DNA of 64,000 bases from an uncultured Prevotella sp. (lineage in GTDB: Bacteria; Bacteroidota; Bacteroidia; Bacteroidales; Bacteroidaceae), in contig CAJOEC010000004.1 of the NCBI GenBank assembly GCA_905233425.1, positions 1 through 64,000 of the forward strand, read 5' to 3'. The translations under genes and the position numbers were made by a program. The notes under the pieces were generated by a model, which did no database searches, was not told where the DNA came from, and worked only from the letters and a program-made list of their open reading frames with translations. Within the stretch, counting starts at the first letter, position 1; every line of letters starts with the position of its first letter. Shown here piece after piece: positions 1-64,000 of this stretch.

Positions 1-245
1 TCGCGAGCCGTAGCCCTCTTCTGAGGGTGAGAATTCCGAAAGAACAAGTCTGACGGAACGACTTCCACTCAAATTTGTGAATTAATAGAAGTGCCCTTAA
101 AAAATAATAGGAATAACTCCAAATTCACCCTGATAATCCCGCTTGGTTTTATGCAATTTTAAGGTTTGGCGAAAGCAACGAAGCTAAGTGGCTTACTTAT
201 CCCGTCATAAGTATTTCAGAATTAGCCCGTATCTTTCCTACACTT

Positions 246-316
246 TGCCGTAACCTTTCTCAGTTCTTGCCGTAACTTTCCATGTACTCTGCCGTAATCT
301 TTCTTCGTTCTTGCCC
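246..316. repeat. Degenerate 22-bp tandem array (TGCCGTAAcctttctcagttct-like)
   Basis: tgccgtaa/tgccc cores begin at 246, 268, 290 and 312, exactly 22 bp apart. Confidence 0.75.
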
Positions 317-331
317 GGAGCAAGAGTTTAT

Positions 332-430
332 TCGCCGTCGGTGAACGTTAAATCGCCGTCGGTGAACGTTAAATCGCCGTCGGTGAACGTTAAATCGCCG
401 ACGATGAACGTTAATTCACTGTCGGCGATT
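332..430. repeat. 21-bp tandem array (TCGCCGTCGGTGAACGTTAAA), four good copies plus a degenerate fifth
   Basis: Units begin at 332, 353, 374, 395 and 416. Confidence 0.9.
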
Positions 431-460
431 TGGCTTTTTGGAATAAAAGCAGTATCTTTG
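429..460 (+). promoter_or_regulatory. Bacteroidota-type promoter upstream of the HU-like gene
   Basis: TTTG (429-432), 20-nt spacer, TATCTTTG (453-460). Confidence 0.6.
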
Positions 461-525
461 CACCCTGACAGCAATGGCTTGCTGTCTCAACAGATATTCA
501 AACCATTCAAGAACAACGAGTTACG

Positions 526-1155
526 ATGATTGCAAAGTATATCAAGCAGGAGATTGCTGACCTTAACGGCACCGGCCACACGCAGGCCTACTACAAGATG
601 AAGACCATACCTCTGAGTTTCGAAGGCTTTGTGGAGCTGTGCTGCCATGAGGGAGCCATGCCCCGCGATGCCATCAAGGGTGTGCTGACGCTCGTGTCGG
701 AGAAGCTGGCCCTGTGCATGGCTGAGGGCCGGGCGGTGAAGATTGACGGCATAGGCACGTTCACGGCCAAACTGGGTGTGCGCGGCGACATGTTGCCCGA
801 TGCCTTCGAACAGGGCGAGCGTCGGCACAACGCTGCGGCCATCGAGGTGAAGGGGGTGGCATACAGGGCTGACAACGAGCTGGTGGAGAACTGCCGTGAC
901 AAGTGCCAGTTGGAGAGCGCCGGCGTGAGCCGTCTGCGAAAGCCCAAGACCACCATAGAGGAGCGCATGGAGAAGGCGCGACAGTATTTGCGGGAGCACA
1001 CGATGATGCGCGTGGACGACTATGCGTGGCTTACAGGACTCGCACGCACATCAGCATCGATGGAGCTGCGCCGCATAGCCGATGACCCCACATCGGGAAT
1101 CACCTATTCTGGCAGCAGAAGCCAGAAATACTACATACTGCGGACTGAAAGATGA
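526..1155 (+). CDS. HU-family DNA-binding protein with C-terminal extension
   Basis: HU-like core (AIKGVLTLVSEKLALCMAEGRAVKIDGIGTFTAKLGVRG) plus a C-terminal helical/winged-helix-like region. Confidence 0.8.
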   Translation: MIAKYIKQEIADLNGTGHTQAYYKMKTIPLSFEGFVELCCHEGAMPRDAIKGVLTLVSEKLALCMAEGRAVKIDGIGTFTAKLGVRGDMLPDAFEQGERRHNAAAIEVKGVAYRADNELVENCRDKCQLESAGVSRLRKPKTTIEERMEKARQYLREHTMMRVDDYAWLTGLARTSASMELRRIADDPTSGITYSGSRSQKYYILRTER

Positions 1156-1163
1156 AAAAGAAA

Positions 1164-1205
1164 AATCGCCAAGCTGTTGCTTTTCAACGACTTGGCGATT
1201 TTCCT
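1164..1205. terminator. Bidirectional intrinsic terminator
   Basis: aaaatcgccaag...cttggcgatttt perfect stem after the HU-like CDS, A/T flanks. Confidence 0.75.
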
Positions 1206-1208
1206 TGT

Positions 1209-1278
1209 TGGGGTACCCGGACTCGAACCAGGAAAGGCAGGACCAGAATCTGCAGTGTTACCATTACACCATACCCCA
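1209..1278 (-). tRNA. tRNA-Gln (anticodon CTG)
   Basis: Reverse complement tggggta...ttCTGgt...ggttcgagtcc...tacccca, with matching acceptor and T arms. Confidence 0.88.
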
Positions 1279-1509
1279 AACTTTACTTAGCTTAGCAACA
1301 GACCTCTGTCCGATTGCGGGTGCAAAGGTACTGCTTTTTTTCGAACCACCAAAACTTTTTGCGACTTTTTTCTAAAAAAACTCAAAAAAAAGAGCTTTTT
1401 GGGGTCTAATCGGATAAAAAGCAGTAATTTTGCACTGTTTTTCATAGACAAAGAAAACAATTGGCTTAAGATTGTAAAAACATAAAGAGAACAGGTCATT
1501 ATTAATTAT

Positions 1510-1881
1510 ATGGAAGAACAGACAGAAAAACTCCTTCAGACCATAGTTGATGGCATAGAAGAAAAGAAAGGAGAGAATATTGATGTAGTGGACTTGGAGG
1601 GCATAGAGGGAACGATATGCCGCTATTTTGTCATCTGCCAAGGCAATTCGCCTACGCAGGTGGAGGCTATCACCGAGAGTGTTGGTGACTTCTGCCGTGA
1701 GCGGCTTTCTGAAAAGCCCGCACATGTGGTGGGACTGGAGAACGCCCTGTGGGTAGCAATGGACTATGGCGACGTGCTGGTGCACATCTTCGTGCCCGAC
1801 ATTCGCCAATATTACGACCTGGAGCACCTCTGGGCCGACGCCCGCATAACAAGAGTTGGAACCGATCTGGACATAGAGTAG
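1510..1881 (+). CDS. rsfS: Ribosome silencing factor RsfS
   Basis: DUF143-like sequence (YFVICQGNSPTQVEAI...WVAMDYGDVLVHIF). Confidence 0.93.
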   Translation: MEEQTEKLLQTIVDGIEEKKGENIDVVDLEGIEGTICRYFVICQGNSPTQVEAITESVGDFCRERLSEKPAHVVGLENALWVAMDYGDVLVHIFVPDIRQYYDLEHLWADARITRVGTDLDIE

Positions 1882-1944
1882 GCGGCGCTTAACCCATAGT
1901 TAGGCGGCACTTAACCTATAGATAGGCAGCACTTATCCCAATAC
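1879..1944. repeat. 22-bp tandem array (TAGGCGGCRCTTAACCYATAGN), 3 units
   Basis: Units begin at 1879, 1901 and 1923; the first overlaps the rsfS stop codon. Confidence 0.8.
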
Positions 1945-1961
1945 GAACAAGACAAAAGACA

Positions 1962-3974
1962 ATGGATACAAATACCAAAAACAAGCAGCCAAAGATGCCC
2001 CGGTTCAACATGAACTGGATATACCTTATGGTGATAGCGTCACTGGCAATCTTCTATTTCTCAGGCGAACAAGGCAGCCTTTTGCAGCCCCAGACCCAAC
2101 AGAAGGAGACAACCTACACTGAGTTCAAACACTATCTGGAACGTGGCTACGTGTCACAGGTGGTGGCCAACAAGAGTAACGGCACACTGAAGATGTATGT
2201 CAAGAAAGACAGTGCCACTGTGCTCTTCCCAGAGATGAAGGCTCCGGTCAGCACCAACCCATACATGGTTGTGGAGTTTGGCAGTATCGACAAGCTCGAA
2301 CAGCAGGTTGACAGCGCACGTGCACGTGGCCAGTTCGCCGGTACGTTGAAATATGAGAGGGAGCCTCAGAACAGTTTCTTCAGTTTCCTCATTTCGTCGT
2401 TACTCCCTGTATTTTTCTTCGTAGCCCTGTGGGTGTTTGTTATGCGCCGAATGGGCGGAGGCATGGGTGGAGGCATGGGAAGCATATTCAGTGTTGGAAA
2501 GTCGAAGGCCAAGATGTATGAGAAGGGCGGCGAACTGGGCATCACGTTTAAGGACGTGGCAGGACAGGCCGGTGCGAAGCAAGAGATACAGGAGATTGTA
2601 GAGTTCCTAAAGAACCCTCAGAAATATACAGACCTTGGGGGTAAAATACCGAAGGGCGCGCTGCTCGTAGGCCCTCCAGGAACAGGAAAGACGCTTTTGG
2701 CCAAGGCTGTGGCCGGTGAGGCCGGTGTGCCGTTCTTTTCGATGAGTGGAAGTGACTTTGTGGAGATGTTTGTCGGTGTGGGTGCAAGCCGTGTGCGCGA
2801 CCTCTTCAACCAGGCCAAGGGAAAGTCGCCATGCATAATCTTCATCGACGAGATAGATGCCGTGGGACGTGCGCGGTCGAAGAATCCTGCCATGGGTGGT
2901 AATGACGAGCGAGAGAACACGTTGAACGCCCTGCTGACAGAGATGGACGGCTTTGGCACAAACAGCGGTGTCATCATCCTTGCTGCAACAAACCGTGTGG
3001 ACATGCTCGACTCGGCTCTGCTGCGTGCCGGACGCTTCGACCGCCAGATACACGTAGACTTGCCTGACCTCAGCGAGCGCAAGGAGGTGTTCATGGTTCA
3101 CCTGAAACCCATAAAGGTCGACGAGACCGTTGATGTCGATTTCCTGGCCCGGCAGACACCAGGTTTCTCAGGCGCCGACATTGCCAATGTGTGTAATGAA
3201 GCCGCGCTGATTGCCGCACGCCACGACAGCCCCAAGGTGGGCAAGCAGGATTTCCTCGATGCCGTAGACCGTATCATCGGCGGACTGGAGAAGAAGACAA
3301 AAGTGATGACGGAGAGTGAGAAAAGGTCGATTGCCATCCATGAGGCCGGCCACGCCACCATCTCGTGGTTCACCGAGTTTGCCAACCCATTGGTGAAAGT
3401 GTCGATAGTGCCGCGTGGGCAGGCATTGGGCGCAGCATGGTATCTGCCCGAGGAGCGAGTACTGCAGACCAAGCAGGCCATGCTCGACGAGATGTGTTCT
3501 CTGCTTGGAGGACGTGCAGCTGAGGAACTGTTCATAGGGCAGATTTCCACAGGAGCCATGAACGACCTCGAACGCACTACAAAGCAGGCTTACGGCATGG
3601 TTGCCTTCGCCGGAATGTCGGAAAAACTTCCTAATCTCTGCTACTACAGCAACAATGAGTACCAGTTCCAGCGGCCATACTCGGAGACTACGGCCAAAAT
3701 AATGGACGACGAGGTGCTGAAGATGATCGAGGAGCAGTATGAGCGTGCCAAGCAGATATTGCGCGATCATGCTGACGGCCACGCCCAACTGGCCCAGCAA
3801 CTGGTAGACCGCGAAGTAATATTCGCAGATGACGTGGAGAAAATCTTCGGTCCTCGCCCCTGGCAAAGTCGTGCCGACGAACTGCTTGAAGCCCAGATGC
3901 GCGCCGAGGCAGAGCGTATGGCCGAGGAGCGTGCAAAGGAACTTGAGGCAAAGGCGAAGGACAATTTATCTTAG
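1962..3974 (+). CDS. ftsH: ATP-dependent zinc metalloprotease FtsH
   Basis: Walker [12 protein letters not shown] region, HEAGH zinc site. Confidence 0.98.
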
Positions 3975-5252
3975 TGAATATCCGGCATCAGTCAGGTGTT
4001 GCCAGAAATGAGGGTACGACTTGCTGACGACCTGCGGATTGTTTATGCTGATGGGCTTGAGCAACGACAACGGAGCGAAAGCCAAGGCCATGCGGTGGTC
4101 GTCGTATGTGTCGATGGATACTGAAGACTGCCCATTTACCATTTCCCCGTCCCATGACAGTTCACTTCCGTCCTTGTCGTGAAGGACAAAGCCCAGCTTG
4201 CGTAGTTCTGTCTTCAGGGCCTCTATGCGGTCAGTCTCTTTAATTTTAAGTGTCTGCAGGCCTGTGAAATGGAACATTACCCCAAGTGCGCAACAAGTAC
4301 ATACAATGGTTTGTGCCAGGTCTGGAACATTAGTGAAGTCATAGTCCAGCTTTTTAACGCATTGTCCGCTCTTACGAAGAGTCACCGTTGTGGGGATAGC
4401 AGCTTGTTGGTAGGCATTAGGTAGTCCATCTGCTGGACTGTCGAATATGGTTTTCACTCCAAGCAGACTGAAAATATACCTCACACTGGAGTCTCCCTGT
4501 TTCGATGCGTCCATCAGTCCTTCCAGCCTCACCTCAGCATCGTTGTCGGCAGTCAGAGCAACCATCTCGTACCAATAGCTTGCCGCACTCCAGTCGTTTT
4601 CAATCAGGTACGAGCGTTTGTTGTATGGCTTTGGCTTCACAGTGATTGTGTCAGTCGCTGTCCATTGTGCATCGGCCCCGAATTCCCGCATCGTCCACAG
4701 TGTGAGGTCGATGTATGGCCTTGAAATGATGTTTCCGTTTAGTCTCAGTGTCAAGCCTCTCTTCAGGACTGGGCCAATGAGAAGCAATGCCGATATGAAC
4801 TGCGAGGAGATGCTACCAGCTACCTCCAGTTCGCCACCGTCGAGTTTCCGTCCTCTAATCCGCAACGGTGGAAACCCCTCTTCCCCGGCATACTCTATGT
4901 CGGCCCCTAAATGTCGCAGTGCATCAACCAGCACCTTTATGGGGCGGTGCTTCATGCGGTCGGTGCCGGTCAGCAGACGTATGCCGGTGGGGTGGGGCGC
5001 TGGTGTAGCTGCCAGCATGGCGGTGAGAAAGCGCATGGCCGTACCCGCCGCTTTTATGTCGATGACATCGGCAGTACTGCCAAGTGCCCTTACCATCACC
5101 TCTGTGTCATCGCAGTCGCTAAGGTTCAATGGCAGCTGTGTGTTGGCGGAGAGGGCGTTTATTATGAGTACCCTGTTCGATATGCTTTTCGAGGCTGGCA
5201 AGGCTACTGTGGCCCGCAAAAAAACCGGTGCTGAGATATTATATGTTGTCAT
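3966..5252 (-). CDS. aroA: 3-phosphoshikimate 1-carboxyvinyltransferase (EPSP synthase)
   Basis: LPASKSISNRVLIINAL and later EPSP synthase motifs (KETDRIEAL, DDHRMALAFAPL); ATG at 5252 preferred over the longer ORF. Confidence 0.95.
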   Translation of the reverse strand: MTTYNISAPVFLRATVALPASKSISNRVLIINALSANTQLPLNLSDCDDTEVMVRALGSTADVIDIKAAGTAMRFLTAMLAATPAPHPTGIRLLTGTDRMKHRPIKVLVDALRHLGADIEYAGEEGFPPLRIRGRKLDGGELEVAGSISSQFISALLLIGPVLKRGLTLRLNGNIISRPYIDLTLWTMREFGADAQWTATDTITVKPKPYNKRSYLIENDWSAASYWYEMVALTADNDAEVRLEGLMDASKQGDSSVRYIFSLLGVKTIFDSPADGLPNAYQQAAIPTTVTLRKSGQCVKKLDYDFTNVPDLAQTIVCTCCALGVMFHFTGLQTLKIKETDRIEALKTELRKLGFVLHDKDGSELSWDGEMVNGQSSVSIDTYDDHRMALAFAPLSLLKPISINNPQVVSKSYPHFWQHLTDAGYSLR

Positions 5253-5260
5253 AACAAGTG

Positions 5261-5291
5261 CAAAGGTACACAAAAATCCACATTGACCAAA
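5261..5291 (-). promoter_or_regulatory. Promoter for aroA
   Basis: Minus strand TTTG-N19-TACCTTTG. Confidence 0.6.
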
Positions 5292-5307
5292 AAAAAAGCC
5301 GAAAAAA

Positions 5308-5339
5308 TTTGGTCGTTTCAGAAAAACGTCGTACCTTTG
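5308..5339 (+). promoter_or_regulatory. Promoter for tRNA-Pro
   Basis: TTTG (5308-5311), N20, TACCTTTG (5332-5339). Confidence 0.65.
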
Positions 5340-5380
5340 CACCCGCAAAAGCAGAAAACAAGTCTGCCGCAGCAATGGAT

Positions 5381-5456
5381 CGGGGCTTAGCGCAGTTGGT
5401 AGCGCACACGTCTGGGGGGCGCGAGGTCGCTGGTTCGAGTCCAGTAGCCCCGACCA
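5381..5456 (+). tRNA. tRNA-Pro (anticodon GGG), CCA encoded
   Basis: cggggct...ctGGGgg...ggttcgagtcc...agccccgacca. Confidence 0.9.
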
Positions 5457-5461
5457 AAAGA

Positions 5462-5500
5462 AAGGTCTGAAAATCGAAGGTTTTCAGACCATTTCTTTTG
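5462..5500 (+). terminator. Intrinsic terminator
   Basis: ggtctgaaaa...ttttcagacc hairpin followed by a T-rich tract. Confidence 0.7.
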
Positions 5501-5548
5501 TTTGTTTGTTTTTCGTTTGTTGTATGGTGGCGTGCAGGATGATGCCAA

Positions 5549-6937
5549 TTAGCTAATGATCTCTCCGTAGAGGTCGAACTCTTCGGAGTCGGTTATTCTT
5601 ACATTATATATATTACCTATGACTGGCAGGATAGTCTCATTCTTTTTGCTACCGCCAACTTCTCTTGGAATGAGTACTTCGGGGTCTACTTCGGGCGAGC
5701 AGAACTCGGTGCGGCCGACGTAGTAGTCGCCCTCCACGCGGTCAATGATGACGGGGAGCATGGTGCCTACTTTTGCGGCCTCCAACTCGGCACTGATGTT
5801 CTGCTGCACGCGCATGAGTTTGTCCAAGCGCCGTTGCTTCACTTCCTCGGGCACGTCGTCCTCATAGTGTGATGCCGACCATGTGCCCTCCTCCTCGCAG
5901 TATGCGAAGGCGCCAAGACGCTCGAAGCGTGCCCATTTCACGAATTCGACAAGCTCGCGGAAGTCCTCCTCCGTCTCTCCGGGGAAGCCCACCATCATTG
6001 TCGTGCGCAGATGAATGCCAGGCACCTCGCGGCGCAGCCGCTCCACGAAGGCGCGTGTCTCGGCGGCGGTGATGTTGCGCTTCATGCGGGCGAGCATATT
6101 GTCGCTGACATGCTGCAGGGCGACGTCGATGTAGTTGCAGACGTTCTTCTTCTCACGCATGACACGTAGCAGCTCCCAAGGGAAATTAGAGGGATAAGCA
6201 TAGTGCAGACGAATCCACACCACACCCTCTATGTCGGCCATCTGCTCTATTAGCTGTGCTATTCTTCTCTCGCCGTAAAGGTCTAAGCCATAGTAGGTTG
6301 ACTCCTGTGCGATAATCTGAAACTCCTTTACTCCATGAGCCACCAACTGGCGTACCTCGTTGAGAATCTCCTCCATCGGCCGACTGTGGTGATGTCCGGT
6401 GATGAGCGGTATAGCGCAGTAGGCACACGTGCGGTCGCAGCCCTCGCTGATCTTTATGTAGGCGTAATGGGGTGGGGTGGTGAGCTTTCTTGGCAGACCC
6501 ACCCCCGACCCCTCCCTGTAAGAGATGGGAGTGGTCACTTTCTTCGCTGCGTTTCCGCCTTGAGAGTACTCAATACAGGGAGGGGCAGGGGGGAGGACCT
6601 TCAATAATTCCTTGTAGTTAAACTTCCCGTACCACCCATCAACCTCTGGTATCTCAGCTTCGAGTTCGGCGAGATAACGCTCTGAGAGACACCCCATGAC
6701 GTAGATACGTTTCACAAGTCCTTCAGCCTTGCGCCGCACCTGTTCAAGAATGGTGTTGATGCTCTCCTCCTTGGCGTCGGCGATGAAGCCACAGGTGTTG
6801 ATGACTACAATCTCGCCCTGCGGGTCAGGGGCATCGTGTGTCACACTATAGCCCTCAGCCTCGAAAAGACCCATGAGAACCTCGCTGTCCACAAGGTTCT
6901 TGGAGCATCCCAGTGATATAAAGTCAATTGTTGTCAT
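5549..6937 (-). CDS. rimO: Ribosomal protein S12 methylthiotransferase RimO (with in-frame repeat insertion)
   Basis: SLGCSKNLVDSE, radical SAM CDRTCAYCAIP, C-terminal TRAM region. Confidence 0.96.
   Translation of the reverse strand: MTTIDFISLGCSKNLVDSEVLMGLFEAEGYSVTHDAPDPQGEIVVINTCGFIADAKEESINTILEQVRRKAEGLVKRIYVMGCLSERYLAELEAEIPEVDGWYGKFNYKELLKVLPPAPPCIEYSQGGNAAKKVTTPISYREGSGVGLPRKLTTPPHYAYIKISEGCDRTCAYCAIPLITGHHHSRPMEEILNEVRQLVAHGVKEFQIIAQESTYYGLDLYGERRIAQLIEQMADIEGVVWIRLHYAYPSNFPWELLRVMREKKNVCNYIDVALQHVSDNMLARMKRNITAAETRAFVERLRREVPGIHLRTTMMVGFPGETEEDFRELVEFVKWARFERLGAFAYCEEEGTWSASHYEDDVPEEVKQRRLDKLMRVQQNISAELEAAKVGTMLPVIIDRVEGDYYVGRTEFCSPEVDPEVLIPREVGGSKKNETILPVIGNIYNVRITDSEEFDLYGEIIS
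6495..6600. repeat. Palindromic element, copy A (degenerate), in frame inside rimO
   Basis: Arms acccacccccgacccctccctgt / acagggaggggcaggggggagga; encodes ..PPAPPCIEYSQGGNAAKKVTTPISYREGSGVGL.. Confidence 0.8.
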
Positions 6938-6940
6938 TAG

Positions 6941-7010
6941 AGTGTCAAGAGTTGAGTGTTAAGAGTTGAGTGTTAAGAGTTGAGTGTTAAGAGTTGAGAG
7001 TTGAGAGTTG
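6941..7010. repeat. Heptanucleotide array, 10 exact 7-mers before the rimO start
   Basis: rimO sense strand: (CAACTCT)3 TAACACT CAACTCT TAACACT CAACTCT TAACACT CAACTCT TGACACT, then CTA-ATG. Confidence 0.92.
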
Positions 7011-7013
7011 GCG

Positions 7014-10000
7014 TTATTGTGTTGTAAGTTTTGGTTTCAGCTCGTCGGGCGAGTCTTTGGTGAACATGTCCACGGGTGGAGCCTGTTTGGTGAAGAAGTC
7101 GCGGATGGTCTGCACGTCGAGGGTCAGCGATGGCTGGAAGTCGGAGCTCTGCATGTAGTCGATGATTGCGTGGCGCATCTGTCGTGCCACATGTCGGCGG
7201 TCTAGGTCTGATGTGATGTCCATGGTGGTCATGAGCAGTCGTCCCTTGCCGACACGTGCCTCAATGAGCATTCCCAACTTGCGGCTCACGTGCCATGTGT
7301 CGATGGGCTGTATGGGCGGCTGGTAGTCGGCGGGCAGCTCCATGAGGTTCATCACCTGTGCCTTGTTCAGCAGCTCCCACCAGTTGAGGTTGGCCCACGA
7401 GTCGGTGGGGAAACCGTGGCAGAAGAGCGGGTGGGAGGTGTCGATATATGCGCCGGTGGTGTGTGGTGGGCGCATCTTGAACCACGACGTGTTCCAGAAC
7501 ACGGGCAGGTAGGTCTGTTTCACGTCGCTGCCGAGAGTGACACGTCCGGCGGCGGTGAGCAGCACGGTGCCGCCTCGGCTGAGCACGTCGAGAGCTTTGG
7601 TGTCGAGGGAGTCGGCGATGTAGTTGAGAGTTGAGAGTTTAGTGTTGAGAGACTTTTCATCAGCAACATCAGTACTGAAGTCGCTAAACTCTGCCCCCTT
7701 GACACCCGGCGAAGGATAAACCCAGAAATCCCATTCGTTTTGTATTGCGTTCGACACTCTTACGACGAGCTTCAGTTTTTGCGGCGCCAGTATGGCGTTC
7801 AGGGGCATTACCACTGTGCCCATCGGTATGTTCTTTGCTATTGGCAGATTGTTTGTCGAGATTATCCCGCCGGCATAGACCTTTCCCGTGTCATTAATCA
7901 CGTAGTATGAAGTCCTGGCATGTGTGAGTATGCAGTTGAACGAGTTGTACACCTCGATAGGTACGCGCAACGTGTCGGCGTTGGTGTAGACGAAGCGGGG
8001 GAAACGTGCCAGCGGCACCACTACGTTACAGAACTTCCGCCACTGCTTTGCGTTCACGTAGCCCTTTTCTTTCCAGTGGATGTTGAGTGGCCCAACGAGG
8101 GCTGTGCCCTGCCCGCTGTAGTCGTTGAGGCTGAGTAGCTGGAAACCTGTATAGTCGGGTGTGCGCAGGTTGCGCTCTATCTCATATTTATAGCACAGTG
8201 TCTGCAGCCGTCCGCTGGCCTCGAGGAATTTCTTGGCCTGTGAAGCCATGCCGTTGTCGCGCAGCAAGTCGCTGAATATCTCGAAGTTTCGTGCTTTGTA
8301 GACACCGGTGTACTGCGATGATTCTTTCAGGTCGGGGAACGCGCACCACTGTCCCTGCTCGTGGGCGATGATGGGGCTATTGTTGAAAGACCCACCCCCG
8401 GCCCCTCCCCGTGAGGGAGGGGAGTAGTTACTTTCTGCCTTAGTACTGTCCTCAGAAGTATATACTCCCCTCCCTACAGGGAGGGTCTGGGGGGTGGGTC
8501 TGTAGTTCTTCGGATGGAGTATCTGCTCGTAATAGTCGTCGTCCGACGACGGTGCGTGTCGGTCCCAGTCCAGACCTCGTGCCCCGCCCTTAACGTGATA
8601 TTCAGAGCCTCCGTCCCATGCCCATCCGCCACCGACGGAAGCACCGCAGTAGACCTTTGTAGAGTCGTATTCGTGCATCTGCCGCACCCATTCGTCGCAG
8701 TAGGTCACCCAATCGCCTGCCGGTTCGTTTCCAGCAGCCATCATTACGAACGACGGATGGTTGCCGTAGGTGTCGATGATGCGTCGCGACTCGTCAAGGA
8801 GGTATTGGTCGATGGCCATTCCCCTTTTTAGCTTCACTCCGTGGTTAGGCCACGACGGTCCTTCGGGCTGCAGGTATATACCCATGCGGTCGGCTGCGGC
8901 GAAGGCGGCCTCTGGCGGACAATAGCTGTGGAAACGCATCATGTTGAGTCCGTACTCTTTGCACTTCTTGAAGATTCGTATCCATTCCTTCTCGTCGGTT
9001 GGGGGATAGCCTGTCTCAGGAAAGCAGCAGTTCTCCACCGTTCCGCGTATGAAGAGAGGGTGATTGTTGATCATCATCTGGCGGCCCTCGATGGAAATGT
9101 CGCGGAAGCCGAAGGTCGTTTCGTACTCGTCATCGCCGGCGTAGACTCTAAGTCGGTAGACAGCGGGCGTGAACTCGTCCCATGCCAGCATTTTGTTGGT
9201 CATGCGTATGTCAAACTCCACATGAGTCTTGCGCTCGATGTTTATCCAGTTGCTAAGGAACGATATGAGTAACTGTTCGGTGTTCTCGCCTTCCACTAAG
9301 TTATTCCATGTTTCGCTTGTCGAATAGACGAGCTGTTCGGAGTCGACGCCTACCATGGTGACATCGTATGAGATGCCATACACATTTTGCTGCATCACGT
9401 GTACTGTGCCAAGTCCCTGGTTTGCGTGGTTCTCCAAGTCCACCACCACGTGTGCCTTGCGCTGTTTCAGGTTGGGGTAGACCCTCACTCTGCGTATGTT
9501 CACATGCTTTGGCCTTGCCTGCAGCTCTATCCGTCCGACTATTCCGTTCCAGTTTCCCTGCGTCTGGTCGGTAACCGAGTGTGAGTCCTGACCCACGCAC
9601 ACGTTCTCAATGCCGTTGTACACACGGATGGCTATCTCGTTTCTCTGTCCAATCTTCAGCATTTTCGTCACGTCGTAGACATGCGGCGTGGAAAGGCTCG
9701 TCTGGTGGCCTACCTCTTGACCGTTCACGTAGACCGTGGTCTCAATGTGGGGCCTTTCGAGGAAGAGCGTTATGCGGTTTCCCTTCCAGTATTCGGGCAC
9801 ATAGATGGAGCGTCCGTACCACGCTGTGCCTACATAGTGACGTTCAGGCGTGAGGAAGAATGGCAGTTTCATGTTGCCCTCGTTGCGGTAACGCTCCATG
9901 TAGGGGTTGAAATAATATGACGAGTCGTAGAGCGACCCCGTCCATTGCGTGTTCACGTTCACTGGCAGTCCCTTGCCGTTGGTGAGCATCGAGCCGGGCA

Positions 10001-10217
10001 GCATCACGAACTCGCCGGCACCGATGGCTTTCTCCACGGCTATCAGTTTGTGCTCGTTGTCAAACACTGTGTCAGGAAGTTCGCCCATACGGAAATGCCA
10101 CGACCCGGCAAGGTCGATGACCTGCTGGGCCGTCAATGGAGTAAAGAACAGGGGGGTGAAGAGGGAAAAGAGTTGAATGATTAGCTTCTCTTTCAGATTC
10201 TTTGTCATGCCCTTCAT
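7014..10217 (-). CDS. Secreted glycoside hydrolase family 2-like enzyme (beta-galactosidase/beta-glucuronidase superfamily)
   Basis: Signal peptide; GH2 jelly-roll (LAGSWHFRMGELPDT, GTAWYGRSIYVPEYW) and TIM-barrel motifs (MMRFHSYCPPEAAF, MMAAGNEP). Confidence 0.85.
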   Translation of the reverse strand: MKGMTKNLKEKLIIQLFSLFTPLFFTPLTAQQVIDLAGSWHFRMGELPDTVFDNEHKLIAVEKAIGAGEFVMLPGSMLTNGKGLPVNVNTQWTGSLYDSSYYFNPYMERYRNEGNMKLPFFLTPERHYVGTAWYGRSIYVPEYWKGNRITLFLERPHIETTVYVNGQEVGHQTSLSTPHVYDVTKMLKIGQRNEIAIRVYNGIENVCVGQDSHSVTDQTQGNWNGIVGRIELQARPKHVNIRRVRVYPNLKQRKAHVVVDLENHANQGLGTVHVMQQNVYGISYDVTMVGVDSEQLVYSTSETWNNLVEGENTEQLLISFLSNWINIERKTHVEFDIRMTNKMLAWDEFTPAVYRLRVYAGDDEYETTFGFRDISIEGRQMMINNHPLFIRGTVENCCFPETGYPPTDEKEWIRIFKKCKEYGLNMMRFHSYCPPEAAFAAADRMGIYLQPEGPSWPNHGVKLKRGMAIDQYLLDESRRIIDTYGNHPSFVMMAAGNEPAGDWVTYCDEWVRQMHEYDSTKVYCGASVGGGWAWDGGSEYHVKGGARGLDWDRHAPSSDDDYYEQILHPKNYRPTPQTLPVGRGVYTSEDSTKAESNYSPPSRGGAGGGSFNNSPIIAHEQGQWCAFPDLKESSQYTGVYKARNFEIFSDLLRDNGMASQAKKFLEASGRLQTLCYKYEIERNLRTPDYTGFQLLSLNDYSGQGTALVGPLNIHWKEKGYVNAKQWRKFCNVVVPLARFPRFVYTNADTLRVPIEVYNSFNCILTHARTSYYVINDTGKVYAGGIISTNNLPIAKNIPMGTVVMPLNAILAPQKLKLVVRVSNAIQNEWDFWVYPSPGVKGAEFSDFSTDVADEKSLNTKLSTLNYIADSLDTKALDVLSRGGTVLLTAAGRVTLGSDVKQTYLPVFWNTSWFKMRPPHTTGAYIDTSHPLFCHGFPTDSWANLNWWELLNKAQVMNLMELPADYQPPIQPIDTWHVSRKLGMLIEARVGKGRLLMTTMDITSDLDRRHVARQMRHAIIDYMQSSDFQPSLTLDVQTIRDFFTKQAPPVDMFTKDSPDELKPKLTTQ
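7623..7650. repeat. Heptanucleotide array inside the GH2-like CDS (4 heptads)
   Basis: gttgaga gttgaga gtttagt gttgaga; encodes SLNTKLSTLN on the minus strand. Confidence 0.8.
8388..8501. repeat. Palindromic element, copy B (114 bp = 38 codons), in frame inside the GH2-like gene
   Basis: agacccacccccggcccctccccgtgagggagggg...tcccctccctacagggagggtctggggggtgggtct; encodes PQTLPVGRGV...NYSPPSRGGAGGGS. Confidence 0.92.
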
Positions 10218-10266
10218 GTTGAGAGTTGAGAGTTCAGAGTTGAGTGTTTAGGGTTGAGTGTTTCTA
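10218..10266. repeat. Heptanucleotide array before the GH2-like start codon
   Basis: gttgaga gttgaga gttcaga gttgagt gtttagg gttgagt (last unit degenerate). Confidence 0.85.
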
Positions 10267-11328
10267 TTTGTTCATTTCAGTCTTCAGCTTTGTGGCTTCC
10301 TCCTCCAACTGTCTGACTATTTCGTCTGGATGCCAGTCTCCGAAGACGTTATCCACGGTGAAGCGGTCGGCCTCTTCCTTATTAATTATTGTCTCATGCG
10401 TCTCCTTGTCTTCCTTGCCCACGAAATCCAGTACGTTGGATGCCGGTGTGATGTTGTTCCCATTTGCATCGGTGGTGCCATATTCGCTGAACACCACGTT
10501 TGCCACGCGAATGCCGATGGGGTCGTAGCGGGTGTCCATCAGCTTGTCGGGCGACTCTATCCGTGTGTTGATCCATGCGCATCGAGGATGTGTGTGCCAG
10601 GCGCGACCGTATGTGAATTCCGACTCTATGCTGCGTATGGTGCAGTGGTCGAAGACAAATCCCCAATTTGTGGTTGATGTGCGCGGTGCGGCAATGACGT
10701 TGTATCCGCTGCCGTCGAGCGAGCGTTTCTCGGTGACGATGGTGCATCGGTTGAAATACACGTCGCCGGCACCGCAGATGAAGTCTATAGTGCCGTGTAT
10801 CTCCGAGTCTTCAAAATAGTGCTGGCACTCCTCGCTGTGCGAGTAATATGTGTCCTGATACGACAGCAGTCGCACGCGCTTGAACATTGCGCGGAAGCCC
10901 TTGTCCTGCCAGCATACGGCACGTCCGGCGGGGCCTGAGTGGTAGAAGTCGAGGTCGTTCTGTATCGTGAGGTCCTGCACGTAGGTGTTGTAGCCTCGGT
11001 TCAGGAATGTGGCGGTGGTGCTGATGCCCTCTTTCTCCACCGGCGGCGCATTGCGTATTATTGTGCCCTCCATGCTCTCGCCTATCAGGGCGATGTTGTG
11101 GCCCAGTATGGTCGTGAGAGCTGTCTCGCCAAGGTCGTAGAAACCGTTGGGAATGAGCACGAACAGCCGTTCCGATGCTGGGTCGGCATTCAGCTCGTTA
11201 GCCTTGTCGAGAGTCTTCAGCAGTCCCTCGGCACTGATGTCCTCAACTATGATTACACGCTCTTTGGCTTGCAGCAATGTTGCGACAAACAGTATAATTA
11301 TAAGGTTTATTGGTCTTAGTAATAACAT
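10264..11328 (-). CDS. Pectinesterase (CE8-like)
   Basis: Pectinesterase beta-helix sequence (RAMFKRVRLLSYQDTYYSH, EIHGTIDFICGAGDVYFNRC); start set at MLLLRPINL signal peptide, ORF extends to 11391. Confidence 0.87.
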   Translation of the reverse strand: MLLLRPINLIIILFVATLLQAKERVIIVEDISAEGLLKTLDKANELNADPASERLFVLIPNGFYDLGETALTTILGHNIALIGESMEGTIIRNAPPVEKEGISTTATFLNRGYNTYVQDLTIQNDLDFYHSGPAGRAVCWQDKGFRAMFKRVRLLSYQDTYYSHSEECQHYFEDSEIHGTIDFICGAGDVYFNRCTIVTEKRSLDGSGYNVIAAPRTSTTNWGFVFDHCTIRSIESEFTYGRAWHTHPRCAWINTRIESPDKLMDTRYDPIGIRVANVVFSEYGTTDANGNNITPASNVLDFVGKEDKETHETIINKEEADRFTVDNVFGDWHPDEIVRQLEEEATKLKTEMNK

Positions 11329-11394
11329 GTATTTATAGAAATAGGCTGCAAAATTAATCATTTTCTCCCGAACAGCCAAATAAAATGGCAAAAA

Positions 11395-12846
11395 TCATAT
11401 AGAAAACAGGTCGTCAAGTCTCGTTTGACTTTGTATCATTTGCGAGTATTTCCCACGAGCCATACCTTCTGTGGTAATCATCGTTACCCATGGGGTGTGG
11501 CGAAGTCCCGTCTCCTGTATAAAGGCATTCTTGCGCTTGCATATTCTTTCGTATTCCTCTTTGTCCAATTCGTATGCTTCCTGACAGTATTTTACCTCGC
11601 AGACATTGACAATCTTGTCGGCCCTTTCGATAATGATGTCAATCTGGGCAGCCGGTGTGGTAGCCTTGCTTCGCCAGGAGTAGCTGAGCGTGGAAATGGT
11701 GTCGATATGCAGGGCATGCTTTATCTGCGGGATATGTGCCATGCAAATATGCTCATACGAAAGTCCCATCCACGTATTTATTTCAGGTGTGTTGATATGA
11801 TGCAGCCAATATTGTTGTTCCACTTCGGCCCTGTCAATGAATGTCAGATAGAACATACAGAAGAAGTCGCAAACCTGATAGATGGCATCCTTCCGCTTTA
11901 TTTCCTTCTCCCGAACAATATTCTTACGAATCAAGTCACAATAGACGAGGTCTTCCAGCCTGTTACCCAAATGGCCGTTGTTGGCGCAATTAAGTTTTGT
12001 TGCAATCTCCTCGCGTGTCATCCCTTTGCGGCTTTTGCTCAGGGCCTTGATGATGTCAATATATTTCTCCGGTTTCTTGTACAGCGTATTAAACAGTCTG
12101 CGGAACTCGCGACGCATCTGCGTGTCCTGGCTGAAGAACAGGCGGTCAACATTCTGAACCAGACTCTCGTCATGGTCCAGAATACTCAGATAATAGGGTA
12201 TGCCGCCAAAGACCATATATGTCTGCAGTATCATTTGCCGGTTCCATACAAACTGCTTGTCATTGAGATAGGCTTCTGTCTCTTTCAGCGTGAAAGGGTG
12301 GATGGGCATCTCGATGGTGATGCGGTCGTGAAGCCCACCCTTACTGTCAATGACATTGCTAATCATCCAACTGGTGGCACTACCGCAGATAATCAACACA
12401 ATATTATCGTGCATGGAGGCCCAGTTGTTCCAGAAGTAGCCGATGGCACTCGCCACATTGGAGCCTTCAGCATCCATCGCCGGCAACTCGTCGATAAAGA
12501 TGATACATCGACTGCCGTTGTCTGCTTTCTGCTTCAGCGCGTTTTTCAGCATGATGAAAGCGCGCATCCAGTCTTTCGGCTCTTCGGGCATATTGTAGCC
12601 AAAGTCGCTCATGGCATCGGCAAATGCGGTGAACTGGTCTTTGAGCGTGCCTTCGATGACCCCAGTCATCTTGAACGCATACTGGTTCTTGAACATCTGA
12701 TTTATCAGGAACGTCTTGCCAACACGTCTGCGACCATACAAAGCCACAAACTCTGACCTGTGACTCTCGACGGCAGCGGTGAGTTTCCTGATTTCTGTTT
12801 CTCTTCCGATAATTGTTTCCATTGCCACTACATCATTTTTGCGCAA
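11395..12846 (-). CDS. ATP-binding protein, archaeal-ATPase/DUF234-like
   Basis: Walker A YGRRRVGKTFLI, Walker B CIIFIDELP, C-terminal nuclease-like DIIIERADKIVNVCEVKY; alternative start METIIG. Confidence 0.83.
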   Translation of the reverse strand: MRKNDVVAMETIIGRETEIRKLTAAVESHRSEFVALYGRRRVGKTFLINQMFKNQYAFKMTGVIEGTLKDQFTAFADAMSDFGYNMPEEPKDWMRAFIMLKNALKQKADNGSRCIIFIDELPAMDAEGSNVASAIGYFWNNWASMHDNIVLIICGSATSWMISNVIDSKGGLHDRITIEMPIHPFTLKETEAYLNDKQFVWNRQMILQTYMVFGGIPYYLSILDHDESLVQNVDRLFFSQDTQMRREFRRLFNTLYKKPEKYIDIIKALSKSRKGMTREEIATKLNCANNGHLGNRLEDLVYCDLIRKNIVREKEIKRKDAIYQVCDFFCMFYLTFIDRAEVEQQYWLHHINTPEINTWMGLSYEHICMAHIPQIKHALHIDTISTLSYSWRSKATTPAAQIDIIIERADKIVNVCEVKYCQEAYELDKEEYERICKRKNAFIQETGLRHTPWVTMITTEGMARGKYSQMIQSQTRLDDLFSI

Positions 12847-12880
12847 AGGTAAGACATATTATTGAAAGAAACAAATGTTT

Positions 12881-12970
12881 TGGGCGAAATCTACCCATTT
12901 TTGCATAGATTTCGCCCAAAATGGCAGGATTCCGGGCGAAATCCACCACTTTTCGGTTAGATTCCGCCCA
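12881..12970. repeat. Two related hairpins (GGGCGAAATCYA...TAGATTYCGCCC)
   Basis: tgggcgaaatcta (12881-12893)/tagatttcgccca (12906-12918); second pair 12934-12970. Confidence 0.85.
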
Positions 12971-12983
12971 ATGCTACTGTACA

Positions 12984-13091
12984 CCTTCTGGAGGATTCCC
13001 CCGGTGGGAATAATTTATTCCCACCGGGGGAACAATTTGTTCCCACCGGGGGAATGTTTTGTTCCCACCGGGGGAATCCTCGCTCAGAAGG
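12984..13091. repeat. Interrupted long inverted repeat with internal 22-bp-spaced TTCCCACCGGGGGAA units
   Basis: ccttctggaggattcccccggtgggaa ... ttcccaccgggggaatcctcgctcagaagg; same-orientation units at 13018, 13040, 13062. Confidence 0.92.
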
Positions 13092-13155
13092 CACTACTCT
13101 GGACTGTCTAATTGTTAAAAAAGGACAAGCTGGTGCAAAATATGTGGCTACATTG

Positions 13156-13185
13156 TTTGTAGTTCGTTTTTTATTACTAATTTTG
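13156..13185 (+). promoter_or_regulatory. Candidate rpoD promoter
   Basis: TTTG (13156-13159), N18, TAATTTTG (13178-13185). Confidence 0.5.
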
Positions 13186-13221
13186 CACCCACTATTGAAA
13201 AATTTTTACTGATACCATGCT

Positions 13222-14082
13222 ATGAGGCAACTGAAAATCACAAAATCGATAACAAACCGCGAGAGCGAATCTCTCGATAAATATTTACAAGAGATAGGCC
13301 ACGAGGAACTTATCAGCATCGACGAGGAAGTTGAGCTGGCACAACGCATACGCAAGGGTGACCGCCGTGCACTGGAACGCCTGACACGTGCCAACCTGCG
13401 TTTCGTGGTGTCGGTGGCCAAACAGTACCAGAACCAGGGACTGTCGCTTCCCGACCTGATAAACGAAGGCAACGTTGGGCTGATAAAGGCCGCAGAGAAA
13501 TTCGACGAGACACGCGGCTTCAAGTTCATAAGCTATGCCGTGTGGTGGATTCGCCAGAGCATCCTGCAGGCCATCGCCGAGCAGAGCCGCATTGTTCGAC
13601 TGCCTCTGAACCAGGTGGGGTCGGTGAACAAGATCTCACGCGTGCTCAGCAAGTTTGAGCAGGAGAACGAGCGTCGCCCGTCGATTGAGGAGATCTCTGA
13701 GCGCCTCGACCTGCCCGCCGACAAAGTCGATGCGGCCATGAGCGCCAGCGGTAGGCACGTGTCAGTGGACGCACCGTTTGCCGACGGCGAGGACAACTCG
13801 CTGCTCGACGTGATGGTGAACGACAACTCGCCGGCCGCCGACCGTGAGCTTGTGCGCGAGTCGCTTCGCGAAGAGATAAAGGCTGCGCTGAGAATCCTTA
13901 ACCCCAGGGAGAGAAACATCATTGAGGCGTTCTACGGTCTGGGACAGCAGGAACTGACGCTGGAGGAGATTGGCGCAAAGTTCGGACTCACACGCGAGAG
14001 AGTGCGACAGATAAGGGAGAAGGCCATCAAGAGGCTCAGGGACTACAGCAAGAACAAGGTGCTGAGGGCATACCTCGGGTAA
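13222..14082 (+). CDS. rpoD: Primary RNA polymerase sigma factor (RpoD/SigA)
   Basis: [37 protein letters not shown] and [15 protein letters not shown]. Confidence 0.96.
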
Positions 14083-14088
14083 GGGAAA

Positions 14089-14126
14089 AGTGAATAGTGA
14101 AAAGTGAAAAGTGAAGAGCGAAAAGT
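14089..14126. repeat. Heptanucleotide array (AGTGAAA), 5 units
   Basis: agtgaat agtgaaa agtgaaa agtgaag agcgaaa agt. Confidence 0.85.
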
Positions 14127-14156
14127 TTGCTACCGCTATAATGGTAGGATAAATAT

Positions 14157-14681
14157 ATGTATATAAAATATATTGTAACAGTATTGCTGGCATTGCTCAT
14201 GGCCGTTGGCGCTGAGGCCAAGGGCAGCAACAGGGAGAAGTCGAAGGTATATATCTTCGGTATGGCGGCGGCATTCACCGATACGATAGTGCATTTCACG
14301 TCCATCCAGGAGATGGATAGTGCCTATCTGAATAAAAAGAGGAACTTCCTGTTGGGACGTGACCTTTACTCCGGCCAACTGCGTGAATATCTTAATGGCC
14401 AGCTGCTCATGCCCCACCGTACTTGTATTGTGTTGTACGACAAGAAGCGCAAGAAATTGGAGAAGAAATATGCCAAGATGATGCGCCTCTACACCACTCA
14501 GAACAAGGGTGCTCGTAAGTTCGACGTGAGGAATATCGGGGAGCAGGATTTCCGTTTTCACAATGTTGACGTGAGCGAGGAGACTGAGCAGGAGGAGGTT
14601 GCGGAGGTGAAACAGAAACCAAAGAAGGACAAGAAGCCCCCAAAACCGAAAGACAACGGAAGGAGGCCGCCAAGAATGTGA
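14157..14681 (+). CDS. Exported protein of unknown function, Lys/Pro-rich C-terminus
   Basis: Signal peptide MYIKYIVTVLLALLMAVGAEA; tail KQKPKKDKKPPKPKDNGRRPPRM. Confidence 0.6.
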   Translation: MYIKYIVTVLLALLMAVGAEAKGSNREKSKVYIFGMAAAFTDTIVHFTSIQEMDSAYLNKKRNFLLGRDLYSGQLREYLNGQLLMPHRTCIVLYDKKRKKLEKKYAKMMRLYTTQNKGARKFDVRNIGEQDFRFHNVDVSEETEQEEVAEVKQKPKKDKKPPKPKDNGRRPPRM

Positions 14682-14686
14682 TGATT

Positions 14687-14715
14687 GTTGAGTGTTTAGA
14701 GTTGAGAGTTGAGTG
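14687..14715. repeat. Heptanucleotide array abutting the HprK-like start
   Basis: gttgagt gtttaga gttgaga gttgagt g, then ATG. Confidence 0.8.
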
Positions 14716-15657
14716 ATGAGTAACAGCCATTATTTCTGCATAGGAGGCCACTATGTGTGCATACGTTTCGCCGAGTCTGAGGTGAACTCCATGTACCTGC
14801 TGCCATCGTTTGGACCCTTCGCTATGCAAGAGGAGAGCGGAGAGAGAATAGAGAAGAGCGGAGGACTGCTTTTCACACTCACCGTCGACGACAGTCTGCG
14901 CCCGGCCAAGAACAAGCGGTTGGTGAGAAAATTCGACACCGGCAACGGCGACACGCTGGTCTACCAACTGACGGACGGAGGCTATCAGTTCATAATACGT
15001 GACATCGGGGGAGGCGACTGCTGCCTTCTCATCAGCAACGCCGACTTCAGCTCGTGCCGTTGTGCACTTAACGGCGGATGGGTGATGCGCTCCTTCGGAC
15101 TAAACGACGCGCTGATGCTCATATACGCTTTCGCCGGCTCATTCCACAACACTCTGCTCATCCATGCCTCGTGCATACTCCACGACGGGAAGGCATACCC
15201 TTTCATCGCCCAAAGCGGAACAGGCAAGAGCACGCATTCGTCGCTGTGGATGAAACACATAGAAGACTCGCAGCTGATGAACGACGACAATCCTATCATA
15301 CGAATACACAATGAGGGGGAAATCAAACATCCGGAGGCGTTGCCCATTGCAGCGGGGCCATTCGTCTACGGTTCGCCGTGGAGTGGCAAGACACCCTGCT
15401 ACAGAAACATCATGGCACCATTAGGGGCGGTGGTGCGCATAGACCGTGCACCGCAGAACAGCATTGAGCGGCTGAAACCAGTGGAGGCCTTTGCCTCGCT
15501 GCTGCCAGCATGTTCGAGCATGAAGTGGGACACAACTATATATAATAACCTCTGCGACAGCATCACCGCCATCATTTCAACGACACCCATCTACACACTG
15601 CACTGTCTGCCCGACGAGGAGGCGGCCGTGCTCTGCCATAACACTGTGACACGATGA
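14716..15657 (+). CDS. HPr kinase/phosphorylase-like protein (HprK-related)
   Basis: P-loop AQSGTGKSTHSSLW after LIHASCILHDGKAYPF; MNDDNPIIR and PWSGKTPCYRN motifs. Confidence 0.75.
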   Translation: MSNSHYFCIGGHYVCIRFAESEVNSMYLLPSFGPFAMQEESGERIEKSGGLLFTLTVDDSLRPAKNKRLVRKFDTGNGDTLVYQLTDGGYQFIIRDIGGGDCCLLISNADFSSCRCALNGGWVMRSFGLNDALMLIYAFAGSFHNTLLIHASCILHDGKAYPFIAQSGTGKSTHSSLWMKHIEDSQLMNDDNPIIRIHNEGEIKHPEALPIAAGPFVYGSPWSGKTPCYRNIMAPLGAVVRIDRAPQNSIERLKPVEAFASLLPACSSMKWDTTIYNNLCDSITAIISTTPIYTLHCLPDEEAAVLCHNTVTR

Positions 15658-16202
15658 ATTTCCTGCGACGACTATTCAGGTGGCTCTTCGGGCGGTGGCG
15701 CAAAAGTGGCAAGCGAGGCCAGGATGTACAGGTGGTGCAGGCTGCAAACGAAATATTCCTGCCCCAGGTTGTGGCCTTGATTGCTGAGGGTCACACCGTG
15801 ACGCTGCCCCTGCGCGGAAGAAGTATGAGACCGTTCTTGGAGGACGGGCGCGACAAAGCCCTGCTCGAAGCCGTTAAGGAGACACCATGCGTGGGCGACG
15901 CCGTTCTGGCGGAGATCTGGCCCGGCCATTTCGTGCTCCACCGCATAGTGGACATCGACGGCCAGCGCGTGACAATGCGCGGCGACGGCAACTTGGGCAC
16001 CGAGACATGCCGTCTTGAGGATGTGAGGGCGAAGGCAACTGCATTCTTTCGTAAGGGACGCTCAAAGCCCGACAGGACTGACGGCCGCAAGTGGCGCATA
16101 TACTCGTGGTGGTGGACAAGACTGCTGCCCATAAGGCGTTATCTGCTGTTCGCGCTGCACCCACACATACCCCGCTCATTATTCCCAGCTTCACAAAAGT
16201 GA
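15654..16202 (+). CDS. S24/S26-family (LexA/signal-peptidase-fold) peptidase-like protein
   Basis: LRGRSMRPFLEDG (Ser) and VLHRIVDIDGQRVTMRGDGN. Confidence 0.72.
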   Translation: MNFLRRLFRWLFGRWRKSGKRGQDVQVVQAANEIFLPQVVALIAEGHTVTLPLRGRSMRPFLEDGRDKALLEAVKETPCVGDAVLAEIWPGHFVLHRIVDIDGQRVTMRGDGNLGTETCRLEDVRAKATAFFRKGRSKPDRTDGRKWRIYSWWWTRLLPIRRYLLFALHPHIPRSLFPASQK

Positions 16203-16207
16203 TTCCA

Positions 16208-16260
16208 TTAACTCCCAATTAACTCCCATTTAACTCCCATTAACTCCTTTTAACTCCCAA
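16208..16260. repeat. TTAACTCCCA array with 10-11 bp spacing (5 copies)
   Basis: Copies begin at 16208, 16219, 16230, 16240, 16250. Confidence 0.85.
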
Positions 16261-16267
16261 CAAGATC

Positions 16268-16534
16268 ATGAAAACAAAGCAAGGATTCAGGCTGCGCAAT
16301 GTCTGTGGCGAAAACATCATCGTGGCCGATGGAATAGAGAACATCGATTTCAGCCGCATCATCAGTATGAACGAGTCGTCCGCCTTCCTGTGGAAGAATG
16401 TGCAGGACAAGGAATTCACCACCGACACGCTCACCCAGTTGCTGCTCGACGAATACGACACCGACGAGGCAACCGCACGCCACGACGTTGAGGCTCTCAT
16501 GGAAAAATGGAAAGAGGCAGGCATAATAGAATAG
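16268..16534 (+). CDS. PqqD-like small protein (RRE/peptide chaperone type)
   Basis: 88 aa; FRLRNVCGENIIVADG, MNESSAFLWKNVQ, DVEALMEKWKEAGII resemble PqqD-family proteins. Confidence 0.72.
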   Translation: MKTKQGFRLRNVCGENIIVADGIENIDFSRIISMNESSAFLWKNVQDKEFTTDTLTQLLLDEYDTDEATARHDVEALMEKWKEAGIIE

Positions 16535-16661
16535 TCTGAGGGCTACGATCTGACCTGTTAACCAGCTTCGAATGAATATCAAATGGATTTTTATTAAAAA
16601 ACGGATTCGTTTATAATAATTTTCCTTAAATTCCGTTATTCATACAGAAGAACGGAATACT

Positions 16662-17291
16662 ATGACAAAACTCGAAAATGGTTATGTGCTTGACGGCATG
16701 AACGAGATAGAAAGGAATGTGAAGCGTTTAAACGATTTCCTCGTTGCCGGTGTCTGCCTCATTGTTTTCTCGCCACTGTTTCTCGTCTGCTATTTCCTTG
16801 TGAAGCGTGAGGACGGCGGTTCTGCCATTTTCAAGCAGGAGAGGATAGGCCGTTTCGGGCGTCCGTTCAACATCTACAAGTTCCGTTCCATGCGCGTCGA
16901 TGCCGAGGCCAACGGCCCGGCGCTCTTCCAGCACGAGAACGACACACGCATGACGAAGATTGGCAAGTTCCTGCGCGACCACCATCTTGACGAGCTGCCG
17001 CAACTGTGGAACGTGTTCAAGGGCGACATGGCTTTCATTGGTCCGAGGCCGGAAAGGAAATACTATATCGACAAGATTATTGAGCGCGACCCGCGATATG
17101 TCTACCTCTACCAGATAAGGCCGGGAGTGACTTCATACGCCACACTCTACAACGGATATACCGACACGTTAGAGAAAATGCTGCGCCGGCTCGAACTCGA
17201 CCTCTATTACTTGGAGCACCGCTCATGGTTTTTCGATACGAAGATACTGATGAAGACCTTTGCCAACATCGTTTTCGGCAAGAAATTCTGA
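16662..17291 (+). CDS. Undecaprenyl-phosphate sugar transferase
   Basis: FKQERIGRFGRPFNIYKFRSMRVDAE, DELPQLWNVFKGDMAFIGPRPER. Confidence 0.92.
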   Translation: MTKLENGYVLDGMNEIERNVKRLNDFLVAGVCLIVFSPLFLVCYFLVKREDGGSAIFKQERIGRFGRPFNIYKFRSMRVDAEANGPALFQHENDTRMTKIGKFLRDHHLDELPQLWNVFKGDMAFIGPRPERKYYIDKIIERDPRYVYLYQIRPGVTSYATLYNGYTDTLEKMLRRLELDLYYLEHRSWFFDTKILMKTFANIVFGKKF

Positions 17292-17297
17292 ACCGGG

Positions 17298-18470
17298 ATG
17301 AACATTCTGCTTGACCTTCTTCCCTTCCAGTTTCTCGGTGGAGTAGGGGGGGCTTCCAGTTTCACGAAAAGCGTTTGCGACGAGATTGTGAGACAGCGAC
17401 GTAAGGACACTTCGCTCTTTGCCCTCGCCGACACGTCGATGCCTGAAGGACAGCAGTATAGCTACAAGGACTATGCACGGCAGAACGCGCTGACCATTCT
17501 CGACCTCTCCGCCGACAGTCTTGCTTCGCTCGTTGACAAGCACCACATTGACGTGCTTTTCATTCCTATGGCACAGTTCCACGACAGCGCCAGTTTCGAG
17601 GGCATCCGCTGCAAGACAGTTATGTTCATCCACGACATCTTCGACGTGGAGCGAAACGACAACCTCATAGACCTAATGCTCTTCAAGGGCAGCAAGAACA
17701 GTAAGTGGATGACGTTCAAACGCTTCTACTGTCTCGTGACAGGCCGTTGGAAGAAAGGGGCACGGCGGCGCTACGACGGCCTTATGCCCCTCTACACAGC
17801 AAAGAACACTGTTCCCTACACGGTGTCGGAGTACACACGCTCCTCGCTGCTCTACTATTTCCCTCAGCTGGAGGATAACCCGCCACGGGTGTGCTATTCA
17901 CCGCTGAAACACCCCGTAGTCTCAGGAACTATAGATAATGATTGTCTTCGCCGTCTTGTTGACTCGGGCGTACCGTTCCTGCTCTTTCTTGCTGCCGACA
18001 GGGAATACAAGAACGTGGAGCTGATACTGAAGGTGTTCCCACAGATAAAGCGCGAGTACCCGCAACTGCATCTGCTGACGCTGAAGCTGGGACACACCGT
18101 ACACGCCGACCACACCGACATCGATTTCCTTAGCGACTCCGACCTGGAGCACGCCTACCGTCATGCCAGTGTGCTGGTTTTTCCCTCGTTCTTCGAGGGC
18201 TTTGGCTACCCGCCCGTAGAGGCCATGCGCCACGGCACTCCTTCAGTTGTTTCAAACGTGACGAGCATTCCAGAGGTTATGGGAGAAGCTGCCGAATATT
18301 TCTCACCTTTCTATCCCGCCGACCTCTATCGCGCCCTGTGCCGGGTACTCGCCAACCGCGACGAGTACCGCGAGCGTATGGCCCGCCGATTGGAGGAATT
18401 GCGCAATATCCAGAACAGACAGCTTAACGCTCTCGTAGAAGAAATATACTCTCCGTCTATTTCCCACTAA
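17298..18470 (+). CDS. Glycosyltransferase (family 1/4-like)
   Basis: SVLVFPSFFEGFGYPPVEAMRHGTPSVVSNVTSIPEVMG. Confidence 0.88.
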   Translation: MNILLDLLPFQFLGGVGGASSFTKSVCDEIVRQRRKDTSLFALADTSMPEGQQYSYKDYARQNALTILDLSADSLASLVDKHHIDVLFIPMAQFHDSASFEGIRCKTVMFIHDIFDVERNDNLIDLMLFKGSKNSKWMTFKRFYCLVTGRWKKGARRRYDGLMPLYTAKNTVPYTVSEYTRSSLLYYFPQLEDNPPRVCYSPLKHPVVSGTIDNDCLRRLVDSGVPFLLFLAADREYKNVELILKVFPQIKREYPQLHLLTLKLGHTVHADHTDIDFLSDSDLEHAYRHASVLVFPSFFEGFGYPPVEAMRHGTPSVVSNVTSIPEVMGEAAEYFSPFYPADLYRALCRVLANRDEYRERMARRLEELRNIQNRQLNALVEEIYSPSISH

Positions 18471-18505
18471 CACCCACCTCCCACAAATACACAATATCTC
18501 CCTCA

Positions 18506-19693
18506 ATGAAAGCCCGCATCTTAGCCTACTATCTCCCACAGTTCCACCCCATTCCCGAGAACGACCGCTTCTGGGGCAAGGGCTTCACTGAGTGGACCAA
18601 CGTGGCCAAGGCTCGGCCTCTGTTCCGTGGCCATTACCAGCCGCGTGTTCCCGCCGATCTGGGATTCTACGATCTGCGTATGCCCGAAGTGCGCGAACAG
18701 CAGGCTGATATGGCCCGTGACGCCGGGGTTGAGGGTTTCTGCTACTGGCACTACTGGTTTGGCAACGGACGGATGCTGCTCCAGAGGCCTTTCGAGGAGG
18801 TGCTGGCCAGCGGGAAACCCGACTTCCCCTTCTGCCTCTGCTGGGCCAACCACAGCTGGACCACGAAAACGTGGAACAAAGACTCACGCGCAGCACAGCC
18901 ACAGTCCCAAGCGCATCTCCGCCGTGGTACCGACACCATGATTGCCGAGCAGACATATCCTGGTGACGATGACCATCGCGCACATTTCTTCTACTGTCTG
19001 TCCGCTTTCCGCGACAAGCGCTATGTAACTGTCGACGGTATGCCCATTTTCGGCATCTACGAGCCTTTCGACCTTCCCAATGCCAGCCATTTCATGGACT
19101 TGTGGCGGCAGCTGGCCCGTGAGAACGGACTCAAAGGCGTGTATTTCTACGCCATCACCCGCTCGTCGAACTTCAACCGCTTCATGCCCGACGGAAGCGT
19201 GGGGCGCGTCATGCCAAATCTGAAAAGTGCCGCCGACGACTACCGTGCGATGCTCGACCAGGGCTACGACGCGCTGAACTCATACGGACAGGTGCGCGCT
19301 GAGATGGCCTATTATAATAAATATGTGAACCTGGGCCTTATCGCCTTGCGCAAGTATCTGCCGCTGATACCCTCCACACGTTTCAAATACCCTCGCCTGA
19401 TGAAAAACTATCTCGCCCCGGAGGACTCGTGGGAGAACATCTTCCCCACCGTTCTGCCACAGTGGGACCGAAGCCCTCGCGTGGGAAAGGCCGAAGGTGT
19501 CTATGTGGGTTCCACTCCCGACGCTTTCGAGAACCATCTGCGACAGGCTGTTGAGATGGTACAGAGCAAAGTCCCCGACCACCGTGTGCTGTTCCTGCGC
19601 TCATGGAATGAGTGGGCCGAAGGCAACTATGTGGAGCCAGACTTGCGCTACGGCCATGGGTTCCTTGAAGCGATAAAAAACGTTCTGAAATGA
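18506..19693 (+). CDS. Glycoside hydrolase family 99-like / WbsX-type protein
   Basis: AYYLPQFHPIPENDRFWGKGFTEWTNVAKARPLFRGHYQPRVP; RSWNEWAEGNYVEPD. Confidence 0.9.
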   Translation: MKARILAYYLPQFHPIPENDRFWGKGFTEWTNVAKARPLFRGHYQPRVPADLGFYDLRMPEVREQQADMARDAGVEGFCYWHYWFGNGRMLLQRPFEEVLASGKPDFPFCLCWANHSWTTKTWNKDSRAAQPQSQAHLRRGTDTMIAEQTYPGDDDHRAHFFYCLSAFRDKRYVTVDGMPIFGIYEPFDLPNASHFMDLWRQLARENGLKGVYFYAITRSSNFNRFMPDGSVGRVMPNLKSAADDYRAMLDQGYDALNSYGQVRAEMAYYNKYVNLGLIALRKYLPLIPSTRFKYPRLMKNYLAPEDSWENIFPTVLPQWDRSPRVGKAEGVYVGSTPDAFENHLRQAVEMVQSKVPDHRVLFLRSWNEWAEGNYVEPDLRYGHGFLEAIKNVLK

Positions 19694-20850
19694 AGACAGC
19701 TTATTTGGGGAAAGTGCAACTCTCGGATGTTGACCTGTCGTATTTGAACGAGGCGCAGCAGCTTCAGGACATCACATATTTCCTTGAAGTGAACCCTCGT
19801 TTCATGCAAGGACCGGCATACAACATTAAGAAGCTCTACCCTCACACTGGCATCTTCCGTGCAACAGAGGCATATCCCGAATTTGAACGATATTCAGGCT
19901 TTATCAACACAGACAAATTCTATGTAGTGAACACAACAGGGAGGCTGTGGGTCCTGAAATCGTTTTGGACACACATTCTCCTGACGTTTTTCCTGTTACG
20001 CCACAAGTTCAGTGTCATTCATCTTGTGTGGCCTCCCAACGTCTACGAAATAGCGCTTTACTTCCTGAGAAAGAGGATGGTGCTCACCGTCCACGACCCC
20101 TTTGTCCATACTGGTGCAGACTCTGTCATCGTAAGATTGAGGCGTAAGGTCGCTTTCTGTCTTGTGCCGCGACTCATTATTCTGAACAAGACACAGAGGC
20201 AGGAATTTCTGGAGCACTACGGTCTGAGGCCGGAACGCGTAACGGACAGCACCATGGGGTGCTACACCTATCTGCATACGGTTAAGCCTGATGCTTCCCC
20301 CGAAATGGGCAAGTATATCCTCTTTGCTGGGAAAATATCCCCCTACAAGGGACTTGACTATCTGCTGCCCGCAATGAAGGAAGTGCACAAAGCATGTCCC
20401 GACTGTCGCCTTGTAGTGGCTGGTAGCGGGAAATGGCATTTTGACATCTCTGATTACGAGCAGTTGCCGTACATAGAGATTCGCAACCGTTTCATACCCG
20501 AACAGGAACTTGTGGCGCTTATTGCCAATTCACAGTTCATGGTCTGCCCCTATACCGATGCCACACAGAGCGGTGTCGTCTTGTCGGCTTTTGCTTTTTG
20601 CAAGCCCGTGATTGCCACAAATGTGGGTGCGCTGCCAGAGATGGTTGCTGACCGCCGTCATGGCATGATTGTCAGGGAGAAAGACAGCGACACACTCGCA
20701 CAGGCAATAGTGTCGCTGTGGAGGAACGAGGAACTGCAGCAGCAGTTTTCAGAAAACATCAAGAGTGACTATTCTACAGGCGGAAAGTCGTGGGCTGCCA
20801 TAGCCCGACAAATGAGCACAGTCTACCGTGGTCTTCTAACAACGAATTAA
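19690..20850 (+). CDS. Glycosyltransferase family 4-like
   Basis: ILFAGKISPYKGLDYLLPAM, VCPYTDATQSGVVLSAFAFCKPVIATNVGALPEMV; 4-bp overlap with previous gene. Confidence 0.88.
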   Translation: MKTAYLGKVQLSDVDLSYLNEAQQLQDITYFLEVNPRFMQGPAYNIKKLYPHTGIFRATEAYPEFERYSGFINTDKFYVVNTTGRLWVLKSFWTHILLTFFLLRHKFSVIHLVWPPNVYEIALYFLRKRMVLTVHDPFVHTGADSVIVRLRRKVAFCLVPRLIILNKTQRQEFLEHYGLRPERVTDSTMGCYTYLHTVKPDASPEMGKYILFAGKISPYKGLDYLLPAMKEVHKACPDCRLVVAGSGKWHFDISDYEQLPYIEIRNRFIPEQELVALIANSQFMVCPYTDATQSGVVLSAFAFCKPVIATNVGALPEMVADRRHGMIVREKDSDTLAQAIVSLWRNEELQQQFSENIKSDYSTGGKSWAAIARQMSTVYRGLLTTN

Positions 20851-20916
20851 AACGAATTACACGAATTTCACTAATCATGTAATTCATGTAATTCGTGAAA
20901 TTCGTGTAATTCGTTG
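20841..20916. repeat. 9-bp (ACGAATTAN) repeat with perfect 21-bp inverted repeat
   Basis: AACGAATTACACGAATTTCAC (20851-20871) / GTGAAATTCGTGTAATTCGTT (20895-20915). Confidence 0.9.
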
Positions 20917-20961
20917 TTTATAAAATGGAGGGCAGTTGTAAAGTTTGTTAGTGTCAGTTCC

Positions 20962-22350
20962 TTAGAATTTGTAGTCGAGTCCCAGTCCGATGACGTGGTT
21001 CGTGCGGCTATAGTTGTCGCTGCCAGCTATTCCTGTGCCGAGGTAGTTTGTTGATTCCACCTTGTAGTCGCTGTAGAGCGAGCAGAAATAGCTGAAGTTG
21101 AGGCGCATCTTGTCGGTGAGGTTGACAGCTCCACCCAGTCCGATGCTGTAGCTGTCGCAAGCGAATGACGTGTTCTGCTGGTATGTGTCGGTGAGTCCGT
21201 AGTCGGTGCGCTGTCCGCCACAGGAGAGGGTTAACTTGTCGCAGACGTCCCACTCCACTCCAGCGAGGAACTCATGGGTGCCGTGCGAAAGTTCCTTCTG
21301 GCGGTCACCAGCCATCTTCGCGTTCTTATCATCGAAGAAGTGATACTCCAAGGCGGCGCGCACCTTCGGCGAAATTTCATACTGTGCGGCAATGGTGAGC
21401 AGAGAGGGCATGTCGTAGCGCGTCTCGGCGCCGTCCACGTAGGGGGCTGTCTTGGTGCCCAGCGCGGTGGCGATTGTCTGTAGCGTGGTGGGGTCCGATG
21501 CAGCCAGCATGGTCTGTAGCTTCTGACCCAGTGCGGCAGTCAGTTCGTTGGTCTCATTCTCGGTGCAGATGCGGGTGCGGAACTCATACTTCACACCCAC
21601 GGTGAGCGGTCCCTGATGGTAGTCAATGCCTACAATAGGTGCGAAGCCCCAGCCCTTCTGGTCTACGTCAAGCTGTAGCTTTGCCAGGTCGCCCAGCTGA
21701 GGGTGCTGGTCGGCTATGACATGGCCGCGGTAGTAGCCGTCGTAGTAGTTGGCACGCACGCCAACAGCTGCGGCAAGAAAGTCGGTAATCTTGTAGGTGA
21801 AGTTCAGCTGTCCTCCATAGATGTACTGCTTGCCCTTCATCTGCGAAGACAGTTTATACTGGTCGGGGGTGACCTGCTTGGCAGCGAGCATGGAGGCGAG
21901 CATTACATTGAACATGGGCACGCCCTCGTCGTATTTCACAAAACCTCCGCTTCCGACGATGCCAATCATCGTGGACAGTGCCCAGCGGTCTTTCTTGTAT
22001 GAGGCGAAGATTGCCGGTACGATGGGAGCCGAGGCCTTGCCCTCGAACTTGTGTGTCGCGTCTCCATACATGGCTTGCAGCAGCGGGTAGGTGGTCTCAA
22101 TGTCGCGGTTCTGCCAGGGCTTCTGGAAGTTCAGCGACAGCTGCCATCCCTCATGTCCCCATGCCATTCCGGCGGGGTTGCTGTAGGCTGCGTCAATCTC
22201 CGTGGTGGCGCCACGGGCAAACATACGGTCGAAGGCGATGTGGTAGTTGGTGTTGGTCATCAGTCCTCCGGCATTGGCGGGCATGGCGGCCAGCGACAAC
22301 AAACAAGCGGCTATCGGTAGGCCAAGTGTCAGTTTCTTTTTCATTTTCAT
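20962..22350 (-). CDS. OmpP1/FadL-family outer membrane transporter
   Basis: Signal peptide; ARGATTEIDAAYSNPAGMAWG; beta-barrel C-terminus ending in aromatic residue. Confidence 0.85.
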   Translation of the reverse strand: MKMKKKLTLGLPIAACLLSLAAMPANAGGLMTNTNYHIAFDRMFARGATTEIDAAYSNPAGMAWGHEGWQLSLNFQKPWQNRDIETTYPLLQAMYGDATHKFEGKASAPIVPAIFASYKKDRWALSTMIGIVGSGGFVKYDEGVPMFNVMLASMLAAKQVTPDQYKLSSQMKGKQYIYGGQLNFTYKITDFLAAAVGVRANYYDGYYRGHVIADQHPQLGDLAKLQLDVDQKGWGFAPIVGIDYHQGPLTVGVKYEFRTRICTENETNELTAALGQKLQTMLAASDPTTLQTIATALGTKTAPYVDGAETRYDMPSLLTIAAQYEISPKVRAALEYHFFDDKNAKMAGDRQKELSHGTHEFLAGVEWDVCDKLTLSCGGQRTDYGLTDTYQQNTSFACDSYSIGLGGAVNLTDKMRLNFSYFCSLYSDYKVESTNYLGTGIAGSDNYSRTNHVIGLGLDYKF

Positions 22351-22384
22351 TACGGTTTTGGTGTGATTATTTGTTGATTAACTT

Positions 22385-24757
22385 CTATGATCCAGCCATT
22401 ATGCTTATGACGCAGGAAATGTCGGCCACGTCGACAACTCCGTCGCCGTTGATGTCGGCAGCACCCGACGGAAAAGCATCTGGTACGGATGCTCCAGCCA
22501 TAATGTTGATGATTGCTGAAATGTCGGCCACGTCGACAGCACCGTCGCCATTCACATCACCCTCTATGTTGGTGTCGAGTTTGCCGTTGATGTAGTCCAC
22601 AAGACAGTAGCCTAAGTGTGGCGGCTGGTTGTAGGCCGTGTTCTGCCATGCCACGCCCATGCGGTAGGTGTGGTCGTGCATCAGTGTTGGTACGGCGTAT
22701 GTTGTTGGGACCCAGGTGGTGAAGAGCATCACCTGCGAGGAGTCTTTCTTGTTCCACATCACCAGTTCCTCGCGCCAGTCGCCCAGAATGTCGGCCTGCA
22801 GACATGGCGTTGCCTTGGTGTAGTTGGCTGTCTGCGCATAGTTGTAAGTCGCTGAGTAGAACGATATGACGTTGGTGAAACTCGAGCCGTTCCATTTCTG
22901 GATGACAGGCTCGGCATGCGAGGTCTGTGCCCATAAGTCGTCGTTGTACTTATATGAGCCGTCGAATAGCTGGTCTTGGCATGAGCCGTCCCAGTATATG
23001 CGGAAGTTCACCGAGCACGACTTCCCTATGGCCTGCTTGCCCGTCTCTGCCCACTTGGGGTAGCGCTCGTCGCTCGACCAGAACTGGTAGCCTCCCTTGT
23101 TGCTTATTAGTGCTGCCGCCATTCCTCGCCCGTTGTCGCTGCCTGCTGAGCCGCCATGCCAGATGATGCGGCCAGTGCGTGCGTTGTGCAAGTCCCATGA
23201 GCCGTGGGTGGCGTTAAGTTTCTCCTCATGTACGTCAAAAACATACAAATCGGCAGAGTCGGGAATCATCTTTCCAACATGCATGGCATCGCCGTGGCCG
23301 TACCCCGTGGCGTAGAGCAGCGTGCCGTCGTTGTTGAGTGCACCGGCACCCCATAGAATCTCGTCATAGCCGTCGCCGTCGACATCGGCCACCGAGAGGT
23401 TGTGGTTGCCGTTGGCATAGAGGGTGTTGCTGCCCACGATGCCGTCGGTGCTGTCTGTGCTTTTCACTCCGCCGGTGTTGGCGGGGGCTGTGCGCAGCGG
23501 TTTGCGCTGCAACACGTCGCCGTCGACAGTGAATGTCGGCCATGTCTGGCTCTCGTCAACGTTACGAGTGAACACCAGCGACTGTGTCGCCGTGGGTGAG
23601 GCATGGAGCCATTCCGTGTGCAGTCGCGTGCCGTCGAAGCTAACCGCCCAGACATAAGCCTTGGTATAGTAGCCACGGCAGAAGATGCCACAGGCCGGAC
23701 GGTCGGCACCGTTCACGTAGGCCACGGCTCCGAGGAACCGCTCCGAGCGTCCACCGTAGTTGTCGCCCCAGAAACCACTTGGGAAGTCGCTCACGTATCC
23801 CAGTTCCGAGCCACTCTCTGTCTGTGCCTTGTTCGTCTTTGGGTTTGTGCTGCCTGTCCCAGCTCTTCCGGGCAGATACCATGTGGTGTGGATGGCCTCG
23901 CCAGTCAGTCCGTTGAACACGGTCAGGTATTCGGGGCCTTTCAGTATGTGGCCATTGCTGTTGCGGTAGTCCGTGGTATTGTTGTGACCGAGAATGGTGG
24001 CATCGGTGGCGGCCAGGTTTACATAGCGGCCCTGGCCGTCCTTTGAACCCGTGGCAGTCTTGCACATCATCTCTGCGCGTCCGTCGCCGTCGAAGTCGTA
24101 GACCATGAACTGCGTGTAGTGTGCACCGTCGCGAATGTTCTGGCCAAGGTCTATTCGCCAGAGGAGTTCACTCTCAACTCCTAACTTATAACAGTCTATG
24201 TATGTGTTACCTGTGTAGCCTTTATTATAGCTGTTGTCCTGGGCGTGTGTAGACTCCCATTTAAGGAAAAGCTCGTACTTTCCGTCGCCGTCGACATCAC
24301 CTACCGACATGTCGTTGGGGTAGTAGGCGTAGGGCACATTGCTGCCGCCATCCCACGACTTGTGCACGCCTCCTGCCGGTCGGTCGAGCTGAAGCGTGAG
24401 AAATTTCTGCGGCCACGGCGTAACAGCCTTTGTAGTGTCTCGGGCTGTGCCACGCACTTTCGTAACCACGCGGTAGGTGGCTGTAGCACTACCCTTAGTG
24501 TCCTGATAGTTAGTCACTTTCAGGTCAGTGGCTAAAGGTTCACCATCACGCATGAGGTCGAAGGTTGTTGTGGCTTTGTTGTCGGTTCCAAGCAGTCGCC
24601 AACTGACAAAGTTGTTTGTGCCAGAAGTGTTTGTCGGCACAACCACCAATCCACGGTCAAGATGCTCCATCTGGCTACGAGGGGTAATCTGGCCGATTAT
24701 TGGCAAGACTACTGTCAGGGCAACTGTCAGCGGGAAAGTATGTCGTATGCGCAGCAT
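22385..24757 (-). CDS. Rhamnogalacturonan lyase (PL11-like) with C-terminal dockerin-like repeats
   Basis: RPAGGVHKSWDGGSNVPYAYYPNDMSVGDVDGDGKYELFLKWES; tail GDVNGDGAVDVADISAIINIMAG...DINGDGVVDVADISCVISIMAG. Confidence 0.87.
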   Translation of the reverse strand: MLRIRHTFPLTVALTVVLPIIGQITPRSQMEHLDRGLVVVPTNTSGTNNFVSWRLLGTDNKATTTFDLMRDGEPLATDLKVTNYQDTKGSATATYRVVTKVRGTARDTTKAVTPWPQKFLTLQLDRPAGGVHKSWDGGSNVPYAYYPNDMSVGDVDGDGKYELFLKWESTHAQDNSYNKGYTGNTYIDCYKLGVESELLWRIDLGQNIRDGAHYTQFMVYDFDGDGRAEMMCKTATGSKDGQGRYVNLAATDATILGHNNTTDYRNSNGHILKGPEYLTVFNGLTGEAIHTTWYLPGRAGTGSTNPKTNKAQTESGSELGYVSDFPSGFWGDNYGGRSERFLGAVAYVNGADRPACGIFCRGYYTKAYVWAVSFDGTRLHTEWLHASPTATQSLVFTRNVDESQTWPTFTVDGDVLQRKPLRTAPANTGGVKSTDSTDGIVGSNTLYANGNHNLSVADVDGDGYDEILWGAGALNNDGTLLYATGYGHGDAMHVGKMIPDSADLYVFDVHEEKLNATHGSWDLHNARTGRIIWHGGSAGSDNGRGMAAALISNKGGYQFWSSDERYPKWAETGKQAIGKSCSVNFRIYWDGSCQDQLFDGSYKYNDDLWAQTSHAEPVIQKWNGSSFTNVISFYSATYNYAQTANYTKATPCLQADILGDWREELVMWNKKDSSQVMLFTTWVPTTYAVPTLMHDHTYRMGVAWQNTAYNQPPHLGYCLVDYINGKLDTNIEGDVNGDGAVDVADISAIINIMAGASVPDAFPSGAADINGDGVVDVADISCVISIMAGS

Positions 24758-24796
24758 TTATGGTAAATTATAGGCAATTACATGTCACAAGAAGAG

Positions 24797-26236
24797 TTAT
24801 TGGAAATCGTAAACCACCTGCATGAGACGCTTGCCAAGCTGGTCGGCCTCCTCCATGGTTTGCGCCTCGCTATAGACGCGTATGATAGGCTCGGTGTTCG
24901 ACTTGCGCAGATGTACCCACATCGTCGGGAAGTCGATTTTCACTCCGTCGATGTCGTTCACCACTGCGTCTGGGTCTTTTGCAAACATCTCCTTCACCTT
25001 CACGAGGATGGCATCGACATCGGTCTCAGGTGTGAGGTCTATGCGGTTCTTGGCTATTTGATAGTTTGGGAAAGTGGCGCGAAGCTCGCTTGCCGTACAT
25101 CCTTTCTGAGCGAGACTTGAAAGGAAGAGGGCGATGCCAACGAGTGCGTCGCGGCCGTAGTGGCTCTCAGGATAGATGACTCCTCCGTTGCCCTCGCCGC
25201 CGATGACGGCTCCCACCTCTTTCATCTTGGTGGTGACGTTCACTTCGCCTACGGCAGCTGCATAATAGTGTCCTTCGTATTTCTCAGTCACATCGCGCAG
25301 GGCTCGTGTCGACGACAGGTTCGACACCGTGGCGTGTGCGCAGGCGCTTGATCCGAGGACATAATCGGCAACAGAGACCAGCGTGTACTCCTCGCCGAAC
25401 ATCTTGCCGTCCTCACAGATGAAGGCCAGACGGTCAACATCGGGGTCGACGACAATGCCCAGGTCGAAGCCTTTCTTCTTGCGTTTTGAGGAGAAAGTCC
25501 CGGCTGTGTTCTGGCGCATTTTCTCCATGATGCCGCCGAGGTTCTTCTCAAGCGGTTCGGGGTTGTGGGCGAATTGTCCTGTGCACTCGCCGTTGAGTAT
25601 CTCGTAGTCCACGCCAAGGGCCTTGAACAGCTCTGGCAGGATTATGCCGCCCACGCTGTTGATGGTGTCGGCACAGACACGGAACTTACGATTGCGTATG
25701 GCCTCAGTGTCGACCAGACGCAGGTCGAGAACCGACTGTACGTGATGTCGGTCCATGCTGACGTCGGTGACGACGCGGCCCAGCTGCTCCACAGGTGCAT
25801 AGTTGAAGTCTTCGGCCTCTGCGATGCGCAGCACCTCGGCACCGTCGGCAGCTGTCAGGAACTCGCCCTCGCTGTTGAGCAGCTTCAGAGCGTTCCATTG
25901 TGTGGGGTTGTGGCTGGCGGTGATGATGATGCCGCCGTCGGCTCTGTGGTAGATTACAGCCAGCTCGGTGGTCGGCGTTGATGCCAGGCCGATGTCGATG
26001 ACCTCGCAGCCCATGCCAACGAGTGTGCCGCAGACCACGTCGCGTACCATGGGGCCGCTGATGCGACCGTCGCGGCCAACCACAATCCTAAGGGATGAAG
26101 AATCGCTTCCCTTTCCATTTTTAATGAATGTGGCGTATGCCGTAGTGAATTTTACGATGTCTAATGGGTTTAGCGTGTCGCCTGTGCGTCCGCCGATGGT
26201 TCCGCGTATGCCGGAAATAGATTTGATGAGTGTCAT
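24797..26236 (-). CDS. glmM: Phosphoglucosamine mutase (phosphohexomutase family)
   Basis: IITASHNPTQWNALKLLN, VDPDVDRLAFICEDG, GGEGNGGVIYP. Confidence 0.9.
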   Translation of the reverse strand: MTLIKSISGIRGTIGGRTGDTLNPLDIVKFTTAYATFIKNGKGSDSSSLRIVVGRDGRISGPMVRDVVCGTLVGMGCEVIDIGLASTPTTELAVIYHRADGGIIITASHNPTQWNALKLLNSEGEFLTAADGAEVLRIAEAEDFNYAPVEQLGRVVTDVSMDRHHVQSVLDLRLVDTEAIRNRKFRVCADTINSVGGIILPELFKALGVDYEILNGECTGQFAHNPEPLEKNLGGIMEKMRQNTAGTFSSKRKKKGFDLGIVVDPDVDRLAFICEDGKMFGEEYTLVSVADYVLGSSACAHATVSNLSSTRALRDVTEKYEGHYYAAAVGEVNVTTKMKEVGAVIGGEGNGGVIYPESHYGRDALVGIALFLSSLAQKGCTASELRATFPNYQIAKNRIDLTPETDVDAILVKVKEMFAKDPDAVVNDIDGVKIDFPTMWVHLRKSNTEPIIRVYSEAQTMEEADQLGKRLMQVVYDFQ

Positions 26237-26877
26237 ATATCTGTTAGTCTTTGAAATGTTAATTCATAATAGTAGGCATAGACCTTGCTTGTGGCCACAG
26301 CATGACCCTGCGAGTGGGGCACTATGAGCTTCACCTTCGCTATCTGGTCGTCGGCAGAGTGTGGCCGTCCCACTTTGATGTAGGGGAATGGCGTGAGCAG
26401 ACCATTAGGCACTGTTGCGGTTGCGTTGTACGAACTGGCGTATGCACTGTACCATCTGCCCGAGGTGAACGCCCCGGAATAGGTGGAACCACTGCGGGTG
26501 ATTGTCATGTAGTCGGGTTCGAAGGCCGACAGGTCGTTGAATATGGCCAGAGTGTCCTGCACACATTGTTCATAGAATCTCACCAACAGCACCGTGCTCT
26601 CTCCGTCGGCGATAGGCTTGCCACATCCCTTGCGCACAATCTGCATGTAGACGCCACTGTTTTCGAGGTAGACGTATTCGTTACGTTCCACGTTGGTAGT
26701 GCTGTCCTGGCTGTGGAACTGCGCCTCGCTGATGACCACTATCGACGAGTCGGCGATGAACTGGTTGATGGCATCGCGCTCCTTGTCCTTCTTCTCACCG
26801 TATGTCTCATAGTCGTTGCACGACAGTATAGTTGCCATACTTGCCACGGCTATGAGCATTGTCACGATTTGTCTCAT
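26233..26877 (-). CDS. DUF4827-like lipoprotein
   Basis: Lipobox SMATILSC; 4-bp overlap with glmM; family call from recall only. Confidence 0.65.
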   Translation of the reverse strand: MRQIVTMLIAVASMATILSCNDYETYGEKKDKERDAINQFIADSSIVVISEAQFHSQDSTTNVERNEYVYLENSGVYMQIVRKGCGKPIADGESTVLLVRFYEQCVQDTLAIFNDLSAFEPDYMTITRSGSTYSGAFTSGRWYSAYASSYNATATVPNGLLTPFPYIKVGRPHSADDQIAKVKLIVPHSQGHAVATSKVYAYYYELTFQRLTDI

Positions 26878-27043
26878 AATACATTAATATATATACAATA
26901 TTCTTTTTTGCGGGGCAAAGGTACTAAAAATCATCGTAATATGGCCTTCTATGACATTGAATTATTGTTAAACGAGGGAAAAGCCTTGGCTGTTTTGCGC
27001 TTTTTCCGTAAATTTGCCTTCCAAAAGTATAAGTTTTAACTTT

Positions 27044-27099
27044 AAACTCTAATCACTAATCACTAAACTCTAATCACTAAACTCTAAACACTAAACTAT
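27044..27099. repeat. Heptanucleotide array, 8 exact 7-mers before the flotillin start
   Basis: aaactct aatcact aatcact aaactct aatcact aaactct aaacact aaactat, t, ATG. Confidence 0.92.
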
Positions 27100-27100
27100 T

Positions 27101-28606
27101 ATGGATCCACAACTCATTATTGTAATCGCTGCCGCAGTACTCGTACTGCTTGTGTTTATCTTCATCGCCTACGTTAAGGCACCGCCCTCGTTTGCCTACA
27201 TCATTTCCGGCCTGTCGAAGGAACCCCGCGTGCTCATCGGCTCAGGCGGTTTCCGCATCCCATTCTTCGAGCGCCTCGACAAGGTCTACTTAGGCCAGAT
27301 CACCGTAGACATCAAGACCGAGGAGAGCGTCCCCACCAACGACTTCATCAACGTCGACGTGGATGCCGTGGCTAAGATACGTGTCACGCCCAACAGCGAC
27401 GGCACGCGCTTGGCTGCCAAGAACTTCCTCAACATGCTGCCCAACGAGATAGCCGAGCAGTTGCAGGACTCGCTGCAGGGTAACATGCGTGAAATCATAG
27501 GCACACTCGACCTCCGCTCGCTCAACACCGACCGCGACGGATTCTCCGATCAGGTGATGACCAAGGCACAGCCCGACATGGCAAAGCTGGGCATAGAAAT
27601 CATCTCGTGCAACATCCAGAATGTCACCGATCGCGAGGGACTCATCAAGGATCTTGGTGCCGACAACACGGCTAAGATAAAGAAGGATGCCGCCATCAAC
27701 CGTGCCGTTGCTGAGCGTGACGTGAAGATAGAGGTGTCGAAGGCTGACAAGGATGCCAACGACGCCCGTGTCGATGCCGACACAGCCATTGCCGTGAAGA
27801 ACAACGACCTGGCTCTGCGCCGTGCAGCCCTGAAGAAGGAGGCAGACACAGCACAGGCCGATGCCGATGCCGCATACGCCATACAGCAGCAGGAGCAGCA
27901 GAAGACCATCAACATCAAGACCGTCGAGGCCGAGATTGAGAAGACAAAACGCGAACAGATTCTCTCGAAGGAGCAGATTGAGATTAAGCAGAACCAGCTG
28001 GCCGCCGAGATTGAGAAGCGTGCCGATGCCGACAAGTACAAGGTGGAGCGCGATGCTGCCGCCGAGCTGGAGCAGCGCAAGCGCGTGGCCGAGGCACAGA
28101 AGTACGAGGCAGAGCAGCGTGCACTGGCACAGAATGCCGAGTCAGACGCCGTGCGCTACCGACTGGAGCAGGAGGCCATAGGTATCAAGGCAAAGGGCGA
28201 GGCCGAGGCATACGCCATACAGAAGAAGGGCGAGGCCGAGGCACTGGCCATGGACAAGAAGGCCGAGGCATACAAGAAGTACAACAACGCCGCCGTCATG
28301 CAGATGATGATTGAGGTGCTGCCCCAGGTCGTCGAGAACGTGGCAAAGCCCATAGCCGCCATAAAGGACGTGCATGTCTACAGCGGCGGGCAGGACACAG
28401 GTGCCGGCGTGGCTTCCATGAGCGGCGGAGTGCCAGTGGCAATAAAGCAGGCCTTCGACGTGCTGAAGAGCGCGACAGGCGTCGACATGGCCGACATAAT
28501 GCGTGCAGGAACCATCGATGCAAAGGTGAACCGCAACGTCAATATTGCCGCCGATTTGAATTCCGCAGACCTTGCCGTCGATTTGAAATCCACTAAAGAT
28601 TCTTAA
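27101..28606 (+). CDS. Flotillin/SPFH-domain membrane protein
   Basis: N-terminal TM segment, SPFH region, long EA-rich coiled coil (AEAYAIQKKGEAEALAMDKKAEAYKKYNNAA). Confidence 0.92.
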   Translation: MDPQLIIVIAAAVLVLLVFIFIAYVKAPPSFAYIISGLSKEPRVLIGSGGFRIPFFERLDKVYLGQITVDIKTEESVPTNDFINVDVDAVAKIRVTPNSDGTRLAAKNFLNMLPNEIAEQLQDSLQGNMREIIGTLDLRSLNTDRDGFSDQVMTKAQPDMAKLGIEIISCNIQNVTDREGLIKDLGADNTAKIKKDAAINRAVAERDVKIEVSKADKDANDARVDADTAIAVKNNDLALRRAALKKEADTAQADADAAYAIQQQEQQKTINIKTVEAEIEKTKREQILSKEQIEIKQNQLAAEIEKRADADKYKVERDAAAELEQRKRVAEAQKYEAEQRALAQNAESDAVRYRLEQEAIGIKAKGEAEAYAIQKKGEAEALAMDKKAEAYKKYNNAAVMQMMIEVLPQVVENVAKPIAAIKDVHVYSGGQDTGAGVASMSGGVPVAIKQAFDVLKSATGVDMADIMRAGTIDAKVNRNVNIAADLNSADLAVDLKSTKDS

Positions 28607-28684
28607 ATAGTTTTTTCATTTCGGCTTTATTTATTATCTTTGCAACGTGATTTCTGAAATCCCTAATTATTAAATCGATAACTA

Positions 28685-28740
28685 AAGACCCGGGCCCTGA
28701 AACGGTCTTCCCTAATGGGACAAGAAGGGGGCAGTTTTTT
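28685..28740 (+). promoter_or_regulatory. Structured 5' leader of araA
   Basis: AAGACC...GGTCTT hairpin, TCCC-taat-GGGA hairpin, T6 run abutting ATG; TATCTTTG at 28635-28642. Confidence 0.45.
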
Positions 28741-30282
28741 ATGATTAAAGCTTTTGAGAATTACGAGATTTGGTGGGTAACTGGTGCACAGCTCCTTTAC
28801 GGGGGCGATGCCGTTGTTGCAGTCGACGGACACAGCAAGGAGATGGTAGAGGGCCTGAACGCATCGGGCAACATCCCCGTGAAGATTGTCTATAAAGGCA
28901 CGGCCAACAGCTCGAAGGAGGTTGAGCAGGTGATGCTTGCCGCCAACAACGAAGAGAAGTGTATTGGTATCATCACATGGATGCACACCTTCTCGCCCGC
29001 CAAGATGTGGATCAAGGGTCTGCAGGCTCTGAAGAAGCCCATGCTCCACTTCCACACACAGTATAACGCCGAGATTCCCTGGGAGACCATGGACATGGAC
29101 TTCATGAACCTGAACCAGAGCGCCCACGGCGACATTGAGTTCGGACACATCTGCACCCGTATGCGCGTTCCCCGCAAGGTGGTGTGTGGCTACTGGAAGG
29201 ACGAGAACGCCCAGAAGCAGATTGCCGTATGGGCCCGCGTGGCCGCCGGTGTTGCCGATGCCCACAACGTGCGCTGCCTGATGTTCGGCATGAACATGAA
29301 CAATGTGGCCGTGACCGATGGCGACCGTGTGGAGTTCGAGCAGCGTCTCGGCTACCATGTGGACTACTATCCCGTCTCCAGTCTGATGGAATATTTCAAG
29401 CAGGTGAAGAACGAAGAGGTCGACGCACTCGTTGAGGAGTACAAGAAGGAGTACACCATCAAGATTGACGAGAGCGGCGAGGAGGTCTACTGGCAAAAGG
29501 TTTGGAACGCCGCCAAGGCCGAGATTGCCCTGCGCCGCGTGCTGAAGGACGAGGATGCCACAGCCTTCACCACCAACTTCGACGACCTGGGCGATGCTAA
29601 TATCGACGACCCGAACTTCTGCGGTTTCGACCAGATTCCCGGCCTGGCATCGCAGCGACTCATGGCCGAGGGTATCGGCTTCGGTGCCGAGGGCGACTGG
29701 AAGACAGCCTGCCTCTATCGCACGCTGTGGGTTATTCAGCAGGGTATGCCTATCGGATGCTCGTTCCTCGAGGACTACACGCTCAATTTCGCCGGCGATC
29801 GCTCGTCGTGCCTGCAGAGCCACATGCTCGAGGTCTGTCCGCTCATCGCTGTCGACAAACCCAAGCTGGAAGTTCACTTCCTCGGCATAGGCATCCGCAA
29901 GCAGCAGACTGCACGCCTCGTGTTCACCTCAAAGGTAGGACGCGGCATCAAGGCCACTGTCGTCGACCTCGGCAACCGTTTCCGCCTCATCAGCCAGGAG
30001 GTGGAGTGCATCGAGCCGAAGCCCATGCCCAACCTACCCGTGGCCAGCGCACTCTGGGTGCCACAGCCCACATTCGAGATTGGCGCAGGCGCATGGATCC
30101 TGGCCGGCGGCACGCACCACTCAGCATTCTCCTACGACATCACCGAGGAGTACTGGGAGGACTTCGCCGAAATGCTCGGCATCGAGTATGTCCGCATCAA
30201 TAAGGACACTAACACTGCCGACTTCAAGCAGACCCTCCGCAACAACGAGGTCTACTTCATGCTGAACAAGGCGCTGAAGTAA
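28741..30282 (+). CDS. araA: L-arabinose isomerase
   Basis: EIWWVTGAQLLYGGDA, WMHTFSPAKMWI, HFHTQYNAEIPW, SYDITEEYWEDFAEM. Confidence 0.96.
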   Translation: MIKAFENYEIWWVTGAQLLYGGDAVVAVDGHSKEMVEGLNASGNIPVKIVYKGTANSSKEVEQVMLAANNEEKCIGIITWMHTFSPAKMWIKGLQALKKPMLHFHTQYNAEIPWETMDMDFMNLNQSAHGDIEFGHICTRMRVPRKVVCGYWKDENAQKQIAVWARVAAGVADAHNVRCLMFGMNMNNVAVTDGDRVEFEQRLGYHVDYYPVSSLMEYFKQVKNEEVDALVEEYKKEYTIKIDESGEEVYWQKVWNAAKAEIALRRVLKDEDATAFTTNFDDLGDANIDDPNFCGFDQIPGLASQRLMAEGIGFGAEGDWKTACLYRTLWVIQQGMPIGCSFLEDYTLNFAGDRSSCLQSHMLEVCPLIAVDKPKLEVHFLGIGIRKQQTARLVFTSKVGRGIKATVVDLGNRFRLISQEVECIEPKPMPNLPVASALWVPQPTFEIGAGAWILAGGTHHSAFSYDITEEYWEDFAEMLGIEYVRINKDTNTADFKQTLRNNEVYFMLNKALK

Positions 30283-30306
30283 ACGGCTGATTCCTTTTAT
30301 TCAACA

Positions 30307-30333
30307 ACGAATTAGACGAATTAAACGAATTGG
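30307..30333. repeat. 9-bp repeat (ACGAATTAN), 3 units
   Basis: acgaattag acgaattaa acgaattgg. Confidence 0.8.
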
Positions 30334-30363
30334 AGCATCCTACACAATAGGATGCTCCTTTTT
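30332..30363 (+). terminator. Intrinsic terminator downstream of araA
   Basis: ggagcatccta-cacaa-taggatgctcc then T-run. Confidence 0.85.
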
Positions 30364-30459
30364 CGTGGCAGTTTACAAAATTGGAGGGGCGGCATTCCTG
30401 CCGCCCACCGATGCTTCATGAACAGTTCTGTTGAAAAGTTATGCCTTTTCTTGACTATT

Positions 30460-31986
30460 TCATCTTACGGTTGTGAACCCTTCATTGAGGGTGAATGACT
30501 TTTCGAAACCTTTGGTCTTCACTGTGTATGTGCTGCCTATCTTAAAGGCTGGGCTGCTGACGAGGCTGGCACTACGACGGAAGGTGAAGGGAACGGTGAA
30601 GGTGTTGATAATCTTGCCATTGGCATCGAAGATGCTTACAGGCTCGTCCTTCACAATGTCGAGGCCGACGAGCAAGATGGTGGGCTGTTTGGCCGTCTCG
30701 TTGGTAGGTACGGAGGGCGCTTCGCCGATGCTTCCCCCTACGGAGAACACTGTGCCTCCCTCGATGAGGATTGGAGCCATGTCGCTGTCGAGACCTTCTT
30801 CCGGGGAACCTACTTGGCTCCATGCATAGACGGTGCCGCCACGGATGATGATGGCAGGCTCAATCTTTTGGCCGTTACCCCCTCCAAAAGGCGGGAAGAA
30901 GCCTCCATCTGGATTCGCATCAACGGCATCGTTGCCCATGCTCCGGGCGGTGACGTGTGTACCGTTGAACTCGATGGTGGCGTTGGCGTTGATTGCATCG
31001 TCGGGGGTCAGCACATCAACCGTGCCACCATTGAAAACAATGCCCTGCTTACCCTCAATGCCCTCGGCTCCGGCCGTGGAAGTGCGAACGGTCACGATGC
31101 CACTGTTGATGGTGATCTTGCCTTTCGAAGCGATGCCCTTGGCGGAAGCGACGTACTTATGCTTGCCGCCGAAGCCGCCCTGCATCGTGCTGTCGTTACC
31201 GAAGGGAGGAAAGCCGCCACCAAAGTCAGGCATTGGGAATCCTCCTGGCCGTATGCTGTCGTTACCGAAGCCTGGGAACTTGCTGAAGTCAGGCAAAGGG
31301 AAGCCACCCATTCCCGTGCTGTCATTGCCGAAGCCAGGGAACTTGCTGAAGTCAGGCAAAGGGAAGCCACCCATTCCCGTGCTGTCATTGCCGAATCCGG
31401 GGAATCCTCCAAACCCGAAAGGTTTCTCACCGAGGTTATTGCCCGAGGTCGTCACGTTCAGCGTTAGTTCCTCAATGGTGATGTCTTTCTTGGCCTTGAT
31501 GCCGCGGCAGCCGTCGCCCGTGGCAACGACATTGAGAGTGCCCTTGCCTGAAAGCAGCAGTTTGTCTTTCGCCCAAATGACAGCACCCTTGTTGTTCGTG
31601 GTGTCTGTGCAGGCCGTCACGGTGAGCGTGTTCTCTGTGCCCTTCGCTGCCTCGACCTCCACTTTCTTTTTGTTTTTCAGCCACAGCGGTGCCCCCTCTT
31701 GGCTGGTCAGCATCAGCCCGTTGAGCGTCACCTTCGCCTTTCCCGCCGTCTTCAGCACCAGCCGTCCGTCGTCGCTCCTGCCTGAAAGCCGCAGTGTCAA
31801 CTTGTGCGTATTGTATAGGCTCTCGATGTTTACGCTCGCGCCGTCCACTACAACGGTCACGCTGTCCTTAGCCTTGTTCTTCACTTTTGCCGAAGCCCCG
31901 TCATAGCGGATGGTGACGTCCTCAGCCTGACACACGCCGACCGTCATCAAGGTTAGCATACATAGTATCATTCTTCTCATTGCCAT
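30460..31986 (-). CDS. Secreted carbohydrate-binding-domain (DUF4353-like) protein with 21-aa tandem repeats
   Basis: Signal peptide; LLSGKGTLNVVATGDGCRGIKAKKDITIE; FPGFGNDSTGMGGFPLPDFSK repeats. Confidence 0.75.
   Translation of the reverse strand: MAMRRMILCMLTLMTVGVCQAEDVTIRYDGASAKVKNKAKDSVTVVVDGASVNIESLYNTHKLTLRLSGRSDDGRLVLKTAGKAKVTLNGLMLTSQEGAPLWLKNKKKVEVEAAKGTENTLTVTACTDTTNNKGAVIWAKDKLLLSGKGTLNVVATGDGCRGIKAKKDITIEELTLNVTTSGNNLGEKPFGFGGFPGFGNDSTGMGGFPLPDFSKFPGFGNDSTGMGGFPLPDFSKFPGFGNDSIRPGGFPMPDFGGGFPPFGNDSTMQGGFGGKHKYVASAKGIASKGKITINSGIVTVRTSTAGAEGIEGKQGIVFNGGTVDVLTPDDAINANATIEFNGTHVTARSMGNDAVDANPDGGFFPPFGGGNGQKIEPAIIIRGGTVYAWSQVGSPEEGLDSDMAPILIEGGTVFSVGGSIGEAPSVPTNETAKQPTILLVGLDIVKDEPVSIFDANGKIINTFTVPFTFRRSASLVSSPAFKIGSTYTVKTKGFEKSFTLNEGFTTVR
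31190..31440. repeat. 63-66 bp coding tandem repeat
   Basis: ctgtcattgccgaa-type cores at 31190, 31256, 31319, 31382. Confidence 0.9.
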
Positions 31987-32151
31987 TCTTTTGTTAAATC
32001 ATTTCAGTTAAATGTCTCTTTTAACTGCTTTTCTAATCATTAATATCACAAATTGTCTTAAATCCAGTGGCAAAATTAATCATTTATCACCGATATTTAC
32101 TATTTTTGCCCTCAGAATTATGATAGTTTAGGAGATTTAAATAACAAAACT

Positions 32152-33213
32152 ATGAAAATGAAGAAATTATTATTGACGGCGACGATGTTCGCTATGTGTG
32201 TTGGGCTGACGAGTGCCCAGACGGTGAAAAGGCAAGTAGTGGAAGACGGTGGCACAGGACCGTTCAAGTCGGAAGTGGTGGGCGATGCCTCCTGTCCGGG
32301 CTTTACGGTCTATCGTCCGCAGAACTTGAAGGAGGTTGTGGCTAAGCAGGGGACACTGCCTGTAATTGTCTATGCCAACGGTGCCTGTTTCAACAACAAT
32401 GTGGAGATGCGCCTGCTGTTGAGCGAGGTGGCATCCTACGGCTATGTTGCAGCTGCCATCGGCCCTTACGATGAGGAGGATGTGATGGCGCAATGGAGGG
32501 GAGTGCTGAGGTCGGCCTATCCAGAAACCAAGGGCGAGGTGGTCATGGCCAATGGCGAGAAGATTCTGCCGTTGACTCCCGAGGAGATCAAGGCCAGGCA
32601 GGAGCAACAGGCCAAGGAGAGAGAAGAGGCCGCCAAGAAAGCCAAGAAAAACAAGAAGCAACAGCCTGAGACACCACCATTCCGCACATATCCCAAAATG
32701 CTGCTTGAGGTGCTCGACTGGTTGACTGAGCAAAATGCCAGCCAAGGCTCAGAGTACTACCACTGTCTCGCCCTCGACCACGTGGCAGCTATGGGTCAGT
32801 CGTGTGGAGGTGCACAGGTTTTAGGCGTGGCCTACGACCCTCGCATTAAAACCTGCGTGATGCTGAACTCAGGTATCGGCGATATGGAAATGATGGGTAC
32901 GACGAAGGAGTCGCTGAAGAACCTCCACACACCGATGTTCTATATGATTGGCGGACCTGGCGACATTGCCTACGCCAATGCTCAGAAGGACTACGAGCGC
33001 ATAGCCGATGACATCCCCGTGGTGATGCTGAACTCGAAGGACGGCCACAGCGGCACCTATTACGAGAAGTATGGCGGCAACTATGCCAAGGCCGTGGTTA
33101 AGTGGCTCGATTGGCAGCTGAAGGGTCGGGTGGGGCAGTCAGCCCTCTTCCTCGACGATGATTACTTGAAGATGAAATTCCCTGACTGGCAGGGCGTCCG
33201 TAAGAATTTCTGA
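32152..33213 (+). CDS. Secreted alpha/beta hydrolase
   Basis: Signal peptide; oxyanion region LPVIVYANGAC, nucleophile AAMGQSCGGAQ, GHSGTYY near C-terminus; internal K/E/Q-rich insertion. Confidence 0.78.
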   Translation: MKMKKLLLTATMFAMCVGLTSAQTVKRQVVEDGGTGPFKSEVVGDASCPGFTVYRPQNLKEVVAKQGTLPVIVYANGACFNNNVEMRLLLSEVASYGYVAAAIGPYDEEDVMAQWRGVLRSAYPETKGEVVMANGEKILPLTPEEIKARQEQQAKEREEAAKKAKKNKKQQPETPPFRTYPKMLLEVLDWLTEQNASQGSEYYHCLALDHVAAMGQSCGGAQVLGVAYDPRIKTCVMLNSGIGDMEMMGTTKESLKNLHTPMFYMIGGPGDIAYANAQKDYERIADDIPVVMLNSKDGHSGTYYEKYGGNYAKAVVKWLDWQLKGRVGQSALFLDDDYLKMKFPDWQGVRKNF

Positions 33214-33248
33214 TTCATCAGAACAATTGATGTAAGTTGTGCATTGAA

Positions 33249-33278
33249 AAGGGCTGTGTCGGTACTGACACAGCCCTT
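33249..33278. terminator. Bidirectional terminator between convergent genes
   Basis: AAGGGCTGTGTC-ggtact-GACACAGCCCTT perfect 12-bp stem. Confidence 0.8.
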
Positions 33279-33287
33279 AGCCATATT

Positions 33288-34343
33288 TTATTCGTAGTGC
33301 CTTATTCTCACGTCGATGCCGTCGCCCCGGAGCTGGGCGGGAACGCCGCTTAGGTCTGTCTGGCCGTAGTGATAGGGGAACAGCACCTTCGGCTTCACCG
33401 TCCTTGCGGCCTTCACAAGCTGCTCCGGCGTCATCGTGTAGGGCTGGTTGCATGGCAGGAAAGCGATGTCGATGTCCTTGATTGCTGACATTTCTGGAAT
33501 GTCCTCTGTGTCGCCGGCGATGTAGATGCGCAGGCCGTCGATGGTCAGGATGTAGCCGTTGTCGCGTCCCTTGGGGTGGAACTGCGTGCGTCCCTCGGTG
33601 GTGTTATACGCCGGAACAGCCTCTAACGTGAAGTCTTCGGCTATCTGCATCTTGTCGCCGTTGGCCATCACCTCGCCTGAGCCATACATCTCGGCGCAAC
33701 GCTGATTGGTGATGAAGCGTGTGCGGTCGGCTGTCAGCGTCTTGATAGCCTCCTTGTCGAAGTGGTCGCCATGTTCGTGCGTCACAAGCAGATAGTCGGC
33801 CTTGGGCATGGATGCGTAGTCAATCACCTTCTCACGCAGTTTGCTCACAGGGTCGATTTCAATCTCTTTGCCGTCGTATTCAATGCGGATGCTGGCATGA
33901 ACGAGGGCATGGAACTTGACGGTCTTACCGTTCTTGGTCTTGAATACATCCACCTCGTAGGTCTCGGTCGTGACAGGTTTTCCAGCCTCCTTCCAAGCCA
34001 AGATGCCGCCCTTTAGGTTCACGCACTGATAGCCTTCAGCCGCCAGTCGTCCGGCAGCGTTGGCAGAGCGTCGGCCACTGCGGCAATAGACGGCAATCTT
34101 CTTGTCAGTCGAAAGAGCTATCCGGGCTTTCTCCATGAAATCGCCCTGCTTCTGGTCGATGTTGATGGCTCCCTCGATGTGCCCTTCCTTAAACTCATCG
34201 GCGGTGCGCACATCCAACACAACGACGTTGGGGTCTTCTGTCAACTTTGAGAACCCCTGAACGTCGGCATCATCGAAATTACCCTGGCCACAGGCTGAAG
34301 TCAGTCCTAATGTGGCCAACAAACAAGTTAAAATCTTCTTCAT
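33288..34343 (-). CDS. Rhodanese + metallo-beta-lactamase-fold hydrolase fusion lipoprotein
   Basis: Rhodanese VYCRSGRRSANAAGRL; MBL THEHGDHFDKEA; lipobox GLTSAC. Confidence 0.85.
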   Translation of the reverse strand: MKKILTCLLATLGLTSACGQGNFDDADVQGFSKLTEDPNVVVLDVRTADEFKEGHIEGAINIDQKQGDFMEKARIALSTDKKIAVYCRSGRRSANAAGRLAAEGYQCVNLKGGILAWKEAGKPVTTETYEVDVFKTKNGKTVKFHALVHASIRIEYDGKEIEIDPVSKLREKVIDYASMPKADYLLVTHEHGDHFDKEAIKTLTADRTRFITNQRCAEMYGSGEVMANGDKMQIAEDFTLEAVPAYNTTEGRTQFHPKGRDNGYILTIDGLRIYIAGDTEDIPEMSAIKDIDIAFLPCNQPYTMTPEQLVKAARTVKPKVLFPYHYGQTDLSGVPAQLRGDGIDVRIRHYE

Positions 34344-34417
34344 AATTGTTCAGTTTTTGTTGATATTATTTCTTTTTACAATTACATATTCATATCAAAG
34401 CTGGCCACCCTCACGCC

Positions 34418-35440
34418 TTATGCTTTCAGTTGTGAGAATGTCTTGCGGCCTTTGACGTAGTACTGCCAGAGTAATGAGAATGGTCGTTGCTCTTTGATTA
34501 TGTCCACTTTCCTCGACTGCTGTATCTTCCGGCGGTCTTCGTCAAAATCGTGTCGCCAGCGGTGGAAATCGCGCCGGGCACGGAAGACGGCACGGAAATC
34601 GCCGATATTCCCCTTTAGCAAGAGCATCTGGAATGCTGCCACGTAGTCGAGCAGACGGCGGACGCGCATGACGTGGCGCAGCTCCTTCTGCGGCAGACAT
34701 TTGTAGAGCATTGTCAGGTTGTTGCGGAAATTGAGGTAGGTCTTCATGGGGTTCGACTTAGGCAGAGTGCCTCCACCGACATGGTAGACATGTGAGTCGG
34801 GCACACAGTACACCTCATAGCCCATGATGCGCATACGCCAGCAGAGGTCTATCTCCTCGTTGTGGGCGAAGAAGCGCGGGTCGAGTCCTCCCACCTCTTT
34901 ATATATACGCGCACGCACAAGGAGGGCGGCACCCGTGGCCCATAGAATGGGGGCGTTGGTGTCGTACTGTCCGTCGTCGCGCTCAATGGTTTCAAAAATC
35001 CTTCCACGGCAGAAAGGGTAGCCATAGCGGTCAAGAAAACCGCCGCAGGCACCTGCATACTCGAATAGGTCGCGGTCGGCTACGGAAAGCAGTTTGGGCT
35101 GGCACGCGGCAACCTGCTGGTGGCTGTCCATGAACTCTACAAGCGGCGTGAGCCAGTGGTGGGTCGTCTCGATGTCACTATTGAGCAGCAGATAGTACTC
35201 GGCGTCAATCTGTTCCAGAGCCTTGTTGTAGCCCTCGGCGAAGCCCCAGTTCTTCTTCAGGTCGATGAGCTTGCATTCAGGATAATGCTCGCGCAGGAGT
35301 GCCATGCTTCCGTCGGTGGAACCATTGTCGGCCACGTAGACGGTAGCATCGTCGCGTGAGTACCGCATCACGCTGGGCATATACTGGCGGAGCATTGCCT
35401 CGCCGTTCCAGTTGAGGATAACTATGGCAAGTTTTTCCAT
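34418..35440 (-). CDS. Glycosyltransferase family 2
   Basis: AIVILNWNGEAMLRQY, VADNGSTDGS, LLNSDIE. Confidence 0.92.
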   Translation of the reverse strand: MEKLAIVILNWNGEAMLRQYMPSVMRYSRDDATVYVADNGSTDGSMALLREHYPECKLIDLKKNWGFAEGYNKALEQIDAEYYLLLNSDIETTHHWLTPLVEFMDSHQQVAACQPKLLSVADRDLFEYAGACGGFLDRYGYPFCRGRIFETIERDDGQYDTNAPILWATGAALLVRARIYKEVGGLDPRFFAHNEEIDLCWRMRIMGYEVYCVPDSHVYHVGGGTLPKSNPMKTYLNFRNNLTMLYKCLPQKELRHVMRVRRLLDYVAAFQMLLLKGNIGDFRAVFRARRDFHRWRHDFDEDRRKIQQSRKVDIIKEQRPFSLLWQYYVKGRKTFSQLKA

Positions 35441-35443
35441 TAT

Positions 35444-36793
35444 TTAGAGAATGTTAGCGGGCGATATAACTGGCACACCCGTCAGTGCATCGTGAAGATG
35501 GTTGATGTTCTGCAGTTCCACCATTACAAGCTGGTTGTCATATTCCGGGCGTGCCTCCTTTGCGGGCAGCTCCACACGGATGTAGTTACGAGTGAAACCG
35601 TGCATGGCCCTGCCTCGGGTGGCTTTCTCGAAGAGCACCTCGACGGTTTTTCCTATATGTTTCATGTAGAAATCCATCGTCTTCTTATCCGACAGCTCCA
35701 GCAGACGGTTGCAACGCACGTTCTTTTCCTGCTCCGTCACCACGTAGGGAATCTTCAGCGCAGCCGTGCCCGGACGCTCGGAATATGGGAACACATGGAG
35801 CTGGCTTACTGGCAGACGGTCGAGCAGTTCGTAGGTCTCCTCGAAACATTCGGGGGTCTCGCCTCGGCATCCTGCCATCACGTCGACACCTATGAAAGCG
35901 TCGGGCATCAGTTCCTTCACGCGCATCACCTTGTCGGCAAAGAGACGGCTGTCGTAGTGGCGGTGCATGAGGCGCAGCACCGTGTCGCTGCCGCTCTGCA
36001 GTGGTATGTGGAAATGGGGCATGAAGGCGCGGCTCTCATGGGCACAGTAATCTATCAGCTCGTCGCTGAGCAGGTCGGGTTCGAGACTGCTTATGCGGTA
36101 GCGGCTTACTCCCTCCACGCCGTCCAATGCCCTTACCAGGTCGATGAACCGCTCGCCGGTGGTCTTGCCAAAGTCGCCGATGTTCACACCCGTGAGCACT
36201 ATCTCGCGGCCGCCCTCGTGTGCCGCCTCCTCGGCCTGTGCCACAAGCGAGGCTATCGTAGGGTTGCGGCTGAAGCCGCGTGCGAAGGGTATGGTGCAAT
36301 AGGTGCAGAAATAGTCGCAGCCGTCCTGTACCTTCAAGAAGAAGCGTGTGCGGTTGCCACGCGAACAGCTCGGCGCAAAGGTGGTTATGTCTTTCGCCTT
36401 TTCCTGCCTTACGATTTTAGTCTGTGAGGAAAAAAACTCTGCCATCAGCATCACCAGCCGGTCTTTCTCGTTGTTGCCAAGCACCAGGTCCACGCCGTCT
36501 ATTGCAGCCACATTGGGAGCCTCTAATTGGGCGTAGCACCCTGTCACCACAACGAAGGCATCAGGATTCTCCCTCACCATGCGGTGGATGGCCTGCCGGC
36601 ATTTCCTGTCGGCCACGCTCGTCACCGAACAGGTGTTTATGAGGCAAATGTCGGCTCTCTCCCCCTTGTCGGCAGTACGCACACCAAGGTCGGAAAGCAT
36701 CTTCCCGAATGTTGAAGTCTCGGAGAAATTCAGTTTGCACCCCAAGGTGTAGTACCGGGCGGCCTTTCCCTGAAATGCCGAAGTGTTAATCAT
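35444..36793 (-). CDS. mtaB: tRNA threonylcarbamoyladenosine methylthiotransferase MtaB-like
   Basis: TLGCKLNFSETSTF; radical SAM CDYFCTYCTIPFARG; C-terminal TRAM-like region. Confidence 0.9.
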   Translation of the reverse strand: MINTSAFQGKAARYYTLGCKLNFSETSTFGKMLSDLGVRTADKGERADICLINTCSVTSVADRKCRQAIHRMVRENPDAFVVVTGCYAQLEAPNVAAIDGVDLVLGNNEKDRLVMLMAEFFSSQTKIVRQEKAKDITTFAPSCSRGNRTRFFLKVQDGCDYFCTYCTIPFARGFSRNPTIASLVAQAEEAAHEGGREIVLTGVNIGDFGKTTGERFIDLVRALDGVEGVSRYRISSLEPDLLSDELIDYCAHESRAFMPHFHIPLQSGSDTVLRLMHRHYDSRLFADKVMRVKELMPDAFIGVDVMAGCRGETPECFEETYELLDRLPVSQLHVFPYSERPGTAALKIPYVVTEQEKNVRCNRLLELSDKKTMDFYMKHIGKTVEVLFEKATRGRAMHGFTRNYIRVELPAKEARPEYDNQLVMVELQNINHLHDALTGVPVISPANIL

Positions 36794-37082
36794 ATTATAT
36801 ATATGTTCGTAAACATAATTAAATTATGGGTGCAAAATTACGAAAAAAAGATGACCCGACGAAGGTGTTGTTGCTTTTTTTTATGTTAAAAATGTTTTAG
36901 TGGCAAAATGTATATCATTTTTAACATTTCGTATATTGTTATGTTTCAGTTGTTTGCTAAAAAGTTACAAAAATGATGGTAAAAAATTCTAAAAAAAAGT
37001 ATCAACGTATTGAAAAAATGTCTACCTTTGCAGCGTTTTAATAAACCAAATGATTGTTTTACAGATTTTAAAAAGCAAAGAA

Positions 37083-37400
37083 ATGAAAAAGATTGCATTT
37101 ATGTTCGCAGCTGCCGCAATGTTCGTAGCTTGCGCTAACACTCAGAACAAACCCGCTGCTGAGGAAGTTGAGGCTCCTGTTGAGCCCGTTGAGGAAGTTG
37201 CTGAGGCTATCGACAGCGCTGCTGTTTGGGCACTGGTTGGTGACACCGTAGGTCTTGCTGCTGACAGCATCGAGGCTAAGTTCCAGGCTGCTCTTGCTGA
37301 GATGCAGGCTCAGGCTGCTGCCGCTATCGACCAGGTCGGTGACGCTGTCGAGGGTGCAGTTGACCAGGCTGCTGACGCTGTTGAGAACGCCATCAACTAA
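37083..37400 (+). CDS. Small Ala/Glu/Val-rich lipoprotein
   Basis: MKKIAFMFAAAAMFVAC lipobox; low-complexity acidic amphipathic body. Confidence 0.65.
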   Translation: MKKIAFMFAAAAMFVACANTQNKPAAEEVEAPVEPVEEVAEAIDSAAVWALVGDTVGLAADSIEAKFQAALAEMQAQAAAAIDQVGDAVEGAVDQAADAVENAIN

Positions 37401-37443
37401 TCAGCTTCTCATTAGTCGAACAGAAAGTTAATAGCACTATTAG

Positions 37444-37480
37444 GAAAAACCATCGGGCAAGAGTCCGGTGGTTTTTTTTC
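37444..37480 (+). terminator. Intrinsic terminator
   Basis: aaaaaccatcgg...ccggtggtttttttt. Confidence 0.8.
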
Positions 37481-37579
37481 GTGCGCAGTACAAAAAGTGT
37501 GTTGAAGGGTTATTTATATGGAGCCATGAGCCACGGAGTGTAGGGGGAGGAGTAAAATTTGGTTCGTGGCGCACGCCGT

Positions 37580-37675
37580 GAATGTTTTTGGCGGCCGCTG
37601 TGAATGTTTTTAGCAGCCGCTGAGAATGTTTTTGGCGGCCGCTGTGAATGTTTTTGGCGGCCGCCGTGAATCGCA
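37580..37675. repeat. 22-bp tandem array (GAATGTTTTTGGCGGCCGCTGT), 4 units
   Basis: Units begin at 37580, 37602, 37624, 37646 (partial fifth at 37668). Confidence 0.92.
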
Positions 37676-37787
37676 GAAGCACGGCCATGCTCCCTCGGAG
37701 GCCGACTCTATCTCCCTGCTTCCCCGGTTTTTTATCCCAGTTTTTCCGTATTGGCGCGAATGCGGCAGGAAAAATAACGGCGAATTG

Positions 37788-37819
37788 TTTGGCGGTTCGC
37801 CGTTTTTGTTGTACCTTTG
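37788..37819 (+). promoter_or_regulatory. Promoter upstream of aspS
   Basis: TTTG (37788-37791), N20, TACCTTTG (37812-37819). Confidence 0.65.
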
Positions 37820-37888
37820 CGGCCTAAATCGTAAATTGCAGATACTGTTGTAACAAATTGTAAATTCGTAAATCGTAAATATAAAAAG

Positions 37889-39655
37889 ATGTACAGAAGT
37901 AAAACTTGTGGCGAGCTTCGTCTCGCCGATGCCGGCCAGCAGGTGACTTTGGCCGGATGGGTTCAGCGCACGCGCAAAATGGGAGGCATGACCTTTGTCG
38001 ATTTGCGCGACCGCTATGGTATAACGCAGTTAGTGTTCGACGAGTCGAAAGACGCGGCACTATGCGAAAAGGCAAACAAGATGGGCCGTGAATGGTGCGT
38101 CCAGGTGACGGGCACCGTGAGCGAGCGCGAGTCGAAAAACCCGAAGATGCCCACTGGTGACATCGAGATTCTCGTCGCTGAGCTGAATATTCTCAGCGAG
38201 AGCATCACTCCGCCCTTCACCATCGAGGACCAGACCGACGGTGGCGATGAGCTGCGCATGAAATACCGCTATCTGGATTTGCGCCGCCAGGCTGTCCGCA
38301 AGAATCTGGAACTGCGTCACCGCATGACCATACTTATTCGCAATTTCCTTGACAGTCGGCAGTTCATCGAGGTGGAGACCCCCATACTCATCGGCTCTAC
38401 CCCCGAGGGCGCACGCGATTTCGTGGTGCCCTCGCGCATGAACCCCGGACAGTTCTACGCCCTGCCTCAGAGTCCGCAGACGCTGAAGCAGCTGCTGATG
38501 GTCTCAGGTTTCGACCGCTATTTCCAGATTGCCAAGTGTTTCCGCGACGAGGACTTGCGTGCCGACCGCCAGCCTGAGTTCACCCAGATAGACTGCGAGA
38601 TGTCGTTTGTAGAGCAGGAGGACATACTTGAGGTCTTCGAGAGCCTTGCCCGCCATCTGTTCAAGGAGGTTCGCGGCGTGGAGCTGCCCCCGCTGCAGCG
38701 CATGACGTGGCACGAGGCCATGCGCCGCTTCGGCAGCGACAAGCCCGACCTGCGTTTCGGCATGGAGTTCGTCGAACTGATGGACCAGCTGAAGGGCACT
38801 GGCACATTCCCCGTATTCAACGAGGCCAACTACATTGGCGGCATCTGTGTCCCCGGATGTGCCGACTACACCCGCAAGCAGCTCGACCAGCTGACCGACT
38901 TCGTGAAGCGTCCCCAGGTGGGAGCCAAGGGTCTTGTTTACGTAAAGTTCAATGCCGACGGAACCGTCAAGTCATCCATCGACAAGTTCTATGCTCCTGA
39001 GGTGTGGGCGAAGGTCAAAGAGGCCATGGGAGCCAAGGACGGCGATCTGGTACTCATTCTCAGCGGCGACAATGCCAACAAGACACGCATACAGCTGTGC
39101 ACCCTGCGCTTGGAGATGGGCGACCGTCTGGGTCTGCGCGACAAGGACAAGTTCGTGTGCCTGTGGATTGTTGACTTCCCGCTCTTCGAGTGGAGCGACG
39201 AGGAGCAGCGCCTCATGGCCACGCACCATCCCTTCACACTGCCCAACCCCGAGGACATCCCCTTGCTCGACACCGACCCGGCGAAAGTCCGTGCCGTGGC
39301 CTACGACTTCGTGTGCAACGGCGTTGAGGTTGGCGGTGGATCGCTTCGTATCCACGACGGTAAGCTGCAGGAGAAGATGTTCGAGATTCTGGGCTTCACG
39401 CCCGAGCGGGCTATGGCTCAGTTCGGATTCCTCATCAACGCCTTCAAGTACGGGGCACCGCCTCACGGTGGGTTGGCTTTCGGCCTGGATCGCTTCGTCA
39501 GCCTCATGGCCGGTCTCGACAGCATACGCGACTGCATCGCCTTCCCGAAGAACAACAGCGGCCGCGACGTAATGCTCGACGCACCGGGCGAACTCGACCC
39601 GAAGCAGCTTGAAGAGCTTCAGCTGAAAGTCGAGATACGCGAGGAAGAAAAGTGA
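37889..39655 (+). CDS. aspS: Aspartate--tRNA ligase
   Basis: [55 protein letters not shown]. Confidence 0.97.
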
Positions 39656-39700
39656 TTTGCAGTGACGGCAGTCCTGCCTATATAATTGCCTGAATAACAA

Positions 39701-39750
39701 GCCTCCGGGCGTTGCACGTTTGACAAGTCGTGCAACGCCCGGAGGCTTTA
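39701..39750. terminator. Bidirectional terminator between convergent aspS and alaS
   Basis: GCCTCCGGGCGTTGCACG-tttgacaagt-CGTGCAACGCCCGGAGGC perfect 18-bp stem. Confidence 0.88.
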
Positions 39751-39771
39751 TTATTGTCTGTGCAATAAAGA

Positions 39772-42537
39772 CTATTTCAACTTTGCCAGTTCTATGACCT
39801 TGTCGATGGCGGTGCTCAGCCCGTCGGCGTTCTTACCGCCGGCCTGGGCGAAGTGGGGCTGTCCGCCACCACCGCCCTGTATGAGCTTGGCAGCCTCGCG
39901 CACCATCTGTCCGGCGTTCAGGCCGTGGTCGCTGACCACGTCGTCGCTCATCATGATGGTGAGCAGCGGCTTGTCGTTATAAGTTGTTCCGAGAACGCAA
40001 AGCAGCGGGCCTTCCACGTTTGCGCGTATCTTGAAGGCGAGGTCTTTGGCAGCCTGTGGCTCCATCGGCATGATGGTGGTAACCACCTTCACACCACCAA
40101 TTAAGCGGCCCTTCTCAACCAGTTGTTTGGAATAGCGCTCCACGGCCTGGGCCTGGAACGACTCTATCTCTTTCTTCATCGAGTCGTGCTCTTCAATATA
40201 TTTCTGTATTACGCCCTGCAGGTCTTTGGCGTTGTTGAAGAACGACTTGATGGCTTTCAGCGTGTCCTCGATGTTGTAGAGAAGTTCCTCGCATTGCTTG
40301 CCAGTCCTGGCCTCGATGCGGCGGATGCCGGCGGCGACGCTGCTCTCGCTGATAATCTTGAAGAAGCCGATGCGGCCTGTGCTTGTGGTGTGGATACCAC
40401 CACAAAGCTCGCACGACGGGCCGAAGCGCATGACGCGCACCTTGTCGCCGTATTTCTCGCCGAAGAGGGCTATGGCACCGAGTTTCTTGGCCTCGTCCAT
40501 GGGCATGTCGCGGTGCTCGTCGCGGGGCAGGTCTTGGCGTATCATGCTATTGACCAGTCGCTCCACCTCGCGCAGCTGCTCGTCGCTGACCTTCTCGAAG
40601 TGGGAGAAGTCGAAGCGCAGAGCGTCGGGGCTGACGAATGAGCCTTTCTGCTCCACATGGTCGCCGAGGACCTGTTTCAAGGCGTAGTCGAGGAGGTGGG
40701 TGGCGGTGTGGTTGGCTGCCGAGGCATCGCGCTTGTCGGTGTCTACACAGGCCATGAACTCTGCCGTCGGGTCTTTCGGCAGCTCCTTCACGATATGTAC
40801 GGTCTGGCCGTTCTCGCGCTTCGAGTCGATAATCTCAATGGTCTCGTTCTCGCCGGCGAGGACACCCGTATCGCCCACCTGGCCGCCCATCTCGCCGTAG
40901 AACGGCGTGTAGTCGAGCACCAGCTCGTAGAAGGTGTTCTTCTTCTGGGTGACCTTGCGGTAGCGTATGATGTGGCAGGTGTATTCGGTGTAGTCGTAGC
41001 CAACGAACTGCTGTTCTTTGTTGAAAGGTGAGGGGTCACTAAACACATCCACCCAGTCGCTGTTCTCCACCTGGGCGGCATTGCGGGCGCGCTCCTTCTG
41101 TTTCTGCATCTCAACCTGGAACTGCTCCTCGTTCACCGTAAAACCGTTCTCGCGGCAGATAAGCTCGGTGAGGTCGAGAGGGAAGCCGTAGGTGTCGAAG
41201 AGGCGGAAGGCCTGGACACCACTCAACTCCTTCTCTCCACAACTCCTCATCTCCTCCATGGCCTTGTCAAGGAGCGAGATGCCCTTGTCGAGGGTGCGCA
41301 GGAAGCTGTCCTCCTCCTCCTTTATTACGCGGCCGATGAGCTGCTGCTGGGCCTTCAGTTCGGGGAAGGCGTCGCCCATCTCCTCGACGAGCGTGGGCAG
41401 GAGCTTGTAGAGGAAGGCTTCCTTCTGTCCGAGGAACGTATAGGCATAGCGCACGGCACGGCGCAGGATGCGGCGGATGACGTACCCTGCTTTGGCATTC
41501 GAAGGCAGTTGACCGTCGGCAATGGAGAAGCTGACAGCACGCAGATGGTCGGCGCAGACGCGCATGGCAACATTAACAGACTCTCCCCCGGCCCCTCCCT
41601 GTGAGGGAGGGGAGTATATAGATTCCTCACTAGAATTTTCAACAGAAGAGGTAACTACGCCCCTCCCTACAGGGAGGGGATGGGGGAGGGTCTGTTCCTC
41701 GAAAGTGGTGTACTTCAGCCCTGTTATCTCCTCCTCCTTCTTGATGATGGGCTGGAACACGTCGGTATCATAGTTGGAGTGTTTTCCCTGCATCATGCGG
41801 ACGAGACGCTCGAAGCCCATGCCGGTGTCGATGACGTTCATCGACAGCTTCTCTAACGAACCGTCGGCCTTGCGGTTGAACTGCATGAACACGAGGTTCC
41901 AAATCTCGATAACCTGCGGGTCGTCTTTGTTCACCAGCTCACGGCCTGTCTTCCCGCTGGCAGCCTTCTGCTCAGGGGTGCGACTGTCCACATGAATCTC
42001 AGAACAGGGACCGCAGGGTCCGGTGTCGCCCATCTCCCAGAAGTTGTCGTGCTTGTTGCCGTTGATGATATGGTCCTCGGGCACATGCTTGGCCCAGTAT
42101 CGGGCGGCCTCATCGTCGCGGGGAATATTCTCCTCGGGCGAACCCTCGAACACGGTGACGTACAGGTCGTCGGGGTTCAGCTTCAGCACGTCAACGAGAT
42201 ATTCCCAGGCCATGTCGATGGCACCCTCCTTGAAGTAGTCGCCAAACGACCAGTTGCCAAGCATCTCGAACATGGTGTGGTGGTAGGTGTCGTGGCCCAC
42301 CTCCTCAAGGTCGTTGTGCTTGCCGCTGACGCGTAGGCACTTCTGCGTGTCGGCGCGGCGGCGCGGCTCAGGGTCGCGGGTGCCGAGGATAATGTCTTTC
42401 CACTGGTTCATGCCGGCGTTGGTGAACATCAGCGTCGGGTCGTCCTTAATAACCATCGGTGCGGAGGGCACGATGGAATGGCCTTTCGACTCGAAAAACT
42501 GTTTGAACGAGTCGCGGATTTCTTTTGCTGTCATCAT
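39772..42537 (-). CDS. alaS: Alanine--tRNA ligase (with in-frame repeat insertion)
   Basis: [56 protein letters not shown]. Confidence 0.97.
41578..41694. repeat. Palindromic element, copy C (117 bp = 39 codons), in frame inside alaS
   Basis: cagactctcccccggcccctccctgtgagggagggg...cccctccctacagggaggggatgggggagggtctg; encodes [13 protein letters not shown]...[13 protein letters not shown]. Confidence 0.93.
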
Positions 42538-42540
42538 TGT

Positions 42541-42573
42541 GATTTACAATTTACGGATTTACTATTTACGATT
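42541..42573. repeat. CGTAAAT-type near-heptad array before the alaS start
   Basis: Sense: cgtaaat agtaaat c cgtaaat tgtaaat caca ATG. Confidence 0.65.
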
Positions 42574-42699
42574 TAGGCTGCAAAATTACTGCTTTTTCTG
42601 CTAATAGACAAAACATTACAACATTTTTTGCGCAATAAATGGTTGTAAAAGCGGTTATTATATTAATTATTGTGTAAACTAAATGAAAAATGCCTGACT

Positions 42700-44106
42700 A
42701 TGAACCGTCTACTACTCCTTCTTTCTGTCGTTTTCTTGCATCTGTCACCCTCCGTGGCACGCAAGAGTGCCAACATAGTTTTCATTGGCAACAGCATAAC
42801 ATACGGTGCCATGCACCAGGAGCGCGAGCAGACCGCCCCGCCCACGCAATGTGCCCGCTGGCTGTCCCAGCGGGATGACATTGACACCGTCTATTTCCGC
42901 AACTGCGGACGTTCGGGTCGCACTACCTACCATTTCCTGCCGAATGCCGCCGATGTAATACCCGCTGGCGACAAGAGCTTTTTCGACGATGTGGTGACGC
43001 AGACGCGACAGCTGGTGGGCGAGCACCCCTCATTGCCGCTGCTGTTCAGCATCATGCTGGGCACCAACGACGCCGTGGAACGACCGAAGAACGCACATAC
43101 CACGCCGGAAAACTACGTCAGGAACCTCACAGCCATCATCGACACGCTGCTCAAGCTCTGGCCCGATGCCCATGTCGTGTTGCAGCGGCCCATCTGGAAC
43201 ACGTCTGACTATGTGACGAAGAACGGCTCGGTGGCATCGAAGAAAAGCCTGGAACTGATGAACAGCTACTACGAAAGTTTCCCGCAGGTGGCCAACGGCT
43301 GCAAAGCGGGCCACGTGCACATAGGCGACAAGGATGCCTACGCATGGTTTGAACAACACTGGCAGACCGACGTGAACGAGGAGAAGGACTCGCGTGGCAA
43401 GTCCTACTGGCTGCACCCCAACGAGCATGGGGCTGCAAAGCTGGCTGAATTCTGGGGCATGGCACTGCTGCCCGTGCTGCGACTGATGCCCGATCCCGAC
43501 CCGCTGAAAGGCAAGAAATTCGGAATCATTGGCGACAGCTACGTGCGCAACCATCGTGAGCCTGTTGAGAACACGTGGCACTACAAGTTCGCCCGCAAGC
43601 ACCAGATGGAGTATTACAACTATGGCCGCAACGGCAACTGCATAGCCCTCGACCTGAAGCAATGGGGCACGGGCATGTACAAGCGCTATGAAGAGATGCG
43701 CCCCGACCTTGACTATATTGTGGTCGTCGCCGGTCATAACGACGCTTCCAACGGACGGTTAGACAGCATCGGCATGGACACGTTCCGTGAACGTTTGTCC
43801 ACACTCTGCGAGGGACTCATAGAGCGTTACCCACAGGGACGCATATTCTTCTTCACCCCCTGGACGTGCGATGATTTCGAGGGCAGTCCGCGCCAGCGCG
43901 TGGTCGATGCGATGATTGAGGTGTGCGGCTCATACGGCATTCCCGTCTTCGATGCCGCCCGCCGCTCGAACATCTTTGCCCGCAGCGAGCAGTTCCGTAA
44001 GTTATACTTCCAGGGAGGCAAGGGCACCGACACCGCCCACCTCAACGCCCGCGGCCACGACCGCTTCCTGCCCGTGGCCGAGCAGTTCATCCTACAGTAT
44101 GAATAG
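42700..44106 (+). CDS. Secreted tandem SGNH/GDSL hydrolase-like protein
   Basis: Block 1 VFIGNSITYG + GTND; block 2 GIIGDSYV + AGHND + DTAHLNARGHDRF. Confidence 0.8.
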   Translation: MNRLLLLLSVVFLHLSPSVARKSANIVFIGNSITYGAMHQEREQTAPPTQCARWLSQRDDIDTVYFRNCGRSGRTTYHFLPNAADVIPAGDKSFFDDVVTQTRQLVGEHPSLPLLFSIMLGTNDAVERPKNAHTTPENYVRNLTAIIDTLLKLWPDAHVVLQRPIWNTSDYVTKNGSVASKKSLELMNSYYESFPQVANGCKAGHVHIGDKDAYAWFEQHWQTDVNEEKDSRGKSYWLHPNEHGAAKLAEFWGMALLPVLRLMPDPDPLKGKKFGIIGDSYVRNHREPVENTWHYKFARKHQMEYYNYGRNGNCIALDLKQWGTGMYKRYEEMRPDLDYIVVVAGHNDASNGRLDSIGMDTFRERLSTLCEGLIERYPQGRIFFFTPWTCDDFEGSPRQRVVDAMIEVCGSYGIPVFDAARRSNIFARSEQFRKLYFQGGKGTDTAHLNARGHDRFLPVAEQFILQYE

Positions 44107-44211
44107 GATAACCGCCGGGTATTCCATAGACATGAAAAGGTTGTCCCTCAGTAACTCCAAAAGTGTTTTTATTGCTTTGGGCACTTTGAAGCGAAAAAAG
44201 CATGGAATAAT

Positions 44212-44242
44212 TTTGACAATTAAGCGAAAAGTTATAATTTTG
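44212..44242 (+). promoter_or_regulatory. Promoter upstream of the helix-hairpin-helix gene
   Basis: TTTG (44212-44215), N19, TAATTTTG (44235-44242). Confidence 0.55.
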
Positions 44243-44345
44243 CACCATGATAAGCCGCAAAACAGATACAATGTCAGCAAGAAAGACGGAATACTGTATT
44301 TGCCGCTGTACATGACAACATTCATTAATCCGTAATAGTAGACAG

Positions 44346-45308
44346 ATGAGACTTCGGGACATCTTCTATCTGAACAAGAGCGACCGACAGGTGCTTCTTA
44401 TGTTGCTTTCGTTGGCGGCAATAGCACTTTGTGCAATCTATTTCTTAGGCAGCCCTGAGGCCGTGGTTTCAGGCAACACTGCATACGAGGATAACGATAG
44501 CAACAGACTGCACCCGGCAAAATCAGGAGACGCTTCCAGGACTGAACATAGAGAGGATGACCAGAAAAACTATTATTACGCCCAGCAAGAGAGGACGGTG
44601 GAGCGCTTCCCCTTCGATCCAAACACCGCTGACTCCTCACAGCTGCTGCGCTTAGGTCTTCAGCCGTGGCAGGTGCGGAACATCTATAAATACCGCGCTG
44701 CCGGAGGCATCTACCGCACGAAGAAAGACTTTGCCAAGCTTTATGGCCTCACCGTGAAAGAATACCGCGAACTGGAGCCTTACATACAAATATCGCCTGA
44801 CTACCTTCCTGCCTCTACGCTCTTCGACGACAGTGACAACCGCAGAGACGGCAAGGAAAACGCTGCATCCGACGGTGACGAGGACCAGCGGTTGCGCTAT
44901 CCGGTGAAGCTGAACGACGGTGAGACTATCGACCTGAACATGAGCGACACAACGAGTCTGAAGACCGTGCCGGGCATTGGCAGTTATTTTGCCCGCCGCA
45001 TAGTAGAGTATGGCCGCAGGCTCGGCGGATATGTGAGCGTCAGCCAGCTCGACGAGATTGAGGATTTCCCCACCGGTGCCAAGGCTTATTTCGTAGTGTC
45101 GCAGCCCCACCCACACCAGGTGGCTATAAACCACCTGACGCTGAACGAGCTGAAGAAACATCCTTATATCAATTTCTACATGGCACGTGCCATCACCGAC
45201 TACCGCCGTCTGCGCGGAAACATAAGCAGTCTGGAGCAGTTACGGCTGCTGCCCGAGTTTCCCCCCGAAGTGATAGGACGGCTTGCCCCATACGTCACAT
45301 ACGATTAA
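44346..45308 (+). CDS. Membrane-anchored helix-hairpin-helix (ComEA-like) protein
   Basis: TM near N-terminus; repeated HhH segments (PNTADSSQLLRLGLQPWQVRNIYKYRAAGGIY, DLNMSDTTSLKTVPGIGSYFARRIVEYGRRLGGY). Confidence 0.85.
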   Translation: MRLRDIFYLNKSDRQVLLMLLSLAAIALCAIYFLGSPEAVVSGNTAYEDNDSNRLHPAKSGDASRTEHREDDQKNYYYAQQERTVERFPFDPNTADSSQLLRLGLQPWQVRNIYKYRAAGGIYRTKKDFAKLYGLTVKEYRELEPYIQISPDYLPASTLFDDSDNRRDGKENAASDGDEDQRLRYPVKLNDGETIDLNMSDTTSLKTVPGIGSYFARRIVEYGRRLGGYVSVSQLDEIEDFPTGAKAYFVVSQPHPHQVAINHLTLNELKKHPYINFYMARAITDYRRLRGNISSLEQLRLLPEFPPEVIGRLAPYVTYD

Positions 45309-45325
45309 CTTAAACTTATAAAACT

Positions 45326-45838
45326 ATGAAGAAAACCCTTTTCGTGGCTTTGCTGACAGCCCTTACACTTAGAGTCGGCGCACAGACAAACATCCCAAAG
45401 GAGGCTCCACAGTTAGAGTTCGCACTTCAACTGAAAGTCACCCTGGGCGAGACATTCTCCATCGACAACACCCAGCACGGACGCCGCACTGTCATCCCCA
45501 TCACAGGAGGCACCTTTGAAGGCCCGCTGTTGAAAGGTACAATCGTCAATGGTGGCGCAGACTATCAGATAGCCAACGCCCAGGGTCGCACTGAACTGGA
45601 GGCCATCTACTGCATCAAGACCGATGACGGCATCTACATCCACGTGCGCAACCGTGGCATCATTGCCAGTGGTAACGATGCTGACGGCAAGCCCTCTTTC
45701 TATTTCCGCTGCGCACCCCAGTTTGAGGCTCCTGCCGACAGCAAATACGGGTGGCTGAACAACGCCCTCTTTCTCTGCGCCCCGGATTTCACCCCAGGCT
45801 TTAATGGCATTGTGCTAAACGTGTGGAAAGTGAAATAG
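45326..45838 (+). CDS. DUF3237-like secreted protein
   Basis: Signal peptide; ITGGTFEGPLLKGTIVNGGADYQ. Confidence 0.78.
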   Translation: MKKTLFVALLTALTLRVGAQTNIPKEAPQLEFALQLKVTLGETFSIDNTQHGRRTVIPITGGTFEGPLLKGTIVNGGADYQIANAQGRTELEAIYCIKTDDGIYIHVRNRGIIASGNDADGKPSFYFRCAPQFEAPADSKYGWLNNALFLCAPDFTPGFNGIVLNVWKVK

Positions 45839-45860
45839 CAACGCATAGTGCTGTGTAATT

Positions 45861-45883
45861 GCCCGCTAAATGCGGGCTTTTTT
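45861..45883 (+). terminator. Intrinsic terminator
   Basis: GCCCGC-taaat-GCGGGC-TTTTTT. Confidence 0.85.
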
Positions 45884-46043
45884 CGTTATTGAGATAAATC
45901 AAAAACAAAGAGAGACGATAGCGAAACAAAAAGAAAAGGCGTATGGACGTGCGCAAAAACGCATATCCCAAATAATATGTAATTTTGCAAACGAAATTTA
46001 AACGGCAGAAATAACTAACAAATAAAATCACCAAAAACAACGT

Positions 46044-48617
46044 ATGAAAAACGCAGGAAGGCAAGAAATGCGACAGCGGAGCCGACAATTTATGGCGGCA
46101 GCCGTTGGCTTTTTGCTGGCAGGAGGAGGCTGTCTGCTGTCATCGTGTGACCAGTATGACCTTGACGAGCGTACCCCCGACGGATGGGGCTCCAGCATCT
46201 ATAGCTGGCTCGACGAGGCAGGCAACTATCGCACCACGGTGAACATCATCGACGACCTGGGCTATCGTGAAGTTTTGGCCAAGACAGGATCGAAGACACT
46301 GTTCGTGGCCGACGACGCAGCCTTTGACCGTTTCTACCAGCTAAACAGATGGGGCGTGAAAAGCTATCGTGACCTCACAACGTCGCAGAAGAAACTGCTG
46401 CTCTTCGGCAGCATGATGGACAACTCTATGCAGTTAGGCTCGCTGTCGAGCGTAGAGGGCGACCCCCCACGCGAGGGTGAGGCCATGCGCCGCTTCGCCA
46501 GTAGCACACCCTACGACTCTGTCGCTGTGATAACGCCCGACCAGATGCCAGACAATCCTTACTGGCGCCGGTTCCGTGACAGTGGGCAGCCTATAGTTTG
46601 CATGACCGACAACACTACTGTGCCATTGGTGCAGTTCATAGAGAAGCAGCTTGTGAACAGGCGCATCACTAACGATGATTACGATTTCATATATAATAAG
46701 ACCACACACCGCCAGCCCGGCGATGCGAGTGTGAACAGCATTCAGGTGGAGCAGCCAAACATCAAGTGCTCAAACGGTTTCATCCACAAGATGGAGCAAG
46801 TCATCCTGCCATTGCCGAACATGGCCGAGCTGATAAAGCTGAGGCCCGTCGTCTCGAAGTGGAACAAGCTGCTGGAACGCTACTGCGCTCCCTATCCGCT
46901 TGACCTGAGCTATGCCACACAGTACAACTATTTATATGACGCGAACATTGACACACTCTACCAGAAGCGTTTCTTCTCTGAGAAGTCACAAGACGGGCAA
47001 GCCGTGAACATGACTCCCGACCGCAGGGCTGTGAACGGAAAGCTGAAGTTCGACCCGGAATGGAACGCATACTATGCTGGAAACAACGACCAGGACGGAA
47101 ACATCGTCATGCAGCGCGACATGGCCGTGATGATGGTTCCAAGCAACGACGCTCTCGACGAGTATTGGAACGACGGTGCCGGCAAGGTGCTCCGCGACTA
47201 TTACGGCACGTGGGACAATGTGCCCGACGATGTCATCTCCGAGCTGATTAACAACAACATGCTCTCGTCGTTTGTCAATTCAGTGCCCTCAAAATTCGAT
47301 GGCATCCTCAACGATGCCAACGACCCTATGGGCGTGTCGGTAGAGGCCATCGACTCTGTTTGGCTGGCCTGCAACGGCGCAATCTATCTCACCAACCAGG
47401 TCTATTCTCCCACGGCCTACGTCAGCGTATCGTTCCCTGCACTTGTGAATGAGACAATGCGTATTATCTATTGGGGTATCAAGCAGTTACAGTACAACGT
47501 CTACCTCAACTCCATGAACTCCTACTACAGCTTCTTCATCCCCACCAACGATGCCCTGAAGCACTATATTGACCCGTGTTCATACGGAAAGAACCGTCTG
47601 CAGACGCTCCATTTCCACTACGACCCGTCAAAGCCTGATGCAGAGAAGGTGTGGGCCAGCGTTTGGAACATTGACCCGGAGACAGGCGAGGAGGCCGATT
47701 CTGTTGGTATTATACGTGACAACGGCATCATCACCAACCGACTGAAGGACATACTTGACACTCACATCGTCATCGGTAACGTGGAGGACGGTCATGAATA
47801 CTACCGCACCAAGGGTGGCACAGAGATTCGTGTAGCCAACGCACAGGCTGGAGCCAACGGCATGAAAGTATTAGGAAGCCTCCAGGAGAACGAGACAGAG
47901 GCCGTACCCGTGAGCTACATTTACGACCAGTCACCGCAGACCAACGGCATAGGCATGGGTAACGGTAAGAGCTACGTCCTTGACGAAGAGCCTATCATGG
48001 GAACACGCCAGACCGTGCGTGACGTGCTCGAACAGCACGAGGAGTTCTCCAAATTCCTGGAGCTGATGGACGGCAGCGGACTCTTTGAGATGCTCCACCT
48101 CGGACGCAACGCCACCGCAGGACAGAACATCTCGGTGTTCAACACCTACCACTATACTATATATGTTCCTACAAACGAGAGTATCGAAGCCCTGCAGCGT
48201 GCAGGCAAGCTGTCGTCGTGGGAGAAAGTGGACGAGTATGAGCAAGCAGGAAACCTTGACGGCAAGACCCGCGACTCGTTGCAGATTGTCAACTTCCTGA
48301 AATACCACATCCAGGATAATGCCCTCTTTATCGGTGCAGAAGACGCCTCTGGCGATTTCGAGACATCCTATTCCTACCTGAACAATAAGACATGGGCATT
48401 CTACCGTGTGAACGCCAAGCTTACAAGCGATGGCATCACCATACGCGACCATGCCGGCAACGTGCGCAATGTGGTCACCACCAATCCGCACCTCTTCAAT
48501 CTTATGGCACGTGAATACCAGTATGATGGTGCCGATGCCAGCCGTGCAGTACGCATTGAGACGTCATCATCGGCTGTAATCCATCTCATTGACCAGCCGC
48601 TACTAATTGAAAACTGA
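46044..48617 (+). CDS. Fasciclin (FAS1)-domain surface lipoprotein
   Basis: GCLLSSC lipobox; FAS1-like KTLFVADDAAFDRF, SFFIPTNDALKHY, TIYVPTNESIEAL. Confidence 0.82.
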   Translation: MKNAGRQEMRQRSRQFMAAAVGFLLAGGGCLLSSCDQYDLDERTPDGWGSSIYSWLDEAGNYRTTVNIIDDLGYREVLAKTGSKTLFVADDAAFDRFYQLNRWGVKSYRDLTTSQKKLLLFGSMMDNSMQLGSLSSVEGDPPREGEAMRRFASSTPYDSVAVITPDQMPDNPYWRRFRDSGQPIVCMTDNTTVPLVQFIEKQLVNRRITNDDYDFIYNKTTHRQPGDASVNSIQVEQPNIKCSNGFIHKMEQVILPLPNMAELIKLRPVVSKWNKLLERYCAPYPLDLSYATQYNYLYDANIDTLYQKRFFSEKSQDGQAVNMTPDRRAVNGKLKFDPEWNAYYAGNNDQDGNIVMQRDMAVMMVPSNDALDEYWNDGAGKVLRDYYGTWDNVPDDVISELINNNMLSSFVNSVPSKFDGILNDANDPMGVSVEAIDSVWLACNGAIYLTNQVYSPTAYVSVSFPALVNETMRIIYWGIKQLQYNVYLNSMNSYYSFFIPTNDALKHYIDPCSYGKNRLQTLHFHYDPSKPDAEKVWASVWNIDPETGEEADSVGIIRDNGIITNRLKDILDTHIVIGNVEDGHEYYRTKGGTEIRVANAQAGANGMKVLGSLQENETEAVPVSYIYDQSPQTNGIGMGNGKSYVLDEEPIMGTRQTVRDVLEQHEEFSKFLELMDGSGLFEMLHLGRNATAGQNISVFNTYHYTIYVPTNESIEALQRAGKLSSWEKVDEYEQAGNLDGKTRDSLQIVNFLKYHIQDNALFIGAEDASGDFETSYSYLNNKTWAFYRVNAKLTSDGITIRDHAGNVRNVVTTNPHLFNLMAREYQYDGADASRAVRIETSSSAVIHLIDQPLLIEN

Positions 48618-48633
48618 AGATTGAAAATTGAAG
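48606..48633. repeat. Heptanucleotide array before the first susC-like gene (4 units)
   Basis: attgaaa actgaag attgaaa attgaag, act, ATG(48637). Confidence 0.8.
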
Positions 48634-48636
48634 ACT

Positions 48637-51600
48637 ATGAATACTATACAGCAATTATTCCGTAGTGGAGATTGGACTAAAAGATTAGGGGTTGTGGCAT
48701 TATGCCTGCAATTCTCGCTCTTCGGCTTTCAATCTTCTATTTGCTACGCGCAGAAAGCCGGCGACATCATCAGCGGTACCGTTACCGATGATTTCGGCCC
48801 GGTGATGCGTGCCAATGTGGTGGAAATTGATGCCCAGAACCGTATTGTGGCATCTGCCGTCACCGACATGAGCGGTAACTTCTCCTTCAAGCTGAAGAAT
48901 CCTAAGGACAAGCTGCGTATAACATACGTGGGCTACAAGACCGTCACCCTTCCGCTCAACAAGACCAAGTATGTGGTCAAGATGCAGGATGCGACACAGA
49001 TAAAGGAAGTGACCGTCACTGCAAAGAAGAGGACGCAAGGCTCGGGTCTTGCCATCCCCGTGGACGAAATTTCAACGGCCCAGCAGAGCATCAGCATGAG
49101 CGAGTTCGAAGGACTGTCTATCACAACTGTCGACGAAGCCCTTCAGGGACGTATCGCCGGTCTTGATATCGTGGCCAACAGCGGTAACCTCGGTTCGGGC
49201 ACATCGATGCGTCTGCGTGGTGTGTCGTCGATCAACGGCTCGTCGGAGCCTCTCATCGTTGTCGACGGTAACGTCTGGGAGACCAACACCAACAATTTCG
49301 ACTTCCAGTCGGCAAACGAAGAGAAATTCGCCGAGCTGCTCAATGTGAACCCCGAAGACATCGAGAGCATCAGCGTCCTCAAGGATGCCGCCGCTACGGC
49401 CATCTGGGGTTCGCAGGGTTCCAATGGTGTCATCGAGATCAAGACCAAGCGTGGTGTACGAGGCAAGACTCGTGTGAACTACAGTTTCCGTCTTACTGGC
49501 ACCTATCAGCCCGATGGCTACCAAATGCTCAATGGTGACGAGTACACCATGCTGCTCAAGGAAGAGTATTTCAACCCACGCATGAGCGACGTGGCCAGTA
49601 ACATCCCCGAAATCAACTACAAGAAGGATGGTGACATCGTCGACGGCCGCATCTATACCGAAGGCAACATGTACGACGACAATACCGACTGGCTGGATCT
49701 TGTGAAGAAGACCGGTTGGCGCCAGAACCACTATCTGGCTCTTTCAGGTGGTGGCGAGAAGGCCCATTTCCGCATCGGTGCCGGTTATGACCACGAGACA
49801 GGTTCGATTATCGAACAGGAGCTCAATCGCTTCACCTCGCGTGTGAACCTCGACTATTTCGTGTCGAACCGCATCAAGGTTGAGACAAACATTGCACTCA
49901 CCTACACTAAGAACAAGAAAAACGCCGGTGACCTTCTCTCTATTGCATACGTGCGTATGCCAAACCTCTCGGTCTATGAGGAAGACAAGTTCGGCAATGA
50001 CCTTGACGAGTACTATTCAATGCTGCCTACAGTGAGTTCAGCACTGCGCGACCAATTGAACCACAAGAACCCCGTGGCTCTGGCACATCTGGCAAAGAAC
50101 AATGAGACGAGCTACAACATCACCCCCGAGTTCAAGATAAACTATCGTCTGCTTGGCCTCGACGAGGAGCACCATCGTCTGGATTACGAGGGAAAGGTGG
50201 TATTCAACATCTTCAACAGGTATAACGACGAGTTCATGCCTCTCTCACTTAGCACGACTGGCTGGCACGACACACAGAACAAGCAGAGCAATCGCACAAC
50301 GGCAAGCTCAGACAAGAGCCTCGGTGTCACCACCACCCACACACTGACTTTCACGCCTTCGTTCAAGAACAAAGACCATTCGCTGACCATGATGCTCCGC
50401 GGACAGGTTACCAGCGGTACTTCTTCATCACAGAACACTTCACAGTGGGGACTGCCCAGCGAGAACATCCAGAGCACTGCCGCCGAGGGTATCAACGACG
50501 GCATGAGCACAGGTAGCGGACAGTGGCGCTCAGTCTACTTCACTTATTCAGCCCACTATGCCTACAAGGGCCGCTACATGGCCGACTTCAGTGTCCGCCG
50601 TGACGGTTCCACAAAGTTCGGTGACGACCAGCGCTGGGGTAACTTCCCCGCACTGTCGCTCCGTTGGAACCTCGGCAAGGAACCATGGTTCCAGAAAGCG
50701 CTTCCTTTCGTCTCCATGCTCTCCATCCGTCCAGGCTGGGGTATCGTGGGACGCCAGCCAGGTGCTGAGGGTCTCTTCTACAGCAGATACAGCCGAGGGT
50801 CCGGTTATCTGATACAAGGTTCCACCGCTCCGCAGAACATTCAGCTGAAAAACCTGAAATGGGAACAGAAGGAGACCTACAACATCGGTACAGACTTCGG
50901 ATTCTTCAAAGACCGTATCACGGGTAATGTCGAGTTCTACTGGCAGTACACCAGCGACCTGCTCATGGGCGGACGCGGCATCCCGACCAGCAGCGGCTAC
51001 TCCACATTGGCCTACCAGAACGTGGGTGACATGAAGAATGTCGGTTGGGAGTTCAACCTCAACGGTAACAGCATCGTCAAGGCTGGAAAGTTCAGGGCCG
51101 ACTTCAACATCACATTTGCTAACAACAAGAACCAGATAACGTCGATGGACGAGACCTGTCTTGCATCGCTCAACAACGAGTTCAACCGCTCCAACGGTTC
51201 TTACCTCACTCGTGTAGAGCTGAATACCGCATTAGGCAGTATTTATGGCTTCCGCTATTTGGGTGTCTACCAGTACTCTGACTATTCGCCTGAAGAAGTG
51301 AAGGGTGTCTCCGGACCGAATGCTCCTGTTGCACGCGACAAGGACGGTATTGTCATTCTCGACGAGAACAACATGGTGAAGCCCGTACTGTTCTGTGCCG
51401 GAACCGTCAACTACCAGTTCCGTGGTGGTGATGCCATCTACGAGGACGTGAACCATGACGGACAGATCAACGAGCTTGACATTGTCTACCTCGGCTCATC
51501 ACTGCCTAAGTTCACCGGCGGTTTCGGATTCAAGCTCCACTACGGACGCTTGTCATGGAACAACCAGTTCAACTTCCGCTACGGCAACAAGATTATCAAC

Positions 51601-51993
51601 GCCGCCCGCATGGAGGTTGAGAAGATGTACGACAACAACAACCAGAGCCGTGCCGTCAACTGGCGCTGGCGTGTCGAGGGCGACATAACTGACATACCAC
51701 GTGCACTGCGTCAGACTGGTTACAACTGGTTAGGCTCAGACCGTTTCGTCGAGGATGGCTCCTTCATCCGTCTGAACTACACACAGCTTTCCTATTCGCT
51801 CGATCCGAAAGTGATAAAGGCCTGGGGACTGTCACAGTTGTCCTTCTACTTCTCGGCCAACAACCTCTTCGTCATCACCAAGTATAGTGGTGCTGACCCG
51901 GAGGTGGGCTACGGCAGCATGAGTATTGTCACCGACGGTGCCAAGACACCGCGTGCCAAGTCGTTCACCGGAGGCATAACCATACAGTTCTAA
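48637..51993 (+). CDS. SusC/RagA-family TonB-linked outer membrane protein
   Basis: Carboxypeptidase-like N-domain, plug DAAATAIWGSQGSNGVIEIKTKRG, SusC C-terminus. Confidence 0.95.
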   Translation: MNTIQQLFRSGDWTKRLGVVALCLQFSLFGFQSSICYAQKAGDIISGTVTDDFGPVMRANVVEIDAQNRIVASAVTDMSGNFSFKLKNPKDKLRITYVGYKTVTLPLNKTKYVVKMQDATQIKEVTVTAKKRTQGSGLAIPVDEISTAQQSISMSEFEGLSITTVDEALQGRIAGLDIVANSGNLGSGTSMRLRGVSSINGSSEPLIVVDGNVWETNTNNFDFQSANEEKFAELLNVNPEDIESISVLKDAAATAIWGSQGSNGVIEIKTKRGVRGKTRVNYSFRLTGTYQPDGYQMLNGDEYTMLLKEEYFNPRMSDVASNIPEINYKKDGDIVDGRIYTEGNMYDDNTDWLDLVKKTGWRQNHYLALSGGGEKAHFRIGAGYDHETGSIIEQELNRFTSRVNLDYFVSNRIKVETNIALTYTKNKKNAGDLLSIAYVRMPNLSVYEEDKFGNDLDEYYSMLPTVSSALRDQLNHKNPVALAHLAKNNETSYNITPEFKINYRLLGLDEEHHRLDYEGKVVFNIFNRYNDEFMPLSLSTTGWHDTQNKQSNRTTASSDKSLGVTTTHTLTFTPSFKNKDHSLTMMLRGQVTSGTSSSQNTSQWGLPSENIQSTAAEGINDGMSTGSGQWRSVYFTYSAHYAYKGRYMADFSVRRDGSTKFGDDQRWGNFPALSLRWNLGKEPWFQKALPFVSMLSIRPGWGIVGRQPGAEGLFYSRYSRGSGYLIQGSTAPQNIQLKNLKWEQKETYNIGTDFGFFKDRITGNVEFYWQYTSDLLMGGRGIPTSSGYSTLAYQNVGDMKNVGWEFNLNGNSIVKAGKFRADFNITFANNKNQITSMDETCLASLNNEFNRSNGSYLTRVELNTALGSIYGFRYLGVYQYSDYSPEEVKGVSGPNAPVARDKDGIVILDENNMVKPVLFCAGTVNYQFRGGDAIYEDVNHDGQINELDIVYLGSSLPKFTGGFGFKLHYGRLSWNNQFNFRYGNKIINAARMEVEKMYDNNNQSRAVNWRWRVEGDITDIPRALRQTGYNWLGSDRFVEDGSFIRLNYTQLSYSLDPKVIKAWGLSQLSFYFSANNLFVITKYSGADPEVGYGSMSIVTDGAKTPRAKSFTGGITIQF

Positions 51994-52022
51994 TTCATTG
52001 TTTATAGTTAAAGTTTATAGAT

Positions 52023-53732
52023 ATGATTACCTATATAAAGAAATACATAGCCGCTGGTTTCGTAGGCTGCGCTGTATGTGCAGTGACCACCTCCTGCTCC
52101 GACTTCCTCGAGATACTACCCCTTAACGATGTGGTTTTAGAGAACTACTGGACTGACAAGGGTGATGTCGAGAGTGTGATGAACAGTTGCTACGAGACCC
52201 TTGAGCATGGCGACGTCCTTCAGCGCTATGCCGTATGGGGCGAGTTGCGCAGTGACAATATGACACATGGCGCCAACGTGCCAAACGAAATCAATGAAAT
52301 CCTCAAGGAGAACCTGCTGCCCTCAAACACGTATTGCAACTGGTCAAAGTTCTACGAGGCTATCAACAGGTGCAACATACTTTGCCACTATGCGCCGAAG
52401 GTGCAGGCCATTGACCCGAACTACACTGAGGAGGAGATGCGTGCCAATGTTGCGGAGGCGACGTGGATACGCTCATTGAGCTATTTCTACCTCATTCGCA
52501 CATTCCGCGATGTGCCTTACTCCACTGAGCCAAGCATTGACGACACGCAGAACTACATCCTGCCAGCCATGCCGTTTAATCAGGTACTCGACTCGCTTAT
52601 CTATTCGCTGGAGACAGTCAAGGGCGACGCTGTCCGCAGATACTATACTGACGAGAGTCCATCGGCATGGCAGAACTCGTGTCGTGTGACACGATGGGCT
52701 GTCTATGCACTTCTGGCCGACCTCTACTTGTGGAAGGGCGACTGGGACAACGCCATCCGCTACTGTGACCTTGTCATCGATTACAAGAAGCTCCAATTCG
52801 AGGAACTGCTTGAGCGTGAGGGTAATGTGAACAATATCGACCTCATTGACAGCATCCCTATGATTCTCGACCACAGAAAAGACATGCGCACTTGCGGAAA
52901 CGCATACAACGAGATTTTTGGAGACGGAAATTCATTCGAGAGCATCATCGAACTATACTTTGACAGAAACCAAACGCAGAAGAACACTCTTGTTAGCGAT
53001 TATTATGGCTATAATAATGATTTGCTGGGACGCATCACCCCACCATCGTTCCTTGCCAACAAAGAGATAGCTACTGGTTCTGACAAGGAGTCCGTGTTCA
53101 AAAAGTTCGACGGACGGGCATACTCAAGTTTTTATAACACGTCGGGAGACAATTTCGCCATCACCAAGTATAATTTCACAAATGTTAGTTACCTGACCGA
53201 GTCGGTGAACAAGTTCTCTGACCTGAATTTTAGCTATACACGCCGTTCAAGTGGTGACGCTAACTGGATATTCTACCGTCTCTCTGACATGCTGCTCATT
53301 AAGGCAGAGGCTCTTATCGAGCGCGACGGTGAGGGTGACCGCGAGAATGCTTTCACGCTTATCAACATCGTGAACAAACGTGCAAACGATGGTGTCAAGC
53401 AGACGAGGACAACACAGCTCGACCCGAAATCCTATGTTGACTCCAAGTCAGCCATGGAAGACCTCGTGCTGGAAGAGCGTCAGCGTGAGTTCATCTTCGA
53501 GGGCAAGAGGTGGTTCGACCTTATACGCTTCGCTCGTAGAGACGGGAACAACGACAGGCTTGTACGTCTGACAGCCCGCAAGTATAAGCAGAACAGGACA
53601 GCCATGGAGATTAAACTGGCCGACCCCAACATCATCTATTTCCCATACGCGAAGAGCGAGCTGAAGGTCAACCCGCTTTTGAAACAGAACCCGGCATTCT
53701 TGACGGGTGAGGACTCGGAGCTTACTAAGTAG
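52023..53732 (+). CDS. SusD/RagB-family outer membrane lipoprotein
   Basis: TTSCSDFLE lipobox; VLEERQREFIFEGKRWFDLIRFAR. Confidence 0.95.
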   Translation: MITYIKKYIAAGFVGCAVCAVTTSCSDFLEILPLNDVVLENYWTDKGDVESVMNSCYETLEHGDVLQRYAVWGELRSDNMTHGANVPNEINEILKENLLPSNTYCNWSKFYEAINRCNILCHYAPKVQAIDPNYTEEEMRANVAEATWIRSLSYFYLIRTFRDVPYSTEPSIDDTQNYILPAMPFNQVLDSLIYSLETVKGDAVRRYYTDESPSAWQNSCRVTRWAVYALLADLYLWKGDWDNAIRYCDLVIDYKKLQFEELLEREGNVNNIDLIDSIPMILDHRKDMRTCGNAYNEIFGDGNSFESIIELYFDRNQTQKNTLVSDYYGYNNDLLGRITPPSFLANKEIATGSDKESVFKKFDGRAYSSFYNTSGDNFAITKYNFTNVSYLTESVNKFSDLNFSYTRRSSGDANWIFYRLSDMLLIKAEALIERDGEGDRENAFTLINIVNKRANDGVKQTRTTQLDPKSYVDSKSAMEDLVLEERQREFIFEGKRWFDLIRFARRDGNNDRLVRLTARKYKQNRTAMEIKLADPNIIYFPYAKSELKVNPLLKQNPAFLTGEDSELTK

Positions 53733-53758
53733 TTTATAGTTTAAAGATAATAGTTTAC
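53731..53758. repeat. Heptanucleotide array (AGTTTAT), 4 units
   Basis: agtttat agtttaa agataat agtttac, agtt, ATG(53763). Confidence 0.8.
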
Positions 53759-53762
53759 AGTT

Positions 53763-55739
53763 ATGATTACCAAGATAAATAGAACAAGAGTGATGTCAGG
53801 AGTATTCTCTCTCCTCATTCCTCTCTCCTCATTCCTCTTTACTGCATGTGTGGACAACGATGACGATGTGCCCGAAAACTACTATGCATCAACCAAGCTC
53901 ACGGCATCCGCCTTCTTGGACGAGCGTCCCGAGGAGTTTAGTGAGTTCATCGGTATTATGAAGCGCACGCCATACTACTCCATGCTGTCAACCTACGGCA
54001 CATACACTACTGCTGGATTGCTCAGGTTCACGGTATTCGCTCCAAACAACGATGGTATCGGCCGATACCTGAAACGTCATGGCTACCAGAGCATTAACGA
54101 CATTCCCGAAGAGACCTGCGACACGCTGGTCAGGACGCACATCATTAAGAAAGGGGCGTTCTTCACCACCGACATCGGCGAGGGTGCACTGCCAGAGCTG
54201 AACATGGCAGACTCATACATCGTGCTCTCCAGCGACAGCGACGTCGCTAACGGTAACAAGCTCATTTACTACATCAACAAGAATTCACGAATGGTGGAGT
54301 ATAACGACTCTGTCATCAACGGTGTCGTCCATGTGCTCGACAATGTAATCACCAAAAGCTCGAAACTGCTCCCCGACAAGATTGAGGAGGACTCGACGCT
54401 GACGCTATTCAACTATGCACTGCGTCTGACGGGAATGTGCGACTCGCTGCTGAGGGATGAGGACGAGACATACACCATTGGCTTGGACTCTGTACATACT
54501 GGAGTCATGGTGCGCTGTACCTCGGGTAGCGCCCTTTACACCCGTTCTTTCTGGCCTGAGAAGCGCTATTTCAAGTACACTGCTTTTGTCGAACCCGATT
54601 CAGTGTTCCATGCACACAACATTTACACCATCGACGACTTGAAAGCATACGCCAAGCAGGTCTACGACCAGACTTACCCCGAAGATGCCGGTCTCTACGA
54701 CGATGACCCCAAGGATCGCCGCAACCCGCTGAACCGCTTTGTGAGCTATCATCTGCTTCCTCGCATCGGACAGTACAACTCGTGGGTGCAGTCAGGAGAA
54801 CTTCGTGAGCACTGCTGGGTGACAACCATCAGCGACCCGGAGGAATTCTACGAGACCATGTGTCCCGGTACAATCATGCGTTTCGCCGGCCCGTCGGAAG
54901 GTCTCTTCATCAACCGCAAGGGTGTAAACAGGCAGTACACTGTCCGCGGCGTTAAGGTACTGTCACCGTCCGAGTCGGGAAGCACCGACCAAAACGCCCT
55001 TAACGGTGTCTACCACTATATTGATGACATACTTGTCTATTCTCCAGAGGTGCGCGACGTGGTGCTGAACTGTCGTGTACGCATCGATGCCACTTCCCTT
55101 AGTCCCGACTTCATGAACTGTAACGGCAAGGGCCGCTATGGCGAGGACATACTCACGGGCTTTAAGAACGCGTATATCTGTGACTGGAAAGTGTCAGACG
55201 AGACATACGTTGGTGTACACTCCGATGTGGGCTACTGGAACTCATACTGCGCCAACGCCGTTTGTATCAGCGGAATCTTCGATGTCAGCATGAAATTGCC
55301 GCCTGTACCGTCTGGAACCTACGAGATACGCTTGGGCTATACCTGTGGCGAAGAACGTGGTGTGGTGCAGATCTACCTGAACAATGAGCCTTGCGGCATC
55401 CCTGTCGACCTGCGTGTCTATGGAGTCGACCCGACCATCGGATGGACAGAGGACGTGGATGACGAAGAGGAGAACAAAGCCATCGACAAGGCCATGCACA
55501 ACCGTGGCTACATGAAGGGAACGGACAGCTACCATCCCTGGGATGCCACCAACACCATGCGTGCCACCATGTGGAACCTGCGCCGAGTGCTCACAACCCA
55601 GTACTTAGACAGCAGCAAAGAATACTATCTGCGCTTCCGCCAGGTGCTCGACAACTCCGACGCTTACTGGTCGTTCGACTATCTCGAGCTCTGTCCGAAG
55701 AGCGTTTACGGAAGCCCTGAGGGAGAGGACACACACTAG
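53763..55739 (+). CDS. Fasciclin-domain lipoprotein
   Basis: SFLFTAC lipobox; FTVFAPNNDGIGRYL...THIIKKGAFFTTDI. Confidence 0.8.
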   Translation: MITKINRTRVMSGVFSLLIPLSSFLFTACVDNDDDVPENYYASTKLTASAFLDERPEEFSEFIGIMKRTPYYSMLSTYGTYTTAGLLRFTVFAPNNDGIGRYLKRHGYQSINDIPEETCDTLVRTHIIKKGAFFTTDIGEGALPELNMADSYIVLSSDSDVANGNKLIYYINKNSRMVEYNDSVINGVVHVLDNVITKSSKLLPDKIEEDSTLTLFNYALRLTGMCDSLLRDEDETYTIGLDSVHTGVMVRCTSGSALYTRSFWPEKRYFKYTAFVEPDSVFHAHNIYTIDDLKAYAKQVYDQTYPEDAGLYDDDPKDRRNPLNRFVSYHLLPRIGQYNSWVQSGELREHCWVTTISDPEEFYETMCPGTIMRFAGPSEGLFINRKGVNRQYTVRGVKVLSPSESGSTDQNALNGVYHYIDDILVYSPEVRDVVLNCRVRIDATSLSPDFMNCNGKGRYGEDILTGFKNAYICDWKVSDETYVGVHSDVGYWNSYCANAVCISGIFDVSMKLPPVPSGTYEIRLGYTCGEERGVVQIYLNNEPCGIPVDLRVYGVDPTIGWTEDVDDEEENKAIDKAMHNRGYMKGTDSYHPWDATNTMRATMWNLRRVLTTQYLDSSKEYYLRFRQVLDNSDAYWSFDYLELCPKSVYGSPEGEDTH

Positions 55740-55770
55740 TTCATAGTTTATAGTTTATGTTAAAGTTTAT
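55738..55770. repeat. Near-heptad array (AGTTTAT)
   Basis: agttcat agtttat agtttat gttaa agtttat, aatt, ATG(55775). Confidence 0.75.
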
Positions 55771-55774
55771 AATT

Positions 55775-57436
55775 ATGATTACCAAAAGCCTGAAATACAT
55801 CGCCTTTTGTTCGGTTTTCTGCGGCATTGCCGCAGTCACCACAAGCTGCTCCGACTGGGACGACCATTATGAGGCCAGTGAAGCCCAAGGCAGCAACCTT
55901 ACTCTTTGGGAGCAATTGAAGCAGGAGCCACAGCTCTCTGACTTCTGCCAGGTGCTCGAACAGACGAAGGTGTTCCGTATGCACCGCAAGACCAGCGTCA
56001 GCTATGCCGACCTTCTGGCCAGTGGCGGACAGTCGTTCACCGTCGTCGCTCCTGTCAACGGAACATTCAACCGTGACTCGTTGCTGAATCTCGTGCAGAC
56101 AAACCAGGGCGACTCCGTGGTGGAGAAATTCTTCGTTCATAATCATCTCTCACGATTGTCTTGCTCGCTGACTGAAAAAGAGCAGCAGATGCTTCTGCTC
56201 AACCAGAAGCACGTAATGATGCAAGGCACTACCATTCAGGGAGTCTCCATCATCAAGCCTAACTGTCATGCAAAGAACGGAGTGCTGCACGTTGCCTCCA
56301 CTTCGCTGCCCTACGACTACAATCTCTACGAGGCTCTTTGCGACATCCCCGAAATGTCGGGCATTGGCTCAATCCTCCGTCAGTATGAAGAGGATTATTT
56401 CGATGCTGACAACTCTGTTTCCAGCGGTATCGTCGAGGGTGTCCCCGTCTATGTCGACTCTGTGGTCATCGAGCGGAACAAGATGTTGGAGCGTATCGGA
56501 CTACTTAATGTTGAAGACTCCACTTACTGGGTAGTGGCCCCCACGACAGAGGGATGGAACCGTGCCTGGGAGCAGACGGTAAACTACTTCAACTACGACA
56601 AGAAGGTCAACAAACGCGACAGTATCCAGCAGTACTGGACATGCCGTGCTCTGCTCGACGATGCCATCTTCAACATGACCGACCAAAAGTCGCCTGAGGA
56701 CTCGTTGGTTTCTGTGCCCTATCTCAGTTGGCTTCGTTCATACAAGATAGGCAAGCCCACTTTCCACGTATTCTTCCACCCCTTCCAGCCGGGAGGCATA
56801 CTTTATGGAGCACAAACAGTGCGTTGCAGCAACGGTGTGCTTTATCAAGTCAACGAGTGGCCTTTCACTCCCGAGCAGACATTCTTCAAGGAATTGTGGA
56901 CTGAAGCTGAGAACCTGACACTCATAACAGACATCAAGAAAAATGAAAAAGGAAACAATATGTGTAACACCATCTCACAGCGTGTGGTGGCCGATAGCAT
57001 ATCAGAAGATTCCTATCTACGCATCATCCCTCTCACTTCGACGACCAACTGGGAACTGTCCTTCCGCGTGAACAACACGCTGTCGGCCGAATACGATGTC
57101 TGCGCAATTATTCTGCCGAAGTCAGTCAAGGAAATAGACAATCCAAACCTCAGGCCGTGCAAGTTCAAGGCTACCATCAACTATGTCGACGAGGAGGGCG
57201 TTTCTCAGACGTTCAAATGCAACAACGACAAGACGTTCCAGAACGACCCGCTGAGAGTGGATACCGTAGTGCTGGCTGAGGCTTTCCGTTTTCCCTCTTG
57301 CAACTATGACCAGGATGACATAAAGGTCTCTGTCCGTCTGATATGCAACATATTACCAAAAGAATCGTCGAAATATGCACGAGAGATGTATCTCGACTGC
57401 ATCTATCTGCGTCCAAGAAGAACCACTAACGAGTAA
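55775..57436 (+). CDS. Fasciclin-domain lipoprotein
   Basis: TTSCSDWDD lipobox; FTVVAPVNGTFNRDSLL, STYWVVAPTTEGW; start at MITKSLK. Confidence 0.77.
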   Translation: MITKSLKYIAFCSVFCGIAAVTTSCSDWDDHYEASEAQGSNLTLWEQLKQEPQLSDFCQVLEQTKVFRMHRKTSVSYADLLASGGQSFTVVAPVNGTFNRDSLLNLVQTNQGDSVVEKFFVHNHLSRLSCSLTEKEQQMLLLNQKHVMMQGTTIQGVSIIKPNCHAKNGVLHVASTSLPYDYNLYEALCDIPEMSGIGSILRQYEEDYFDADNSVSSGIVEGVPVYVDSVVIERNKMLERIGLLNVEDSTYWVVAPTTEGWNRAWEQTVNYFNYDKKVNKRDSIQQYWTCRALLDDAIFNMTDQKSPEDSLVSVPYLSWLRSYKIGKPTFHVFFHPFQPGGILYGAQTVRCSNGVLYQVNEWPFTPEQTFFKELWTEAENLTLITDIKKNEKGNNMCNTISQRVVADSISEDSYLRIIPLTSTTNWELSFRVNNTLSAEYDVCAIILPKSVKEIDNPNLRPCKFKATINYVDEEGVSQTFKCNNDKTFQNDPLRVDTVVLAEAFRFPSCNYDQDDIKVSVRLICNILPKESSKYAREMYLDCIYLRPRRTTNE

Positions 57437-57456
57437 CCCTTCATAAACAGACTACT

Positions 57457-60400
57457 ATGATTACAAACATCTTCAACAGATATTTTCTTTCCTCCTGTCT
57501 CGTAAGCTGTGCTATTTGCACAGCCCACGCCCAGGACAACATGAAGACCGTTACCGGCCAGGTCACTGATGCTGCAACGGGTCAGCCGCTCGCTGGTGTC
57601 ATCGTCTCCTCATACGCAGGACAACGCTTCACTTCAATGACCGATGACGAAGGACGCTATGAACTGCGCGTTCCGATAGAGACACGGTCAGTACTCATGC
57701 GCGTTGACGGATACAATTTGCAACAGCAGACCGTGACCAACGGAAAGGCCGATGCCCGACTGTATAGCAACCAGTTCACTGAGAACTATTCAAGGACTAC
57801 CAACGGTTTTTCTATTGCGACTGCATCACGCTTCGACAATACCAGCGAACTCTCCATCGACCCACTGCTCTCACAGCAGCTCGGTGCCGACATGCGCTCC
57901 ATCGGCCAGGGAGGCAATCCTGGGATGGGGGCAATGAGGCTCATAGAGGGTATCAACTCGATAAATGCCAATGCACAGCCTCTCGTGGTTATCGACGATG
58001 TCATCATGGACATGCAATACAACCGCAAGATGCTCCACGACGGTTATTACAACAATATCCTGGCCAACCTGAACGTAAACGACATTGAGACTGTCGAGGT
58101 GCTCAAGAACGGAACCGCTCTCTATGGCGCAAAAGGAGCAAATGGAGTCCTCATTATCAAGACAAAGCGCAACAAGTCGATGGCTACGAAAATCGACGTG
58201 ACCATCAACGGACGCTACGAGCTGAGGCCCCGACTGCCGGAGATGCTTGGCCCTGAGGAATATCGGCTCTATGCCACCGAACTGCTCACCGCCAAGACCA
58301 ATCCCAACATGTTGGGCAAGATGAAATTCCTCAACAGTGAGCCGAACTATTTCTATTACAATCAGTACCATAACAACACCGACTGGACTGACGAGGTCTA
58401 TCACAATGCTTTCTCCCAGAACTACGGCATCAATGTGCAAGGTGGTGACGACGCAGCAAGCTACAACCTCTCTGTCGGTTACGCCATGGGCAACAGCACA
58501 CTCCGTGAGAACGACTACACACGTTTCAATATGAGACTCAACAGCGACATCGTCATCACCAACAAACTTGGTGTGCGTTTCGACGCTTCCTACAGCGATG
58601 TTGACCGCTCGTTGCGCGACGACGGTGCTCCTGAAGACCCCCTCGGAACTGTCATCACGTCGCCGGGATTCATTGCTCTTACCAAAGCCCCATTCCTCTC
58701 ACCCTACGCTTACGACAAGCACGGCAAAATCAGCCAGTATCTGGCCGAGGCCGACGACTATCTTGAAGGCAAGTTCCAGGGACGCGGACGACTGGCAAAC
58801 CCTGTCTCAATCCTGAAATACGGCGACGGAAAGAACCGTAACTCTTTCGGTAACCGTCTTATAATGTTCGCCATCACCCCGAAATTTGAATTCAACAGGC
58901 GCCTCTCCTTGCAAGAGCATTTCACTCTGGGACTTGTGAACACTAACGAGAACTATTATCTACCTATCCAGGGTGTGCCCGAATTTGTCATCAAAGGTCT
59001 TGACGAGGGTACAAAGCTCCAGAACATTGCCCAGAGCCAGGCAGCACGCCAAACTGCCATCCAGAGCGACACACGTGTGAACTGGGCAAATACTTACGGT
59101 GCTCACGGCGTGGCAGTAAAGGGCGGAGTAAGGATTCTCAGCAGCGACTATAACCAAACATCACAGAGAGGCTATAACAGCGGTAACGACAAGACACCTA
59201 ACATGACTTCCGGACTTCAGTTCAAGAGTACCAGCGGTGCCGATGACAAGACTCGCGAGATTGCTTGGTACGCCTTGGCTGACTACAGCTATGCCGACCG
59301 CTTCTATGTAAATGCCGGACTCTCGGCCCAGGCATCGTCACGCTTCGGCGACGACGTTTCAGGCCTGAAGCTCTTTGGTGAGGTCTGGGGACTCTTCCCA
59401 AGCATCGAGGCATCGTGGGTTCTCAGCAACGAGTCGTGGCTACAGGCTGTGAACGGCGAGAAGCCCTGGCTCAACTACTTGAAGCTGAACTTAGGCTTCG
59501 ATGTCACTGGCAACGACGATGTCGACTATACCGCTTCACGCTCCTATTTCATCTCCAAGCGTTTGCTCAACCAGGATGCCACTGGAAAAATCATCGGCAA
59601 CATAGGCAACACCGACCTACAGTGGGAGACGACACGCCGCATTACCGCAGGACTGACAGCCAATTTCCTGAATAACCGCATTCACCTTGGCTTCAATGCT
59701 TTCAAGAGCTGGACAAGCAACCTTGTCTCTCTCCACCAGTTGGCATACACCAGCGGACTGAAAGAGAACTGGAGCAACGAAGGCAAACTCGAGAATACAG
59801 GTTTCGACGTAAACCTCTCAGGAAAGGTGCTCGCACTGAAAGATTTCACATGGGAACTCGGAGCTTCTGCCGGACACTATAAGAATAAGGTGACTGCATT
59901 GCCCGACAACGACCGTTCAATTGAGACCGACATCTATGGTGCCACAATTCTTACTGAGGTAGGGCAGCCCGTGGGTGTGTTCTACGGCTATAAGACCAAC
60001 GGCGTATATGCCACTTCAGCCGAGGCAGAGGCCGATTCTCACTACATACTGAAGCAGAACGGAGACCGCCAGTATTTCCAGGCCGGTGACATGCGTTTCC
60101 TCGACCTGAACAAAAACAATGCAGCTGGAGGTACCGAGTCGGCAGACGGACTTATCGACGAACTCGACCGTACCATCATCGGCGACCCCAATCCTGACCT
60201 CTACGGAAACATCTACACCTCGTTGAGCTACAAGAACCTCCGCCTCGATGCCATCATGACTTATTCTTTGGGCAATGACATCTTCAACTACCAGCGCTCG
60301 CTTATTGAGGGCGGAAGTTACTTCCTCAACCAAACCTCGGCAATGCAAAACCGCTGGACCACCGAGGGACAGATTACAGATATTCCGCGCGTAAGCTACA

Positions 60401-60684
60401 CCGATCCGCTGGGCAACTCCCGTTTCAGCGACCGATGGATTGAGGATGGCAGCTATATCCGCCTGTCAAACGTCACCCTGTCGTGGCATCTGCCCATACA
60501 GAGTTCCTACCTCCAGGGTATTACCGTATGGGGAGCTGCCCAGAACCTCTTCACCATTACGCGCTACTTGGGAAGCGACCCCGACTGTGTCATGACGGGC
60601 AGTGGAATCCTTTCACAGGGAATAGACCGCGGACTGCTCGGCATCGGACGTTCATTCTCTCTCGGAGTGAACATCAACCTATAA
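57457..60684 (+). CDS. SusC/RagA-family TonB-linked outer membrane protein
   Basis: VTGQVTDAATGQPLAGVIVSS; VEVLKNGTALYGAKGANGVLIIKTKR. Confidence 0.95.
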   Translation: MITNIFNRYFLSSCLVSCAICTAHAQDNMKTVTGQVTDAATGQPLAGVIVSSYAGQRFTSMTDDEGRYELRVPIETRSVLMRVDGYNLQQQTVTNGKADARLYSNQFTENYSRTTNGFSIATASRFDNTSELSIDPLLSQQLGADMRSIGQGGNPGMGAMRLIEGINSINANAQPLVVIDDVIMDMQYNRKMLHDGYYNNILANLNVNDIETVEVLKNGTALYGAKGANGVLIIKTKRNKSMATKIDVTINGRYELRPRLPEMLGPEEYRLYATELLTAKTNPNMLGKMKFLNSEPNYFYYNQYHNNTDWTDEVYHNAFSQNYGINVQGGDDAASYNLSVGYAMGNSTLRENDYTRFNMRLNSDIVITNKLGVRFDASYSDVDRSLRDDGAPEDPLGTVITSPGFIALTKAPFLSPYAYDKHGKISQYLAEADDYLEGKFQGRGRLANPVSILKYGDGKNRNSFGNRLIMFAITPKFEFNRRLSLQEHFTLGLVNTNENYYLPIQGVPEFVIKGLDEGTKLQNIAQSQAARQTAIQSDTRVNWANTYGAHGVAVKGGVRILSSDYNQTSQRGYNSGNDKTPNMTSGLQFKSTSGADDKTREIAWYALADYSYADRFYVNAGLSAQASSRFGDDVSGLKLFGEVWGLFPSIEASWVLSNESWLQAVNGEKPWLNYLKLNLGFDVTGNDDVDYTASRSYFISKRLLNQDATGKIIGNIGNTDLQWETTRRITAGLTANFLNNRIHLGFNAFKSWTSNLVSLHQLAYTSGLKENWSNEGKLENTGFDVNLSGKVLALKDFTWELGASAGHYKNKVTALPDNDRSIETDIYGATILTEVGQPVGVFYGYKTNGVYATSAEAEADSHYILKQNGDRQYFQAGDMRFLDLNKNNAAGGTESADGLIDELDRTIIGDPNPDLYGNIYTSLSYKNLRLDAIMTYSLGNDIFNYQRSLIEGGSYFLNQTSAMQNRWTTEGQITDIPRVSYTDPLGNSRFSDRWIEDGSYIRLSNVTLSWHLPIQSSYLQGITVWGAAQNLFTITRYLGSDPDCVMTGSGILSQGIDRGLLGIGRSFSLGVNINL

Positions 60685-60738
60685 TTAATAGTATAATGTA
60701 GGGGCAGGTCCTGTGCCAGCCCGCAAATATTTATAGTT

Positions 60739-62454
60739 ATGATAACCAAGATTAACAATTCTGTGAAATGGATGTTGTGCGCAGCACTATTCACCATTCA
60801 CTATCCACTATTTATTAGTTGTAATGACATGCTCAACACTGAGTCGGAACTTGTGGAATTCCAGGAGGACAACACCCTCAACCATCCCACAGACTCTGTC
60901 TATTCTGTCATGGGAATCATCAACCGTATGCAACTCATCGCCGACCGCATAGTGCTTCTCGGCGAGTTGCGTGGTGATCTTGTACAGACCACCGATGCAG
61001 CATCGGCCGACCTCAAGCGCTTGGCATCATTTGATTTCTCACAGAAGAACTATTACAACCAGGTGGCCGACTACTATGCCGTCATCAACAACTGTAACTA
61101 CTATCTGGCACATGTCGACACCATGCTGGAACGCCGCGGCCGTAAAATCTTCGAGAACGAGTATGCCGTCGTCAAGGGCTTCCGCGCATGGACATACCTC
61201 GAACTGGCCAAGATCTACGGACAGGTGCCTCTCGTGCTCCAGCCGGTGATGACCGAGCGCGAGGCCGCTCTTGCCGCAAACAGCAATCTCAGCGACATAA
61301 AGACCATCTGTGAGTATTTCATACAGGATCTCACACCTTACGCATATACACAGCAGCCGCAGTTCGGCACCATCAACGGGTGGGATTCACAAAAGTTCTT
61401 CATACCTATGCGTCCTTTGCTTGGCGACCTTTGTCTCTGGGCCGGACGTTACGAGGATGCTGCACGTTGGTACAACAGCTACCTTAACGACAGGGAAAAG
61501 CCCGTCTTCATGAACACCAGAAGCCGCGTGCAGTGGATGAGCGTTTCCAATTTCCAGCGTCCCAACGACAACTACAACGTCTCAACCACCTCTGAGGTTC
61601 TGAACTTCATACCTATGGATGCACGCATTTTCGACGGTTACATCAGCGACCTGAAGAACGTGTTCACGTCTACCGCAGACAACGACTATTATTTCCAGGT
61701 CACACCGTCACAGGCCATGCGCCAGCTGTCTGCCGACCAGATTTACTGCATGGAAGACAAGACGGAGACCTCTTCCGACACCATCTATGCACCGCGTGTT
61801 GGTCTCTCTGACCCCATCTACATAGGCGACCTGCGCCTGTCAAGCAATTTCTCCCTGACTTCGGCCGGTGCACAGGATCCCTATTCAGAGTATTCCAATA
61901 TGAGGCAGAGGATAAACAAGATGTGGGATAATTTCGTACCCACCTACCGTATCAACATGATTCTCCTGCGCTATGCAGAAGCACTCAACCGTGCCCGTCT
62001 GCCGCAGTCGGCACTCTCCATACTTAAATATGGTCTCTGCAAAGAGAACAACGAAATACGCATCGACAGCATTGAGCGGACGAAGGCAGGCAATCTCATC
62101 GTCTTCGACGAGAACAGATTCACCCGCGATGAAGTTATCGGCATCCATTCACTGGGTTCCGGCGACTCTGACTGCAACATCTTCTACGACATGCCAAAGC
62201 CCGACCATGCACTGGCTTCACGTGAAGACAGCATCGACTACCAGATTCCTCTCCTTGAGGATATGATCATCGACGAGATGGCACTTGAGGGGGCATTCGA
62301 GGGCTTCCGTTTCTACGACCTCATGCGCGTGGCTTTGCGTCGTGGCGACCCTGCATACCTTGCCGACCCCATCAGCCGCCGCAACGGTCAGCAGGACGAG
62401 AGTGTCAGACAGATGCTCATGGACCAGAAGAACTGGTACATGCCGTTACAATAA
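60739..62454 (+). CDS. SusD/RagB-family lipoprotein
   Basis: LFISCNDMLN lipobox; VVKGFRAWTYLELAKIYGQVPLVL; DEMALEGAFEGFRFYDLMRVALRRGD. Confidence 0.93.
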   Translation: MITKINNSVKWMLCAALFTIHYPLFISCNDMLNTESELVEFQEDNTLNHPTDSVYSVMGIINRMQLIADRIVLLGELRGDLVQTTDAASADLKRLASFDFSQKNYYNQVADYYAVINNCNYYLAHVDTMLERRGRKIFENEYAVVKGFRAWTYLELAKIYGQVPLVLQPVMTEREAALAANSNLSDIKTICEYFIQDLTPYAYTQQPQFGTINGWDSQKFFIPMRPLLGDLCLWAGRYEDAARWYNSYLNDREKPVFMNTRSRVQWMSVSNFQRPNDNYNVSTTSEVLNFIPMDARIFDGYISDLKNVFTSTADNDYYFQVTPSQAMRQLSADQIYCMEDKTETSSDTIYAPRVGLSDPIYIGDLRLSSNFSLTSAGAQDPYSEYSNMRQRINKMWDNFVPTYRINMILLRYAEALNRARLPQSALSILKYGLCKENNEIRIDSIERTKAGNLIVFDENRFTRDEVIGIHSLGSGDSDCNIFYDMPKPDHALASREDSIDYQIPLLEDMIIDEMALEGAFEGFRFYDLMRVALRRGDPAYLADPISRRNGQQDESVRQMLMDQKNWYMPLQ

Positions 62455-62595
62455 TCTTCAGGTCGATTAGAGACCTCAACAAAAGCAGAAAGGTAATAGT
62501 ATTTTTTTCATAAGTTAGTTATTAGTAAATATGGTTAGTAACTTGTTTTTAGTAGTATCATAGTTGGTAAGAATATGGTAAAACTAATGCACTGG

Positions 62596-62625
62596 CGGCC
62601 ACCCGTATGAGAATATCGGTGGCCG
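62596..62625 (+). terminator. Candidate terminator after the SusCD operon
   Basis: CGGCCACC...GGTGGCCG then T-rich. Confidence 0.65.
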
Positions 62626-62752
62626 TTTGGTGTATTATGTAATGAGACATGAGACAAAAAGAAAATTTAAATATCTTTAATTTTAATACGCCTTTCCGTC
62701 TATTTTCGTATCTTTGCAGCGCATTAGCGATACTACTACCATTTTACTAACT

Positions 62753-64000
62753 ATGAAAAGACGTTTTTTTCTTTTTGTTTCATGTTTCATCTCGTGTCTC
62801 TCCACGACGGCACAGACGGGACAGTTCATTTCCGCCGACCGCTTCTCCAGTAGCCTTATCAACGACCTTTGCCAGGACAGGCAGGGAAGCATCTGGATTG
62901 CCACCGACTATGGTCTCAACCGCTACGACGGATACCGTTTCCAGACTTTTCTACATAGCGATGCCGACACCACCTCTGTTTCCGACAACATGGTCGTCTC
63001 CCTGCTTTGCGACAAGGACGGCCGCGTCTGGGCTGGCTGCAGCTATGGCTTAGACTGTTTCGACGCCCCCACAGAGTCATTCGTCCACTATGCCTTTCCC
63101 GAAGGCTACCGCCCGCGTGTATCGTCGCTGATACAGAGACACGACGGCACCATCGTCGTGGGAACGGCGGGCTATGGAGCCTACACCGTTGGCGACGGGC
63201 TTCTTCTTCAGCCATACGTTTCAGATGACGATGACAAGTATTTCAGCCGTATGTATGAAGACGCACAGGGGCGCTTCTGGCACAGCGGCTTCAACGAGAC
63301 CATCTGCCTGCACCATGCCAACGGGCGCACAGAGCACCTACTCTCAACTGTGGGCAATCCACAGGCATTTGTCGAGCAGGAGGGCGAGGTGCTAATAGTC
63401 TGCCAGCATGGTATCATGGCCTATCGCAACGGACTGCTGCAAATGGCCGACATTGACATGAGTGTAGCCGAAGGGCGCGACGTGATCTACTGGAAGGCTG
63501 TTCCGGGAATATCTGGTAACATCTACATCGGTACTCGTGGCAAGGGGCTGTTCAGCATACCCACAGGACAGCAACGCAGGATTGAGAACATCACCTTGAA
63601 CACCTTCGGACTCGACATACAGACTGCAAAAGTCAGCGCGGCGATGCTCGACGCGAGGGGAAACCTTTGGCTCGGATGCCACCGCAAGGGGTTAGTCATG
63701 GTGCCATTGCACCCCGAACAGTTCCAGAACTGGAGTTTCGAGGCCCAGGGCATAAGGCTTGGAAGCACAATATCCTCGGTTTGCGAGGGCGACGGAGGCA
63801 TGGTCTGGGCCACAGTGCAGGGCGTGGGCATCTACGGCTTCAACGAAAAGGGTAGGGTAGTGGCCCACCCGAAAGCCCCCAATGCCGTGGAGTTTATCTT
63901 CCGTGACAAGAAAAAGAGATTTTGGGTCGGCACCGACGACGGACTATTCACCTACGAGCCGCAGACGGGCAGCTACCAGCAATGTGTGACCTTCGACTGC
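62753..64000 (+). CDS. Hybrid two-component system sensor (HTCS-like), N-terminal part only
   Basis: Signal peptide, then reg_prop beta-propeller repeats (INDLCQDRQGSIWIATDYGLNRYDGYRF); reading frame open at right edge. Confidence 0.85.
   Translation, partial: MKRRFFLFVSCFISCLSTTAQTGQFISADRFSSSLINDLCQDRQGSIWIATDYGLNRYDGYRFQTFLHSDADTTSVSDNMVVSLLCDKDGRVWAGCSYGLDCFDAPTESFVHYAFPEGYRPRVSSLIQRHDGTIVVGTAGYGAYTVGDGLLLQPYVSDDDDKYFSRMYEDAQGRFWHSGFNETICLHHANGRTEHLLSTVGNPQAFVEQEGEVLIVCQHGIMAYRNGLLQMADIDMSVAEGRDVIYWKAVPGISGNIYIGTRGKGLFSIPTGQQRRIENITLNTFGLDIQTAKVSAAMLDARGNLWLGCHRKGLVMVPLHPEQFQNWSFEAQGIRLGSTISSVCEGDGGMVWATVQGVGIYGFNEKGRVVAHPKAPNAVEFIFRDKKKRFWVGTDDGLFTYEPQTGSYQQCVTFDC

Follow-up and report, generated by a model that had tools for sequence, protein, structure and literature searches.

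The locus raises the question of how the gene of an essential enzyme came to hold, within its reading frame, a stretch of palindromic DNA. The gene is alaS (alanyl-tRNA synthetase), an ORF on the minus strand at positions 39772-42537 of the window, by which is meant the whole 64-kb stretch of DNA analysed. Its product of 921 residues matches TIGR00344 with E=3e-253. Between GLKYTTFEE and VNVAMRV, frame parsing of the ORF identifies 39 inserted codons (117 bp, 41694-41578, minus strand), and the AlaRS sequences of the PDB align on either side of them (residues 2-275 and 314-478), not inside. The codons coincide with a quasi-palindrome at 41575-41696 (AACAGAC...GTCTGTT, no strand), which is recognized by its inverted repeat and its copies elsewhere in the genome and is assigned here to family 1. 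The first-pass annotation of this DNA, which had described an in-frame palindromic element in alaS, is confirmed on this point. The arms, 37 nt each, are 81% complementary. The left arm (41575-41611, plus strand) has a GTATATA-type inner end, and the right arm (41660-41696, plus strand) has an inner end of the GTAGTTAC type on the other strand. Two internal 9-bp hairpins are present on the plus strand, CCCCTCCCT-GTG-AGGGAGGGG at 41592-41612 and CCCCTCCCT-AC-AGGGAGGGG at 41660-41679. A search of the window for the hairpin pattern finds 2 occurrences and none in 100 shuffles, so that the pattern is unexpected by chance. The G-rich arm of the element (GGGAGGGGATGGGGGAGGG, 41671-41692) matches a putative G-quadruplex motif.

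Family 1 is dispersed in many copies through the host genome, which is of Prevotella type and comprises 4.93 Mb in 193 contigs. Close full-length copies of the alaS element occupy at least about 40 places (BLAST; 40 of 173 candidates were scored), and exact hairpins number 277 genome-wide against 0 for a reversed control pattern. The aligned copies give the consensus AGACCC[AT]CCCCC-nn-CCCCTCCCT-loop-AGGGAGGGG-AGTA..., followed by a variable middle and then by the inverse. The genome contains a second palindrome family with AGCCCCACCCCC ends, and a third with TGACCCC ends that lies largely between genes. Among 80 genomes of the genus, 15 carry the strict hairpin in 1-145 copies each; the genomes compared are mostly MAGs, and the named ones with the family-1 repeat are rumen Prevotella/Prevotellaceae. 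The element thus occurs elsewhere in Bacteroidota, in many rumen Prevotella genomes. An assembly artefact is improbable, because in-frame copies of the family occur in several genes here and also in genes of named genomes that other studies produced.

The copies of family 1 are mostly protein-coding and in frame. Of the 36 full-length copies parsed, 34 are in frame within ORFs of at least 200 residues, and 27 of 30 scanned host genes match a curated family. The hosts with curated families include alaS, priA, dnaG, a gyrB/parE-type topoisomerase gene, a lyso-ornithine lipid synthetase, class I synthetases (valS/ileS), pyrG, purL domains, an ABC-F ATPase, GH94, rnr (RNB), a transcarbamylase and a PIF1 helicase, where names such as valS, ileS and purL come from a reading of the sequences combined with the curated domains. 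In an unselected set, consisting of every hairpin cluster listed for contigs C2-C11, 24 of 35 clusters are in frame in genes, 21 of these 24 with curated families, and the other 11 comprise five of the intergenic family, the two ends of one DUF559 element and four that are intergenic or uncertain. Of the 16 full-length copies that could be tested in the other named genomes from the rumen, 12 are in frame. Most copies add 39 codons (range 34-44), and 77% of the residues in the inserted peptides are G, P, S, T, N, D, E, Q, K or R.

All three elements found in the window are in frame. The second of them, also of family 1, is located by the element scan at 8388-8501 (no strand) in a glycoside hydrolase family 2 gene (7014-10217, minus strand). 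The third is degenerate and lies at 6487-6607 (no strand) in a gene at 5549-6937 (minus strand), which we take from its sequence to be rimO, encoding the ribosomal protein S12 methylthiotransferase. Elsewhere in the genome, three elements lie in frame within a single GH31 gene (L103 950-3487, G000:C9), and one of the three is chimeric, its left arm belonging to family 2 and its right arm to family 1.

The comparison of alaS among relatives defines the kind of site that is occupied. The gene was located in 78 of 80 genus genomes. The first-pass annotation had supposed that other Bacteroidota AlaRS run almost directly from GLKY into AMRV, and this did not hold: the 29 relatives inspected have about 16-60 residues there, highly variable, unrelated in sequence and often repetitive. 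None of the 29 has family 1 at the site. A clean empty site was not found among the relatives inspected because the loop length differs in every one of them. The alaS insert therefore sits in a variable loop and replaces a part of it. The loop of one relative (G051) contains a different palindrome, and those of two others (G066 and G027; L063, L070) contain simple repeats such as SEKSENSEYSE and KDSKDLKD, which is another route of loop expansion. With the family multi-copy, present in frame in many hosts and missing from alaS of these relatives, the earlier suggestion that an essential enzyme tolerates a selfish-like palindrome in its frame, in the manner of the Rickettsia elements, stands.

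The loops of other host genes extend this picture. In rnr, pyrG, valS, ileS and thrC, the short native loop of element-free relatives, for example RKKGK in rnr or EEEKDEAL in pyrG, is missing in the element-bearing genome, which indicates that the element replaces the loop. No target-site duplication is visible at the compared loops, a comparison limited to diverged relatives. Five of the ten loops checked (alaS, dnaG, pyrG, purL and rnr) have palindromes in more than one species. The rnr loop carries family 1 in another reading frame in G062 and family B in G059 and G066; the pyrG loop carries family 1 in G034; the purL loop of G023, G066 and G040 carries a GCCCCC...CCCTCGGGGGC family; and the dnaG loop of G059 has a family-1-like element. 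The families other than family 1 that occupy host loops are also multi-copy in several genomes. Palindromes are therefore turned over across species at shared loops. In the same loops of pyrG and rnr of G034 and of dnaG of G051 (L296, L289, L306), there are in-frame palindromes built of short tandem units, for example GTTGACGAGTTGACAAG...CTTGTCAACTCGTCAAC, which look like a different type of repeat. G034 and G067 each have two pyrG copies with differing loops (L295/L296, L259/L282) and may represent mixed strains.

The two internal hairpins noted in the first-pass annotation are both present, but across families the better conserved structure is a single long hairpin between the arms. When the arms are paired into a single long hairpin in an alignment of ten representatives across families, 98.8% of the cells fit and 27 are compensatory, compared with 0-3 compensatory cells when the partner was slid as a control. 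The two-hairpin reading fits 96.4% of cells with 19 compensatory ones. In family 1, the outer A/T site tends to covary between the two ends (12+14 matched, 6+4 unmatched; P=0.018). The identity of the arms is thus maintained, for which selection for folding would suffice, as would a process in which one arm corrects the other. The inner ends of the small copies are unlike each other, with GTATATAC on one side and GTAGTTAC on the other, as is the case in the DUF559 elements described below. The types are distributed as T/G 10, G/T 11, G/G 7 and T/T 0 (P=0.0016).

The arms of the small palindromes also bracket a gene, and the only gene found between them encodes a DUF559 protein. On contig C7 of the host genome (G000), left and right arms of family 2 surround about 430 bp encoding such a protein (Pfam PF04480, E=4e-36). 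The genome has four DUF559 genes, each within a distinct palindrome subfamily. One (L345) lies between family-1 arms, the whole element measuring 595 bp and having a small palindrome on the 5' side, one (L343) between family-2 arms, one (L346) between arms of the intergenic family and one (L344) between arms of yet another palindrome. Family-1 arms flank DUF559 genes of other rumen genomes as well (L148, L175, L206), family-2 arms flank L347 and L351, and family-B arms flank L354. Flanking inverted repeats score at least 16 at 22 of 30 DUF559 loci from the genus and the named rumen genomes, and the best of 20 shuffles of each locus never exceeds 12. Over the 80 genomes, the hairpin count correlates moderately with the DUF559 count (rho 0.42, P=1e-4, kinship ignored). 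There are counter-cases, namely G066, which has family-B copies and no detected DUF559, and G022, G027 and G032, which have hairpins and no detected DUF559; incomplete genomes may explain these cases. The direct alignment of the interiors of small copies with DUF559 flanks was too short or diverged for significance, and because the interiors are mostly unalignable, the case for an origin by internal deletion is made by the arms and their polarity. The derivation of the small palindromes from DUF559 elements is well supported. What the first-pass annotation overlooked is that the loop is variable and its native residues are replaced, that other palindrome families occupy the same loops, and that the arms are the ends of DUF559 elements. 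A search of the open-access literature found no paper linking DUF559 with palindromic repeats.

The DUF559 protein contains a PF04480 domain (E=3e-31). An AlphaFold model computed from an input of three sequences (mean pLDDT 75) gave as its top Foldseek matches 3HRL (E=5e-5), which is also matched by sequence (E=1e-13), and I-Bth0305I (3R3P, E=9e-5). The model suggests a small nuclease of the EDxHD/Vsr type, resembling the homing endonuclease I-Bth0305I. A DUF559 gene was assigned to the EDxHD homing-endonuclease family before (PMC9403480), and the Caulobacter DUF559 protein VsrA triggers the SOS response in cells without a cytosine methyltransferase (PMC12907096). In relatives, DUF559 is internal to the frames of leuS (L372), ABC-F (L355), an AAA helicase (L358) and an epimerase (L368). 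It also stands N-terminal to SpoU methylase, amino acid kinase, RNase H, YgbB/IspF and guanylate kinase; these fusions are less certain, as the host may start downstream. Elsewhere in the phylum, it lies in frame inside LeuRS (two genomes) and MetH (two), is in frame with HsdM and a type ISP restriction protein, and is found at the end of a GATase_5 protein. At the nested loci, the reading frame is unbroken through host, arms and nuclease and no intein domain was matched, so that carriage by an intron or intein is not indicated there. Of 198 genomes sampled from the phylum, 109 contain DUF559, and 17 of 24 phylum loci have flanking inverted repeats exceeding their own shuffles, 7 of the 17 with scores of at least 16. 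Viral contigs contained 21 DUF559 relatives; two passed the motif filter, and neither of these two has flanking palindromes.

On these grounds, we consider it probable that the insert in alaS belongs to a mobile palindrome family, as a non-autonomous (MITE-like) copy that codes for protein. In its full-length form, the family would carry a DUF559 nuclease gene between the same arms, and it would spread by a break-and-copy process. We infer that the spread is nuclease-driven and homing-like. The DUF559 nuclease would nick or cut the DNA, and repair would copy the foldback element into the break with the loss of a few native codons and without target duplication. Such a repair with loss of native bases would account for both the replaced loops and the absence of a visible duplication. 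The arms can be read as a stop-free, Pro/Gly/Ser-rich peptide in the usable frames, and for this reason in-frame copies that land in flexible surface loops would survive selection, even in essential genes. The surviving insert would then be translated as an unspliced disordered linker. A broader proposal, to which we also incline though with some reserve, is that a phylum-wide class of mobile elements with nested palindromic ends is built around DUF559 nucleases. These elements would insert into loops of essential proteins, in frame and with no splicing, and would be accompanied by swarms of coding MITE-like derivatives, the conserved loops acting as serial landing sites for successive families.

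The chief rival explanation is that DUF559 is a passenger, and that the palindromes arise and spread with no dedicated enzyme, through gene conversion among the copies and template switching of the DNA polymerase at quasi-palindromes. The arms are homogenised to near-perfect palindromes, as quasi-palindrome correction would give; the unrelated palindromes of tandem units occupy the same loops elsewhere (pyrG and rnr of G034, dnaG of G051); and the chimeric element of L103 joins arms of two families. However, this explanation accounts neither for the regular placement of DUF559 between the arms, one per subfamily, nor for the fixed polarity of the inner ends, and we regard it as rather unlikely.

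It is considerably less plausible that the palindromes are elements of the REP/REPIN type mobilised by a RAYT or an IS200-type tyrosine (Y1) transposase. The inverted hairpin pairs do resemble BIMEs, and the genome has four Y1 genes, one of them RAYT-like, but no family hairpin lies near any of the roughly 50 Y1 loci checked in the genus, on which ground a RAYT/Y1 mobiliser was rejected. The correlation of hairpin count with Y1 transposase count over the 80 genomes is weak (rho 0.20, P=0.08, kinship ignored). A classical GTAG/CGTC REP was rejected as well, since the tag is absent from its canonical place at the 5' foot of the hairpin in the aligned copies, GTAG being found only 3' of some hairpins, and the unselected clusters are not mostly intergenic. 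The RAYT-like gene (L060 1405-2340, G000:C75; NCBIfam REP_Tyr_transpos, E=1e-19, below the cut-off) adjoins different, GC-rich palindromes of its own, so that a separate REP system may coexist in the genome.

An ordinary MITE of a DDE transposase would have terminal inverted repeats, a length of about 120 bp and many copies, as observed; it is nevertheless a poor candidate, because the native loop is lost, no target-site duplication is seen at the loops compared with diverged relatives, and the partner with the same ends encodes DUF559 and not a DDE transposase. Maintenance by the host for translation pausing, mRNA stability or as selected protein linkers could be suspected from the persistence of the elements in essential genes and their recurrence at the same loops, but is scarcely credible, as orthologous loops differ freely from one species to another and in many cases are short and contain no element.

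Palindromic elements of Rickettsia (RPEs), about 100-150 bp in length, occur in frame in the ORFs of functional proteins, with several families per genome. They are the nearest known precedent for protein-coding palindromes, and family 1 is likened to them by its behaviour as in-frame palindromes in protein-coding genes and not by its sequence. Family 1 differs from RPEs in taxon and probably in sequence, in having a partner nuclease gene with the same arms, and in that most of its copies are coding. The favoured interpretation of the DUF559 elements offers a candidate mobiliser for protein-coding palindromes and would provide a domain of unknown function with a role.

Other known systems share some of these features. 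REP/BIME/REPIN sequences with RAYT (PMC3733652, PMC3116915) are likewise high-copy inverted hairpin pairs with a gene bracketed by the same repeats, and intragenic REPs are reported in some species, including in tRNA synthetase and repair genes (PMC3733652). In contrast to them, family 1 lacks the GTAG/CGTC tag and a Y1 transposase, is partnered by DUF559 and lies for the most part within genes, not between them. EDxHD homing endonucleases (I-Bth0305I; PMC9403480) have the same predicted fold and reside within conserved host genes, whereas DUF559 is without an intron or intein, is nested in frame and unspliced, and has palindromic ends and non-autonomous derivatives. Bacterial MITEs and the enterobacterial RU elements (PMC2759123, PMC2229807) are likewise small repeats that are non-autonomous and have inverted ends, and some of them are coding and lie within genes, but they have a different partner gene, and no target duplication is seen at the loops compared here. 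The nuclease partner is new relative to RPEs and REPs, and it is a real possibility that the DUF559 elements constitute a class of their own kind.

Hidden within proteins, the in-frame palindromes look like mobile DNA of a kind not described so far. Essential enzymes, among them tRNA synthetases, CTP synthase and DNA primase, would carry mobile linkers of 34-44 residues without splicing, and those of some relatives a whole unspliced nuclease domain. Bacteroidota protein annotation should accordingly be read with the caution that it includes translated mobile DNA. The elements also mark insertion-tolerant loops, which are useful for protein engineering.

On another contig of the genome (L091 404-589, G000:C5), a glycosyltransferase domain and an acyltransferase domain are separated by in-frame half-elements, which repeat in tandem with a spacing of 57 bp. 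In the window, a 91-bp palindrome of another kind (TTCCCCCGGTGGGAATAATTTATTCCCACCGGGGGAA...) at 12991-13081 possibly belongs to a further repeat family.
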